The notes below the pieces were generated by a model that saw only the letters and a program-made list of their open reading frames with translations, was not told where the DNA came from and ran no database searches. Of a stretch of 51,913 bases of DNA, positions 1 to 51,913 are shown piece by piece. Source of the DNA: Gemmatimonas sp. GTDB taxonomy: Bacteria; Gemmatimonadota; Gemmatimonadetes; Longimicrobiales; Longimicrobiaceae. The first letter of the stretch is position 1; each line of letters starts with the position of its first letter. The stretch lies in the NCBI GenBank assembly GCA_009380025.1, contig WHSP01000016.1:1-51913 (forward strand). The letters run 5' to 3'. Both the position numbers and the translations under genes were made by a program.

Positions 1-64
1 GGTCGACCTAAGCTGTTATTTGTAGGGGCCTTTCCCGTGAGCTTGCCGCACTCCGGAGCGTCCC

Positions 65-1267
65 ATGAATACCACCCTCGATCGGCCCGCCGGGGGCTAC
101 GTCCCGACTTTCCGCTCCAACGTCCCGCCCATGCCCTGGCATGTGCCCGCCGTGCTGTTCGCTTCGGTCAGCGTGGTGGTCGGCGTGCTCTGGGATATCT
201 CCTGGCACTCCAGCATCGGGCGCGACACGCTCTGGTCGCCTCCCCACCTGGCGATGTACCTGGGTGGCGTCATCGCGGGGGTCGCCTGCGGCTGGTACGT
301 GCTGCACACGACTTTCGCTGGCCTCCCCGAGGACCGCGCGGCCTCGGTCACCTTCTGGCGGTACTTCCGAGGTCCGCTCGGCGCGTGGATGTGCATCTGG
401 GGTGCTTTCGCGATGCTCACTTCGGCACCCTTCGACGACTGGTGGCACAACGCCTACGGCCTCGACGTCAAGATCCTCAGCCCGCCCCATGCCCTGCTGG
501 CACTCGGGATTCTTTCCATCCAGGTGGGTGCCCTCTTCATGGTCCTTTCCCTCCAGAACCGGGCGGCGGACGGGGAATGGATGGCCATCCCGCGGCGCGC
601 GCGCACCTATGAGCGCATGTTCAGCGTCGCGATGGGACTCGTGCTGCTCAATTTCGGAATCACCACTTCCGAATACACCTTCCGGGTTCTTCAGCATTCG
701 ACGCTCTTCTATCAGATCGTCACGCCGCTATTCGTCCTTCCGTTGGTCATCGCGGGGGTGGCTGGGAGGAACCGTTGGTCGGCGACGGGTGCGGCACTGA
801 CCTATACGGCAGTGATTCTGTCGATGCACTTCGTGCTGCCGCTCTTTGCCGCGGAGCCTCGGCTCGCGCCCGTTCGCTTCCCGCTCGAGCAGATGATACC
901 GCCGCAGTTCCCACTGCTGTTGGTTGTCCCGGCCGTCGGGATCGACCTCCTCCTCGGTCGTATGCGCGGCGGTTCACTCTGGCTCAAGTCGATCGCCCTC
1001 TCGGCGGTCTTCCTGGTCACGTTTTTCGCGGTGCAGTGGCCCTTCGCCGCTTTCCTCCAGTCGGACCTGGCGCGGAACGTCATCTTCAAGCAGCACCTCC
1101 GACCCTACTCGGTTTCGGACGACTCGTACTCCGTGCTCGGGCTCTTCTGGGAACCTGCGGCGGGGATGGACCTGCTCGCGGGTCTCGCGATCGCGCTCGG
1201 ATTCGGGGTGATCGCCTCCCGGCTGGCCCTTGCGTCGGCGCGCTGGATGACTGGGGTGAGGCGATGA
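65..1267 (+). CDS. Polytopic membrane protein, function unknown
   Basis: A 400-residue protein with about ten hydrophobic segments, so almost certainly an inner-membrane protein. I cannot assign a named family. Two similar motifs recur: W-D-I-S-W-H followed by S-P-P-H-L near residues 44-65, and D-D-W-W-H followed by S-P-P-H-A near residues 125-145. This suggests an internal repeat with conserved His and Asp that could bind a metal or cofactor (inference). The start ATG is preceded by CCGGAG. The stop overlaps the next ATG (ATGA), so the two genes are translationally coupled and probably act together. The partner carries His/Met-rich motifs, so a role in copper or another metal is possible but unproven. 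Confidence 0.8.
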   Translation: MNTTLDRPAGGYVPTFRSNVPPMPWHVPAVLFASVSVVVGVLWDISWHSSIGRDTLWSPPHLAMYLGGVIAGVACGWYVLHTTFAGLPEDRAASVTFWRYFRGPLGAWMCIWGAFAMLTSAPFDDWWHNAYGLDVKILSPPHALLALGILSIQVGALFMVLSLQNRAADGEWMAIPRRARTYERMFSVAMGLVLLNFGITTSEYTFRVLQHSTLFYQIVTPLFVLPLVIAGVAGRNRWSATGAALTYTAVILSMHFVLPLFAAEPRLAPVRFPLEQMIPPQFPLLLVVPAVGIDLLLGRMRGGSLWLKSIALSAVFLVTFFAVQWPFAAFLQSDLARNVIFKQHLRPYSVSDDSYSVLGLFWEPAAGMDLLAGLAIALGFGVIASRLALASARWMTGVRR

Positions 1268-2763
1268 AGAAGTGGCTGGCTCCCCGGATCGCGAGCGTCG
1301 CTCTCGCGTGGCTGCTCCTCGCGGCGCACGTCGGAAGCCCGAATATCTTCTTCGATGGCGAGGCCGGACCGTATCCGGTTCGCGTCGTGATCCGGCCGCC
1401 CGCCGCGATCCCGGGGCTGGCCGAGATCACGGTACGCGTCCAAGGGCAGGGGGTCGAACGGGTCACCGTACAGCCGGCGGCCTGGAATCTCGGTAGCGCG
1501 GGAGCACCGCGACCGGACGAGGCGGTCCGGCTCGGTGCCGAGGAGAACGTGTGGAGCGCCGAGCTCTGGCTGATGGAGTTCGGATCCTATAGCGTCCACG
1601 TCGCGGTGGAAGGGGCGGAAGGGGAGGGCCGAGTGATCGTGCCGGTCCCGGCACTGGCAACGTCCATTGCGGACATGTCGGTCGGCCTTCAGGCAACGCT
1701 GGTCGGCCTCGGTCTATTTCTGTTGGTCGGGTTGCTCTCGATCGTCGGTGCGGCCGCGCGCGAAGCGAGCCTGGCTCCTGCCGAGGCGCCGGACTCGCGG
1801 CGGCGACGTCGCTCCAGAATCGCCCAGGTGGCCAGTCTTCCCATCCTTGCGTTGGCGCTCTTCGGAGGCGCCCGCTGGTGGGCGAGTGAGGAAGGGGTCT
1901 ACGAGCAGAACCTCTTCGTTCCGCTGCAGATCGAGACGGCGACCGGAGCGGACACGCCGGAATCCCTCGAGCTCCGGATCGTCGACGAACGGTGGTCGCC
2001 ACAGCGATATACTCCCCTCCTTCCCGATCACGGGAAGTTGATGCACCTCTTCCTCGTGGGCGACGCCGGACTCGACGCGATGGCGCACCTGCACCCGGTT
2101 CGAAGGGACTCGGCGACCTTCGCCACCCTCGTTCCGCCGCTTCCCGAAGGCAGGTACCGTGTCTACGCAGACATCCTGCACGAGAGCGGCCTCACCCAGA
2201 CGCTGACGGACACGGTCCAGCTCGCGGAGTCCAACGTCGAGCCGGCGGACGCCCTCGACCGTGACGATTCCTGGATCGTGACCACAGGGAGGCCGTTCGT
2301 GGGCGCCGGCGGTCACGTCGAGCTGGACGACGGGTCAACCATGACCTGGGTCGCCGACTCTGTTCCCCGCGCGGGCGAGGAGACGACGCTCACCTTCGAC
2401 GTGTCAGCGCCCGATGGATCGCCCGCCACGCTGGAGCCATACATGGGCATGGCCGCGCACTCGATGATCAGCCGCGACGATGGATCCGTCTTCGTTCATC
2501 TCCACCCGCTCGGCACGATCTCCATGACTTCGCAGCGGCTCTTCGAACAGCGGGAACAGGGCGATACGGTGAGAGCTGGCGATGGGCGGCTGCTGATCGA
2601 CGACGAGCTCGCCGCGTTCCCTTCGGGTCCCCGGATGCTGCGATCGTCCACGGTGTCCTTACCCTACGCCTTCCCCCAACCAGGCGAGTACCGGATCTGG
2701 GTCCAGGTGATGCGAGACGGGCGCGTCCTCACCGGGGCGTTCACCGCGCAGGTGCCTGAATAG
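1264..2763 (+). CDS. Membrane-anchored protein with His/Met-rich (HLHP) motifs
   Basis: A 499-residue protein starting at the ATG that overlaps the upstream stop. The open frame extends further upstream, but that part lies inside the previous gene. It has an N-terminal signal segment (residues about 5-24) and an extracytoplasmic beta-type domain (about 30-135) resembling YtkA/FixH-like folds. Hydrophobic segments follow near 140-165 and 185-205. A C-terminal extracytoplasmic region carries two similar blocks, one with M-A-H-L-H-P and one with M-G-M-A-A-H then V-H-L-H-P. Closely spaced His and Met of this kind are common in periplasmic copper-handling proteins, so metal binding is a reasonable inference. 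The exact substrate cannot be read from the sequence. Confidence 0.8.
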   Translation: MKKWLAPRIASVALAWLLLAAHVGSPNIFFDGEAGPYPVRVVIRPPAAIPGLAEITVRVQGQGVERVTVQPAAWNLGSAGAPRPDEAVRLGAEENVWSAELWLMEFGSYSVHVAVEGAEGEGRVIVPVPALATSIADMSVGLQATLVGLGLFLLVGLLSIVGAAAREASLAPAEAPDSRRRRRSRIAQVASLPILALALFGGARWWASEEGVYEQNLFVPLQIETATGADTPESLELRIVDERWSPQRYTPLLPDHGKLMHLFLVGDAGLDAMAHLHPVRRDSATFATLVPPLPEGRYRVYADILHESGLTQTLTDTVQLAESNVEPADALDRDDSWIVTTGRPFVGAGGHVELDDGSTMTWVADSVPRAGEETTLTFDVSAPDGSPATLEPYMGMAAHSMISRDDGSVFVHLHPLGTISMTSQRLFEQREQGDTVRAGDGRLLIDDELAAFPSGPRMLRSSTVSLPYAFPQPGEYRIWVQVMRDGRVLTGAFTAQVPE

Positions 2764-2818
2764 CTCGCCCCGATCTGGCCTCCCTTCGTACCATCCCCGA
2801 TCGCGGACGACAAAGAAA

Positions 2819-2896
2819 TTACCGCAGAGATGCTGAGAACGCAGAGCACGACCCACTTGTTGTAGTCCTCTGCGCACTCTGTCGCTCAGCGGTAAA
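2819..2896. repeat. Palindromic intergenic repeat, CGCAGAG type
   Basis: The left arm (2819-2846) begins TTACCGCAGAG and ends CGCAGAG. The right arm (2868-2896) begins CTCTGCG and ends CAGCGGTAA. The arms are imperfect reverse complements with a spacer of about 21 bp. It lies in the 266-bp gap between the metal-binding-like protein and the FHA/cell-wall cluster. I see no gene in this gap. Repeats of this kind occur in many high-GC environmental genomes. It could also act as a transcript end. Confidence 0.6.
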
Positions 2897-3029
2897 ATTC
2901 GTGGCTGGAAGGTCTGCGCATTTGGGGGAAAGGGAATAGCGGCGAGAGCCTCTCTGGCATATCCTCTGCATTTCCGGGCGTGGCTCCGACTGGACCCCTC
3001 TGCCCGCCTCGTTACAGATTGACGCCTCG

Positions 3030-3701
3030 ATGCTGAACCTGCTGAGAAAGTTTCTGCGCCCGACGCTGCGAGAGCAGCTGGAGGATGGCGTGCGCGAGGC
3101 GCTGCGCCGCTATGTCGAGCGCCAGAGCACCCCGAACCTGCGAGTCTACGTCTCGACGGATCTGGTTCCCGAGGGTGTGGAGGACGCCATGTGGGCGCAC
3201 GACGAGTCCGAGCACCTGCGACGCTTCGCGCTCCAGTGGGCGGAGGACAACGGCGTGCCGCGAGTCGGGATGCGCGCCGAGGTGATCCTGCTGGATACCA
3301 AGAAGGAGTTTGCGTTCGTGAAGCCGGTAGGGGCCGAGCCGGTGGAGGCTCGCTCGGGTGCGCCGTCCGCGCGGGAAGAGCGACCGAGTGCGGGCGGTCA
3401 GGCCGTCCTGGAGGTCGTCTCGTCCCCGAGCCTGACCGCACCGTTGCGAATCGCAGGTGAGTTGACAGTGGGTCGGAAGGTTAATGGGGACGTGTTCGGC
3501 GCGGGAGACCGCTACATGTCGGGCAGGCACGCGAGGTTCCACATTGCGGGGAGCACGCTCTTCGTGACGGACCTGGATTCGAAGAATCGGACGTTCCTGA
3601 ACGAGCGACCTCTTCCCCCGCACGAGCAGGTACCGGCGGCCGTCGGAGACGAGATCCGGATGGGCGCGACGACCTTTCGGGTCGCCGAGATCGGGGAGTA
3701 G
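3030..3701 (+). CDS. FHA-domain protein with DUF3662-like N-terminus (FhaA-like)
   Basis: A 223-residue cytoplasmic protein. Residues 1-100 resemble the DUF3662/FhaA N-terminal domain. A low-complexity linker (about 100-135) leads to a C-terminal FHA domain (about 141-220). The FHA core residues are present: G148-R149, S164 with R166-H167, and N186. These bind phosphothreonine peptides. The usual S-K-N-G-T-F loop reads S-K-N-R-T-F here. It is the first gene of a cluster with PBP, SEDS, PP2C, FHA and kinase genes, and only 3 bp separate it from the next. It probably reads out phosphorylation by the cluster's kinase, as FhaA does in actinobacteria (inference from domain and context). Confidence 0.88.
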   Translation: MLNLLRKFLRPTLREQLEDGVREALRRYVERQSTPNLRVYVSTDLVPEGVEDAMWAHDESEHLRRFALQWAEDNGVPRVGMRAEVILLDTKKEFAFVKPVGAEPVEARSGAPSAREERPSAGGQAVLEVVSSPSLTAPLRIAGELTVGRKVNGDVFGAGDRYMSGRHARFHIAGSTLFVTDLDSKNRTFLNERPLPPHEQVPAAVGDEIRMGATTFRVAEIGE

Positions 3702-3704
3702 GCT

Positions 3705-5249
3705 GTGGACGTGCTGCTGAACTGGGCATTGCGGGGCGCGTACATCACTATCGGTGCGGGCGCTGGGTTGTGGATCTTGCGGTGGTTGCAGGTGAACTGG
3801 CGGAGCTCATCGGAGCGGTGGACGGTCCGGATCGCTGCCGTGACCCTGCTGCTCGCAGGCGTGTACACGATCGCCCATGTTCGGTTGCTCGTGCAGCGAT
3901 CGGCGATCGAGGAAGGGCGGGAGATCTACGCAGTATTCGGGGATCCGCGGCGAACGGAGATGCGGCGCGCAGAGGTCCGCGGATGGATGTTGGACTGCAC
4001 AGCCAGGGAAGACGGCGCGCTGGCCTACTACCGGGAGCGCGACGGGGTGGTGGAGCGGACGTACCCGCTCGGTGAGGCCGGCGCGAACCTGATCGGCGGG
4101 GGCGAAGGACCGGAAACCCGCGACTACACGATCGAGATCCTCTTTGCGGACGAGCTGCGGCGGCCGGGAACGTTCATGGAGCTCGGCGCGCTGCATCCGG
4201 CCGGCGAGGATCTCGCCGTGACGCTGTGCCGGAACGTCACGGCAGAGGCGTACGAGCAGCTTGCCCGGGTAGGCCGGCCAGGGGCCGTCGTGGTGCAGGA
4301 CGCGAGCAATGGCGCCGTGCTCGCCTATGCCGCGACCGGTGGGCCTGAAGAGCCGCCCCTGGGCATCAAGCGGTATTCCCCGCCGGGCTCGGTCTTCAAG
4401 TTGGCACTGAGCGCCCTGTGGTGGGAGAGCGGGATGCCGGACGACATATCGATCCCCTGCCCGGCCGAGATCGAGGTGACGTCTCGGGCGACGATCTCGA
4501 ACTTCGGCAACATCGGTCGCGGGATGGTGGAGGGGCCGGCGGGGATGCTGATCCCCTCGTGCAACACTGCCGCCGTATGGATGGCGCAACGCCTTCGCGA
4601 GGAGGTCGGGAGCGAAGCGTTCGTCGAGGCGTACCGACGCTGGGGCTTCGAACCGTACGAGGAAATTCCGCCCCGCGATTCGATCGGCGACTTCTGGCGA
4701 ACGCGTTCGGATGCGTGGACACGGCGTATGACACCCGCCCCGTCCAGGCTCCGCATTTCGGGGCGCACCGGCGATGCCGAATGGGCCCAGCTCTCCATCG
4801 GGCAAGGGCCACTGGATGTCACGGTCGTCGGAGTTTCCCGTTTCGTCCAATCGATCGCGAACGACGGCGTGATGCTGCCCCCGACGATTGAGCTCGATCT
4901 CGCTCTCGACTCGCCCCGCGGCCAGCGTGTCATGCGCGCGAGCACCGCCGAGAAGCTCCAGGAAGCAATGCTCCAGGTGGTGGAGCGAGGGACCGGGCGT
5001 GGGGCGGGTGCGATCATGCAGGGTACCGGTTGGCAGATCGGGGGGAAAACCGGCACCGCGCAGCTCGCTGGCCGTGCCGACAACGGCTGGTTCGCGAGCA
5101 TCGTGTTCGACCCTGAAGGCGAACCACGCTACACCGTGGTCACGCTCGTCGTCGGGGGCGGCGGAGGAAGCGGTGCAGCGGCCACGATCGCCGGCCGGGT
5201 CGCCCGCGAGCTAGTCCGAGAGCCTCCCGTACTCGGGGGGGCGGAATGA
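3705..5249 (+). CDS. Penicillin-binding transpeptidase (PbpA-like)
   Basis: A 514-residue peptidoglycan transpeptidase starting at GTG, 3 bp after the FHA gene. Two membrane segments (about 10-28 and 42-62) precede a periplasmic region. The transpeptidase domain holds all three catalytic motifs: S229-x-x-K232 (S-V-F-K), S285-C-N287 and K448-T-G450. The region before it (about 70-190) is short compared with classical class B PBPs. Overall it resembles actinobacterial PbpA. The stop overlaps the start of the SEDS gene (ATGA), matching the known pairing of class B PBPs with SEDS glycosyltransferases for cell-wall elongation or division. pbpA would be the natural symbol if homology is confirmed. 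Confidence 0.9.
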   Translation: MDVLLNWALRGAYITIGAGAGLWILRWLQVNWRSSSERWTVRIAAVTLLLAGVYTIAHVRLLVQRSAIEEGREIYAVFGDPRRTEMRRAEVRGWMLDCTAREDGALAYYRERDGVVERTYPLGEAGANLIGGGEGPETRDYTIEILFADELRRPGTFMELGALHPAGEDLAVTLCRNVTAEAYEQLARVGRPGAVVVQDASNGAVLAYAATGGPEEPPLGIKRYSPPGSVFKLALSALWWESGMPDDISIPCPAEIEVTSRATISNFGNIGRGMVEGPAGMLIPSCNTAAVWMAQRLREEVGSEAFVEAYRRWGFEPYEEIPPRDSIGDFWRTRSDAWTRRMTPAPSRLRISGRTGDAEWAQLSIGQGPLDVTVVGVSRFVQSIANDGVMLPPTIELDLALDSPRGQRVMRASTAEKLQEAMLQVVERGTGRGAGAIMQGTGWQIGGKTGTAQLAGRADNGWFASIVFDPEGEPRYTVVTLVVGGGGGSGAAATIAGRVARELVREPPVLGGAE

Positions 5250-6889
5250 GTCTCCGTGACCGGTTCCGCCGCGAGCGGGACCGCGAAGGACCGCAGGGCA
5301 TCGCGGTCTCCCTCCGCTCACACAACCGACCGGGGACGCCCCGTGCGGCCCGACGCCGGGGTATCTCTCCGCTGCTGCTGCTGGCCATCGCCCTCTCGGC
5401 GATCTTCTATCTGCTCGCGCACTACTCGATCATCGAGGGCGTTTGGCCCGTTCACGGGATCGCTCCCGGCGCGGGTTCCGTGCTGTTTCGCGATGCGGTC
5501 GCGTGGATCGGTTGGCTCCTCCTCCTCCCGGCCCTCCGCCTGCTCGGGTATCGCGGGAACTGGGCGGTCGTGGTCATCCCTATCGTCATCTTCTTCCTCG
5601 CCCGGCCCGCACTCTTCCAGCTCTTCAGCGATCCCGTCTATCAGGCGCGCGGTGAGGCCCGTTTCGAGGCGAACGCTCTCAAAGCGGAACGGTCGCAGCT
5701 CACGACGATCCTGCGGACCTATGACGATGAGCGTCTGTCGTCCGTTTTCGAGGACGAAGTCCCAGTCCTGCCTGAGCCGATCGAGGCGGTCCGGGAGGCG
5801 ACGGGCAGCGATGGCCGACCCGGGAGCCGGTTGAGCTCCGCGCTCTCCGTGATGCTGGCTCCGCTCGCCGTCCTGCTCGGTTTCGTCCTCGCGACACGGC
5901 GCGGTGCTCTGCGCTGGTTCCGCGATCATCGTGAGATTCCGTTCGCCGCCGCGCTCGGCATCTTCTTTGTGCTCACGACCTTCTTCGTCGAGCTGGGCCG
6001 CGTCCGGGGCACGACCCCGTGGGAGCTCTTCCTCCCTATCTTCATCGGCGCGTGGGCTGCGTTGCTGGCCGATGATGCGTATAATCTCGCCCGGCCCGGT
6101 GCCATGCTCGCCCCCCGGCGAATCCTGGTGCTACTTCTCTATGGGGCAATTCCAATCGTCCCCTTCCTGATCATTCGGGAGCTGGGTCTGTCGGTCGTGC
6201 TTGCGGGGAGTCTCGCGACGATGCTCCTGGTTGGGACGCGACGCGAGTGGTGGGCGGGGTTGATGCTCGGCGTCTGGGTCGTCCTGGTGGTGGCGGCGTT
6301 CAACCTGGATACCCGTTCCCAGACCCGCCTCCAGCTCGCGATCGATCCGTACCGTGACCTGAGCACGATGACCGTGCCGGAGGCCGAGTCCTGGGCAGCC
6401 GCCATGCACCAGTTCAAGCTCTTCGACGCCAACATTCTGGCGGGCGGGATCTTCGGGGAAGGACCGGGCCGCGGCCACGCCGAGACCGCGCCGAACGCTG
6501 CCGACGATGGATACATCACGACGATCGCCGCCCAGTGGGGCCTGTTGGGCACCCTTTCCCTCGTTCTCCTCTACAGCGCCTTGATCGTCGAGCTTCTGAG
6601 CGTAGCCGTACGAGAGCGTAGCGCCTTCGAGCGGTCCCTGGTAACCGGCCTCGCGATGCTGCTGGCGATTCCGTTCTGGATGTCCGCCCTCGGCGGCGTT
6701 CGCGCGGTGCCGCTGACCGGAGTCGCCACGGCGTTCGCCGCGAGTGGCGGCGCGAAGTTGCTCGCATCCTCGTTCGCGATCGGCATCGTCGCCGCCATCA
6801 GCCACCGTCGAGTGGAGGCCGATCGGCTCGAGGCTGCCGGCGAATCGATGCACGCCCGGCCAGAGGAGCAGGGGGTACAGATCCGATGA
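5246..6889 (+). CDS. SEDS-family (RodA/FtsW-like) membrane protein
   Basis: A 547-residue membrane protein with roughly ten hydrophobic segments and a basic N-terminal tail of about 40 residues. A soluble loop (about 130-190) lies between the second and third membrane groups. The diagnostic region is near residues 395-440: a G-x-G-P-G-R-G-H stretch, then D-D-G-Y-I-T-T-I-A-A-Q-W-G. This aligns with the conserved extracytoplasmic loop of RodA/FtsW, including the essential Asp. SEDS proteins polymerise lipid II into glycan strands with a partner class B PBP, which is the gene just upstream (4-nt overlap). The 3' end overlaps the phosphatase gene in the same way. It is more divergent than typical RodA, so elongation versus division cannot be decided. 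Confidence 0.85.
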   Translation: MSLRDRFRRERDREGPQGIAVSLRSHNRPGTPRAARRRGISPLLLLAIALSAIFYLLAHYSIIEGVWPVHGIAPGAGSVLFRDAVAWIGWLLLLPALRLLGYRGNWAVVVIPIVIFFLARPALFQLFSDPVYQARGEARFEANALKAERSQLTTILRTYDDERLSSVFEDEVPVLPEPIEAVREATGSDGRPGSRLSSALSVMLAPLAVLLGFVLATRRGALRWFRDHREIPFAAALGIFFVLTTFFVELGRVRGTTPWELFLPIFIGAWAALLADDAYNLARPGAMLAPRRILVLLLYGAIPIVPFLIIRELGLSVVLAGSLATMLLVGTRREWWAGLMLGVWVVLVVAAFNLDTRSQTRLQLAIDPYRDLSTMTVPEAESWAAAMHQFKLFDANILAGGIFGEGPGRGHAETAPNAADDGYITTIAAQWGLLGTLSLVLLYSALIVELLSVAVRERSAFERSLVTGLAMLLAIPFWMSALGGVRAVPLTGVATAFAASGGAKLLASSFAIGIVAAISHRRVEADRLEAAGESMHARPEEQGVQIR

Positions 6890-7941
6890 GCCGCGCAAAC
6901 CTCCGCGGGATCCGGCTCGAGGTGTCTGGTTTCTCGGAGCAGGGGCCCCGGGCCGAGAACCAGGACGCCTATACCGTTTCTGGCTTCGAGGACGTGGGGC
7001 TGCTTGCCGTGGCGGATGGGATGGGTGGGGAGAAGAGCGGCCGGGTGGCCGCCGACGCTGCCCTGCACGTTTTGCTCGATGCCTCTCCTCTGCGCAGCGT
7101 CGACGACGCACGCCGTGCGATCCGGGAGGCCAATCGGGCTATCGCGGCCCTTTCCGACGCGGATCCGGACGCCCACGGGGGGATGGGATGCGCCCTGGGT
7201 GTGCTCGGCCTCACCGACGGGGGAGACGGACCGGGATGGATCGCCGCGCACGTCGGGGACGTCCGCATCCTCTCCCGTTCGCCCGATGGGCTCTTGAGGC
7301 TGGAAACCAGGGATCACACACCTGCGTTCGCGCGTTGGGAGGCGGGCGAGATCTCCCTCGACGAGATCCCGGATAGCGCGGGCGCGAACCGGCTCCGGCG
7401 TGCCGTCGGTCGTGGCGGTGAAGCCGACGTAACCTGGCTCCCGGCTGCACCGGGGTGGTCCTGGCTGATCATCTCCGACGGCATCTACAAAGCGATGCGC
7501 TTCGACGAGCTGGCTGCGGCGATGGACCTTCCGACCACCACTGAAACTTGCGAGGCCATCCGGCTGAAGGTCCAGGAGCGAGGTTCCGACGACAACTATA
7601 CCGCCGTGTACGTCCGGGCCATCGGTGGTCCGGCCGCCGCCTTCGACCACTCGAACGACACCGATCCGATGGCGCCGACTCCCGCGACCCCGCACGGTCC
7701 CCGCTCGGGACGTGGTGGGCTCGCTCTCGCGCTGGGCATCCTGGCGCTGCTGCTCGCCGGTCTCGCCCTCTGGACCGCATACAGCGGCGTTCTTGGCGCC
7801 TCCCAACAGGTCGAGATCGAATCCCTGCGCAGCGAGGTCGATTCTTTGCGGATCATTGTCGATGAGCTGCGCGACCCCTTCGGACCGGCCGCGCCGACCG
7901 ACACATCGGGCCTCTCGACACAGCCTCCTCCAGCGCGATGA
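6886..7941 (+). CDS. PP2C-type serine/threonine phosphatase (PstP-like)
   Basis: A 351-residue protein. Residues about 1-245 form a PP2C catalytic domain with the expected metal-binding Asp motifs: E-N-Q-D-A-Y, V-A-D-G-M-G-G, G-D-V-R-I, I-I-S-D-G-I-Y and S-D-D-N-Y-T-A-V. A single membrane segment (about 268-290) is followed by a short, coiled, proline-containing extracytoplasmic tail. This is the architecture of actinobacterial PstP, which dephosphorylates PknA/PknB and their targets. Start and stop both overlap neighbouring genes by four bases (ATGA), so it is co-translated with the SEDS and second FHA proteins. The expected role is to reverse phosphorylation by the kinase two genes downstream. 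Confidence 0.92.
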   Translation: MSRANLRGIRLEVSGFSEQGPRAENQDAYTVSGFEDVGLLAVADGMGGEKSGRVAADAALHVLLDASPLRSVDDARRAIREANRAIAALSDADPDAHGGMGCALGVLGLTDGGDGPGWIAAHVGDVRILSRSPDGLLRLETRDHTPAFARWEAGEISLDEIPDSAGANRLRRAVGRGGEADVTWLPAAPGWSWLIISDGIYKAMRFDELAAAMDLPTTTETCEAIRLKVQERGSDDNYTAVYVRAIGGPAAAFDHSNDTDPMAPTPATPHGPRSGRGGLALALGILALLLAGLALWTAYSGVLGASQQVEIESLRSEVDSLRIIVDELRDPFGPAAPTDTSGLSTQPPPAR

Positions 7942-8843
7942 GCGACGAAGAACGCGTTCCCGGATCCCGCGATCCGCAGAGCCTGATGGACGAGCTGCTC
8001 CGCGCGGGCGTCCCCGAGATCAAACTCGCCCTCGGCGAGGTGATCGACCGCGAGAATGCCCGACCACTTCCGGCCCGATACGCGCGCCTGCTTCCCGAGA
8101 CCGTGCTCCTCGTCACCCTTCGGCCAGACGCCGCCGCCGCCCTCACTCCCATCGCGCCCGATGTCGAGCGCGAGCTGACGGATTCGTGCAACCGCCACGG
8201 GTCGCTGTACGACCGCGCTTACCGTGTACGGCTCGAGCGCTCGGAGGATCCCGACGTTCCATTCTACGTCGTCTCGTCCCACTCCGGCCGGGACGTCGGG
8301 AGCTTGGCGGAGACGGCAAAGGCGAACGGCACCGGCGCCGTCGCGCCGGACCTACCGGTGGCCAACCCCGACGCGACCCGGGTCCCTACCGAGGTGACGC
8401 CGGGTTGGGAGCCCGGTCGGTGGCTTCTCGTCGTGGAGGACCTGGCGGGTGAGGAGCGCGAGGCGTTTCGCATCGGTGAGCCGACCTTCACGGTTGGGCG
8501 TGGAACCGACGATCCGCAACTCCGTGCGACGATCGCGATCAGCGATGCGCCGCATGTGAGCCGCCGACAACTGGCTCTCGCCTGGGAGGAGCGGGATGGG
8601 GCCCCCGGCTTCCGGGTCTACAACCTGGGGTTGAACGAGGTCCGTTTGCCCGGGATCGCACTCCCCGGCGCCCACGCGAAGAACGGCACAGCCCTCGAAT
8701 CGATCGACCCGAAGCACGTCGGCTGGTTACCGCCGGGCGTTCCTCTACACATCGGCGAGAAAGGGCCCGTCTTGCGGATCGACGAGGTCCCTGCGGACCT
8801 GGACGACGTGAGGATCGATCCCGATGCAACGGTGTTCGAGTGA
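7938..8843 (+). CDS. FHA-domain protein, second copy
   Basis: A 301-residue protein whose start overlaps the phosphatase stop. The N-terminal 120 residues resemble the DUF3662-like domain of the first FHA protein in the cluster. After a linker, an FHA domain occupies about 160-290, with V-G-R-G near 180 and H-V-S-R-R-Q-L as the phosphothreonine-binding loop. The sandwich is longer than usual, with an acidic insertion. It probably recruits kinase substrates or regulators in the cytoplasm. A pair of FHA proteins flanking the PBP/SEDS/PP2C genes parallels fhaA/fhaB of actinobacteria. No membrane segment or signal peptide is seen. Confidence 0.82.
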   Translation: MSDEERVPGSRDPQSLMDELLRAGVPEIKLALGEVIDRENARPLPARYARLLPETVLLVTLRPDAAAALTPIAPDVERELTDSCNRHGSLYDRAYRVRLERSEDPDVPFYVVSSHSGRDVGSLAETAKANGTGAVAPDLPVANPDATRVPTEVTPGWEPGRWLLVVEDLAGEEREAFRIGEPTFTVGRGTDDPQLRATIAISDAPHVSRRQLALAWEERDGAPGFRVYNLGLNEVRLPGIALPGAHAKNGTALESIDPKHVGWLPPGVPLHIGEKGPVLRIDEVPADLDDVRIDPDATVFE

Positions 8844-8891
8844 TGACGAGGCATTCGCGTCGGATTGAGAACGGGAGGGCTGACCGCCACG

Positions 8892-10826
8892 ATGTCCGGA
8901 ATTGAAGGACTACTGATTGGTCGGGAGCTCGGCGGCCGCTACCGCATCGAGGAGTTGATCGGGCGGGGCGGGATGGGCGCGGTGTATCGGGCAGTCGATG
9001 AGCGGCTGGGACGGCAGGTCGCACTCAAGGTGATCACCGTTGCGGGCACTGGCGACGAATCCCGAGAGCGGCTTCGCGCCCGGTTCTTCCGGGAAGCACG
9101 CTCGGCCGCTGCGTTGCCGCACCATCCCAACGTCGTACCCGTCTACGACTACGGAAGCGACGAGGACCTCGGCCTGGATTACCTCGTGATGGAGCTTCTC
9201 CACGGCTCCGACCTCGCCACCCGCCTCAGCAGCTCAGGCGCGCCGCCCCTCGCGGCCTCCTTGAAGATCCTCGTCGAGGCCGCCCGCGGCCTGGCCGTCG
9301 GTCACCGGAAGGGGCTGATCCACCGCGATGTGAAGCCGGGCAACATCTTCCTCGCCGAGACGCATGCCAACGAGGTCCAGGTCCGTGTCGTTGACTTCGG
9401 AATCGCCAAGCTCGCCGACGAGGAGGATACCCTCGCGCAGCTTACGCAGGACGGTCGCGTTCCGCATTCGCCCGCTTACGCCTCCCCCGAGCAGCTTCGC
9501 GGCCTGACAAACCTGACGCCCGCCTCGGACGTCTTCAGCCTCGGAGCCGTCGGCTATGAGCTGCTCACTCGAGAACGGCCCTTCACCGAGAGCGATCGCA
9601 ACCGGATGTCGCTCGGGATGCCCGTCGCGGCGCCTTCGGTCCGGTCGACGAACCCCGCCGTCCCGGCGACGGCCGAGGAGGTGATCGGCAAAGCGCTCTC
9701 GTACGACTCGGAGCAGCGCTTCGCAGACGCTGGCGAGATGGGCAGCGCGCTCGAGCAGGCGATCCGCTCGATCGCCGACACCACGGTCGACCCCTATCTG
9801 GCCGGAGCGCCGATTGTCACCGCCGCGGGGATCGGCGACGCCACTCCCATCGCACCCGGGGACGACCGGACTCGGATCGCGGCGGCTGTCGAGGAGGACC
9901 TCACCCTCCTCGCCCCTACCGGTATCGAGCCGCCAATGGGGAGAGGCGGCGCTTCCCCACCCCCGCCCAGACCCATTGCTACGACCCGCCGGCACGACCG
10001 CGGCAGCCGCAAGAGCATTGGCGGCGTCATCGTGTGGGGGCTGGTCATCGGCGTGTTGCTTGCCGCCGTGCTATGGGGGCTGGTGTCGAGGAACGGCGGG
10101 GAAGTCGCCGTGGATGAGTTCCCGCCGCCCGATTCGGTCCCCCTCATCGTCCCGCAGGAGCAGCTGGATGCGCCGCCCGACGCACCCGGGCCGCTCGACG
10201 CCTACATCAACGATCAGGAGGGGCGCCGCTACTACCGTGCTGGAGCCTACGATTCGGCCTGGGTCCAGTTCAACCGTGCGGTCCAGCTCGAGCCGGACAA
10301 CCCCGACTACCGGCGAAATTATGCGCTGGCGCTGCTCGCGGTTGGTCGGCCGCTCGATGCCGATCGAGAAGTGCGACGGGCTATTCAGATCGCCCCGAAT
10401 CGTGCCCCGCCCTATCAAACACTCGCCCAGATTCGGCTCGCTCTCGGCGATACCGCCAGCGCGATCGCCGCGTTTGAGGACTACCTCGACCGAGAGACCC
10501 GGCCCCGGGAGGCCGGGATCGCGGACCGGAACCTCCGCGGTCTACGCGCGGCGTATCGGGTTGGCCGGTTCCCCCCCCTTCTGGGCGATACCGTGAGCCA
10601 GGAGCAGCCGGAAACCCCCGAGCCTTCGCCGGAGCCTGAGCCTGGGCCGACCCCTGAGGACACCACCTCGCCACCCGACACCGCGGCTCTGGAGGAACCC
10701 TCGCCTCCAATTGTCCCGGCGCCCGGCGACTCCATCGCTGACCCCGATACCACGGTGCCTCCGCCAGACGGCTCCCCTGCCGGCTCCATCGTCCCGGCGA
10801 CCCCGCTCGGCACGCCGCGCCTCTGA
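8892..10826 (+). CDS. PknB-type serine/threonine protein kinase with TPR and proline-rich tail
   Basis: A 644-residue membrane kinase. I chose the ATG with GGGAGG 12-13 bases upstream over a TTG nine codons earlier. The kinase domain (about 17-290) has the glycine loop G24-R-G-G, catalytic lysine K46, the H144-R-D146 loop with N151, and D168-F-G. The activation segment reads R-V-P-H-S-P-A-Y-A-S-P-E-Q, lacking the usual G-T before the Y-x-x-P-E. A membrane segment lies at about 376-398. Outside the membrane are TPR-like helices (about 430-530) and a Pro/Glu-rich tail, rather than the PASTA domains of actinobacterial PknB. The sensor therefore probably responds to something other than muropeptides. 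It ends the phospho-signalling/cell-wall cluster. Confidence 0.92.
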   Translation: MSGIEGLLIGRELGGRYRIEELIGRGGMGAVYRAVDERLGRQVALKVITVAGTGDESRERLRARFFREARSAAALPHHPNVVPVYDYGSDEDLGLDYLVMELLHGSDLATRLSSSGAPPLAASLKILVEAARGLAVGHRKGLIHRDVKPGNIFLAETHANEVQVRVVDFGIAKLADEEDTLAQLTQDGRVPHSPAYASPEQLRGLTNLTPASDVFSLGAVGYELLTRERPFTESDRNRMSLGMPVAAPSVRSTNPAVPATAEEVIGKALSYDSEQRFADAGEMGSALEQAIRSIADTTVDPYLAGAPIVTAAGIGDATPIAPGDDRTRIAAAVEEDLTLLAPTGIEPPMGRGGASPPPPRPIATTRRHDRGSRKSIGGVIVWGLVIGVLLAAVLWGLVSRNGGEVAVDEFPPPDSVPLIVPQEQLDAPPDAPGPLDAYINDQEGRRYYRAGAYDSAWVQFNRAVQLEPDNPDYRRNYALALLAVGRPLDADREVRRAIQIAPNRAPPYQTLAQIRLALGDTASAIAAFEDYLDRETRPREAGIADRNLRGLRAAYRVGRFPPLLGDTVSQEQPETPEPSPEPEPGPTPEDTTSPPDTAALEEPSPPIVPAPGDSIADPDTTVPPPDGSPAGSIVPATPLGTPRL

Positions 10827-11155
10827 GCGCGCGCTTCCGCGCCCGACTCTCCGGCTCGGGCACTGTCCACCTCCCGGCTTACGGACCCGCCGACGCCGAA
10901 GCGCGCCTCGAGAAGGAGCTCGCGGCCGCCCTGCCCGAAGCGACCATTCGAGTCCGCGGTATCCGCCGCACCGACCCGACCCCTCGGATCGTCGAGGAGT
11001 TCGCGATCGACTACACGCTGAGCGCACACACTGAGGTCGAGGCCGATTCCGAAGCGGACGCGAGACGTGCAGCGTTCGCGACGGTGCGCCAGGCACTCGC
11101 GACGACGCGGTTCGAGCGGGTGGCTTGGGAGAAGGCCGAGATCACACGGTCGTGA
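10823..11155 (+). CDS. Small conserved-looking protein coupled to the kinase, probable CTG start
   Basis: There is an open frame of 110 codons directly after the kinase, in the -1 frame relative to it. It opens after an in-frame TGA at 10739-10741 and contains no ATG, GTG or TTG early enough to serve as a start. The CTG overlaps the kinase stop as CTGA, the same coupling geometry as ATGA. Codon third positions are strongly G/C, as in the neighbours. The product alternates Ala/Glu/Arg-rich helices and short strands, for example around A-D-A-E-A-R-L-E-K-E-L and I-V-E-E-F-A-I-D-Y. It looks like a compact alpha/beta domain; no family recognised. Alternatives are a -1 frameshifted C-terminal extension of the kinase, or a sequencing error. 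Confidence 0.55.
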   Translation: MSARFRARLSGSGTVHLPAYGPADAEARLEKELAAALPEATIRVRGIRRTDPTPRIVEEFAIDYTLSAHTEVEADSEADARRAAFATVRQALATTRFERVAWEKAEITRS

Positions 11156-11175
11156 CATGACGCCCAGCCGGAGGG

Positions 11176-11239
11176 TTCACGCGAAGACGCGAAGACCACG
11201 AAGCCAAAGTGATTGCCCTTCGCCTCCCTCCGCGTGAGA
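11176..11239. repeat. Palindromic repeat, TCACGCGAAGACGCGAAG family
   Basis: The left arm reads TTCACGCGAAGACGCGAAG. The right arm ends CCTCCGCGTGAGA. It sits between the convergent kinase cluster and APH gene. Related copies or half copies occur at about 13592, 36414, 38022, 39588, 42853, 46371, 47048 and 47746. Confidence 0.7.
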
Positions 11240-11243
11240 TCCG

Positions 11244-12050
11244 TCAGGAGACGACGTCGTAGAGAAGGCGGTAGAAGGGGATCCGCTCGGGGTCCGGGTC
11301 GACTCCGTAGGCGGCGAGGAACTCCTCTTCGTGCCCGACGCCCAGATTCCAGGTGATGCTCCAGCTGGCCACGGCGAGGTCCCACCAGCGGTCCGCGACG
11401 CCGAGCTCTCCGAGGTCCACGTAGCCGGCGATCCGGCCGTGCTCGAAGAAGACGTTGGGAAAGCAGTAGTCGCCGTGGCAGACCACCAGATCCTCCGTCG
11501 CCGGACGGGTGCGAAGAAGTTGCTCGATCGCCTTCTCCGGCGTCAGGCGCGCGTGCTCTTCATGGAACTCCTTTTCGGCATTGATCCGGCCGCGCGCGAG
11601 CCGCTCCTTCGCCGCCCGTAACGCGTCCGAGATCCGGAACTGGAACGGACACTCCGCAACTGGCATCTGGTGAAATTCGCGCAGTCCCCCGGCGAAGAGT
11701 GAAAGCAGGCCGGGTATATTGTCCCGGAAGGAGGGGTCGATTGCGCTCCTACCCTTCATTGCTGAGGTGACGAACCACGTACACCACGCGTCCCTATCGG
11801 TCTCCAGCACCTCGGGAACCGTGATGTAGGATTTCGCCCAGCGGAGACGGCGAACTTCCTCTTCCGCGGTCGGTGTGAAGCCGTGCTCCGTCACCTTCAG
11901 GAAGCGGAACTCGCCGGCCGGACTGGTCAACCGGAAGATGACGCTGTACGGCGGGTACCCGGATTCCACGGTCCAGGTCCAGGTCGCGTACGCCGTTGAT
12001 AGGCTATCCGGAATCCGGGGTCCAGACAGCTCCTTCGCTCCAGTCACCAT
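11244..12050 (-). CDS. Aminoglycoside 3'-phosphotransferase-like (APH) kinase
   Basis: A 268-residue cytoplasmic kinase of the APH/choline-kinase fold. The catalytic H192-G-D194 with P-N shortly after, the metal-binding D212-L-G and the A-D-R-W-W-D-L-A segment match APH(3')-type enzymes. The N-terminal ATP lobe is short but complete. I placed the start at an ATG directly preceded by GGAGG on the minus strand; the GTG next to it has better spacing. The open frame continues upstream for 84 codons, but that part is not protein-like. Many environmental APH homologues act on other small molecules, so antibiotic resistance should not be assumed. It is monocistronic and convergent with the kinase cluster. 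Confidence 0.82.
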   Translation of the reverse strand: MVTGAKELSGPRIPDSLSTAYATWTWTVESGYPPYSVIFRLTSPAGEFRFLKVTEHGFTPTAEEEVRRLRWAKSYITVPEVLETDRDAWCTWFVTSAMKGRSAIDPSFRDNIPGLLSLFAGGLREFHQMPVAECPFQFRISDALRAAKERLARGRINAEKEFHEEHARLTPEKAIEQLLRTRPATEDLVVCHGDYCFPNVFFEHGRIAGYVDLGELGVADRWWDLAVASWSITWNLGVGHEEEFLAAYGVDPDPERIPFYRLLYDVVS

Positions 12051-12413
12051 CCTCCAACGAGACGTTCGCGAGTGCCCAATCCGTTGCCATCCTTCCCGCA
12101 TTCGTCCGACGGGACGACTGCGTTGGGACGCCAGACCATGCGATCTTCGAGCCGCGCCGGGGGACCCACACCGGTCCGGTTGTTCCGCATCCGCCCTTCG
12201 TCGTTCTTCGAGGCTGGCCTGAACGCCGCGTACGTGCCAGTTTGGGTCGCATCGGAGATTCCCACATCGCGTAACGATCGCTTCCACCAGTCCGACCGGC
12301 ACGGTACGCGCAACCCCTCATCGAGACCTTCGTTGTCTATCGTCGTACCCTAGGCGTCGAGCCCTTCCGTTCGGCCGGCGGGTGGGTAGGGCCCGTCCGC
12401 AACTCGACATGGA
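12051..12413. other. Gene-free stretch between divergent APH and hydrolase genes
   Basis: About 360 bp between two divergent genes, which must hold both promoters. Short open frames occur on both strands, but none has convincing composition or a ribosome-binding site. I see no repeat, hairpin or RNA gene here. Confidence 0.4.
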
Positions 12414-13517
12414 ATGCAAATGCTGAAATTCGGATCGAGACGCGTGGTTTTGGTCGCGACACTGACCTTGGCGATCGGGACGTGTGCAGGTCGTGCCGAG
12501 CTCACGGCGCAGTCCGAGGTCGAGGCGGTTGGAGAGAGCGTAGATCTATGGCGGGCCCGGCAGCTCTACGTCAGCAATCGTCCGGAGGACCACGATCCGT
12601 ACCGCGACCATGCGGCGGATCGTCTGGCCAAGGCGCGCACAGACAGTGTCTACGCAGCGGAAGCGCCGGGCAGCTACGAGTTCGAGAAGATCAGCTATTC
12701 GAGTGCAGTCGACGATCTGGAGATCCCGGCGTATCTGTTCAGGCCTCTCGGTCTGCGCTCGGCGGGTAGCCTACCGGCGCTCGTATGGGTGCACGGCGGG
12801 GTGCACGGCGACTGGAACCCCGTTTACCTGCCGATGGTCAAGGAGGCAGTCGCGCGAGGATACGTAGTGATTGCTCCAGACTACCGCGGGAGCATCGGTT
12901 ATGGGGCCGAGTTCCACGACGCGATCGACTACGGCGGCTACGAGGTCGACGATGTCCTGATGGCGGTCGACTACCTCTCCGCCGAGGTCGAGGAGGTCGA
13001 TCCCGAAAGGATCGGCGTGATGGGTTGGAGCCACGGCGGCTTCATCAGCGCCCACACGGTTCTCCGCGAGGAGCATCCGTTCCGAGCTGCAGCCGCCATC
13101 GTGCCGGTCAGCAATCTGATCTTCCGGCTGGCCTACAAGGGCCCGGCCTACCAGGCTCTCTTCTCGACCCAGGAGCGGATCCGCGGTCTGCCACACGAGC
13201 GCCGCGAGATCTATGTCGAGCGCTCACCCGTCTACCACGTAGATGAGCTGGAAGTACCGATGCTGGTCCACGTCGCTACGAACGACGATGATGTGGACTT
13301 CGTCGAGTCCGAGATGTTCGTGAACGCGCTGCGAGCGAAGAAGCCCGATCTGGCGGAGACAAAGGTCTACGTCGATCCACCCGGGGGCCACTCCTTCTCC
13401 CTGCTCGTCGACCGTAACCTGAGCGTCATCGAGACCCCCCAGCTTCGCGATTCCTGGCGACGGATCTGGGCGTTCCTCGATCGAAACCTGCAGCCGATGA
13501 GCGATTGGTCGAACTAG
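12414..13517 (+). CDS. Secreted S9-type peptidase / alpha-beta hydrolase
   Basis: A 367-residue exported hydrolase. The N-terminal signal peptide spans about residues 5-30; a second ATG two codons downstream is an equally good start. The alpha/beta-hydrolase core shows the oxyanion region V-H-G-G-V-H near 126, then G-W-S206-H-G-G as the nucleophile elbow. A D-D-D stretch at 291-293 supplies the acid and G-G-H326-S the catalytic His. Order and spacing match the prolyl-oligopeptidase (S9) catalytic domain. No beta-propeller precedes it, so it is a stand-alone catalytic domain. Probable activity is a periplasmic peptidase or esterase; the substrate is not inferable. Confidence 0.85.
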   Translation: MQMLKFGSRRVVLVATLTLAIGTCAGRAELTAQSEVEAVGESVDLWRARQLYVSNRPEDHDPYRDHAADRLAKARTDSVYAAEAPGSYEFEKISYSSAVDDLEIPAYLFRPLGLRSAGSLPALVWVHGGVHGDWNPVYLPMVKEAVARGYVVIAPDYRGSIGYGAEFHDAIDYGGYEVDDVLMAVDYLSAEVEEVDPERIGVMGWSHGGFISAHTVLREEHPFRAAAAIVPVSNLIFRLAYKGPAYQALFSTQERIRGLPHERREIYVERSPVYHVDELEVPMLVHVATNDDDVDFVESEMFVNALRAKKPDLAETKVYVDPPGGHSFSLLVDRNLSVIETPQLRDSWRRIWAFLDRNLQPMSDWSN

Positions 13518-13591
13518 ACGGCCCTCTGAAAACTGCTCCGGTTGCGCTCGGCTTTCAGAATCGTTGCGCTGCGGCCTCCGCGTACAGAAAC

Positions 13592-13621
13592 CCTCACGCG
13601 GAGCCGCGAAAGGCCGCGAAG
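13592..13621. repeat. Half-copy of the TCACGCGAAG repeat family
   Basis: CCTCACGCGGAGCCGCG followed by a second CCGCGAAG. It matches the left arm of the palindromic family seen around 11176 and 47746. It lies in the 220-bp gap between the hydrolase and the outer-membrane barrel gene. Confidence 0.5.
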
Positions 13622-13737
13622 ATAACGGCCCTACGCCATTCCCCAGTTCGGTCCTTCCTAGGTAGTGCCCTGAAACAATAGGCTGGAGGGACACGTATAC
13701 GGACGAGAAGATCCGTCCACCATGGCACCGACCCTCC

Positions 13738-15918
13738 ATGCTGATCGCCGTCGCCGTCGTGGCGCTCCTGCAGACGCCACAGAGCGCCCCCGAGATACCG
13801 TCGGACGCATACCTGGATGAGGATGCGGCGATGATGGTCGCTGCAGCACGTGTGCGCACGTCCGGCGCGAACGAGCGTATCGAGGCGTATCGGATGACCG
13901 CCCGGCAGCGCTTCTCTGTGGGGGTCCGCGGGCTTCGCCGCGACCGCATGATCTACCGTCGGGAGATTGCCACCCGCGTCGATTGGCGGCGTGGGGGAGA
14001 CCGACAACTCGAGGTGTTGGGCGCCAGGGAGGCGAGCGAAGTGGCCGGACTTGCCACCTCACCCCTGGACGATGACGATCTTCTGTCGGACGCGGACATG
14101 GCCATCGATCCGACCAGCGAGTGGCTTCTCCGCTTCCCCCTGCCGGACGAGGACGACGAGGACGACGACGGTCGCGGCAATGCGGACGAACAGACCGAAG
14201 ACGAGGATTCTGACGACGACATTACGATCATGCATCCTCTCGCCGAGGGAAGCGAGCGACACTACCGCTTCCGGAGCGGCGAGACGACATCCATCATCCT
14301 CGGCGACGGGAGGACGATCCGGCTTCGCGAGCTCCAGGTCCTGCCGCGACGGGCGACCTACTCCCTGGTGAGCGGATCGCTCTGGCTGGAGGCCGAGTCG
14401 TTCGCCGCGGTCCGCGGCATTTTCACTCTCGCGGCTCCGCTGCGCTTCTCGGATATCGTTTCGGACGGGGAGGACGTGACGATCGGCCCGGGACGATCGA
14501 TCATCGACCTGGCCTCGGCCTCACTGGGTTACCTGACGATCGAGTATGGCCTTTGGGACTCGACGTGGTGGCTGCCGAGGCTGGTCGCCCTCGAGGGACG
14601 CGTCAACGTGGGGCGGTTCGAGGTTCCACTGGTTTACGAGCAGCTCTACGAGGACTACCGGGTCTTCGCCGACCCGGATTCGGTCCCGGCTTTCGAGCCG
14701 ATCGATACCACCCAGTTCCGGCGCGTGCGTCGACGTTGTCGAGGCGATGACGATTGTCCCGAACGGTGGGTACTCATCCCGAAGGATTCGTCGCTGCTGG
14801 TGTCGAGTGCCGCCCTCCCCGGATCCATGTTCGGGACCGACCGGTGGATGACCGACACGGAGCTGGAGCAGGTGGAGAACCTGGTTCGAATCTCTGGGTG
14901 GCGTTCGATGGCGTTCCAGCTCCCTCACCTGGAGTGGCGACCGCTCGACGCGGGACTCATCCACTTCAATCGTGTCGAAGGCCTGACGTTGGGGACGAGC
15001 GTCAACGTCGACCTTCAGCCTCTCTCGCTGTATTCGGGGGTGTGGATCGGCCACGCCGATCCGTCGCCGAGCTTTCGATTGGATCTGAGCCGGAATCGGC
15101 CCGGTGGGCGAGAGACGATCGGAGCGTACCGCAGAGTCGAGGCATTTACTCCGGATGACCGCCCGTTCTCCATCGCCAGCTCGATCTCGAGCTTCGCCTT
15201 CGGCGCGGACGACGGGGACTACTACCGGTCCCTCGGCGTCTCGGTCACCTCTGAGACGACAACGGCTTCCCGGTCAGGCCTCCGGATGCGCTTCTACGCG
15301 GAGCGACAGGAGCCGCTGGAGAAGCAGACCGACGCGAGCGTCCGCGCCTGGTTCGGCGACCACACCTTCCGCCCGAACCCTCCCGCCGATCCGGCGGATC
15401 AGCTAGGGGTCGACGTCCGGGCGAACTTCGCCTACGGCTCGAATGCCCGAGCCTTTCGGGGAGGTGTAGAAGCCCGCCTCCGTGCGGAGCGGGGGACGTT
15501 CCGGTTCGCACAGCCTTCCCTCGCTGCGTACACGACCGTTCCACTCCCCGGGCCCCTGATGCTCGGCCTCGATGCTGCGGCGGGTACGTCCTTCGGAGAG
15601 GTCCCGGTGCAGAGCCTCTGGTATCTCGGCGGTCCATCGACGATTCGGGCGTTCCGCCCCGAGGACCGGACCGCGGGGCAGGCCTTCTGGCGAACCCGTG
15701 CCGAGGTGGGATCCGACTTCGTCGGCGCGCGGCTCGCCCTCTTCTCCGATCTCGGGTGGGCCGGCGAACGCGACGCCTTCACGGCCGATCCCGCTTTGAT
15801 CTCGGCGGGCGTGGGCGCCAGCTTCCTCGACGGTCTCGTCCGCGCCGACCTCGCGAGGACCGTCCGCGGCGCACCCGGCCGTTGGGGCCTGCACGTCTAT
15901 CTCGACGCCATCTTTTGA
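13738..15918 (+). CDS. Outer-membrane beta-barrel protein with Omp85/D15-like C-terminus
   Basis: A 726-residue exported protein with a short signal peptide (about 1-17). The N-terminal half is soluble and beta-rich and contains an unusual acidic run (about 137-161, almost all Asp/Glu). From about 400 onward the sequence alternates in barrel fashion and ends in aromatic I-F. The segment W-Y-L-G-G-P-S-T-I-R-A-F, about 90 residues from the end, resembles the conserved F-x-G-G-x-x-x-x-R-G-F motif of Omp85/surface-antigen barrels. Similar proteins (DUF5686-like) occur in Bacteroidetes and Gemmatimonadota. No classical POTRA repeats are obvious. Cargo unknown. No close operon partner. Confidence 0.8.
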   Translation: MLIAVAVVALLQTPQSAPEIPSDAYLDEDAAMMVAAARVRTSGANERIEAYRMTARQRFSVGVRGLRRDRMIYRREIATRVDWRRGGDRQLEVLGAREASEVAGLATSPLDDDDLLSDADMAIDPTSEWLLRFPLPDEDDEDDDGRGNADEQTEDEDSDDDITIMHPLAEGSERHYRFRSGETTSIILGDGRTIRLRELQVLPRRATYSLVSGSLWLEAESFAAVRGIFTLAAPLRFSDIVSDGEDVTIGPGRSIIDLASASLGYLTIEYGLWDSTWWLPRLVALEGRVNVGRFEVPLVYEQLYEDYRVFADPDSVPAFEPIDTTQFRRVRRRCRGDDDCPERWVLIPKDSSLLVSSAALPGSMFGTDRWMTDTELEQVENLVRISGWRSMAFQLPHLEWRPLDAGLIHFNRVEGLTLGTSVNVDLQPLSLYSGVWIGHADPSPSFRLDLSRNRPGGRETIGAYRRVEAFTPDDRPFSIASSISSFAFGADDGDYYRSLGVSVTSETTTASRSGLRMRFYAERQEPLEKQTDASVRAWFGDHTFRPNPPADPADQLGVDVRANFAYGSNARAFRGGVEARLRAERGTFRFAQPSLAAYTTVPLPGPLMLGLDAAAGTSFGEVPVQSLWYLGGPSTIRAFRPEDRTAGQAFWRTRAEVGSDFVGARLALFSDLGWAGERDAFTADPALISAGVGASFLDGLVRADLARTVRGAPGRWGLHVYLDAIF

Positions 15919-16024
15919 CGGGTCGGTTCGCCTCGCTCCTTCTAGACCGGGGATCCCCCGAACGCTAGTTTCTCCATTCCCAACCTGGGTGTGACGTTCA
16001 CGTCTTGCCTTACGGAGGTCGAAG

Positions 16025-16672
16025 ATGAAGTTGCGTATTACCGGAGTGGCTGTTTTCCTGGGAATCGTTGCGGGATGTGCTGCTGAAGAAGCGGAGCCGG
16101 TCGCTGAAGCCCCGATGGAAGCCGAAGCTCTGATGCCGCAGATCGCACTCGATGCCGATGCTGTCGAGCTCGCTTGTGAGCCGCAGGGCATGCCGCTCGA
16201 GGACCGAGTGAGTCCCTACGATTCGGTATCGGTGAGCGTCGGCGGGCAGCAGGCGAAGCTTTGCTATGGCCGTCCATCCATGCGGGATCGCGAGATCTTC
16301 GGCAGTGACCTCGTCCCCTTCGATACCATCTGGCGGACCGGCGCGAACGAGCCCACCACGATCCACATCCCCTTCCCGGTGCAAATCGCCGGGCTGGCCG
16401 TAGAGCCCGGCTCCTACTCGATCTACACCGTCCCCGGAGAGGACGAGTGGGAGGTGATCGTCAACCGCTCGACGAGTCAGTGGGGGATCGAGACGGAGTA
16501 CACCGAGGAGGTTCGCGCTCAGGAGGTCGGTCGCGCTACTGTGCCCCTGGAGGCGAACCCCGAAGCCGTCGAGACGTTCACGATCACCACCGAGGAGATG
16601 GGAGAAGGCGCTGTCGATCTCGTCCTCGAGTGGGAGAACTCCCGGGTTCGGATTCCCGTCGAACAGGTCTGA
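16025..16672 (+). CDS. DUF2911-domain lipoprotein
   Basis: A 215-residue protein with a lipoprotein signal peptide: the lipobox Cys lies at about residue 19, in V-A-G-C. An Ala/Glu-rich linker follows, then a DUF2911 domain (about 65-210). It shows the family hallmarks Y-G-R-P-S-x-R-x-R-x-I-F-G, W-R-T-G-A-N-E and G-S-Y-S-I-Y-T. Function of DUF2911 is unknown; members are secreted proteins common in Bacteroidetes and Gemmatimonadota. A strong GGAGG lies 7 bases before the ATG. The gene is followed by a perfect 15-bp hairpin, so it appears to be a single-gene transcription unit. Confidence 0.9.
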   Translation: MKLRITGVAVFLGIVAGCAAEEAEPVAEAPMEAEALMPQIALDADAVELACEPQGMPLEDRVSPYDSVSVSVGGQQAKLCYGRPSMRDREIFGSDLVPFDTIWRTGANEPTTIHIPFPVQIAGLAVEPGSYSIYTVPGEDEWEVIVNRSTSQWGIETEYTEEVRAQEVGRATVPLEANPEAVETFTITTEEMGEGAVDLVLEWENSRVRIPVEQV

Positions 16673-16689
16673 GCCAGGCCGCGGGTATC

Positions 16690-16726
16690 GAATGGGCGCG
16701 TCGCGTTGCTAGCGACGCGCCCATTC
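16690..16726 (+). terminator. Strong intrinsic terminator-like hairpin
   Basis: A perfect 15-bp stem (GAATGGGCGCGTCGC and its reverse complement) with a 7-base loop, 17 bases after the DUF2911 stop. The downstream T content is low, so it may be an imperfect or Rho-assisted terminator. Confidence 0.75.
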
Positions 16727-17013
16727 TCATTGGATCCTGGCGTCCGAGTGGAGCAGCCCCGATAGCCTCCGGCACCCCCTCCAGCGACCACCTCAAACTT
16801 CCCTTACGCGCAGGGCAGGGCACTCGGTAGTGTCCAGACGGGTTCACTCCACTGTGACCCATGGCATCGATTTAGCGTGTTTCAGAGGGACCGTCGGCGG
16901 GCAGGCAAGGCGCAGGGTCCATCTGGTTCGCGGCCCAAAGTCCATCAGTCAGGCGCTGAGACTTAGTACTTCCGGCCACAGGTACGGCCACGTATTCCGA
17001 GTCTCCAAGAGTG

Positions 17014-17089
17014 GTCATCCCCGCGAAGGCGGGGATCCAGTGGCTCAGTCGGCTGCGGTGCTCTGGATTCCCGCCTGCGCGGGGATGAC
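17014..17089. repeat. Palindromic MITE-like repeat, GTCATCCCCGCG family, copy 1
   Basis: The arms begin GTCATCCCCGCGAAGGCGGGG and end CGCGGGGATGAC, about 76 bp in all, and each arm is itself a hairpin. The right flank contains TACGTCGTCGTAGTTC, similar to the flank of the copy at 31522. The rest of the 525-bp gap 16673-17197 has only the terminator and no convincing gene. Confidence 0.8.
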
Positions 17090-17197
17090 GACTGGAGGAG
17101 TACTACGTCGTCGTAGTTCAGAGACGTGTACCAGCTTCCTTCAGGGGCTTCACCCAGCGGTCCCACCGAGGCTTCATCAGGAGTCTCGCCAGGGGCT

Positions 17198-18703
17198 TCA
17201 TCGGAGGGGATCACCGGCATCACCCGAAGGATCAACAGAGCGTTCAACCGAAAGGTACTCGGCCAGGAGCACGCCGAGCTCCTCCTGGGCCCCCCTCGCG
17301 CCGCCCGTATTCCCACCGTTGTACAGGAACGAGAAGGCGATCAGCTCACCGTTCTTCGCCGTGACGTAGCCTGAAAGCGTACGCACTCCTCGAATGTAGC
17401 CGGTCTTCGCGTGAAGATTGCCCTCAGCCGGGGTGTTCCGATAGAGGCGGGCCAGGGTCCCACCCCGCTCGCCAGCCACGGCCAGCGCATCGTGCCACAG
17501 CTCCGAATAGAGCTGGTGATCGGCGTAGACCAGGGCCTGAACGAGGGCGTGCGCGCTGGCGCGGCTGTAGTTCGAAAGTCCGGAGCCGTCGAACTGGTAG
17601 AGTTGGCCCGCAGGTACATGCGCCTTCGCTATGAAGTGTAGCGCCGATGCAGGCCCACCTCGCGGATAGCTCCCGACGCCGATCGCAGAGGCCGCCGCCG
17701 CCTTCCACAAATGCTCCGCGAAGAAGTTGTCGGAGTGCCGGCTGAGCAAGGGGATCATCATGGCGACTGGAATCGAGACGTGGCGGTGGACGACCTTCGC
17801 ACCCTCGGGGGTCTCCCCGATACGCGCGCCGCCCCGCACCTCGATGCCGGCCTCGACCAGGGCATGTCGCAATGCATCGGCGGTCAGGAGCGCCGGATCA
17901 GCGACTCCGACGCCGAACCGATGCGGTCCGCGACCGTTGACCGACCCTCGGACCCGGATCGTGTCCTGGTTGGGTTCCCGCACCGCGAGCGCCCGTCCCC
18001 CGCCGAGCTGCAGATTGCCCACGACGGGGATGGCTTCGACCGGTGGGTCGAGCTGAACCAGTGGTGGATCGCCGTTGTCGGGCGCGGTCACTTCCACCCA
18101 GACCATGTTTCGCTGAAAGGGAAGACCGCTGACCCTCGGCGCGTACTGGGCGGCGCCCGCTCCCGTGTCGTTCGGCCAGCTCGGACCCACCAGGATCGCG
18201 TCGAAGATCGTCGGATCCCCCACGACGCCTCCGGCGACAACCCGGACTCCCTCGGCGGCCAGGCCCTCCGCCATCTTCCGCAACGGCGTCATCGGATCTT
18301 CGACGAAAACGCCGCCTTTGAAGTGCGGTGGGTATCCGAACGACGGGTCGCCCGAGCCGCGAATGATCACGTCGCCCTGAAGGACACCGTCTTCGATCGG
18401 ACCCACCGTCAGCAGGTCGGTCTCGAAACGGTAGTCGGGTCCCAGTTCGTCCAGCGCCCAGATCGCAGTGAAGATCTTGTTGTTGGAGGCGGGAACCAGT
18501 GGAGTCGAGCCGTTGATGTAGAACAGTGGCTCCTCCTGCGTGATCGACCAGGCCACCACGCTCCAGTCCCCACTCGTCCTGGCGATGATCTCCTCGGCCT
18601 GCGCCTGGAGCGGAGGTGCGGCCTCCTGAGCCGTGCCCGCCCCCGCCGACCCCGAAAAAACGAAAGCGAGCCCCAGGGCCCGCAGAAGATCCACGTGTTT
18701 CAT
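17198..18703 (-). CDS. dacB: D-alanyl-D-alanine carboxypeptidase/endopeptidase (PBP4, S13)
   Basis: A 501-residue periplasmic penicillin-binding protein with a signal peptide (about 1-26). S13 motifs are clear: P-A-S73-N-N-K76 as S-x-x-K, a D-G-S-G-L-S signature about 360-370, and K-T-G-Y near 430. Between the first two lies the large insertion (about 95-290) typical of DacB/PBP4. It trims or cleaves peptidoglycan cross-links in the periplasm. Length is usual for the family. It is the last gene of a minus-strand run that includes the zinc-ribbon, LuxC and CPBP genes. The 98-bp gap upstream suggests it may have its own promoter. Confidence 0.93.
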   Translation of the reverse strand: MKHVDLLRALGLAFVFSGSAGAGTAQEAAPPLQAQAEEIIARTSGDWSVVAWSITQEEPLFYINGSTPLVPASNNKIFTAIWALDELGPDYRFETDLLTVGPIEDGVLQGDVIIRGSGDPSFGYPPHFKGGVFVEDPMTPLRKMAEGLAAEGVRVVAGGVVGDPTIFDAILVGPSWPNDTGAGAAQYAPRVSGLPFQRNMVWVEVTAPDNGDPPLVQLDPPVEAIPVVGNLQLGGGRALAVREPNQDTIRVRGSVNGRGPHRFGVGVADPALLTADALRHALVEAGIEVRGGARIGETPEGAKVVHRHVSIPVAMMIPLLSRHSDNFFAEHLWKAAAASAIGVGSYPRGGPASALHFIAKAHVPAGQLYQFDGSGLSNYSRASAHALVQALVYADHQLYSELWHDALAVAGERGGTLARLYRNTPAEGNLHAKTGYIRGVRTLSGYVTAKNGELIAFSFLYNGGNTGGARGAQEELGVLLAEYLSVERSVDPSGDAGDPLR

Positions 18704-18800
18704 GCTCGGTTTCCCTGCTTCCAGCGGACGGGTTCTCCGCCCGAGTCATGCAATCCGGCGCTCGATTCTAGCGCCCGCTACCTCCAAACAATAGCTGCCC

Positions 18801-19220
18801 CTAGGTTCCCGTCCGCCGTGACCTCCACTCCTCGAGCAGTGCCTGCTGCATCCCAAAGCTCGCCCGGCTGTTCTCCTCCAGATCCACGACGATTTCGATC
18901 AAAGCGGCGACGACGAAGAGGCTGGTGCCGATCAACAGCGACCCGACGATCGTCAGAACCCGCTCGACCAGGGAGAACGTGTCGTCTGCGAAGACGAACA
19001 GGAGGATGCCTACCAGTGCAGTTGCGATGCCGAGGAAGCGCACAAACCCCAACAGGAGCCGCAGGTTCTCGTACTTGCGCTCGACTCCGGCGAGGCGGCT
19101 GGGAGTTCGGCGTTCCATTAGCAGTTTGCCGCAGCTGGGACAGTGGTCCGCTGCTGGATCGTCGACGATCGTGCCGCAGCTCTTGCACTCGACCGGCGTC
19201 GGGAAGAGGTGCAATGACAT
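18801..19220 (-). CDS. Zinc-ribbon membrane protein, unknown function
   Basis: About 139 residues. An N-terminal zinc ribbon has two Cys pairs (C-K-S-C-G and C-P-S-C-G, 13 residues apart), followed by a basic linker. Two hydrophobic segments lie near 58-80 and 88-112, and a short charged tail follows. I chose the ATG directly before the zinc ribbon; the frame stays open 25 codons upstream, but that part is not convincing. The Cys are cytoplasmic if the positive-inside rule holds. Similar zinc-ribbon/two-TM proteins are common, with no known function. It lies between luxC-like and dacB genes on the same strand. Confidence 0.7.
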   Translation of the reverse strand: MSLHLFPTPVECKSCGTIVDDPAADHCPSCGKLLMERRTPSRLAGVERKYENLRLLLGFVRFLGIATALVGILLFVFADDTFSLVERVLTIVGSLLIGTSLFVVAALIEIVVDLEENSRASFGMQQALLEEWRSRRTGT

Positions 19221-19368
19221 CTCCGTCAGATCTTGGGTAGAGGTCCGCCGAACGACTGCCAGAATCGAAGGTGTCGTCTGGCTGAGCGGTGACATCTCAT
19301 CTCGTCTCGGTCAGCGGTTTCCGTGGTGGGAACGAGACATGGAGGAGCAAGAGGGGTGCCAGGTGTGG

Positions 19369-20796
19369 TCATTCCCAATCGCACCAGCGAACCAGATCGG
19401 CGAGGGGCGGGCGCCCGTCGTGGTGCCATTCCGGCGGGGGCCAGGCCATCCGTCCGACGGCAGTGATCCGGCTGGCACCGAGCCGGGCCAGTTCGTCGGC
19501 GAGCGGGGCGATTCGAGCGGGTGATCCGGCGATGCCGACGGTTTGCAGGACCGGGGCAACCGGTCGAATCAGGTCGGGCAGCTGCGCTACTTCCAGGATC
19601 GGCTTGACACGGACGAGCCGATTGAGGCACGACGGGTTGAACGTGGGGTCGGGATCGAAGATGGCAGTCCAGGCGGTGTCGCCCTTCGAGGCGTGCAGTT
19701 CCTGACCGCGATCGGACAGATGCGCGAACTCCGCCTCCGTTCGGGCAGCCTGAATCGCTGCTGCCTCCCCCGGCGCGACCCTCCCTCGCGGCAGGACGCG
19801 CTCGATCTCCGCCATCGCGGTCCCTAGCATCGAACACCATTCGCGGGCGGACACCTCTCCCCCATCCTCCACATAGAAGAGGTGGGGCGAGACGCACCCT
19901 TGCTGATCGAAGGTAGCGACGGCGAGTGCGGCGGCCCTCGCGACCTCGGCCGCGCCGGGTGCCTCGAGCAGCTCTTTCAGCACGATGCCGAACGAGACGC
20001 GGTGACCGTAGCCCAGGAAGGTCGTGCCAGGAGCCACCCGCGCGCGAACGGCTTCCACCGTCTCGCGTCCACCATAGACGATCACGGCGCCTGCCCTCTC
20101 GAACGCAACCTCTTCCAGCGCCGGCTCACCCCCCGGCCAGTAAGCGATCGACAGGCACGCTCCCAGCGCGGCGTCTTCCGCGGCCAAAGCGCTGGCGAAA
20201 AGCGGTGCAAGGATCGGCTCGGCTGTGGCCGTCTTCCCCAGGACCGCGGACTTCGTCAAGAGCGATCGGATCACCGAGGTGACGGAAACCCCCGGCACGT
20301 TGCCGCTGAACACATGGACCGCGAGCGGTGGCCCGAACGCACGCACGCGTCGCTGACCGGAGCCGGTCGGTGCGAACTCGTCGAGGACGTGGAAGTCGCC
20401 GAACTCCGCCGTCAGCAGGTCCAGGAGAGCGTCTTCCTTCCAGTCGGCGGCCATGCCGTCGATCACCTGCTCGATCACGGGGCCTGAGAGACCGGTCACT
20501 TCGCGGAGGCCGAAGGCCGCGGTTCTTCTCAGCTCGCTCGCCGGATCCAGGAAGCGGCTCGCGACCCTTCCGATCGCGGCGGCGATCTCTTCGACGGGCT
20601 TCTCCGCGAGGTGGGTGGTCCGAGCATCCAGCAGCCCATCGATGAGCCGCACGAGCAGGGGCGGGGTGAGCTGGGCGACTCGAAGCCGCAAGCTCGTGCG
20701 GCCCTCGTCTCCAGGTGACCAGGTTGTCGTGGAGGGAGGTGGGATACCCGGAAGGTGGAAGGCATCGAGCTCGGCTGGCAGGCCGATGGCAGCCAT
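19369..20796 (-). CDS. LuxC-type acyl-CoA reductase
   Basis: A 475-residue enzyme of the LuxC family, related to aldehyde dehydrogenases, which reduces acyl-CoA or acyl-enzyme to a fatty aldehyde with NADPH. The catalytic-cysteine region D-Q-Q-G-C-V-S-P-H is present near residue 300. The preceding V-F-S-G-N-V-P-G and the helix around L-L-T-K-S-A also match the family. Its ATG overlaps the upstream CPBP stop by one base (TGATG), so it is translationally coupled. The open frame runs on upstream in the CPBP gene, but that part is out of frame with a real product. No LuxE, LuxD or luciferase gene lies in the window, so the aldehyde's use is unknown. Confidence 0.85.
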   Translation of the reverse strand: MAAIGLPAELDAFHLPGIPPPSTTTWSPGDEGRTSLRLRVAQLTPPLLVRLIDGLLDARTTHLAEKPVEEIAAAIGRVASRFLDPASELRRTAAFGLREVTGLSGPVIEQVIDGMAADWKEDALLDLLTAEFGDFHVLDEFAPTGSGQRRVRAFGPPLAVHVFSGNVPGVSVTSVIRSLLTKSAVLGKTATAEPILAPLFASALAAEDAALGACLSIAYWPGGEPALEEVAFERAGAVIVYGGRETVEAVRARVAPGTTFLGYGHRVSFGIVLKELLEAPGAAEVARAAALAVATFDQQGCVSPHLFYVEDGGEVSAREWCSMLGTAMAEIERVLPRGRVAPGEAAAIQAARTEAEFAHLSDRGQELHASKGDTAWTAIFDPDPTFNPSCLNRLVRVKPILEVAQLPDLIRPVAPVLQTVGIAGSPARIAPLADELARLGASRITAVGRMAWPPPEWHHDGRPPLADLVRWCDWE

Positions 20797-21530
20797 CAGG
20801 CAGAACCCAGGACGAGGAGCACGTCGTACAATGCGTGAGTCCACGCAGTGATACCGAAGCCACGCAGCAGGAAGAGGACGCTGAAGGCGATCCCCGCGAG
20901 GAAGCGGAAGAGGAACGAGGGGATCGCCCACACGTCCCCGTAGGCCCCGATGTAGTGGAATCCGGAGAAGATGAGTGCCGCCAGGATGACGGAAAAAGCT
21001 CCCGCTCGGGTACTCTCGAGCCCGCTCGTCCGGAACACCCCGAACAGCCCACCCACGACGATCACCCGGAACACGATCTCTTCGTACAGACCGGCTCCCA
21101 GGGAGAGCACGAGGGCTTCGCTCTGCGACATTTCCGTGAAGCTGCCTGCCGCAAACGCGATGGGGATCCCGTTGAGGAGCCACTGGGTAGCCGTTCCGAC
21201 CACGATACCCAGGATTGCCGCGTACAGCAGGCTCTCGGCCGCCATGCCGAGGAAGTTCGGTAGCCGTAGGGGCACGGCCCGCCGGCGCCGTTCCAGGAAG
21301 ACGAGGACGGTGGACACCGCGATCACGACGAGCGTCAGGGCAGCGGTTTCTCTCAAACCGCCGATCGAGAGCACGGCGCGTAGCATCACGTCCGCGCCAT
21401 TTCGGAGGTTCGAGCCTTCCGCCTGAGCGATGTAGATCGCGCCCGCCTCGTAGAACGCCAGGAGCGGAAGCGCGAAGAGCAAGGAGTAGCTGTGACTTCG
21501 CGTAAGCGATAGATATCTGCGCATCCTCAT
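20796..21530 (-). CDS. CPBP-family intramembrane metalloprotease
   Basis: About 244 residues with 6-8 membrane segments. Family motifs are present: E-E-I-V-F-R (E-E-x-x-x-R) near 155 and F-S-G-F-H near 195. These supply the Glu and His expected at the zinc site of CAAX/ABI (CPBP) proteases. I placed the start at the ATG opening M-R-M-R-R-Y; a second ATG two codons later is preceded by GAGG and may be used instead. The longer open frame upstream is not protein-like. The gene is coupled to luxC and is divergent from the BON lipoprotein gene. Substrate unknown. Confidence 0.85.
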   Translation of the reverse strand: MRMRRYLSLTRSHSYSLLFALPLLAFYEAGAIYIAQAEGSNLRNGADVMLRAVLSIGGLRETAALTLVVIAVSTVLVFLERRRRAVPLRLPNFLGMAAESLLYAAILGIVVGTATQWLLNGIPIAFAAGSFTEMSQSEALVLSLGAGLYEEIVFRVIVVGGLFGVFRTSGLESTRAGAFSVILAALIFSGFHYIGAYGDVWAIPSFLFRFLAGIAFSVLFLLRGFGITAWTHALYDVLLVLGSA

Positions 21531-21694
21531 GCAGGTAATCGGTCGACGTGCGTGACGGGAATCGGAAACCTCGAAATGTACGTGGCCTCCCGATTGCGCA
21601 GGAGATTCCCGCTCTTGGATTTCGACTCGGGCTCTCGGCTGCCCTGGTGCGCGATTCGTTTCGGCGCTGACGGAGTCGTCCAGACCTCGACGAC

Positions 21695-22066
21695 ATGGAA
21701 CGTTATTGGAGATCCGCGGCTCGGGTCGTCGGCCACGGAGCCCTCTTGCTCTACCTCCTATCGGTGACGGCTTGTTCCGCGCTGCGCCGCCCACTACCCG
21801 AACCGGACCGGTCAGCGGACGGGCGCATTCTGACGGACGTTAGCGACCGGCTGGAGGCCGAGCGCGCCACCGACCTTAGCAACATACGTGTCGAGGTCGA
21901 CGGAGGTGTCGTGCTGCTCTACGGGAGCGTACAGGGGATCGGTGCCTGGGAGTGTGCGATTCGCAACGCCGAGCTCGTTCCCGGCGTTCGGACCGTGGCC
22001 GACTTCCTCGTCATCGGGCGCGGTCCGCGGGTGGCCCCGTGCAAGGCGCCACGCGATCCCACCTGA
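21695..22066 (+). CDS. BON-domain lipoprotein
   Basis: A 123-residue exported protein. The hydrophobic signal ends in V-T-A-C, giving a lipobox Cys at about residue 27. A BON domain follows (about 45-108), recognisable from I-L-T-D-V-S-D-R-L, I-R-V-E-V-D-G-G-V-V-L-L-Y-G and the terminal V-x-D-F-L-V-I. BON domains bind phospholipid membranes and help maintain the envelope (OsmY, DolP). It is divergent from the CPBP protease gene and 114 bp upstream of fadJ. The C-terminal tail of about 12 residues is disordered. Confidence 0.82.
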   Translation: MERYWRSAARVVGHGALLLYLLSVTACSALRRPLPEPDRSADGRILTDVSDRLEAERATDLSNIRVEVDGGVVLLYGSVQGIGAWECAIRNAELVPGVRTVADFLVIGRGPRVAPCKAPRDPT

Positions 22067-22180
22067 CCCTGGCCCGCATCCTGCCCCACAACGCAGACGC
22101 CGCGACCCCACTTCCCAGCCGGTCACGTCGAACGAAACGGCCCCGGCCGTCCCTGATCACGCCCATTTGGAACACCGCTG

Positions 22181-24340
<2,160 letters not shown>

Positions 24341-24350
24341 GGTCGGGGCG

Positions 24351-24794
24351 ATGACCGACGAGTGGCGTGACAACCTCATGGAGAACGGTGCCGGAGTCGC
24401 CGATATCCTCCGCTCCGCTCGTCGCATCGCCGTGCTCGGGATCAAGACCGAAGCACAGTCTGGCCAGCCCGCCTTCTCCGTTCCCCAGTATCTCCAGCAG
24501 GCTGGCTATGAGATCATTCCCGTGCCGGTCTATTATCCCCAGGTCACCGAGATCCTCGGTCAACCAGTCTACCGCAGCGTCTCGGCGATTCCCGAACCCG
24601 TCGATCTCGTTCTCGTCTTCCGTAGATCCACCGACGTTCCCGAACACGTTGACGACTTGATCTCCGCCCGGCCTGGTGCGGTCTGGATGCAATCCGGCAT
24701 TCGCAACGAGGGCGCGGCGATGCGCCTTGCGGAGGCAGGCATTCCGACCGTGCAGGATCGCTGCGCGATGGTCGAACACCGTAGCCTCAGCTGA
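24351..24794 (+). CDS. CoA-binding domain protein (YccU-like)
   Basis: A 147-residue cytoplasmic protein with a single Rossmann-like CoA_binding_2 domain. I-A-V-L-G-I-K is at the first strand, P-V-Y-Y-P in the middle, and W-M-Q-S-G-I-R-N-E near 120, as in YccU family members. It lies 10 bp after fadJ with GAGG before the ATG, so it is likely co-transcribed. YccU proteins bind CoA but have no settled role. Placement after a beta-oxidation gene suggests a link to acyl-CoA metabolism (inference). Confidence 0.88.
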   Translation: MTDEWRDNLMENGAGVADILRSARRIAVLGIKTEAQSGQPAFSVPQYLQQAGYEIIPVPVYYPQVTEILGQPVYRSVSAIPEPVDLVLVFRRSTDVPEHVDDLISARPGAVWMQSGIRNEGAAMRLAEAGIPTVQDRCAMVEHRSLS

Positions 24795-24809
24795 CGCCAG
24801 GGAATGCTT

Positions 24810-24895
24810 GAATGGTGAAGGGTGAATTGTGAATGACGATTCTTCCTCCGCATTCACCCTACCATTCACCTTTCACAATTCACTCCTCACCATTC
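24810..24895. repeat. Inverted ATTCACCATTCAC-type intergenic repeat
   Basis: The left arm (24810-24835) is built of GAATGGTGAA and GGTGAATTGTGAATG. The right arm (24872-24895) begins TTCACAATTCACTCC, a near-perfect reverse complement. More ATTCACC units lie between and after the arms. It fills the gap between the fadJ operon and the act promoter region. Confidence 0.7.
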
Positions 24896-24953
24896 ACCCT
24901 TCCAGCCGGGAATGTGGGGAATTCCCCCACAACCCGTATCGTGGTTCGGGCTA

Positions 24954-24982
24954 TTGCAGTGACCGGAGGCCGAGGTTATATG
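24954..24982 (+). promoter_or_regulatory. Candidate sigma70-like promoter for the act operon
   Basis: TTGCAG (24954-24959) and TATATG (24977-24982) are separated by 17 bases, 44 bases before the actA ATG. The match to consensus is partial (3/6 and 4/6), and it is the only reasonable pair I see in the gap. Confidence 0.35.
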
Positions 24983-25025
24983 GGTGTTCGTTTCGCAGCG
25001 GTCGGACGAACGTTGACCGGGTGCC

Positions 25026-25712
25026 ATGACCAGAGTTCTTTTCCGTGCCGGGACGATCCTTCTCGCTCTCGGTGCCATCGCCGGTTGTAGAGGGCCAGGG
25101 GCGCAGTTGCCTGCGGACGCGCCGATGCAGCCAATCGCGTTCTACCACAGCGTTCATGCGGGTCAGAACGAGATCCCCTGCATGTATTGCCACTACAACG
25201 CCGATCGCTCGACCTCCGCAGGAGTCCCGAGCGTACAGCTCTGCGTCGGATGCCACGTGCCGGGAAGCGTCGTCACGCCACCTGCTCAGGCGACCCTCGC
25301 GTTCCCCAGTGCTGAACGTGACTCCCTCTGGAACGCCGAGGCCCTGGAGCTCGTCGGCTACTGGCAGCGGCAAGAAGCGATTCCCTGGGTACGTATTCAC
25401 AACCTTCCTGCCCATGTGCAGTTCCCCCACATGTCGCACGTACGGGTCGGCCTCCAGTGCCAGACCTGCCACGGGCCGGTAGAGGAGATGGAAGAGGTCT
25501 ACCAGTTTTCCTCGCTCCAGATGGGCTGGTGCATCAGCTGCCATCGCGGTGAGCTCCCTCTCTCGGACACCGAACAGACCACCGTTCGAGAGCGCTCGAG
25601 CTTCGTGCGCGAGCTCGTTACCCTCGCCTCGGAGGGTGAAAATCTGGGCGGCTTCGAGGGCACGTACCCGGACCAGATCGCTTCGACCGATTGCCTGGTG
25701 TGTCACTATTAG
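25026..25712 (+). CDS. actA: Alternative Complex III subunit ActA, pentaheme cytochrome c
   Basis: A 228-residue exported cytochrome with a lipoprotein-like signal (I-A-G-C21). Five heme c sites are visible: C-M-Y-C-H (52-56), C-V-G-C-H (73-77), C-Q-T-C-H (145-149), C-I-S-C-H (169-173) and C-L-V-C-H at the extreme C-terminus. This number and spacing match ActA, the pentaheme subunit of the quinol:electron acceptor oxidoreductase that replaces the bc1 complex. The hemes sit on the periplasmic side and pass electrons towards a cytochrome c or oxidase. It is the first gene of a complete actABCDEF set, 78 bp before actB. Confidence 0.95.
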   Translation: MTRVLFRAGTILLALGAIAGCRGPGAQLPADAPMQPIAFYHSVHAGQNEIPCMYCHYNADRSTSAGVPSVQLCVGCHVPGSVVTPPAQATLAFPSAERDSLWNAEALELVGYWQRQEAIPWVRIHNLPAHVQFPHMSHVRVGLQCQTCHGPVEEMEEVYQFSSLQMGWCISCHRGELPLSDTEQTTVRERSSFVRELVTLASEGENLGGFEGTYPDQIASTDCLVCHY

Positions 25713-25720
25713 GCGGTCGC

Positions 25721-25775
25721 GCAACTGGCAACTGGAAACTGGTTACCGATAAGCAGTCACCGGCAACCAGCTAGT
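25721..25775. repeat. AACTGGCAACTGG-type short repeat between actA and actB
   Basis: Tandem-like units CAACTGG, CAACTGG, AAACTGG followed by an inverted CGGCAACCAG. This short dispersed-repeat type sits between two operon genes and stretches the spacing to 78 bp. Confidence 0.5.
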
Positions 25776-25790
25776 CCACTCAAGAATCTC

Positions 25791-28700
25791 ATGTCCGAAG
25801 GACTTAAGCGACGCGATTTCCTGAAGGTACTCGGCGCCGGGGGCGCGGGTGCCGCGACGGCAGGATGTTCGACCAGCGAGGTCGAACGCCTGATTCCGTT
25901 CGTCGTGCCGGCGGAGGAGATCGTGCCCGGCGTGCCGACCTGGTATACGAGCACCTGCCGGGAGTGTCCGGCCGGATGCGGCGTTCACGTTGAAACGCAT
26001 TCCGGTCGCGCCACGAAGGTCGAGGGAAATCCAGACAACCCGATTTCCCGGGGCAACCTGTGCGCGCGCGGACAAGCGTCAGTGCAGGGGCTCTACAACC
26101 CCGATCGTTTCCGCGGTCCGGTGCTCAGAGAAGGTGTGCAGACCCTGAATCCGACATGGGGCACCGCCGAACGGCTCGTCGCGCAGCAGATCCGCGGCGA
26201 GCAGCAGGGCGGCCGCGAGGTAGTCTTCCTGACCCGCAGCTACTCTGGTTCGATGGATTCTCTGGTCGACGAGTGGGTCGCCGCTGTCGGCGCTCAGCGG
26301 GTCGTCTACGATGTATGGGCCGACCAGCCGAGGGGCCTCGACTTCAGCCAGGCGGACGTGCTCGTCTCCTTCGGGGCCGATTTTCTCGAGACGTGGGGTT
26401 CGCCGGTCGATTATGCCTGGCAGTTTGCCCAGATGCATAGCTACCGCCAGGGGCGTCGCGGGAAGTTCATCTGGGTTGCGCCCCATCGGCCCCTGACGGG
26501 GATCAACGCGGATCAGTGGATCGCCCCGCTCCCGGGGACGGAAGTCGTGCTGGCACAGGCCCTGGGCGGGCAGGTCGATGTGGCTTCCGCTGCGCAGGCA
26601 ACCGAGGTCCCGCAGGAAACGATCGAGCAGCTCATCGGGGAGTTCACCGCCGGTAACGGGATCGTTCTGGGTCCCGGCGCGGCAATCTCCGGCAGCAATG
26701 CGTCGGATCTGCGCGATGTCCTGAACGGCATCAACGCTGGGCGTGCAGGGCCCGTCGCTCCGTCACAGCCGAGCAGCCCGGAGCTCATCAACCTGATCGA
26801 GCGGATGCGGCAGGGACAGGTCGGTCTCGTCCTGCTCGACGCGCCCAACCCGGTCTACACCCTTCCGGGTGCGCTCGGCTTCGCGGAAGCCCTCGGGCAG
26901 GTGCCTACCCGCGTCTCGTTCTCTCCATTCCCCGACGATACGACCGAGTTGTGCACAATGGTCCTTCCGGACCATCACTTCCTCGAGGCATGGGACGACT
27001 ACATTCCGGCGCCGGGCGTCTTCGAGATCGTCCAGCCGACCATGCGACCCGTGTTCAATACGAAGCAGACGGGCGACGTCCTGCTGTCGCTGGCACGCGA
27101 GATGGGGATCGACACAGTCGCGGGCGGCGCAACCACCTACTACGAGTATCTGCGCTCGCAGTGGGCGGGGATCAGCGGCGAGGGAGATGGCTGGAGACAG
27201 GCGCTCCAGCGTGGGGGCGTCTTTCCGAGCGAGACCCCTGCGGCCGCGGGCACGGCGCTGGCGGGTCCGGAGGCTCCGGCCGATCCGACGGCCGACGCTC
27301 CCGAGATCGCTGGCCTGGTCGCTGCCGCCGTCGCGGTACCACCGGAACAGGCCCAGGATACCGTCTCCGTCGCCCCCGCCGGATCGATCCAACCGATCGC
27401 CTTCGAGGGTGACGGTGATGCAAACTTTCACCTCGTCGTCTACCCGTCTTATCGATTTTTCGATGGCCGGTTGGCGAATCGCCCCTGGCTGCTCGAGCTT
27501 CCCGACCCTGTCACGAAGGTCCCTTGGGGCTCCTGGGTGGAGATCCATCCCACAACCGCGGAGGCCATGGGGATCGAGCAGGGCGACATTGTCGAGGTCG
27601 CCTCGCAGTTCGGCTCGCTCGAGACCTTTGCCTACATCTACCCGGGCGTGCGACCTGACGTGGTGGCCATCCAGACCGGGCTCGGCCACAACAACTCCTT
27701 CGGGCGCTTCGCCGAAGACGTGGGGGTCAACCCGAACGCCCTGCTCGGACCCTTCTTCGACCAGCGAAGCGGCCGTCCGGCAACGTACGGGCAGCGGGTG
27801 CGGCTCAGCCGGATCGGCGAGGTCAGCACGCGTGGCGGCTTCAATCCCGGCGATGGCCTCTTCGAGCAGGGCACCCGCGTCCAGCACGATCGTGAGCTCG
27901 CCCAGGCCGTTTCCGTCGCATCACTGGCCCAGCTCGAGGCGGAGGCGACCCCTGAGATTCCTGGTGAGAACGAGCCGATCACCAACCTGCGTGGCGCTGG
28001 CGGCTTCATGCCACGGACCCAGGAGACCGATCCGGCCGCCTATCCTCCACCGGGCACCGAGTACGGCGAATACATCCAGGGTATGACTCGCTGGGCGATG
28101 GTGATTGACCTCGATCGGTGTATCGGCTGCAGCGCCTGCGTCACGGCGTGCTACGCGGAGAACAACATCCCGGTCGTCGGTCCCAACGAAGTCAAGCGTG
28201 GGCGGGATCTGTCCTGGCTGCGAATCGAGAGGTACTGGGGGGTCACCGATGAGGCGGAGGAGGCGCTCGACGAGCACGCGCTCGACGACACCCGCTTCCT
28301 GCCGATGCTCTGCCAGCACTGCGGCAACGCCCCCTGTGAGCCCGTCTGCCCGGTCTACGCCTCCTACCACACGCCGGATGGTCTCAACGGGCAGGTGTAC
28401 AACCGGTGCGTGGGGACCCGCTACTGCGCCAACAACTGTCCGTACAAGGTCCGCTACTTCAACTGGTTCACGTACAAGTTCGACGAGCCGCTCAACTGGC
28501 AGCTCAATCCGGATGTCGCGGTGCGCGAGAAGGGCGTGATGGAGAAATGCACCTTCTGCGTGCAGAGAATTCGTGAGAATGAGCGCGCTGCCGCGCTGGA
28601 GAACCGACCGGTCCGGGATGGAGAGATCGTTCCGGCATGCGTGCAGACGTGCCCGACGGAGGTATTCGTCTTCGGGAACATCGCGAATCCGGAGAGTCAG

Positions 28701-28847
28701 GTCGCGGAGGCAGCCAGGTCCGTCCGCGGCTACCGTGCGCTCGATCTGCTCAACGTGCAGCCCGCGATCGTCTACCTGAAGAAGGTCACCCTGCAGGAGC
28801 CGGCGCAGGGAGGTCATGAAGCCGAAGCTGCGACCGCAGCGAACTGA
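25791..28847 (+). CDS. actB: Alternative Complex III subunit ActB, molybdopterin-oxidoreductase-like Fe-S protein
   Basis: A 1018-residue fusion. The Tat signal K-R-R-D-F-L-K is at 6-12. The N-terminal part (about 50-740) resembles molybdopterin oxidoreductases and starts with a Cys cluster, C56-x2-C59-x3-C63 with C91. In characterised ACIII this domain lacks molybdenum. The C-terminal part (about 765-1010) is an Fe-S subunit of the DmsB/NrfC kind with four Cys groups: C-I-G-C-S-A-C, C-Q-H-C-G-N-A-P-C, C-V-G-T-R-Y-C-A-N-N-C and C-T-F-C with C-V-Q-T-C-P. It links quinol oxidation in ActC to the heme subunits. An Ala/Pro-rich insertion near 480-530 looks lineage-specific. Confidence 0.95.
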   Translation: MSEGLKRRDFLKVLGAGGAGAATAGCSTSEVERLIPFVVPAEEIVPGVPTWYTSTCRECPAGCGVHVETHSGRATKVEGNPDNPISRGNLCARGQASVQGLYNPDRFRGPVLREGVQTLNPTWGTAERLVAQQIRGEQQGGREVVFLTRSYSGSMDSLVDEWVAAVGAQRVVYDVWADQPRGLDFSQADVLVSFGADFLETWGSPVDYAWQFAQMHSYRQGRRGKFIWVAPHRPLTGINADQWIAPLPGTEVVLAQALGGQVDVASAAQATEVPQETIEQLIGEFTAGNGIVLGPGAAISGSNASDLRDVLNGINAGRAGPVAPSQPSSPELINLIERMRQGQVGLVLLDAPNPVYTLPGALGFAEALGQVPTRVSFSPFPDDTTELCTMVLPDHHFLEAWDDYIPAPGVFEIVQPTMRPVFNTKQTGDVLLSLAREMGIDTVAGGATTYYEYLRSQWAGISGEGDGWRQALQRGGVFPSETPAAAGTALAGPEAPADPTADAPEIAGLVAAAVAVPPEQAQDTVSVAPAGSIQPIAFEGDGDANFHLVVYPSYRFFDGRLANRPWLLELPDPVTKVPWGSWVEIHPTTAEAMGIEQGDIVEVASQFGSLETFAYIYPGVRPDVVAIQTGLGHNNSFGRFAEDVGVNPNALLGPFFDQRSGRPATYGQRVRLSRIGEVSTRGGFNPGDGLFEQGTRVQHDRELAQAVSVASLAQLEAEATPEIPGENEPITNLRGAGGFMPRTQETDPAAYPPPGTEYGEYIQGMTRWAMVIDLDRCIGCSACVTACYAENNIPVVGPNEVKRGRDLSWLRIERYWGVTDEAEEALDEHALDDTRFLPMLCQHCGNAPCEPVCPVYASYHTPDGLNGQVYNRCVGTRYCANNCPYKVRYFNWFTYKFDEPLNWQLNPDVAVREKGVMEKCTFCVQRIRENERAAALENRPVRDGEIVPACVQTCPTEVFVFGNIANPESQVAEAARSVRGYRALDLLNVQPAIVYLKKVTLQEPAQGGHEAEAATAAN

Positions 28848-28863
28848 GGCACAGGAAGCCAAG

Positions 28864-30291
28864 ATGGCCACCGAAATCAGATCGGTCTTCCACCCGGAAG
28901 TCAGGAATTACGAGCAGGTCAACCGCGACGCGATGCGGCTCATCTCGCGTCCCGGCAAGGGGTATCTCGCACTGCTCGGTCTATCGATCGCCATGGTCGG
29001 GATGGCGGCGATCGCATTTGGGTACCAGGTCTTCTACGGGATCGGTTGGGCCGGCCTCACCAACCCCTCGGGGTGGGGAACGTTCATCACCACCTTCGTC
29101 TTCTGGGTCGGTATCGGCCACGCAGGAACGCTGATCTCCGCGATTCTCTTCCTCTTCCGGGCCCCATGGCGCCAGGCGATTTATCGCCTCGCGGAAGCGA
29201 TGACGGTCTTCGCCGTCCTCACTGCCGCGCTCTTCCCGATCATCCATATCGGCAGGCCCTGGTTCTTCTACTGGCTCCTGCCGCTACCGAGCGAGCGGGG
29301 GCTCTGGCCGAACTTCCGGTCTCCTCTGATCTGGGATGTGTTCGCCGTCACAACGTACCTGACGGTCTCGACCGTCTTCTTCTATATCGGCTTGATTCCG
29401 GACATCGCTGCGGCCCGTGACTCGACAAAGGAGCCGTGGAGGAAGAAGGTCTTCACCGTCCTCGCGCTCGGTTGGCGCGGCAGCGATCGGGAGTGGAAGA
29501 ACTTCACCCGGGCGTACCTCTTCCTGGCGGCGCTAGCGACCCCGCTCGTGCTATCGGTCCACTCCGTCGTCTCATGGGACTTCGCGGTGTCGATCGTACC
29601 CGGCTGGCACACGACGATCTTTGCCCCCTACTTCGTCGCGGGTGCGATCCTCTCCGGGATCGCCTTGGTCGTGTCGATCGCCGTGCCGGTCCGCAAAGTG
29701 TTCCGGCTCGAGGCGTACCTGACCGACCTCCACTTCGACCGAATGGCGAAGTTGCTCATGCTGACTTCGCTGATCGTCGGCTTCGCCTATGGTACGGAGT
29801 ACTTCATGGCCTGGTACTCCGCCGAGCTGTTCGAACGGGACGTCTTCTTCGACCGCGTGTTCGGACAGTACTGGTGGGGCGGCTGGTCGATGATCACCTT
29901 CAACGCGCTCGTGCCCCAGCTGCTCTGGATTCCGAAGATCCGGCGCAACCTGAACGCCTTCTTCGTCATCTCGATCTTGGTCAACATCGGGATGTGGTAC
30001 GAGCGCTTCGTGATCATCGTCCCTTCGCTCGCCCATTCGTACGAGCCCTGGAGGTTCCTGAACTACCACATGAGCTACTCGGAGGCCGCGATCCTCATCG
30101 GCAGCTTCGGGTGGTTCTTCATGTGGATGCTTCTCTTCCTCCGCTTCCTGCCGGCTCTCTCGATCGCGGAGATCAAGGAGATCCTGCCGCCTCCGTTCAA
30201 GCATCATCCCGTGGAGGCGCTGGTGGAGGATCAGGAGGAGCGGGTCGTCGAGACTCTTCCCACGGGCTACGAGGAGTTCGAACGAAGATGA
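28864..30291 (+). CDS. actC: Alternative Complex III subunit ActC, NrfD-like quinol-binding membrane protein
   Basis: A 475-residue polytopic membrane protein of the NrfD/PsrC family with about ten helices. It forms the main quinol-oxidising subunit of ACIII. I chose the ATG 17 bases after the actB stop, with AGGA seven bases upstream. An in-frame ATG 16 codons earlier would overlap actB and lacks a good site. The motif region R-Q-A-I-Y-R, then H-I-G-R-P-W-F, lies in the first helical bundle as in other ActC proteins. The stop overlaps the actD start (ATGA). Confidence 0.94.
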   Translation: MATEIRSVFHPEVRNYEQVNRDAMRLISRPGKGYLALLGLSIAMVGMAAIAFGYQVFYGIGWAGLTNPSGWGTFITTFVFWVGIGHAGTLISAILFLFRAPWRQAIYRLAEAMTVFAVLTAALFPIIHIGRPWFFYWLLPLPSERGLWPNFRSPLIWDVFAVTTYLTVSTVFFYIGLIPDIAAARDSTKEPWRKKVFTVLALGWRGSDREWKNFTRAYLFLAALATPLVLSVHSVVSWDFAVSIVPGWHTTIFAPYFVAGAILSGIALVVSIAVPVRKVFRLEAYLTDLHFDRMAKLLMLTSLIVGFAYGTEYFMAWYSAELFERDVFFDRVFGQYWWGGWSMITFNALVPQLLWIPKIRRNLNAFFVISILVNIGMWYERFVIIVPSLAHSYEPWRFLNYHMSYSEAAILIGSFGWFFMWMLLFLRFLPALSIAEIKEILPPPFKHHPVEALVEDQEERVVETLPTGYEEFERR

Positions 30292-30806
30292 GCAGAAGAG
30301 GACGGTCCGGCGTGCTGGGCGTCTTCGCCCACCTGGATACCACGACAGACGCGATACGTCGTCTTCGGAGGGATGGCTATCCACTGACGGTGTATTCGCC
30401 CACACCCCGGCACGAGATCGAGGAGTCGCTCGAGGCTCCGGAGAGTGCCGTTCGGATTTTCACGTTGATGGGGGCGTTCACGGGTAGCGCCGCCGGCGCC
30501 GCTCTCGCTGTGTGGGCATCCCTCGATTGGCCCCTGATCGTCGGCGGCAAGGTGATCGTCGCACTTCCGGCGTTCAGTATCATCATCTTCGAGTTGACGA
30601 TCCTGCTGGGGGCCCTCTCGACGGTGGCGGGGCTGTTCCTCACCGGGAGGCTGCCGCGAATCGGTCGACCCGAGGCCCTGTATCATCCGTCCTTCAGCGG
30701 CGGCCAGTTCGGGGTCTTCGCGCACGTCGGCTCAGACCGTTTCGACGCTGTGCGAACCATCATGACGGATAGTGGATCGGAGGAGGTCCTTCTTGATCAG
30801 GCGTAG
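30288..30806 (+). CDS. actD: Alternative Complex III subunit ActD (DUF3341)
   Basis: A 172-residue protein starting at the ATG overlapping the actC stop. DUF3341 features are seen: an N-terminal G-V-L-G-V-F-A-H-L-D region, then two membrane helices (about 58-82 and 90-118) around G-A-F-T-G-S. A C-terminal soluble piece echoes the start with G-V-F-A-H-V. ActD is a small peripheral/membrane subunit lacking cofactors. Its last 14 bases overlap the start of actE. Confidence 0.93.
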   Translation: MSRRGRSGVLGVFAHLDTTTDAIRRLRRDGYPLTVYSPTPRHEIEESLEAPESAVRIFTLMGAFTGSAAGAALAVWASLDWPLIVGGKVIVALPAFSIIIFELTILLGALSTVAGLFLTGRLPRIGRPEALYHPSFSGGQFGVFAHVGSDRFDAVRTIMTDSGSEEVLLDQA

Positions 30807-31449
30807 ACGGACGCGTTTTGGACCCGCGCGGGGTACGCTCGTCGCGACGCTGACGCTCCTTGCACTCGCCCTTGGTGGCTGCACTGACTTCGCGGGGTAC
30901 GACCTCGACTATTTGCTGGCGCGCGCCCCGTTCATCGCCACCATGCGTACGAGCGTCGCGTACGGGCCAAACACGTTGCCACGGCTCCCGCCACCCGGCA
31001 CGGTACCGGTGGCGTCGCCCACCGGGGATGTCCCGCCGCCCTTCTCGCAGGCCCAGCTCGACTCGGTCGGCGCAGTATTGACCAACCCTCTAAATGCGAC
31101 TTCGGAAGTGCTCCAGCGCGGGACCACGCTCTATCGGAACCAATGCCTCGTCTGCCACGGCGCCGATGGACAGGGGAACGGCCCGGTGGTCGGCAACGGG
31201 CGCTTCCCCCTCGGGCCGACGCTCGTCGGTGGGACGGCCCCGGCCCGGAGCGATGGCTATCTGTACGGCATCATCCGGGTCGGTCGGGGTTTGATGCCCG
31301 CATACGGCGAGCGCATCGCACACGGGGACCGTTGGGCGGTCGTGCACTATGTTCGCGAGCTCCAGAGAGCGGCCGGCGCGACGGTGCCCACCGCCCCACC
31401 GCCGCCGCCTTCCGCACAGGAGCCGCAGGCGGCCGCGCCGCCGCAGTAG
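30793..31449 (+). CDS. actE: Alternative Complex III subunit ActE, monoheme cytochrome c lipoprotein
   Basis: A 218-residue lipoprotein cytochrome. I chose TTG at 30793 because AGGAGG lies six bases upstream and it yields a clean lipoprotein signal (L-A-L-G-G-C30). A GTG seven codons earlier is possible but poor. One heme c site, C118-L-V-C-H122, and a probable axial Met in G-L-M-P-A-Y. The C-terminal tail is Pro/Ala rich. It sits on the periplasmic face and is thought to hand electrons to the oxidase. It is separated from actF by a 212-bp gap with a palindromic repeat, unlike the tight spacing elsewhere in the operon. Confidence 0.92.
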   Translation: MIRRRRTRFGPARGTLVATLTLLALALGGCTDFAGYDLDYLLARAPFIATMRTSVAYGPNTLPRLPPPGTVPVASPTGDVPPPFSQAQLDSVGAVLTNPLNATSEVLQRGTTLYRNQCLVCHGADGQGNGPVVGNGRFPLGPTLVGGTAPARSDGYLYGIIRVGRGLMPAYGERIAHGDRWAVVHYVRELQRAAGATVPTAPPPPPSAQEPQAAAPPQ

Positions 31450-31521
31450 CAGACGTCTCGAATTTCGACTCCGAAGGTCAAACGGCACGGTCCGAGTCTG
31501 TTCGCTCGGGAGATCAGCAGT

Positions 31522-31597
31522 GTCATCCCGGCGAAAGCAGGGATCCAGTTGCTCAGTTGACTGCCGGACCCTGGATTCCCGCTTTCGCGGGAATGAC
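31522..31597. repeat. Palindromic MITE-like repeat, GTCATCCC family, copy 2, inside the act operon
   Basis: The arms GTCATCCCGGCGAAAGC and GCTTTCGCGGGAATGAC are near complements, about 76 bp, with both arms forming inner hairpins. The right flank contains TACGTCGTCATAGTTC, parallel to copy 1. It lies between actE and actF. Confidence 0.8.
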
Positions 31598-31661
31598 GAC
31601 CGGCGATGACCTGAATACGTCGTCATAGTTCTGACACCGTTCATAAGCTGCTCGAGATCAG

Positions 31662-32951
31662 ATGGCTCACGATTCTGGAATCCCGTCCGCAGTCCCGTTC
31701 CGAACGCTCGGAGAGCTGAGCGGCGCATGGAAGGCCGCACCGGCAGTTCTCGTGCTCGCCGGGGTGGCGGCTGTGATCATCGCCGTCGTCGGGTACGAAC
31801 CCGCGCGCCTCTGGCAGGGGCTGCTCTTCAACTGGCTCTTCTGGTCGTCGCTGGCGATTGGAATGGTGATGTTCGCCGTCGCCCTCCACCTGACCGCGGC
31901 GGACTGGGCATGGTCGATCCAACGTTTTGCCCTGGCCGGCGTCGCCTTCCTGCCGATTTCGCTCATCCTGCTAATCGTCGTCTTCTTCGGGTCGGAGACG
32001 TACTTCCACCACTGGCTCCATCCTGAGGGCTTCGATCCGGTGATCGAAGGCAAGCGGGCGTGGCTCACACTACCGAGCATGATCGGGCGGGACTTCTTCG
32101 CCCTGATCGTCCTGTATGGGCTTGCCATCGCCTTCGCCTACTTCAGCCTTCGCCCCGACGTCTACGGGATCGTCGGCCCGAAACGCAACGGTATCTACGA
32201 ACGGCTGACGGGAGGGTGGCGCGGAGTCGAGGCGGAGGCAGCAAGATCCCAGAAGGTCAGGAACCACATGGGGCCGGTAATGGGTATCCTCTACGCCGTG
32301 GTCTGGGGATTGATCGGGATCGATCTCGCGATGACTCTCGATCCGCACTTCTTCAGTACGATGTTCCCCGTCACGTTCTTCTGGGCCGCGTTTCATGGCG
32401 GCGTCGCAGCCACGGCGGTGGCCGTCGTCCTCCTACGCCCGCGGCTCGAGCTCGAGAAGTTCGTAACGAAGCGACAGTTCCACGACCTGGGCAAGCTCGT
32501 CTTCGCCTTCTCGGTCTTTTGGATGTACATCAACTGGTCCCAGTACATCGTCATCTGGTACGGGCTCCTCCCCTGGGAACAGCCGTTCTTCATCGACCGG
32601 TTCGACCCGCCCTTCGGGATCATCTCGGCGGCCGTCGTCCTGCTGATCTTCGTGATCCCGTTCCTGGGCCTGCTGTCCCGTCCGCCCAAGATGGTGCCGG
32701 CGATACTCGCCTTCTTCGCCGGGCTGATCTTGATCGGCAACTGGTTGGAGCGCTTCCTCATCACCGTCCCCTCCATTTGGGAGGAGGACTACCTTCCGCT
32801 CGGGATCCCCGAGATCGGAATCGGGCTCGGTTTCCTCGGACTCTTCGCAGCCACGTATCTCTGGTTCGTACGGACCTTCCCGATGTTGCCTTCTCCGGCG
32901 TCCCTGGCCGCTCGCGAACCAGCACTCGTCGCCGTACCCGTCGGCGATTAG
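31662..32951 (+). CDS. actF: Alternative Complex III subunit ActF, membrane protein
   Basis: A 429-residue polytopic membrane protein with about ten helices, the second quinol-site-like membrane subunit of ACIII. It shares the ActC/NrfD-like fold. Characteristic segments include F-G-S-E-T-Y-F-H-H-W and W-M-Y-I-N-W-S-Q-Y. No heme or Fe-S motifs, as expected. It closes the actABCDEF series and is followed by a 12-bp hairpin. Cytochrome oxidase genes, which often follow act genes, are absent; the next gene encodes an L,D-transpeptidase. Confidence 0.94.
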   Translation: MAHDSGIPSAVPFRTLGELSGAWKAAPAVLVLAGVAAVIIAVVGYEPARLWQGLLFNWLFWSSLAIGMVMFAVALHLTAADWAWSIQRFALAGVAFLPISLILLIVVFFGSETYFHHWLHPEGFDPVIEGKRAWLTLPSMIGRDFFALIVLYGLAIAFAYFSLRPDVYGIVGPKRNGIYERLTGGWRGVEAEAARSQKVRNHMGPVMGILYAVVWGLIGIDLAMTLDPHFFSTMFPVTFFWAAFHGGVAATAVAVVLLRPRLELEKFVTKRQFHDLGKLVFAFSVFWMYINWSQYIVIWYGLLPWEQPFFIDRFDPPFGIISAAVVLLIFVIPFLGLLSRPPKMVPAILAFFAGLILIGNWLERFLITVPSIWEEDYLPLGIPEIGIGLGFLGLFAATYLWFVRTFPMLPSPASLAAREPALVAVPVGD

Positions 32952-32982
32952 GCACTGATCGTAGCCTAACGGGGTAGATGAT

Positions 32983-33012
32983 GCGGCGGGGAGCCCATGC
33001 GCTCGCCGCCGC
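32983..33012 (+). terminator. Terminator-like hairpin after the act operon
   Basis: A 12-bp stem with one mismatch (GCGGCGGGGAGC with GCTCGCCGCCGC) and a 6-base loop, followed shortly by CACTTTTA. It is 31 bases after the actF stop. Confidence 0.6.
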
Positions 33013-33135
33013 TCCACTTTTAGCGCGCAGTCGTAGCGTCGCCAGTGGTCTACCAGGGTCGGGGCGCACGCGGGCAAGTGGATTGCATCGCCGGTGATCG
33101 GCCCCCCAGTGGAATGGCATATCGGAGGGAAGAAC

Positions 33136-34311
33136 ATGCGCAAAGCTCGGTTGGGAACCCGTCGGGTCGTGGAGGGGCTGACCCGGCCGATAGTCCTTCT
33201 GTCTGGACTCTCGGCGGGGTGTGTGAGCTTCGGTCCCTTTGGCGGGGAATCGCCTGAGAACGATCCGTCTGGGCAGCTCGAGCGCCTGCCGGTGCCTGCC
33301 GAGACGTTCGTCGATACGGCCAGCGGCGCCTTCGTTCTCGTCGACCTCGATGACAACATCCTTCGCTTCATGGATCGGGAAGAGGTCGTCTGGGAGGCAC
33401 CGGTCGGCACGGGGACGGGTCTGCACCTGGAGAGTGAGGAGGGCGACTGGCTGTTCACTACGCCGAGGGGTGTCTTCCAGGTGAAGTACAAAGAGGAGCT
33501 TCCGGTCTGGTTCCTCCCCGATTGGTACTTCATCGAGAACGAGTTACCCATGCCGCCGGAGAACTCACCCGACAGGCGGCAGAAGGGCCAGCTCGGCGTA
33601 GCGGCCGTCTATCTTGGCGAGGAGATCGCCATCCACGGCACGAACAGGCCCGAGCTCCTGGGTCAGCGGGTTTCGCACGGCTGCATCCGCCTGGAGAACA
33701 AGTTCGCCCAGCGGCTCTATCACAACGTACAGATCGGCACACCGATCGTGATCGTGGGGGGTGAGGACATCGAGCCCGTCGAGCTGGTCGAGACGGACCC
33801 CGGTCCGCCGCCGCCGACTCCGCCCGATCCGCTGGGCGGCGTCCCGACGAGCGAGCTCCTGCGCCGCCTCGCAAACCACCTCGACGAAGACGATACGACG
33901 GGTGCATGGGTTCCGCTTACGAGCCGTCTGATCACCCGTGGTCTGCAGGAAGACGCGCCGGCCCTCCGCGGTATCCTCGCTCTCGCTGGGACTGCCGGAA
34001 GCGCCAAGCTGAACCGGGAGTACGGGACCTTTCTCGCAGACGCCTTCTCCCGCGGCTCCTGGCGGGCCGTCGTCTCGCTCGCCCGCATTGACGAGGAGGC
34101 CAGGGATCGGGCGACCCAAGCCATCGTCCAGGCCACCATGTCGCTCTATCCCGGCTCCATTGTCGACGAGTACGCTCCGTGGCCGACACGTCGCATACCG
34201 AGCGGGATCCTCGGCCCCGATGGCATGGCCGGATGGGAATCTCTCCTCACGGCGGAGGGGGAGTATCGCGAGAGCGTCCTGGTGTTGACTGGGTCAGACA
34301 GGGAGGGATGA
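33136..34311 (+). CDS. L,D-transpeptidase (YkuD) lipoprotein
   Basis: A 391-residue exported protein. The ATG with GGAGGG six bases upstream is the best start, giving a lipoprotein signal with Cys29. The YkuD catalytic domain (about 55-225) contains H167-G-T and S180-H181-G-C183-I-R-L. Cys183 is the nucleophile of L,D-transpeptidases, which make 3-3 peptidoglycan cross-links or attach lipoproteins. A Pro-rich linker leads to a helical C-terminal region of unknown role. It starts a four-gene operon with PHP, small membrane and methyltransferase genes; the next start overlaps its stop. Confidence 0.9.
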   Translation: MRKARLGTRRVVEGLTRPIVLLSGLSAGCVSFGPFGGESPENDPSGQLERLPVPAETFVDTASGAFVLVDLDDNILRFMDREEVVWEAPVGTGTGLHLESEEGDWLFTTPRGVFQVKYKEELPVWFLPDWYFIENELPMPPENSPDRRQKGQLGVAAVYLGEEIAIHGTNRPELLGQRVSHGCIRLENKFAQRLYHNVQIGTPIVIVGGEDIEPVELVETDPGPPPPTPPDPLGGVPTSELLRRLANHLDEDDTTGAWVPLTSRLITRGLQEDAPALRGILALAGTAGSAKLNREYGTFLADAFSRGSWRAVVSLARIDEEARDRATQAIVQATMSLYPGSIVDEYAPWPTRRIPSGILGPDGMAGWESLLTAEGEYRESVLVLTGSDREG

Positions 34312-35090
34312 CGGACGAGTCGGTGGGCGGCGAATCCACTCGCCGCCTGGGAACGCAGGACCTGCACGTGCACACCAACATGTCCGACGGAGACCTCTCT
34401 CTCGAGGAGCTCGTCGGGGTCGCGAACCGGCTGGGGGTAACAATCGGGGTCGCGGACCATGTGTCGAGCCGCAACCGCGCGATGTTCGTCTCCGATCGGG
34501 TGCGCCTGGAAGCCTATCTCGATACGCTCGACGCTGCGCCGGTACTTCGCTCGGCCGAGCTCTGTTGGTGTGATCCCTTTGGCTCGGAGATCGCCGAGTC
34601 CCTCCGCGGTCAGTGTGACTATCTGGTCGGATCCAACCATGGATTCCCGTTGCCGGACGGGACGTTTGCGTCTCCCTGGTGGCGCGAGTTGCCGACGCCC
34701 TGGGGCGAACGGCCACAGGAGCTGATGGAGGTCATGGTTCGGAATCTGTGCGATATGGTCGCCAGGATGCCGATCGACATCGCTGCCCACCCGACGTTCA
34801 TGCCGGCCGCCCTCCTTGCGATCGAAGACGACGTCGAGGCGTGGTGGATCTCGGAGCGGGAGGACCGCTTCATCGAGGCGGCGCTGGCCAACGACGTTGC
34901 CTTCGAGATCTCCAACCGATATCGATTGCCGCACGATCGCTTTCTGCGGAAGGCCCGCGAAGCCGGGGCACGGTTCAGCCTCGGGAGCGACGGCCACCAC
35001 GCCGATCAAGTCGCGAGGCTCGATTGGGCCGTTGCCGCCGCCTCCCGAGCCGAGGTCACCGACCGCCAGCTCTTCTACGTGGAGCGCTGA
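34308..35090 (+). CDS. PHP-domain phosphoesterase-like protein
   Basis: A 260-residue cytoplasmic protein with an N-terminal PHP motif L-H20-V-H22-T-N-M-S-D-G, D-H in V-A-D-H-V, and late motifs A-A-H-P and G-S-D-G-H-H. These residues form the trinuclear metal site of PHP hydrolases (histidinol-phosphatase, RNase AM/YciV-like, polymerase PHP). I placed the start at the ATG overlapping the L,D-transpeptidase stop, with GGGAGGG just upstream. The substrate cannot be assigned. The open frame continues upstream through the transpeptidase gene, but that part is a shadow. Confidence 0.85.
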   Translation: MTDESVGGESTRRLGTQDLHVHTNMSDGDLSLEELVGVANRLGVTIGVADHVSSRNRAMFVSDRVRLEAYLDTLDAAPVLRSAELCWCDPFGSEIAESLRGQCDYLVGSNHGFPLPDGTFASPWWRELPTPWGERPQELMEVMVRNLCDMVARMPIDIAAHPTFMPAALLAIEDDVEAWWISEREDRFIEAALANDVAFEISNRYRLPHDRFLRKAREAGARFSLGSDGHHADQVARLDWAVAAASRAEVTDRQLFYVER

Positions 35091-35187
35091 ACCCCATTCG
35101 CGGCAGGGGTACGGGGCGGGACTATTCGCAATGGTCCGCTGGTTGCACCGCGCCCAAGGGTTTGCTTCCACTTCCACCCGACCCGAC

Positions 35188-35643
35188 ATGGAAAAGGATT
35201 CGAGGGCGCCCGACACAGCCGAATGGCGAACCCGCAAGGATGAGGACGACCCGGACTTCGCCGCACCGCCAGATGCTGATGGCGACGAGCGCGAAGGACA
35301 GCAATCGGGCGCGATTCGCGCGGATGACATCGAGCCGTATTTCGCTCTCCAGTATGTCGCCCGACTGTTCAAGATCGCGGCGATGGTGGTGGTCGTCGCG
35401 CTGGCGGCGGAGGTGATCGCAGGAATCTGGCTGGAGGGCGCCGGGGCGATCCTCCCACTCATATCGGAAGTCATCCGGGGGATCGTGCTGGCCGCCATCC
35501 TGTGGGGTGTGGGGGATCTGACCGTCCTCTTCATCGATGTCGGCCACGATGTCCGGGCTGCTCGCGTGCTTCTTGGACGTCTATCCGCGCGTCCGAGCAA
35601 CGAAGCAAGCCCTTATCCGCGCGAAGAGTCCAGCAGCGATTGA
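35188..35643 (+). CDS. Small membrane protein, unknown
   Basis: About 151 residues: an acidic, charged N-terminal region (1-48), then two membrane helices (about 58-81 and 92-118) and a polar tail. No family recognised. The start is uncertain: an in-frame ATG at 35131 would add 19 residues, and neither has a clear ribosome-binding site. The stop overlaps the TTG start of the methyltransferase gene (TTGA), which supports a real translated gene in the operon. Confidence 0.6.
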   Translation: MEKDSRAPDTAEWRTRKDEDDPDFAAPPDADGDEREGQQSGAIRADDIEPYFALQYVARLFKIAAMVVVVALAAEVIAGIWLEGAGAILPLISEVIRGIVLAAILWGVGDLTVLFIDVGHDVRAARVLLGRLSARPSNEASPYPREESSSD

Positions 35644-36446
35644 GCGTCGCCGGCAACCCTCTCGACGGGATCGTCCTCGTCCTGTGGGAGCCCCAGGACG
35701 TCGTCAACATCGCAGGAACCGTTCGAGCGATGAAGAACTTCGGCCTCCGCCGGCTGCGGCTGGTCTCGCCGGCCGAGTTCGACGCCTGGCGTATCGAAGG
35801 GATCGCTCATGACACGGCGGAGATCGTTGCGGCCGCGGAGCTCTACGACGACCTGAGGTCTGCCCTCTCGGACTGCACCTTCACGATCGCAATGACCGCC
35901 CGCGGGCGGCGGGCAAAGCGCGCCGTCGCCCGCCCGCGGGACATTGCACCCGAGGTGCTCAGGCGCGCGGACGCCACGGAGGGGACCGGCCCGATCGCCA
36001 TTGTCTTCGGCCGGGAAGATATCGGCCTCCCGAACTGGGCCCTCGATCTCTGCCACCGCAGCGTCACCATCCCGACCAACCCCGAACACCCTTCGCTCAA
36101 CCTTGCCCAGGCGGTCCTGGTCATCGGGTACGAGCTCTGGATGGCCTACCGCGGTGAGGACCAGGAGTTCAAGGCTCCCCGGCGATCCGCTCCACCTCCT
36201 AACGTCCAGCTCTTGGAGGGCACCTTCGAGGCGGTGGAGCAGGCGCTCTGGCGCATCGACTTCTTCAAGAGCCGGCAAACCGAGAGTGTGATGAGAACCC
36301 TGCGGGAGCTCGCCCACCGCTCTGATCTCGATCAGCGGGAGGCCAGCTTCCTCAGGGCGATCGCAATCGAAGTGCGCAAATACTTCGATCGTGAAGTGGG
36401 TGGGAAGGGAGGGTCACGGGAAGACACGAAGCCGCGAAAAGAATGA
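35640..36446 (+). CDS. SpoU/TrmJ-family RNA 2'-O-methyltransferase
   Basis: A 268-residue SPOUT enzyme using S-adenosylmethionine. Start is a TTG overlapping the upstream stop; the open frame upstream is a shadow. Family motifs: N-I-A-G-T-V-R-A-M-K-N-F-G (motif 1), I-V-F-G-R-E-D-I-G-L-P-N (motif 2) and I-P-T-N-P-E-H-P-S-L-N-L-A-Q-A-V (motif 3). It resembles TrmJ, which methylates tRNA position 32, though the target could be another RNA. The C-terminal domain is helical. The last 11 or so residues and the stop are encoded by an intergenic-type repeat (36414-36444), so the native end was probably replaced or extended. Confidence 0.88.
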   Translation: MSVAGNPLDGIVLVLWEPQDVVNIAGTVRAMKNFGLRRLRLVSPAEFDAWRIEGIAHDTAEIVAAAELYDDLRSALSDCTFTIAMTARGRRAKRAVARPRDIAPEVLRRADATEGTGPIAIVFGREDIGLPNWALDLCHRSVTIPTNPEHPSLNLAQAVLVIGYELWMAYRGEDQEFKAPRRSAPPPNVQLLEGTFEAVEQALWRIDFFKSRQTESVMRTLRELAHRSDLDQREASFLRAIAIEVRKYFDREVGGKGGSREDTKPRKE

Positions 36447-36476
36447 GCGGTCGTTCCCCGCGTTCGCGGGGATGAC
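36414..36476. repeat. Composite repeat: TCACGGGAAGACACGAAG half-copy plus GTCATCCC-family half-copy
   Basis: 36414-36444 matches the TCACGCGAAGACGCGAAG family and overlaps the end of the methyltransferase gene. 36454-36476 (TTCCCCGCGTTCGCGGGGATGAC) matches one arm of the family at 17014 and 31522. Two families directly abut, in an 82-bp gap. Confidence 0.65.
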
Positions 36477-36528
36477 AAGGTAGGGCGGGGATGACGAACG
36501 GGATGACGGCCTCCGCGCGTGAGAATCA

Positions 36529-37971
36529 TCATACGACTTCGGCCGCTTCACGAAGCAGCTCCCAGGCTCGTTGCACGTGGCGCTTCTCCGTGCGAATGTT
36601 GCCGATCGCGACGCGCAGGGTATATCGCTCTCGGAGGCGGGTGTGGGACAGGAAGACTTCGCCGCTCGCGTTGACGCGTTCGAGAATCTGTTCGTTGGCC
36701 CGGTCGAGCTGCTCGCCCGTCAGGTGGCCGGGATCATACCGAAGGCACACGGTGCTGAACGGAACCGGCGCCGCGAGCACCCAGCTCTCCTCCGCCTCGA
36801 CGGAGTCGGCGAGGTCCCGGGCGAGCGCGATGTGCTTCCGCAATCGTTCGGCGATCCCGGACGTGCCGAAGTAGCGGAGGGTCATCCAGAGCTTGAGCGC
36901 TCGGAAACGGCGACCCAGGGCAGGTCCGTAGTCCATGAGGTTGGTGACCCGATCACTCTCGGGCGTCTCGAGGTACTCGGGCACGAGGCTGAAGGCGGAT
37001 CGGGTCGCAGCTGGGTCCCTGAGCAGGAGCAGAGAGCAATCGATCGGGACGAAGAGCCATTTGTGTGGGTTGACGACGATGGAGTCTGCCTGCTCCCACC
37101 CGGCCATGAGATGGCGCATCTCGGGAATGGCCGCGGCGGCTCCGCCGTAGGCGGCGTCGATGTGGAGCCACAGATCGTACTGGCGTGCAATCGCCGCTAC
37201 CTCCGCGATGGGGTCGACACTGGTCGTTGAGGTGGTGCCCACGGTGGCGACGATGCAGAACGGTCGCGCGCCTTGGGCGAGATCGGCCTCGATCGCGTCG
37301 ATCAACCTGCTGGGTCGCATCCGGAAGTTGCTGTCGGTCGCGATCCGGTTCACGCTCGAACGGCCGATCCCGATCGTGATCGCTGCCTTCTCGACGGAGG
37401 AGTGCGCTTCTTCGGAGCAGTAGAGCCGGAGGGCGGGAACGTCCCGACCGGACAGCCCGGCGTCGCGGACTCCGAGACCCGTGGCCTCACGAGCCGTGGC
37501 CAGGGAGACGAGCGTCGACGTCGATGCCGTATCCTGAATGTGGCCTCGGAACTCAGGCGGGAGGCCGAGCAGCTGCCGGGTCCAGTCGGATACCCGTTCC
37601 TCGAGCTCGGTCGCAGCCGGGCTCGTGCGCCAAAGCATCGCGTTGACGTTCAGCGTCGCGACGAGAGCCTCCGCGAGCACGCCCGGCACGGACCCCGAGA
37701 TGCTGAAGTAGGCGAAGAAGCCTGGATGGTTCCAATGAGTGATGCCGGGGAGCACCAGGTCGCGGAAATCCCGAAGGATCTGCGAGAACTCCTCGCCCGA
37801 CTCGGGAGGTTCCGGCGGGAGGGCGGCGAGGACCTCGCCCGGCTCCACCTCGGACAAGACTGCATGTGTCGAGGGGTCCGCCAGGTATTCGCCCATCCAC
37901 TCGAATACTTCGCGGCTGGCCCGCTCGAACTCTTCGGGCGGCATGTCCCCGCTCTCGGGCGGGGCGGTCAA
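36529..37971 (-). CDS. PLP-dependent decarboxylase (aromatic-L-amino-acid type, group II)
   Basis: A 480-residue group II pyridoxal-phosphate decarboxylase. H190-S-S stacks on PLP, D272 (D-A-A-Y-G-G) binds the pyridine nitrogen, and N-P-H-K304-W carries the Schiff-base lysine. Length and the N-terminal region W-N-H-P-G-F-F-A-Y match the aromatic-L-amino-acid/tyrosine decarboxylase group. The substrate (Tyr, Trp, DOPA or Phe) cannot be fixed. It is transcribed away from psuG, with a repeat in the shared upstream gap. Confidence 0.9.
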   Translation of the reverse strand: MTAPPESGDMPPEEFERASREVFEWMGEYLADPSTHAVLSEVEPGEVLAALPPEPPESGEEFSQILRDFRDLVLPGITHWNHPGFFAYFSISGSVPGVLAEALVATLNVNAMLWRTSPAATELEERVSDWTRQLLGLPPEFRGHIQDTASTSTLVSLATAREATGLGVRDAGLSGRDVPALRLYCSEEAHSSVEKAAITIGIGRSSVNRIATDSNFRMRPSRLIDAIEADLAQGARPFCIVATVGTTSTTSVDPIAEVAAIARQYDLWLHIDAAYGGAAAAIPEMRHLMAGWEQADSIVVNPHKWLFVPIDCSLLLLRDPAATRSAFSLVPEYLETPESDRVTNLMDYGPALGRRFRALKLWMTLRYFGTSGIAERLRKHIALARDLADSVEAEESWVLAAPVPFSTVCLRYDPGHLTGEQLDRANEQILERVNASGEVFLSHTRLRERYTLRVAIGNIRTEKRHVQRAWELLREAAEVV

Positions 37972-38021
37972 CGCGACCTTCGGGAGATTTGCATTCGATG
38001 ACCGTTGTAGTTCGACGAGGG

Positions 38022-38094
38022 TTCACGCGAAGCCGCGAAGACACGAAGTCGTGCCCTTCGGTTGGCTCTTCATGCCCCCGCGCCTCCGAGTGAA
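38022..38094. repeat. TCACGCGAAG-family palindrome
   Basis: The left arm is TTCACGCGAAGCCGCGAAG with ACACGAAG. The right arm is CGCGCCTCCGAGTGAA. It lies in the 136-bp gap between the divergent decarboxylase and psuG genes, ending about 14 bases before the psuG ATG. Confidence 0.6.
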
Positions 38095-38107
38095 ACCTGC
38101 TCGCCTC

Positions 38108-39025
38108 ATGTCGACACCGGACTGGTTGCACATCACGCCGGAAGTGGCTCGAGCCATCGCGCACGGAGCTCCCGTTGTCGCCCTCGAGTCGACCGTGATC
38201 GCCCACGGGCTCCCGAGACCTCGGAACCTGCAGGTGGGGCGCGACCTCGAGGCCCAGCTTCGCTCCGCGGGTGTCATACCGGCGACGATCGCCGTGATCG
38301 CCGGGCGGCCCACGATCGGGCTGGACGACGACCACCTGGTCAAGATCGCCACCGACGAGTCGGTAGAAAAGCTTTCGACCCGGGAGTTGCCGGTGGCCGT
38401 TGCACGCGGATCCACCGGCGCCACGACCGTGGCTGCTACGGCCCACCTGGCCTCTACGGCGGGCATTCGACTGTTCGCAACCGGCGGGATCGGCGGCGTC
38501 CATCGAGGCCTCCCTCTCGATATCTCCTCCGATCTCCTGCAGTTGCGTGACTCGTCGCTGATCGTCATATGCGCGGGAGCCAAATCGATCCTGAACCTTG
38601 TAGCGACCCGGGAGGCCCTCGAGGCGTTGGGCGTTCTGGTCCTGGGTTGGCGGACGAGCCGTTTTCCCGGGTTCTACATTCCTGATGGCGGCGCGACCGT
38701 CGACGTTCGCGTCGATTCAGCTGAGGAGGTGGCCGAGATATGGAGCCAGCTGCGGAGGGTTGGAGCAGGTAGTTCGATCTTGCTGTGCGTACCAATCCCG
38801 GACCGCTACGCGCTCGATCCCAAGAGCCTCGATCAATTCGTCCAGATCGCCTTCGATCGGGCGGCGAAGGCTGGTGTAACCGGCAAGGCGCTCACCCCTT
38901 TCCTGCTCGAAACGCTGGCAGAGACGACCGACGGAGCGACCCTGGAGGCGAATGTCGCGCTCCTTCGGAACAATGTCGAAGTCGCAGGTGAAGTCGCGCT
39001 CGCGCTCTCGAAGAGGGATGGCTGA
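38108..39025 (+). CDS. psuG: Pseudouridine-5'-phosphate glycosidase
   Basis: A 305-residue enzyme that splits pseudouridine 5'-phosphate into uracil and ribose 5-phosphate. Diagnostic stretches: A-L-E-S-T-V-I-A-H-G-L-P-R-P near the start, G-S-T-G-A-T-T-V-A-A-T, G-G-I-G-G-V-H-R-G and A-K-S-I-L-N carrying the catalytic Lys. Length is typical. The start is an internal ATG; the longer open frame is a shadow of the divergent decarboxylase region. No pseudouridine kinase (psuK) is adjacent. It overlaps the 5-formyl-THF cyclo-ligase gene by 8 bases. Confidence 0.93.
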   Translation: MSTPDWLHITPEVARAIAHGAPVVALESTVIAHGLPRPRNLQVGRDLEAQLRSAGVIPATIAVIAGRPTIGLDDDHLVKIATDESVEKLSTRELPVAVARGSTGATTVAATAHLASTAGIRLFATGGIGGVHRGLPLDISSDLLQLRDSSLIVICAGAKSILNLVATREALEALGVLVLGWRTSRFPGFYIPDGGATVDVRVDSAEEVAEIWSQLRRVGAGSSILLCVPIPDRYALDPKSLDQFVQIAFDRAAKAGVTGKALTPFLLETLAETTDGATLEANVALLRNNVEVAGEVALALSKRDG

Positions 39026-39587
39026 CAAGCCCACGCTCAGGGCCGCTGCGCGCCAGAGGCTCCTCGGGGTGCCGACCGAGGACCGCCATCGGTGGGGTGA
39101 TCAGATTGCTCAGCGAGTCTGGAACCTTCCCGAAGTCCAGCAGGCCGGAGCGATCCTGGTCTACGCAGCGACAGCCGAGGAGGTCCCGACCGATGCGTTG
39201 GCCGCCGAGGCCCGGAGCCGGGGGATCGTCGTCGTCTACCCACGGTGCCTCCCGGTGGGTCGTGAAATGACCCTGCACGCCGTCCATTCCCCGGACGATC
39301 TATCCACCACCGGACGTTTCGGTATCCGTGAGCCGGCTACCCACTGTCCCACCACCGATCCCGCGGACATCGACCTCGTATTTATCCCCGGCCTCGCCTG
39401 GGACCGCGCCGGCCATCGCCTCGGCCGCGGCGCCGGTTACTACGACCGCTTGCTCGCCTCCTCTGCCTTCCGGGCCTTTCGCTGCGGGCTGTTCTTCGCC
39501 GTCCAGGAGCTCGCTGCCATCCCTGCCGATCCATGGGACCGCCACCTGGACGCCATCGCCACCGAGTCGGAGGTGTGGCGCAGCTAA
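39018..39587 (+). CDS. 5-formyltetrahydrofolate cyclo-ligase
   Basis: A 189-residue enzyme converting 5-formyl-THF to 5,10-methenyl-THF with ATP. Signature G-R-G-A-G-Y-Y-D-R-L-L near 135 (MTHFS family) and V-F-I-P-G-L-A-W-D before it. Start is the ATG inside the psuG tail (8-base overlap), so coupled. Length is normal. Called ygfA or fau in some genomes. Confidence 0.92.
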   Translation: MADKPTLRAAARQRLLGVPTEDRHRWGDQIAQRVWNLPEVQQAGAILVYAATAEEVPTDALAAEARSRGIVVVYPRCLPVGREMTLHAVHSPDDLSTTGRFGIREPATHCPTTDPADIDLVFIPGLAWDRAGHRLGRGAGYYDRLLASSAFRAFRCGLFFAVQELAAIPADPWDRHLDAIATESEVWRS

Positions 39588-39620
39588 TTGCTCCGCGGTC
39601 CCCGCGACTCCGCGTGAGAC
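39588..39620. repeat. Right-arm half-copy of TCACGCGAAG repeat
   Basis: CCCCGCGACTCCGCGTGAGA, the right end of the palindromic family. It lies in the 52-bp gap between the two convergent genes. Confidence 0.45.
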
Positions 39621-39639
39621 CCTCCGCGCTCCGAGCCCC

Positions 39640-40638
39640 TCACCCGCTGCCGCCCTCCGTCGCACACGGCTCGCCCTCCCAGATCTTCGTCCATTCGCCG
39701 CTGCTATTGGAAATCACCTGATACCAACTCTGCTCGCGACCGTACACCTGAACGACGATCTCGGGTGCCTCCTGCTCCGTCCAGTTCACGTAGTCGACCA
39801 GCCGCGGAGCCGCCTTTCCAGTGCTACGATAGTCCCGAACCTCGGAATAGATCGGCATATAGCCCCGCGCCGTCTCGTAGTCGGCGATATAGAAGACGCT
39901 GTATCCTTCGGATTGAGGCTGGCCGACCGCCAGCGCATCGCCGACGAGATACGTCGAAGCCATCTCCGGATGCCCTCCATCGACGATCTGGAGTGGAGCG
40001 AGGTGCCGCTGGGCTCCGGGCCAGCTACGCGGCCGCGGCAGCCCGGCCTGGAGGATCAAGCGCTCGGCCACGATGGACGCATAGGTGCGGATCGGACCCG
40101 TGATCTGGAGAGGTGAGAACTCGCCGCGGGCGGGCGGTGCCAGACCACTCCTGAAGGCGAGGTATTCAGGCTCCTCGACCGCCGCCGCAACGACCGTCGT
40201 GGGGCCGATCGCCGTAGGGATGCCACATGGTGTCGGTGGCCCTTCCGACTGCGCGACGAAGGTCCCCACCCGTGCTCCGCGGCTGAACACGTCGAACTGC
40301 GACCCGATGGGAATCACGGTTTCGCGGAATCTCGACTCGAAGGCCTGCTGCGAGACGTCCGGTGGCCGACGGATCGCCCGTATCGAAGCTCCTGAGAGCT
40401 CGGCGATCGGGATGAGCTGAGATCCCCTCTCAGTATCGGTCAAGTGGAAGATCAGCGGCCCGGTCGGTAGGCCGAACTCAGCGAACACGCGGGCGTCCGG
40501 CTCGATCTCCAGCGCCGATTGTGGCGGCGGTGGCGGCACAATCTGGACGTCCGCCCCTCCCCATGCGACGTTGTCGCACGCCGAAGAGGCCGCTACTATC
40601 AGGAGCGGAACGCTCCATGCTGAGACTCGGCTTCGCAT
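39640..40638 (-). CDS. Lipoprotein, unknown function
   Basis: A 332-residue exported protein with a lipobox (A-A-S-S-A-C21). Then a Pro-rich spacer (about 34-40) and a region of mixed beta character; C-terminal residues (about 280-332) include W-T-E-Q-E-A-P-E-I-V-V-Q-V-Y-G and W-Y-Q-V-I, resembling an SH3-like or beta-sandwich end. No family recognised. The start is 3 bp after the end of the DUF481 remnant, so the two were once an operon. Confidence 0.65.
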   Translation of the reverse strand: MRSRVSAWSVPLLIVAASSACDNVAWGGADVQIVPPPPPQSALEIEPDARVFAEFGLPTGPLIFHLTDTERGSQLIPIAELSGASIRAIRRPPDVSQQAFESRFRETVIPIGSQFDVFSRGARVGTFVAQSEGPPTPCGIPTAIGPTTVVAAAVEEPEYLAFRSGLAPPARGEFSPLQITGPIRTYASIVAERLILQAGLPRPRSWPGAQRHLAPLQIVDGGHPEMASTYLVGDALAVGQPQSEGYSVFYIADYETARGYMPIYSEVRDYRSTGKAAPRLVDYVNWTEQEAPEIVVQVYGREQSWYQVISNSSGEWTKIWEGEPCATEGGSG

Positions 40639-40641
40639 GGG

Positions 40642-40917
40642 TCAAAAGGCGATGATGAGGCCGGTTTTGAACAGCCGGTCATTCGGCTCGACTCCCTGCG
40701 GGGGTCGAGCGTCTCGTGTGAGCTGGTAGTCCACCGAAAGGGCGAGCCGCTCGGTAAGGAGGATTTTTACCCCGGTATCCGAGCGGAGCAAGTAGCTGGC
40801 CACGTCATCCCACAACGGCTGATAGAACGTCGTGTGCTGAAGCGTGAAGATGAACGGGGACCACGTGGATGTCAGCCTCATGGATCCGAGGAGGTTGTGA
40901 ACCGCCGGGCAGCTCAT
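40642..40917 (-). pseudogene. 5'-truncated remnant of a DUF481 outer-membrane protein
   Basis: 91 codons whose last 75 residues match the C-terminal end of DUF481 (YdiY-like) barrels: aromatic F-T-L-Q-H-T-T-F-Y, then P-P-Q-G-V-E-P-N-D-R-L and a final F-K-T-G-L-I-I-A-F typical of outer-membrane insertion signals. Intact family members are usually about 230-280 residues, so about two thirds is missing. No signal peptide. The start is only 14 bases from the divergent flavin reductase start, which occupies where the 5' part would be. It may be transcribed as leader of the lipoprotein gene, but a functional barrel is unlikely. Confidence 0.65.
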
Positions 40918-40931
40918 TCGCCGCCGGCCCG

Positions 40932-41411
40932 ATGATCGACCCGTACGAGTTCAGGCGGGTGTTGGGGCACTTTCCTAGCGGTGTGACCGTAGTGACTACA
41001 CTACGACCTGGTGCGGAACCGTGCGGTCTTACGGTCAACGCTTTCAGCTCCGTCTCGCTCGAGCCTCCGCTGGTCATGGTCTGCGTCGAGCGAGAGGCTG
41101 TATCGCACGACTGCATCATCGAGTACGGCAGGTTTGCCGTGAACATGCTGACCGATGAGGAGGGCGAAAGGCTGGCGCGGCATTTCGCGCAACCTCAGGT
41201 GGGCGACAAGTTCGACGGGGTCGCGTGGTCACCGAGCCGGGCGGGCGTTCCGATTCTCGATCGCGCCCTCGCCTGGGTCGATTGTACGGTCGTGAAGGCC
41301 GTCGAGGGCGGCGATCACACGATCTTCATCGCGGAAGTGACGGATGGGGACGCTCACGAAGGGCACCCTCTGGTCTACTATCGGGGCAGGTATGGAAGGT
41401 TCGATCCCTGA
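40932..41411 (+). CDS. Flavin reductase-like FMN-binding protein
   Basis: A 159-residue protein of the flavin reductase family (HpaC/NTAB-like): F-P-S-G-V-T-V-V-T-T near 12, then L-T-V-N-A-F-S-S-V-S-L-E-P-P and the C-terminal P-L-V-Y-Y-R-G-R-Y. It reduces FMN with NAD(P)H, usually feeding a two-component monooxygenase; none is in the window. Start chosen at the ATG of M-I-D-P; weak ribosome site. It overlaps the next gene by 20 bases. Confidence 0.88.
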   Translation: MIDPYEFRRVLGHFPSGVTVVTTLRPGAEPCGLTVNAFSSVSLEPPLVMVCVEREAVSHDCIIEYGRFAVNMLTDEEGERLARHFAQPQVGDKFDGVAWSPSRAGVPILDRALAWVDCTVVKAVEGGDHTIFIAEVTDGDAHEGHPLVYYRGRYGRFDP

Positions 41412-42846
41412 AGGCGGTTGGTTGAGGGCCGTTTTGTTGCGTGCGGGACTCGCCGGGTTTGCGCTGGGCGTCACGGCCGTGTCGGGCTCGACCTTCGTCC
41501 TCGCCCGGAGCGAAGCCGGTACGCTCAACGGATCGGTAGTAATCGCCACGATCCTGTTGGCATTCACGATCGGGTTATGGGCGGGCGCGCCCGAGGCAGC
41601 CCGCGAAACGATCCGGTTGAGACAGCGCTGGCTCTCCGCGGCGGCCGCATGCGCCGTCGCTGGGGCTTTCGCGACGACCTCCACCCTGTACCAACAGTTC
41701 TATCCCGGGCCCTGGTGGCGTGTCGGAGGGCTCATCGTCGCCGTCGCCCTTCCCGTCTACACTCTGGGTCTACTCACTCCCCATTTGCTCAACTGGGCTG
41801 AACGATGGCTCGATCGCGACGAAGTCGATCTCGGCCCCTGGGGAGGACTGGGACCGGTAGTGATCGGTGGATTCACGAGCGTGGCTGCCGGAGCCCTGCT
41901 CGCCGGTTTCCTTCTCCTGCCGATCCTCACTCCCGGCTCCCTTCTAGTCTCGGCCTCCCTCCTCCTCTTGGTCCCCCATCTCCTTCGCGATCCGGCGCTC
42001 GGTCCGGCGAGGGAGCGTGAGATCCATCGTACGGTGACGCCGTACGGCTCGCTCCGGGTAGCGGATATCCTCTACCCCGGCGAAAGACAGCCGGAACGAC
42101 GGCTCTACCTGAACGGCGAGGAGGAATCCGGGCAACTGGTGAGAAGTGGGGCACCCACCCTCGCGTACATTGCCGCTTCTGAGACCTGGCTGGCCGAGAC
42201 GACGAAGCCCGGCGCAAGCTATCTCTTCCTGGGTGGCGGCGCGTACACGCTTCCGAGGAGGATCGCCGAACGTGATCCGCGGGCCGAGCTGACCGTCGTC
42301 GAGCTCGATCCCGAGGTGACGCGCATCGCGTCCCGTTACTTCGGTCTCAAGCCACAGCATCGGGTGACGACCGTCCACGGGGACGCCCGTTCCTTTCTCG
42401 ATCACGAGGGGTTCGGACCCTTCAACCGGATCTACGTCGACGTCTATGCGGGTCGTGAGTCGCTACCCTACTCGCTCGTCACGCGTGAGGCGGCTGGCGC
42501 ACTGGCTCGGAAGCTGGGCGCGGATGGAATCGCGGCCGTGAACCTGATCGGCAACTTGATGGGGGAGGAGAGGCGACAGATCTGGTCCGTCGTCCGGACA
42601 TTCGCCGAGGTCTTCCCCGAAGTGGTCGTCTATACCCACCTCGGGCGCGATTTCCCGGATCGACAGAACCTACTTCTCGCCCTGGCTCACGAACCGGATC
42701 GCCAACTGCCGCACAGGGCGGGCTACTTCGAGGCCTGGAGGCGCGATGAGTGGCCAAGCCTCGATGGCACGACTGTCTTCACCGACCTGCGATCCCCCGA
42801 ACCGGCTACGGAGCACGCCGCGCCCACGGCTCAGAAGACCGGCTGA
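41392..42846 (+). CDS. Membrane protein fused to a spermidine-synthase-like methyltransferase domain
   Basis: A 484-residue protein. Residues about 10-205 form six or so membrane helices. From about 240 the sequence becomes a Rossmann fold: Y-L-F-L-G-G-G-A-Y-T-L as SAM-binding loop, E-L-D-P-E-V as acidic strand 2 and V-Y-V/D-V-Y-A-G near 365, as in polyamine synthase/PABS proteins. Such membrane-linked PABS proteins are common but rarely characterised, so spermidine synthesis should not be assumed. The start overlaps the flavin reductase end. Confidence 0.8.
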   Translation: MEGSIPEGGWLRAVLLRAGLAGFALGVTAVSGSTFVLARSEAGTLNGSVVIATILLAFTIGLWAGAPEAARETIRLRQRWLSAAAACAVAGAFATTSTLYQQFYPGPWWRVGGLIVAVALPVYTLGLLTPHLLNWAERWLDRDEVDLGPWGGLGPVVIGGFTSVAAGALLAGFLLLPILTPGSLLVSASLLLLVPHLLRDPALGPAREREIHRTVTPYGSLRVADILYPGERQPERRLYLNGEEESGQLVRSGAPTLAYIAASETWLAETTKPGASYLFLGGGAYTLPRRIAERDPRAELTVVELDPEVTRIASRYFGLKPQHRVTTVHGDARSFLDHEGFGPFNRIYVDVYAGRESLPYSLVTREAAGALARKLGADGIAAVNLIGNLMGEERRQIWSVVRTFAEVFPEVVVYTHLGRDFPDRQNLLLALAHEPDRQLPHRAGYFEAWRRDEWPSLDGTTVFTDLRSPEPATEHAAPTAQKTG

Positions 42847-42852
42847 GAGGGT

Positions 42853-42865
42853 TTCACGCGAAGAA
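42853..42865. repeat. TCACGCGAAG half-copy between convergent genes
   Basis: TTCACGCGAAGAA, the left end of the repeat family, immediately after the PABS gene. Confidence 0.4.
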
Positions 42866-43186
42866 TCAGTTCGCCCGCTTCCTCTTCTGTATCTTCTGCA
42901 TCTCCGTCTGCATATGCCGAACAGCCGCTCGCTTGTGCTCCAGATGCCGCTTCATCTGCTCGGTCTGCTTGAGCTTCTGCCCTTCCTTCCCCCGATACCT
43001 CTTGGCGTTCAGCGCCCTGTTGATGAGTCGCAGCAGCGGTCCGCTCAGGTAGCGTAGGACGAAGGCTCGAACCTTCTTCCCCTCCTTCCGCTGCTGCTCG
43101 ATCACATACGGAAGCGCCTGCACCGAATCCTGCACCTGACGGTGCATCGATCCGGCGGACTTCTTTTTCTTCTTTTTCTTGGCCAT
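42866..43186 (-). CDS. Small, highly basic protein, unknown function
   Basis: A 106-residue protein opening with M-A and seven consecutive Lys, rich in Lys/Arg/Gln throughout. Two helical stretches: a hydrophobic-amphipathic one near 38-58 (V-R-A-F-V-L-R-Y-L) and a long C-terminal helix with coiled-coil character (about 70-106). No signal peptide. The charge suggests nucleic-acid or ribosome contact. Between convergent PABS and DUF2723 genes, 74 bp from the latter. Confidence 0.55.
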   Translation of the reverse strand: MAKKKKKKKSAGSMHRQVQDSVQALPYVIEQQRKEGKKVRAFVLRYLSGPLLRLINRALNAKRYRGKEGQKLKQTEQMKRHLEHKRAAVRHMQTEMQKIQKRKRAN

Positions 43187-43260
43187 GAGCCTGGAGCTAC
43201 CTTCCTATCATCGAGAACGCGGCACCCCGCCACACCGCTGTACCCGTACGGGAAATCGAT

Positions 43261-45561
43261 CTATCGTTCCGCGAGCGCGAACCACTCCTCCGCCCGCTCG
43301 AGGTTCCGTTGTGCCGCTTCCTCGTTTCCGAGTGCCTGTTCGGCCTGAGAAAGCGCCAGGTGGGCATAGCCATAGTAAGTGGGAATCCCGCGAGTCGAGT
43401 CGTCAGGCCAACGTGAGAAGCCGGTGATGTCGCGATAGACGAACTCCTCCCCGAGGAGCTGGCGCGTACGCGGAACGTCCACATAGGCCCCAAAGACCTC
43501 CGCGTACGGCCCGTCCGGTGGCATCGGTACCAGGTCCGGATGCTCTTTCTCCGGGGGAGAAAGCAGCTTGAATGCGAGCCCTTGCCGGGCGACGTGCTCC
43601 TGGAGACCCAGATTCCTGTGCGCGTTCGTCGTCATCGCGAAGTAGATAGGTCGGTCGCCCCAGGAATTCCGGATCATCGACAGGATGAACTGATCCGCGG
43701 CGGGGAGCGTCGTGCCCGCCGCCAGCGGGACCTGGATTCCCCGTGCCTCGAAGATCACGTCCTGCGGGAGCTGAGTATACCCGAACCCAGTCACCGCATC
43801 GATCTCTTCGTCGGTCAGTGGGAGCGCTGTATCGCTCGGGTACGGTGCTCCCGCTTCGTAGACGGAAGCGGCTCCGTCGGGCCGGAACTCGCGCTGGCAG
43901 GTGATCCGGGTGGGGTCTTGCTCCGCCTCCCCTGGCTGATTGCAGGGACGGGTCAGATCACGCAGCTGTTTCGCGTACCAGGGGGTGTTCAGATACGACC
44001 AGACCGCGACCGTCACGTCCTGTCGGACACCCTCGACCTCCTGGAGGTACCACAGGGGGAAGGTGTCGTTGTCACCGTTGGTGAAGAGGATTCCATACGG
44101 CTCGACGGAGTTGAGCAGGTTGAACGCCCAGTCCCGCGCGGCGTAGTCGCCGGCGCGCGATGCATAGGACCAGTTCAGGACGAGTGGCAGGAGGGCAAGC
44201 AGCATGACCAGCCCACCGCGCATGAGCCCTCGGCGCCCCGGTCCGAGCCGGTCGCTCGCCTCCAACCAGAGGGCCGTGAGCCCGATGCCGGACCACAAGC
44301 CCCAGAGCGAGAACGAGACGATGAAGAAGTAGTCACGTTCGCGAACCTCGCCCTGTTCGAAAGGTAGGCCGTAGGCGCCGACCTGGGAGTAGCCATACCG
44401 GAAGTTCAGGTAGAAGAGGAGGCCGAGCGAGAGGGTTGCGAACAGCGTCGCGATATAGGTGAAGCTGATCCGATCACGCTGCCAGTGACGCCAAGCTCCA
44501 AACCCACCGAGTCCGACGAAGAGGAGAGTGAAGGGAAGTCGGGCCGGCGCGAGCCAGCCCTGCGTCCCCATGAGCGAACGCGACCACTGCCAGTCGAAGT
44601 ACTGGACGTAATTGAGGATCTGTGCCCAGAACGGTGCGAGCCGATCGGTGACCGGAGGCTTCGCGTACTGTTCACGGGCGAGTGCCGCCGAGAGCTCCTC
44701 GCACCCGGCGGCTCCGAACGTGAGGATGCTGACGACGGCCTCACCGAGCGATGCGCAGGTCGGGTTCGCTTCGTTGATGATCGGCGCCAGCTCGGCTCGA
44801 ATCGGCAGGTAGAGGTGCACCGAGAGACCGATGAACGCGAACACCAGCGCCCACAGGTAGAGCCGCCAATTCGCCAACGCTCGCGGCTTCACCATCAGGA
44901 GCAGAACCAGCAGCGCCGGAGCCGCCAGGAACGCCATCAGGTGGTTCCCGACGGAAAGAGCGAGGACGTACATTGCCAGCACCAGCACGTTGTCGTCGTG
45001 CCAGTTCAGTCGCGGAGACAGCCCGCGATGTTCCTCGACCTGATCCCGCCACAGGAACGCCAGCCAGGACAACAGCGCAATCGTGAAGAGGCTGAGCGTG
45101 TAGACTTTCTCGTTGACGTTGCTCTGGTTCCAGACGGTGAACGCCGTCGCAGACAGGAGCACCGAGGCCCCGGAGCCCACCCGGCGGACGATTTCGTTCT
45201 CCGTGAACGAGGACAGGATCCGATAGACGATCAGGAACCAGAAGACCGCCGCCCCGGCCGACATGAACGCCGAGAAGAGGTTGATCCGGACGGGGACCGA
45301 CAGCCCCGTCGGCGCCAGCACCAATTCCCAGGCTCGCGCCATCAGGACGAAGAGCGGGTTCCCCGGCGGGTGGGGGATGCCGAGGATTTGGGCCGTGGCG
45401 ATGTACTCGCTCGTGTCCCAGAAGGCCGTCGAGGGGGCCAGCGAGATCGCGTAGAGCGCGAGAACGCCGCACCCCGCAAGGAGAGCGGCGCCGTAGGGAA
45501 TGCTTGAGTATTGGGCCTCGGCGCTCTGCGCGGGCCGTGCCTCAGTCAATGTCGCTTCCAT
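43261..45561 (-). CDS. DUF2723 polytopic membrane protein (protein O-mannosyltransferase-like)
   Basis: A 766-residue membrane protein of the DUF2723 family with around twelve helices and a GT-C-like fold. The N-terminal motif W-D-T-S-E-Y-I (residues near 48) and I-P-H-P-P-G-N-P-L-F match the family; acidic residues in the first loop are typical of polyprenyl-phosphate-dependent transferases. After the helices a soluble region (about 460-766) includes N-G-D-N-D-T-F-P-L-W-Y-L and a TPR-like helical end. Start uncertain: an ATG ten codons upstream (45591) is also possible. Confidence 0.85.
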   Translation of the reverse strand: MEATLTEARPAQSAEAQYSSIPYGAALLAGCGVLALYAISLAPSTAFWDTSEYIATAQILGIPHPPGNPLFVLMARAWELVLAPTGLSVPVRINLFSAFMSAGAAVFWFLIVYRILSSFTENEIVRRVGSGASVLLSATAFTVWNQSNVNEKVYTLSLFTIALLSWLAFLWRDQVEEHRGLSPRLNWHDDNVLVLAMYVLALSVGNHLMAFLAAPALLVLLLMVKPRALANWRLYLWALVFAFIGLSVHLYLPIRAELAPIINEANPTCASLGEAVVSILTFGAAGCEELSAALAREQYAKPPVTDRLAPFWAQILNYVQYFDWQWSRSLMGTQGWLAPARLPFTLLFVGLGGFGAWRHWQRDRISFTYIATLFATLSLGLLFYLNFRYGYSQVGAYGLPFEQGEVRERDYFFIVSFSLWGLWSGIGLTALWLEASDRLGPGRRGLMRGGLVMLLALLPLVLNWSYASRAGDYAARDWAFNLLNSVEPYGILFTNGDNDTFPLWYLQEVEGVRQDVTVAVWSYLNTPWYAKQLRDLTRPCNQPGEAEQDPTRITCQREFRPDGAASVYEAGAPYPSDTALPLTDEEIDAVTGFGYTQLPQDVIFEARGIQVPLAAGTTLPAADQFILSMIRNSWGDRPIYFAMTTNAHRNLGLQEHVARQGLAFKLLSPPEKEHPDLVPMPPDGPYAEVFGAYVDVPRTRQLLGEEFVYRDITGFSRWPDDSTRGIPTYYGYAHLALSQAEQALGNEEAAQRNLERAEEWFALAER

Positions 45562-45754
45562 TATCTTCGAGTTCGGCGCTCCTTCGCGCATGCCGATGCG
45601 CGGACCCCGCGGGGTCGGAGATCCCTTCGACGGCGCTCAACTCGACCGGGACGGCGTTCGCGGATGCTGGTTGCACACCACGGACCGAGCCTCCGTCCAG
45701 GGTCCACCAAGCTAGTTCAGCCGTTCGGGGTTGTATAGGGGGCCACTGCGGGGT

Positions 45755-46324
45755 TCAGAAGGACAGCTCGGCACCGACCCGCACGAAGACCTGGTTGACG
45801 ACGCCAAAGTCGCTTTCGCCGTAGTTGGAGATGTAGTCGTTCGCTCCGAACCGGACGGCGACGAAGTCGGAAAGCTGGAGTGCGCTGGCGATGCCCAGAT
45901 TCACGGCCAGGTCACTGAAGTCGAAGGGGTCCTCGTACCGTGCCTGTCCGATGCCTGCCTCGATGAGGATGGGCAGCATGCCCTCGGCTCCTCCCCTCGG
46001 GACGTAGGAGAACTCGCCCCCGACACTCCAGTGGTAGACTACGATTTCACCCTCCTCGATCTCCACGGGGCCGATGCTTCCCGAGACCGATGGGCTGGAC
46101 CGCTGCACCGTCCCGAAAACGGACCACTGTGGCGCCAGTTCGTAGGCTACCCTGCCACCCAACATAAGGTCTGCTTCGAGCTCGACATCGGAATCGGACA
46201 GCTCCCCGAAGAACCCATACCCTACGAACGGTTCGGCGGAGAGCCGTCCGTCCAGCTGCCCCTCCGCAGGCGAGGCGGTGGTGATGAGCCCGAATGCCAA
46301 CCCGAGACCGAGTAGCTTCCTCAT
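45755..46324 (-). CDS. Small outer-membrane beta-barrel protein
   Basis: A 189-residue exported protein with a signal peptide (about 1-22), then alternating amphipathic strands and a terminal V-R-V-G-A-E-L-S-F, a typical barrel end with aromatic last residue. About eight strands fit an OmpA/OmpX-like barrel. I chose the ATG with AGGAGG ten bases upstream; the longer frame before it is not convincing. It has no close partner. Upstream is a long, structured, gene-free region. Confidence 0.78.
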   Translation of the reverse strand: MRKLLGLGLAFGLITTASPAEGQLDGRLSAEPFVGYGFFGELSDSDVELEADLMLGGRVAYELAPQWSVFGTVQRSSPSVSGSIGPVEIEEGEIVVYHWSVGGEFSYVPRGGAEGMLPILIEAGIGQARYEDPFDFSDLAVNLGIASALQLSDFVAVRFGANDYISNYGESDFGVVNQVFVRVGAELSF

Positions 46325-46441
46325 GTGTGTTCGACCTCCTGATGGTGTTGTCTGGGCCGTTGCTGGAAAGCTCACGCGAAGGCACAAGGAACTGCGCACA
46401 AGTCGGCAGCAATCGGCGAAATAAGCAATAGTTCATCGCAG

Positions 46442-46536
46442 ATTCGGGTGTAAACGACCCGGAATAGGTGGCAGCTCCTTCGCCCGAATACGAAGATTCG
46501 GGTGCCCAAGGAACCACCCGAATCGAAGGAGCCACC
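46442..46536. other. Nested, mutually exclusive hairpins
   Basis: ATTCGGGT (46442) and ACCCGGAAT (46458) form one hairpin. GGTG with GCTCCTTCG (46467-46482, 3-base bulge) pairs with CGAAGGAGC-CACC (46524-46536). Inside this, CCCGAAT (46483), ATTCGGGTG (46496) and CACCCGAAT (46515) permit only one of two hairpins at a time. It could be an RNA element or a DNA-binding/recombination site. Confidence 0.55.
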
Positions 46537-46920
46537 ATGCGGAAGAATGGCGAGAAGCAGCCCAGGGAGCAACGGGGGAAAGGACGAGGTGCGGGGTGCA
46601 GTTGACGCTGGGAGCGTCCATCCCGAGAGACGCTGGACGAGACGGCGTTGAAATAAATTGGTTCGTGGGGCCGTTTCGGTTCGGCGCGGTCGCCAGACGT
46701 GCAAGTGATGCCTCCGCAACCGTATACCCTTGCGCGTGCGGGCAGCGCCCCGTAGAATGTTCCGCCTCTGCAGGATTGACCCCGGGTGGTTAGTATCCCC
46801 CAGTTCGGTCGACATTTCATCAAGTCGGTATTCCCCACCCTGAACTTGATCCCGGGGGCTCTTGCTTAGTACACCGTGTCTCAACTCTCCCTCGTATTCG
46901 TGGCTCTCTTCCCAGTGGTG

Positions 46921-46943
46921 GATCCCCGCCTTCGCGGGGATTA
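46921..46943. repeat. Half-copy of the GTCATCCC-family repeat
   Basis: GATCCCCGCCTTCGCGGGGATTA, one arm of the family, flanked downstream by GAATACGTGG and AATTCTGACA as in copies 1 and 2. Confidence 0.6.
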
Positions 46944-47007
46944 CGACCTTGTCGACTCGCGAATACGTGGCCGCAATTCTGACAAGAGGTATCTAACGCC
47001 CTTCAGA

Positions 47008-47050
47008 GAGGGGTCAGTCCGTTCCTGAACGTCCCTTCGCCTGACCCCTC
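47008..47050 (-). terminator. Terminator-like hairpin after the plug-domain gene
   Basis: A 10-bp perfect stem GAGGGGTCAG / CTGACCCCTC with a 23-base loop, starting 14 bases after the end of the minus-strand gene. No T-run, and the loop is long. Confidence 0.4.
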
Positions 47051-47063
47051 CGCGTGAGCGCAA

Positions 47064-47513
47064 TCACTGCCAGAGGGGCGCCTCGTTACCGTTCTTCATG
47101 AAGATGAGGATGAGGCCGCCGCTGTTCGAGTGGTAGCCCGGCCGATTGGTCACGCCGCTAGGGTAGACCTCCGCGCTCGAAACCGACTCGACGCTGAGGG
47201 CATCGAGCACGCAGGTGTCGCTCATCCGCTGACCGTCCACATAGACGAGAGGGTTGGCGGTCTGGGAGCGGCCGGCGCCGGCGCGGACGACGATGCGCGG
47301 GCAGACATCAGCGCGCGAGACGCTCATGCTGCGAACGTGCATCTGGAGGATAGACAGCATTGATCCCCGGGACGACTCGAAGTCTTCGTCCTCGACGACG
47401 ATGGCGTTGCCGACGCCGCCACCGCTTCCCCTCTGGTCCGCGATGTTGTTGAGAGATGCGCAGCCGGAGAGGAGCAGCACGGCGCTGGCGAGCGCGGCGG
47501 GTCGGAGTTTCAT
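47064..47513 (-). CDS. TonB-receptor plug-like lipoprotein
   Basis: A 149-residue lipoprotein (lipobox Cys at about residue 18, L-L-S-G-C). The rest resembles the plug domain of TonB-dependent receptors: V-Y-V-D-G-Q-R-M near 92, then I/V-E-S-V-S-S-A-E-V-Y-P-S-G and a G-G-L-I-L-I-F end. No barrel follows, so it is a stand-alone plug-like protein, a type common in Gemmatimonadota. Possible protein-protein or carbohydrate role unknown. Two Cys (about 72 and 103) may form a disulfide. Confidence 0.72.
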   Translation of the reverse strand: MKLRPAALASAVLLLSGCASLNNIADQRGSGGGVGNAIVVEDEDFESSRGSMLSILQMHVRSMSVSRADVCPRIVVRAGAGRSQTANPLVYVDGQRMSDTCVLDALSVESVSSAEVYPSGVTNRPGYHSNSGGLILIFMKNGNEAPLWQ

Positions 47514-47745
47514 GGGGGGTTGCTCCGTGGGAGGGTAGCGATCATTTCAAACATGCTATTCGACGGCCGGGAGCGCCAGACAATCGCGCTGCTCGGCCGG
47601 GGTCGCGGGTCCCACTATGCACAGCTCGGGCCGAGCATCGCTGACCTACAAATCTCCCGAGAAACCACCCCAGCTAGGGGTGCGGTGCTCGGGATCTCGA
47701 CGTGGTTTCTGCACTGTTGCGCTGCGGCCCGACCGCATACCAACC

Positions 47746-47846
47746 CTCACGCGAAGACGCGAATTCTCAATGATTTAGGTCTCGCGCCTTGGTCCCGAAT
47801 CTTCGCAGGTAATTCATTCCTGCGTGTCTTCGCGTCTTCGCGTGAG
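47746..47846. repeat. Perfect palindromic repeat, TCACGCGAAGACGCGAA, overlapping trpE end
   Basis: 17-base arms TCACGCGAAGACGCGAA (47747-47763) and its exact reverse complement (47829-47845), 65-bp spacer. The right arm lies inside the last codons of trpE (stop at 47814). The rest of the gap 47514-47745 holds nothing recognisable. Confidence 0.75.
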
Positions 47847-49352
47847 TCCTATTCCCCCCTCAGAATCGAGCATCTGTGTCGCCCGGAGAAGTGCGCGCGC
47901 CTTGTTCAGAGTTTCCTCGTATTCGGAAGAGGGAACGGAATCGGCGACGACTCCCGCACCGGCCTGCACGTAGGCCCGGCCGGCTGCCGCGACCACGGTT
48001 CGGATGGCGATCGCCAGGTCCATTGCCCGCCCGCCGCTCGCGATGTAGCCGATTGCGCCGGCGTAGGGGCCCCGTCGAACCGACTCGAGCTCGTCAATGA
48101 TCTCCATCGCCCTAACCTTCGGCGCGCCGGACACGGTGCCTGCCGGAAAGGAGGCACGCAGCACGTCCATCGGGGTGACCCCTTCGGCGAGGTCGCCCTC
48201 GACAGTCGAGACCATGTGCAGGACGTGGGAATATTTCTCGATAATCATGCGCTCAGTCACGTTGACGGAGCCGAAGCGAGCGACACGGCCGACGTCATTG
48301 CGGCCGAGGTCGAGCAACATGAGGTGCTCAGCGCGCTCCTTCGGATCTGCGAGCAGGTCTTCGGCGAGAGCCAGATCCTCAGCCGGGTTCGCGCCTCGCC
48401 GTCGGGTGCCCGCGATCGGCCGAACGACCACCTTTCCCTCCTCGACGCGGACGAGGACCTCTGGGGAGGAACCCACCAGCTGGAATCCGTCGAGATCCAG
48501 ATAGTAGAGGTAGGGCGACGGATTCAACGTCCGCAGGAGCCGATAGAGGTCGAAGGCTGAAGCGTCCAGAGGAACGCTCAGGCGCTGCGAGAGCACGACC
48601 TGGAAGGCATCCCCAGCCGCGATGTATTCCTGGATCCGCCGGACGTTGTCCTCGAAGGCCTCTCGCGAAGAAGTGCTTTCGAAGGGGGGATCCTCGGACG
48701 GGGTCCGCGGGAGGGAGAGAGTCGGTGGAGCCGAGGAGTCGCGCAGCCGAGAGATCAACGAGTCGATCTGCCTACCGGCGTCGTCGTAGAGTGCCCGCAG
48801 GCGAGGCCCATCGGCGCCAGCCGTGGGCACGCCGACGATCACTTTGGCGCGGCCGTACAGGTTGTCGATGGCGACAACCGCACCCGTGAGCATGAAGAGG
48901 GCGTCGGGGAGCTCGAGCTCATCGGGCGGAGCGTCGGGGAGGCGCTCGATGTGCCGAACGACGTCGTAGCCGAAGAACCCGACAGCGCCGCTCCAGAAGC
49001 GAGGCAGCCCCGGCACGTTCGCGGGCACCTGTTCGCGGAGGATCACGTCGAGGGACCCCAGGGGGTCGTCGGTCGGATGACCGGGGATCCAGCCGGCTTC
49101 GGGAGTCCAGTGGTCGATTCGGCCGCCCACCAGGCGCCACGCCGTCCGCGGCTCGCTCCCGAGGAAGGTGTAGCGGGCCCACGTCTCCCCTCCGACCACC
49201 GACTCGAGCAGGAAGCCGAAGGGCGGCCGGGCGAGCTTCGCGTACGCCGACACGGCCGTCTCCGTATCGAACAACAGCTCTCGGTAAACGGGCACGAGGG
49301 TCGCCTCACGGCTGTACGCCTCGAACTCCTCGAACGATGGATTGAGCGGCAT
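47814..49352 (-). CDS. trpE: Anthranilate synthase component I
   Basis: A 512-residue chorismate-utilising enzyme making anthranilate, first step of tryptophan synthesis. The N-terminal domain (about 1-190) is complete; the catalytic domain has P-I-A-G-T-R-R-R-G, D-L-G-R-N-D-V-G, F-P-A-G-T-V-S-G-A-P-K and G-A-G-V-V-A-D-S, all family signatures. No trpG/trpD adjacent, so it is an orphan. Its last ten or so residues (L-T-R-R-R-E-D-T-Q-E) and stop come from a palindromic repeat. pabB is a less likely alternative, as the feedback-type N-terminal L-E-S is present (F-L-L-E-S-V). Confidence 0.92.
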   Translation of the reverse strand: MPLNPSFEEFEAYSREATLVPVYRELLFDTETAVSAYAKLARPPFGFLLESVVGGETWARYTFLGSEPRTAWRLVGGRIDHWTPEAGWIPGHPTDDPLGSLDVILREQVPANVPGLPRFWSGAVGFFGYDVVRHIERLPDAPPDELELPDALFMLTGAVVAIDNLYGRAKVIVGVPTAGADGPRLRALYDDAGRQIDSLISRLRDSSAPPTLSLPRTPSEDPPFESTSSREAFEDNVRRIQEYIAAGDAFQVVLSQRLSVPLDASAFDLYRLLRTLNPSPYLYYLDLDGFQLVGSSPEVLVRVEEGKVVVRPIAGTRRRGANPAEDLALAEDLLADPKERAEHLMLLDLGRNDVGRVARFGSVNVTERMIIEKYSHVLHMVSTVEGDLAEGVTPMDVLRASFPAGTVSGAPKVRAMEIIDELESVRRGPYAGAIGYIASGGRAMDLAIAIRTVVAAAGRAYVQAGAGVVADSVPSSEYEETLNKARALLRATQMLDSEGGIGLTRRREDTQE

Positions 49353-49438
49353 GCCGTCCGTTGGAACCTCGAGAAAATGGGGCGGACGCCACGCTTTGGT
49401 GGGCGCCTCCGGTCCCCCACGAGAATCTTGCCGAATAC

Positions 49439-50869
49439 CTATGCCCCCCCGAGGATGTCGCGGGCCGTCACCACAATTAGATCGCCGTCCCGCGGTAATG
49501 CAGCCTCCGCCTGTCGGTCCAGTGCCGGCACGAGGAGCACGCGATGCACCTTTGTGTCAGCTGGCACCGACAAGGCGGAAGGTGGTGGGCGCCCGCGTAG
49601 CTTGGATGCAGCCTTCGACACCTCCCGAGCACCGAACGGTCCTGAGCTCCACTTTGCCTCCCCCAGCAGGATTCGCTTGCTGTCGAGGGACAGGCTCACC
49701 AGGTCCCACTCAGCCTCGTTGCCACGCCACCAGCGGGAAGCGGGGCCCCAGGGGCCATGCTCGCTTAAAAGAGGCGTCCGCTCGGAAAGGAACGGCAGCC
49801 GGCGGCGACACAGCTCCTCCCACGCTTCGGCCGCCAACCCGGGCCAATATTTCTCGAGTAACTGCAAACGTGCACGGCGGGAACTCGCCGTCAGAACCCC
49901 GCGGTGCGGGGCGACCACCCGAAACCACAGGCGAAAGAACGGATCGTCGATCCTGTAAAGACCGCGACGACTCTTCTTCTCGGTCTCGCCAAAGGGAATA
50001 TCCCGTCGAACCAGCCCCATGCCGATCAGCCGCCCAAGCGGGCGTGCCATCGACGTAGCCGGACGACCCAGGCGGCCGGCGATTTCCGAGACTCGATGCG
50101 CTCCCGCACCGATCGCGTCCAGAACCGGGCGAGTCTCCACAGCCGGTGGGAGTTCCTCGAGGAGCAAGCGGTCCGGTTCTCGGTGTAGCGGCGCCAGTGG
50201 GTCGAGAACCAACTGATCGACCTGCTGATGCACGTCCATCTCCAGCCCTTTCGCCAGCTCCCAGTAGCGCGGCACGCCACCCCACGCCGCGTAGAGCTGG
50301 ACCAACGCCGCGTCATCACGCCCCGGGAAAACCTCGCCAAGGTACGAGGGTTCGATCGGGCCGAGATCGAGGAGCTCCGTGACTCGGCCATAGAGCGGCG
50401 CGTCCGCTCCCAGCACCAAGCCCTGCATCATCCGCTGACTCGAACCGGCTAGCGCTACGGTGAGCCGTGCCTGCCGAGCATCATGGTCCAGCCAGCGCTG
50501 AAGGAGGCTGGGTATCTCCGGCGACGCGGCTACGAGGTACGGTAGTTCGTCAAGGATCAGCGGGCCCCGCCATCCTGATCTCTCGGCGTCTCGCGCAAGG
50601 CGGCTGAACAGACTCCACCAGTCCGGGTAGTCCACCTCGGCGAAACCGGGCAACCGCTCCGCCACAGCACCCGCAAAGTAGCGGCGCTGAATCTCGGCCG
50701 CCGACTGGTCTGCCACGGTGTACAAACCGCCCGTCTTTGTCGACCATTCCAGCAGGAGCCGCGTCTTCCCGATGCGACGCCGGCCGTACAGCACCACCAG
50801 GGCAGCCCCCTCCCCAGCGGCTGCTCGATTGAGCCGAGCGAGCTCTTCGTTCCGGTTCAAGAATCGCAT
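49439..50869 (-). CDS. AAA/archaeal-type ATPase with DUF234-like nuclease-fold C-terminus
   Basis: A 476-residue ATPase. Walker A G-R-R-R-I-G-K-T near 28-35, Walker B G-P-L-I-L-D-E-L-P near 100. A winged-helix-like segment follows (about 235-300), and the C-terminal region (about 310-476) has W-D-L-V and L-L-G-E-A-K-W-S, the E-x-K pattern of PD-(D/E)xK folds (DUF234). Such proteins are common, mobile and of unknown function. The start (ATG opening M-R-F-L-N-R) lies within a palindrome (50865-50890). An ATG five codons earlier is possible. Confidence 0.85.
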   Translation of the reverse strand: MRFLNRNEELARLNRAAAGEGAALVVLYGRRRIGKTRLLLEWSTKTGGLYTVADQSAAEIQRRYFAGAVAERLPGFAEVDYPDWWSLFSRLARDAERSGWRGPLILDELPYLVAASPEIPSLLQRWLDHDARQARLTVALAGSSQRMMQGLVLGADAPLYGRVTELLDLGPIEPSYLGEVFPGRDDAALVQLYAAWGGVPRYWELAKGLEMDVHQQVDQLVLDPLAPLHREPDRLLLEELPPAVETRPVLDAIGAGAHRVSEIAGRLGRPATSMARPLGRLIGMGLVRRDIPFGETEKKSRRGLYRIDDPFFRLWFRVVAPHRGVLTASSRRARLQLLEKYWPGLAAEAWEELCRRRLPFLSERTPLLSEHGPWGPASRWWRGNEAEWDLVSLSLDSKRILLGEAKWSSGPFGAREVSKAASKLRGRPPPSALSVPADTKVHRVLLVPALDRQAEAALPRDGDLIVVTARDILGGA

Positions 50870-50890
50870 TATGCATGACAGCATAATGCG
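50865..50890. promoter_or_regulatory. Palindromic operator-like site at the ATPase start codon
   Basis: CGCATTATG and CATAATGCG, perfect 9-base inverted arms with an 8-base spacer. It overlaps the start region of the ATPase gene, which suggests autoregulation or a leaderless transcript. Confidence 0.5.
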
Positions 50891-51002
50891 ATGGTGAATA
50901 ATGTCAAGCTGCCTCAGGATCCGGAAGTGTTGGGGTTTCCGCTGACGCGGATTCCAACGGCATTCGCAAGACGGCTGAGGCGCCGGACACCAACGAAAAA
51001 GA

Positions 51003-51020
51003 CCCCCGGAAATCCGGGGG
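51003..51020 (-). terminator. Intrinsic terminator for the SusD-like gene
   Basis: CCCCCGG / CCGGGGG stem with a 4-base loop. On the minus strand it is followed by TCTTTTT; a CTTTT on the other side may make it bidirectional. Confidence 0.85.
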
Positions 51021-51047
51021 CTTTTCTCGCTTACCGAAGCGTTTCGC

Positions 51048-51913
51048 TCACGGCATCCACCAGAGCGGGTCGGTAATGTTCAGCTCCGAGATCGGAGGAG
51101 CAAAGTTGGAGTTGTAGAGCCCCTCGTCCGCCGGGTACGGCATGCGGGCGGGGGGCACCTCGATCACTGCCTTCGTGGCCAGCGGCAGGTCGGGAATGTT
51201 GGTGCGCCGGACCTCGGCGAACGCTTCTGGCCCCGCCATGAATAGCGCAATCCACTTCTGGGTCAGAATCTCGTCGAGCGTGTTGCATGTGGTCGCGGCG
51301 AGATAATCATCGATCGCGGCCTGCGCGACGCCGTGCTGTAGCATGGACGCTTCGATGCCCTGGTGGCAGAGGACCTGAGGATCGCCCGCGATCCAGCCTC
51401 TCTGCGCCGCCTCGGCCCCCAGGAGTAGGAGCTCGGCGTGCGACATGAGCACCGACGGCGCGTCCGGTGCGAGGAACGCGGGCCCGATTGTCGAGTAATC
51501 GCCTTCGGTATTACCCAGATCGCTGGTCGATTGCCGTTGGGCAGCCCCCGATACTCGTCATCGGAAGCCGCAGGAACCGCGTAAACTGCCAGTCGAGGGT
51601 CATCGCGCTCCGTCAGGACGTCGATCATCGACCGACTGAGCCGGGTATCGCCGACACGGCCGTCCAGCACAACGTTCTCGAAGATCGGTTTCTGAGATGG
51701 CTGCGTACCGGTCCAATCGAGATCCGCGAGATCGTCGTTGCTCATGAATCGGTTTGCGCTTTCGCAGGCGGCGCTGAACTGCTGCGCCGCCTGCGAAGCA
51801 AACTCCGTGTTGGACGTCCGCATCGCGATGCGAAGCCGGAGCGACCTCGAATAAATCTGCCACGTTGTTCGGTTGCGAGACCCACGGGAGTGGCTTGAGA
51901 ATCGCCCGGCCCG
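51048..51913 (-). pseudogene. SusD/RagB-like outer-membrane lipoprotein, frameshifted and cut by window edge
   Basis: Two overlapping frames on the minus strand together give one SusD-like protein. The upstream part (51913 to about 51530) includes S-L-R-L-R-I-A-M-R and L-T-E-R-D-D-P-R-L; the downstream part (about 51525 to 51048) includes S-D-L-G-N-T-E-G-D-Y-S, M-S-H-A-E-L-L-L-L and R-M-P-Y-P-A-D-E-G-L-Y. These are SusD-like_2 hallmarks. The frames join near 51521-51531 if one base (probably an A after CGA) is missing. Either a real frameshift or a sequencing error. A SusC-type partner would lie beyond the window. The 5' end is absent. Confidence 0.8.

Follow-up and report, generated by a model that had tools for sequence, protein, structure and literature searches.

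The window analysed here, a stretch of 51,913 nucleotides from a genome of the Gemmatimonadota (family Longimicrobiaceae), contains a run of seven co-directional genes (3030-11155) whose content recalls the fhaA-fhaB-pstP-rodA-pbpA-pknA-pknB locus of Actinobacteria. Operon-linked kinase/phosphatase/FHA control of wall synthesis has been studied mainly in Actinobacteria and Firmicutes. The question raised by this locus is how such an operon came to be present in a Gram-negative genome: the initial annotation proposed either an old transfer or a wider phospho-control of wall synthesis.

The order of the genes is FHA1-PBP-SEDS-PP2C-FHA2-STPK-G (genes A-B-C-D-E-F-G):

3030..3701, + strand: gene A, FHA1 (223 aa; N-domain of about 100 residues and C-terminal FHA domain)
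3705..5249, + strand: gene B, class B PBP (514 aa; N-terminal region hydrophobic)
5246..6889, + strand: gene C, divergent SEDS glycosyltransferase (547 aa; 4-base overlap with gene B)
6886..7941, + strand: gene D, PP2C phosphatase (351 aa; C-terminal TM helix and short tail; 4-base overlap with gene C)
7938..8843, + strand: gene E, FHA2 (301 aa; N-domain and divergent FHA domain; 4-base overlap with gene D)
8892..10826, + strand: gene F, membrane Ser/Thr kinase (644 aa from ATG 8892)
10823..11155, + strand: gene G, small conserved protein (about 110 aa; probable CTG start; 4-base overlap with the kinase stop)

Pfam matches in the window bear out the FHA, PBP, SEDS, PP2C and STPK gene set named in the initial annotation, whose list of six genes omitted the conserved seventh one in the same range. 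The repeated 4-base overlaps that it described are present at the PBP/SEDS, SEDS/PP2C and PP2C/FHA2 junctions and, only if CTG 10823 is taken as the start of gene G, at the kinase/gene G junction; the FHA1/PBP and FHA2/kinase junctions are gaps of 3 and 48 bases, respectively. The kinase gene probably starts at ATG 8892 and not at TTG 8865, the first possible start. Gene G matches no Pfam family and no other known family, and its orthologues lie 3′ of the kinase gene at 11 of the 19 family loci. A promoter and terminator scan revealed nothing beyond chance level. A role in anti-phage defence was considered and rejected, the PADLOC matches being generic kinase-domain ones plus one weak PP2C match.

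The neighbourhood is conserved in relatives, a point that the earlier proposal had put up for checking. The A-B-C-D-E-F-G order is intact in all Longimicrobiaceae loci with long enough contigs, across about ten genera; the only exception to the full set is one locus without a detected gene G. Junctions of -1/-4 bases are retained at many loci, and whole-protein identities to the window copies are about 39-71%. The tested flanking genes of the window were not found at the relatives' loci. A chance adjacency of unrelated genes, for which only the general commonness of each gene family speaks, is already refuted by this identical order amid differing flanks. The operon was found in every Longimicrobiaceae genome checked, even where the genome is only 2.8-2.9 Mb in size. 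A SEDS profile search matched 20 of 394 genomes of the class, all of them Longimicrobiaceae, and the FHA1 and FHA2 N-domains gave strong matches only in this family among 395 genomes of the phylum (other matches, E>0.003). By these searches, the operon proteins are confined to Longimicrobiaceae within the sampled phylum. Nothing was found when plasmid records were searched with the SEDS protein.

The catalytic residues of the SEDS, PBP, kinase and PP2C proteins are conserved in orthologues. The features of the wall-synthesis pair are as follows:

4389..4400, + strand: PBP active-site SxxK (S229 to K232), invariant in 19 orthologues
5618..5839, + strand: SEDS loop of roughly 74 residues, predicted between TM3 and TM4 from hydropathy and conservation
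6506..6508, + strand: SEDS putative catalytic Asp D421, invariant and aligned to the RodA Asp

Gene B carries a transpeptidase domain (PF00905, 120.9 bits) with the motifs S229-x-x-K232, S285-x-N287 and K448-T-G, all invariant in the 19 orthologues, and it has no glycosyltransferase domain, as is characteristic of class B PBPs. No Pfam-recognised dimerisation domain was detected in it, including PBP_dimer_2 (PF21922), which is present in the PBPs of A. oris, Tsukamurella and Monoglobus; its N-terminal region weakly resembles that of PbpA (1/100 shuffles as good). Gene C matches PF01098 (83 bits), and both RodA and FtsW structures align with it. D421 corresponds in this alignment to the Asp within HTDFVF of Thermus thermophilus RodA (6BAR), a residue known to be catalytic. 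Gene C thus has the SEDS fold together with a putative catalytic Asp in a predicted extracytoplasmic loop. In the tree it sits on a very long branch (2.4 changes per site), so a specialised or altered enzyme is possible. No conserved Thr stands out in its cytosolic tails in the orthologue alignment. The same genome also encodes FtsI, PBP2, FtsW and MreBCD-RodA, and the operon therefore provides a third SEDS-PBP pair beside the canonical FtsW/FtsI and RodA/PBP2 ones.

The regulatory genes have the following features:

9858..9911, + strand: kinase juxtamembrane acidic Thr motifs, DDRT327RI and EDLT338LL, which may serve for autophosphorylation or FHA docking
10221..10520, + strand: kinase predicted extracytoplasmic TPR region (TPR_14 31.9, TPR_19 30.9 and TPR_17 30.0 bits, above cut-off)
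8376..8378, + strand: FHA2 Thr147, candidate phosphosite in the motif PDATR that immediately precedes the FHA domain
8829..8831, + strand: FHA2 Thr298, in the C-terminal motif DPDAT, candidate phosphosite

The product of gene F consists of a Hanks-type kinase domain (PF00069, 134 bits; HRD, DFG and activation-loop T185 all invariant in orthologues), an acidic Thr-containing linker, one TM helix (376-394 by hydropathy) and the predicted extracytoplasmic TPRs. No PASTA domain was matched by Pfam in gene F, so the replacement of PASTA by TPRs noted at the outset holds. TPRs are also found in kinases with unrelated function. Thr327 and Thr338 are invariant across 13 aligned orthologues within an otherwise weakly conserved linker, and neither a DDRT/EERT-type nor a DPxxT motif occurs in five other kinases of the same genome. 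The gene D phosphatase (PF13672, 33.7 bits; NF033484, 88 bits) has a single TM helix (277-295 by hydropathy) and the acidic residues D27, D44 and D198, all invariant, and D236, nearly so.

For FHA1, a Pfam FHA match (PF00498, 46.6 bits) agrees with the AlphaFold model (pLDDT 85.8), which Foldseek matched to the FHA domains of OdhI/GarA (E about 1e-8). The window copy of FHA2 has no Pfam match, although four of its 15 orthologues match Pfam FHA and Foldseek related its AlphaFold model to FHA structures (E 2.8e-7). The models thus support an FHA fold for both proteins, and both may bind phospho-threonine. The DUF3662 label (PF12401, FhaA_N) given earlier is not supported: there was no match in the window, in 17 orthologues of the FHA1 N-domain or in 15 of FHA2, whereas actinobacterial FhaA proteins, used as a positive control, score 87 and 130 bits. 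For FHA1, profile comparison also remained within chance (12/150 shuffles as good); the FHA2 N-domain profile resembles actinobacterial FhaA_N weakly, yet beyond 150 column shuffles. The two N-domains gave no Foldseek match among the best 50 listed. Both are modelled as alpha-beta-alpha-beta-beta, with a basic first helix in FHA1; despite this, hhalign detected no homology between them.

The Thr147 motif is found in 14 of the 15 FHA2 orthologues, inside a poorly conserved linker, and the Thr298 motif is invariant in all 15; judged from this conservation, both residues may be phosphorylation targets. The placement of Thr147 recalls the GarA/OdhI switches, in which a conserved Thr motif also precedes the FHA domain, but FHA2 adds an N-terminal domain and the C-terminal motif. 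GarA and OdhI regulate 2-oxoglutarate dehydrogenase. Like StkP/PrkC/PknB, the kinase is of the Hanks type, crosses the membrane once and has a long juxtamembrane linker that contains Thr; it differs from them in its TPR, instead of PASTA, ectodomain. By analogy with PknB and FhaA, the repeated conserved motifs DDRTxL (kinase linker) and DPDATR (FHA2) suggest FHA docking: the juxtamembrane region of PknB, once phosphorylated, binds FhaA, and phosphorylation of this region in StkP steers divisome assembly (PMC12077195).

Comparison with four actinobacterial loci (A. oris and Tsukamurella by annotation, Nocardia and Arthrobacter by tblastn) showed that the match in content is real: two FHA proteins, a PP2C, a SEDS, a short class B PBP and a membrane Ser/Thr kinase are encoded in a tightly packed operon, and tandem kinases, too, occur in three relatives. 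The different gene order, already remarked on, was confirmed against the A. oris and Tsukamurella loci. The Longimicrobiaceae operon differs further in having no detectable FhaA_N, PASTA or PBP_dimer_2, and in its TPRs, divergent SEDS, extra seventh gene and kinase outside the PknA/PknB clade.

A block transfer of the actinobacterial locus into the Longimicrobiaceae ancestor would explain why the parts are of the same kinds, and the trees rejected neither a clade of the SEDS with actinobacterial RodA alone (p=0.325 and 0.226 in two data sets) nor one of the PBP with PbpA (p=0.088; the PBP tree backbone is unresolved). However, a clade of the kinase with PknA/PknB was rejected (AU p=1.6e-6), which largely refutes such a block transfer. 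The phosphatase clusters with one of the native PP2Cs (L121; 95/94) and not specifically with PstP, the branches being long and the PstP side including another native PP2C, while the SEDS branches deeply on its own and does not fall within actinobacterial RodA. With the missing FhaA_N and PBP dimerisation domains, the kinase, PP2C and SEDS trees make an en bloc transfer unlikely; together with the missing PASTA and the unlike gene order, they leave it very improbable in our view. Most likely, these sequences suggest, a similar circuit was assembled separately, at least as regards the kinase and the phosphatase.

Descent from an ancient FHA-SEDS-PBP(-kinase-phosphatase) locus that is shared with Actinobacteria and Clostridia, and that was either retained or gained at an early stage before local genes took the place of its kinase and phosphatase, is possible but rather unlikely. 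FHA, SEDS and short PBP genes also adjoin in the clostridium Monoglobus pectinilyticus, the FHA2 N-domain and PBP N-region bear the resemblances given above, the SEDS falls outside the group of canonical FtsW/RodA proteins (97/92 on the canonical side), and sisterhood was rejected for the PBP with the genome's own PBP2 (p=0.016) and, in one data set, for the SEDS with its own RodA (p=0.031). On the other hand, the latter rejection weakened with more rows (p=0.071), and the unrooted trees put the SEDS on a deep branch of its own, the third, outside the FHA-linked SEDS; whether the two are sisters depends on the root. PF12401 and PF21922 are undetected, and the gene order is unlike; the Monoglobus triplet itself is ordered FHA-SEDS-PBP and has PBP_dimer_2, and neither a kinase nor a phosphatase is annotated in the stretch examined there.

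Of the two explanations in the initial annotation, the wider phospho-control of wall synthesis fits better than old transfer and is the reading that we infer. The operon appears, on balance, to encode a third, dedicated SEDS-PBP wall-synthase pair of Longimicrobiaceae with its own phospho-control circuit, its logic probably like that of the fhaAB-pstP-rodA-pbpA-pknAB locus. In the proposed circuit, (i) the single-pass kinase would sense envelope state via its extracytoplasmic TPRs and then autophosphorylate, (ii) it would phosphorylate the threonines of acidic motifs, DDRTxL in its own linker and DPDATR in FHA2, (iii) FHA1 and FHA2 would recognise these phosphorylated threonines and position or switch the SEDS-PBP pair, the presumed target, at the membrane, FHA2 perhaps also being switched when it binds the phospho-motif within itself, as in GarA/OdhI, and (iv) the membrane PP2C, in its predicted orientation, would reset the circuit.

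Alternatively, the pair may be a wall-stress, antibiotic-response or developmental synthase for special conditions, with the kinase as a damage sensor. It is additional to the canonical pairs, and five relatives have a BlaR1-type sensor with a transpeptidase domain paralogous to the gene B PBP; the presence of the operon in every genome of the family checked, small ones included, is more like a core function, and we consider a special-condition role unlikely.

Among the open full-text papers searched, none pairs a Longimicrobium-type name with 'FHA domain'. For a dedicated pair under its own circuit, this differently built, family-wide Gram-negative counterpart offers a natural second test of which circuit parts are needed and which replaceable: FHA docking on the kinase linker, a membrane phosphatase and a dedicated SEDS-PBP pair may be needed, while the PASTA ectodomain, FhaA_N and gene order would be replaceable. 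Tentatively, and with somewhat less confidence than in the circuit itself, a diderm family may have independently evolved an operon-encoded, kinase-gated third SEDS-PBP machine, distinct from both the elongasome and the divisome, in which a kinase senses through TPRs and FHA proteins act as relays; it would then be a convergent equivalent of the growth-control locus of mycobacteria.

The operon comprises seven genes, identified by ORF calls and, except for FHA2 and gene G, by Pfam and NCBIfam scans:

3030-3701 (+), FHA1
3705-5249 (+), PBP
5246-6889 (+), SEDS
6886-7941 (+), PP2C
7938-8843 (+), FHA2 (ORF call; FHA identity from orthologues and a structure model)
8892-10826 (+), STPK, the TPR-carrying membrane Ser/Thr kinase
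10823-11155 (+), gene G, small (ORF call)

Three junctions show 4-base overlaps; a fourth (kinase/gene G) exists only with a CTG start, the start codon of gene G in relatives being ATG, GTG or TTG. The window copy of FHA2 was below detection by Pfam, which matched FHA in 4 of 15 orthologues, and its predicted model resembles known FHA structures. In the stretch upstream of the operon (65-2763), one gene codes for a multi-TM protein and another for a membrane protein without a Pfam family; neither was found at the relatives' loci.

Comparison of nineteen Longimicrobiaceae loci by tblastn revealed identical gene order and orientation in every locus of sufficient length, and the arrangement described in the initial annotation is shared by related genomes. 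Junction spacings of -1 or -4 are frequent. Gene G was undetected in one locus (L041) of sufficient length, and its ORF call in another (L038) is unreliable. In genome G007, FHA1 and PBP end one contig (PBP at 8118-9608 of 9658) while FHA2 and the kinase begin another, as expected from a contig break within the operon. The tested genes flanking the operon on either side (two membrane proteins, an APH-family protein and a hydrolase) were not found by tblastn in the relatives' loci.

A SEDS profile matched 20 of 394 genomes of the class, all Longimicrobiaceae, with no match at E<=1e-30 in the others. The PBP search gave no match at E<=1e-25 in 40 relatives of the order outside the family, and across 395 genomes of the phylum the FHA1 and FHA2 N-domains had only marginal matches (E>0.003) outside it. 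Named records of Gemmatimonadota/Gemmatimonadetes MAGs contain the same SEDS gene, some of them titled 'Longimicrobiaceae bacterium' or 'Longimicrobium sp.', and on this basis the family in the genome searches is taken as Longimicrobiaceae. The operon is real, coherent and present family-wide.

The PBP motifs SxxK, SxN and KTG are kept in 19/19 orthologues, the kinase HRD, DFG and T185 are invariant, and the acidic residues of PP2C are retained. SEDS D421, also invariant, aligns with the HTDFVF Asp of the RodA chain from T. thermophilus; a conserved 74-residue loop joins predicted TM3 and TM4. Hydropathy predicts one TM helix apiece in kinase and PP2C.

In five relatives, the C-terminal transpeptidase domain of a BlaR1-type M56 membrane peptidase is paralogous to the operon PBP, at 41-44% identity:

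L075:7550-10180
L076:7375-9846
L077:8175-10652
L078:7973-10468
L079:7149-9218

Pfam confirmed M56 and transpeptidase in 2/5 of these proteins, HExxH and KTGT being present in 5/5; they are possibly wall-antibiotic sensors copied from the operon PBP.

The actinobacterial loci used as references derive from sequence records classified as plasmids: two were read from annotation (Actinomyces oris L087, Tsukamurella L098) and two were located with tblastn (Nocardia L085, Arthrobacter L106). The rodA of L106 reads as two ORFs and was excluded from the trees. The 'FtsW/RodA/SpoVE' protein encoded on a Rhodococcus pseudokoreensis plasmid (L097:3746-6586) has 946 residues, roughly double the normal length of a SEDS protein, and may be a fusion.

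Pfam detected FhaA_N (DUF3662, PF12401), PBP_dimer_2 (PF21922) and PASTA in the reference proteins, used as positive controls, and none of them in the window operon proteins. In profile comparisons against column shuffles, a lenient null, the FHA2 N-domain was weakly like FhaA_N (0/150 shuffles as good) and the PBP N-region weakly like that of PbpA (1/100); for FHA1, 12/150 shuffles equalled the match to FhaA_N, showing no likeness. Tandem kinases in three relatives resemble pknA-pknB in position only; there a second, different Ser/Thr kinase adjoins that of the operon (following FHA2 on those contigs that cover this part):

L045:4471-6288
L043, from 6036
G019:C40:772-2367

The clostridium Monoglobus pectinilyticus carries an FHA-SEDS-short PBP triplet (L089:6014-8999), its PBP with PBP_dimer_2; FHA-linked SEDS-PBP pairs are therefore not confined to Actinobacteria.

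In two unrooted SEDS trees (18 and 28 rows), the Longimicrobiaceae proteins formed a single clade on a very long branch, with canonical FtsW/RodA on one side (support 96/96 and, in the enlarged tree, 97/92), which places the operon SEDS outside the canonical proteins. Actinobacterial RodA and Monoglobus SEDS clustered at 91/78 in the enlarged tree and were unresolved in the first. Since the trees are unrooted, sisterhood of the operon SEDS with FHA-linked SEDS is not proven. Sisterhood of the operon SEDS with the genome's own RodA gave p=0.031 (first tree) and 0.071 (enlarged), and with its own FtsW p=0.064 (first tree). The PBP tree had an unresolved backbone; sisterhood with the own PBP2 was rejected (p=0.016), grouping with PbpA was not (p=0.088).

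The operon kinase clustered with the native kinase L109, and a clade with PknA/PknB was rejected (AU p=1.6e-6); PP2C clustered with the native L121 (95/94), on long branches. These results disfavour the old transfer of the actinobacterial fhaA-fhaB-pstP-rodA-pbpA-pknA-pknB locus proposed initially. Related kinases are abundant in Longimicrobiaceae, so a local origin of the operon kinase is plausible. An ancient shared locus whose kinase was later replaced seems rather unlikely to us; separate assembly of the operon is the reading we consider fairly probable. The operon is a kinase/FHA-linked SEDS-PBP locus, a variant of an already known type.

The source genome (5.0 Mb, 478 contigs, 97% complete) has five transpeptidase genes, assigned by reading the sequences (FtsI, PBP2 with pedestal, the operon PBP and two class A types), and three SEDS genes (FtsW within the mur cluster, RodA 3' of mreBCD and the operon SEDS). 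With FtsW/FtsI and RodA/PBP2 also present, the operon pair is therefore extra to those of the elongasome and divisome.

Conservation is low in the linker from the kinase domain to the TM helix (the top residue has a mean frequency of 0.52), the exceptions being the aligned Thr327 and Thr338, which have acidic residues next to them. Candidate DDRTxL-like motifs number one to three per orthologue (the second copy in the window kinase is EDLTLL), and the motif was absent from five other kinases examined in the same genome. FHA2 carries DPDATR-like motifs ahead of its FHA domain and at the C-terminus. In M. tuberculosis, FhaA is bound by the phosphorylated juxtamembrane region of PknB, and in S. 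pneumoniae StkP JMD phosphorylation affects divisome assembly (PMC12077195); FhaA, encoded in the conserved operon, has a role in polar elongation (PMC11898655). By analogy with PknB-FhaA and StkP, FHA1 and FHA2 may connect the state of the kinase with the SEDS-PBP pair.
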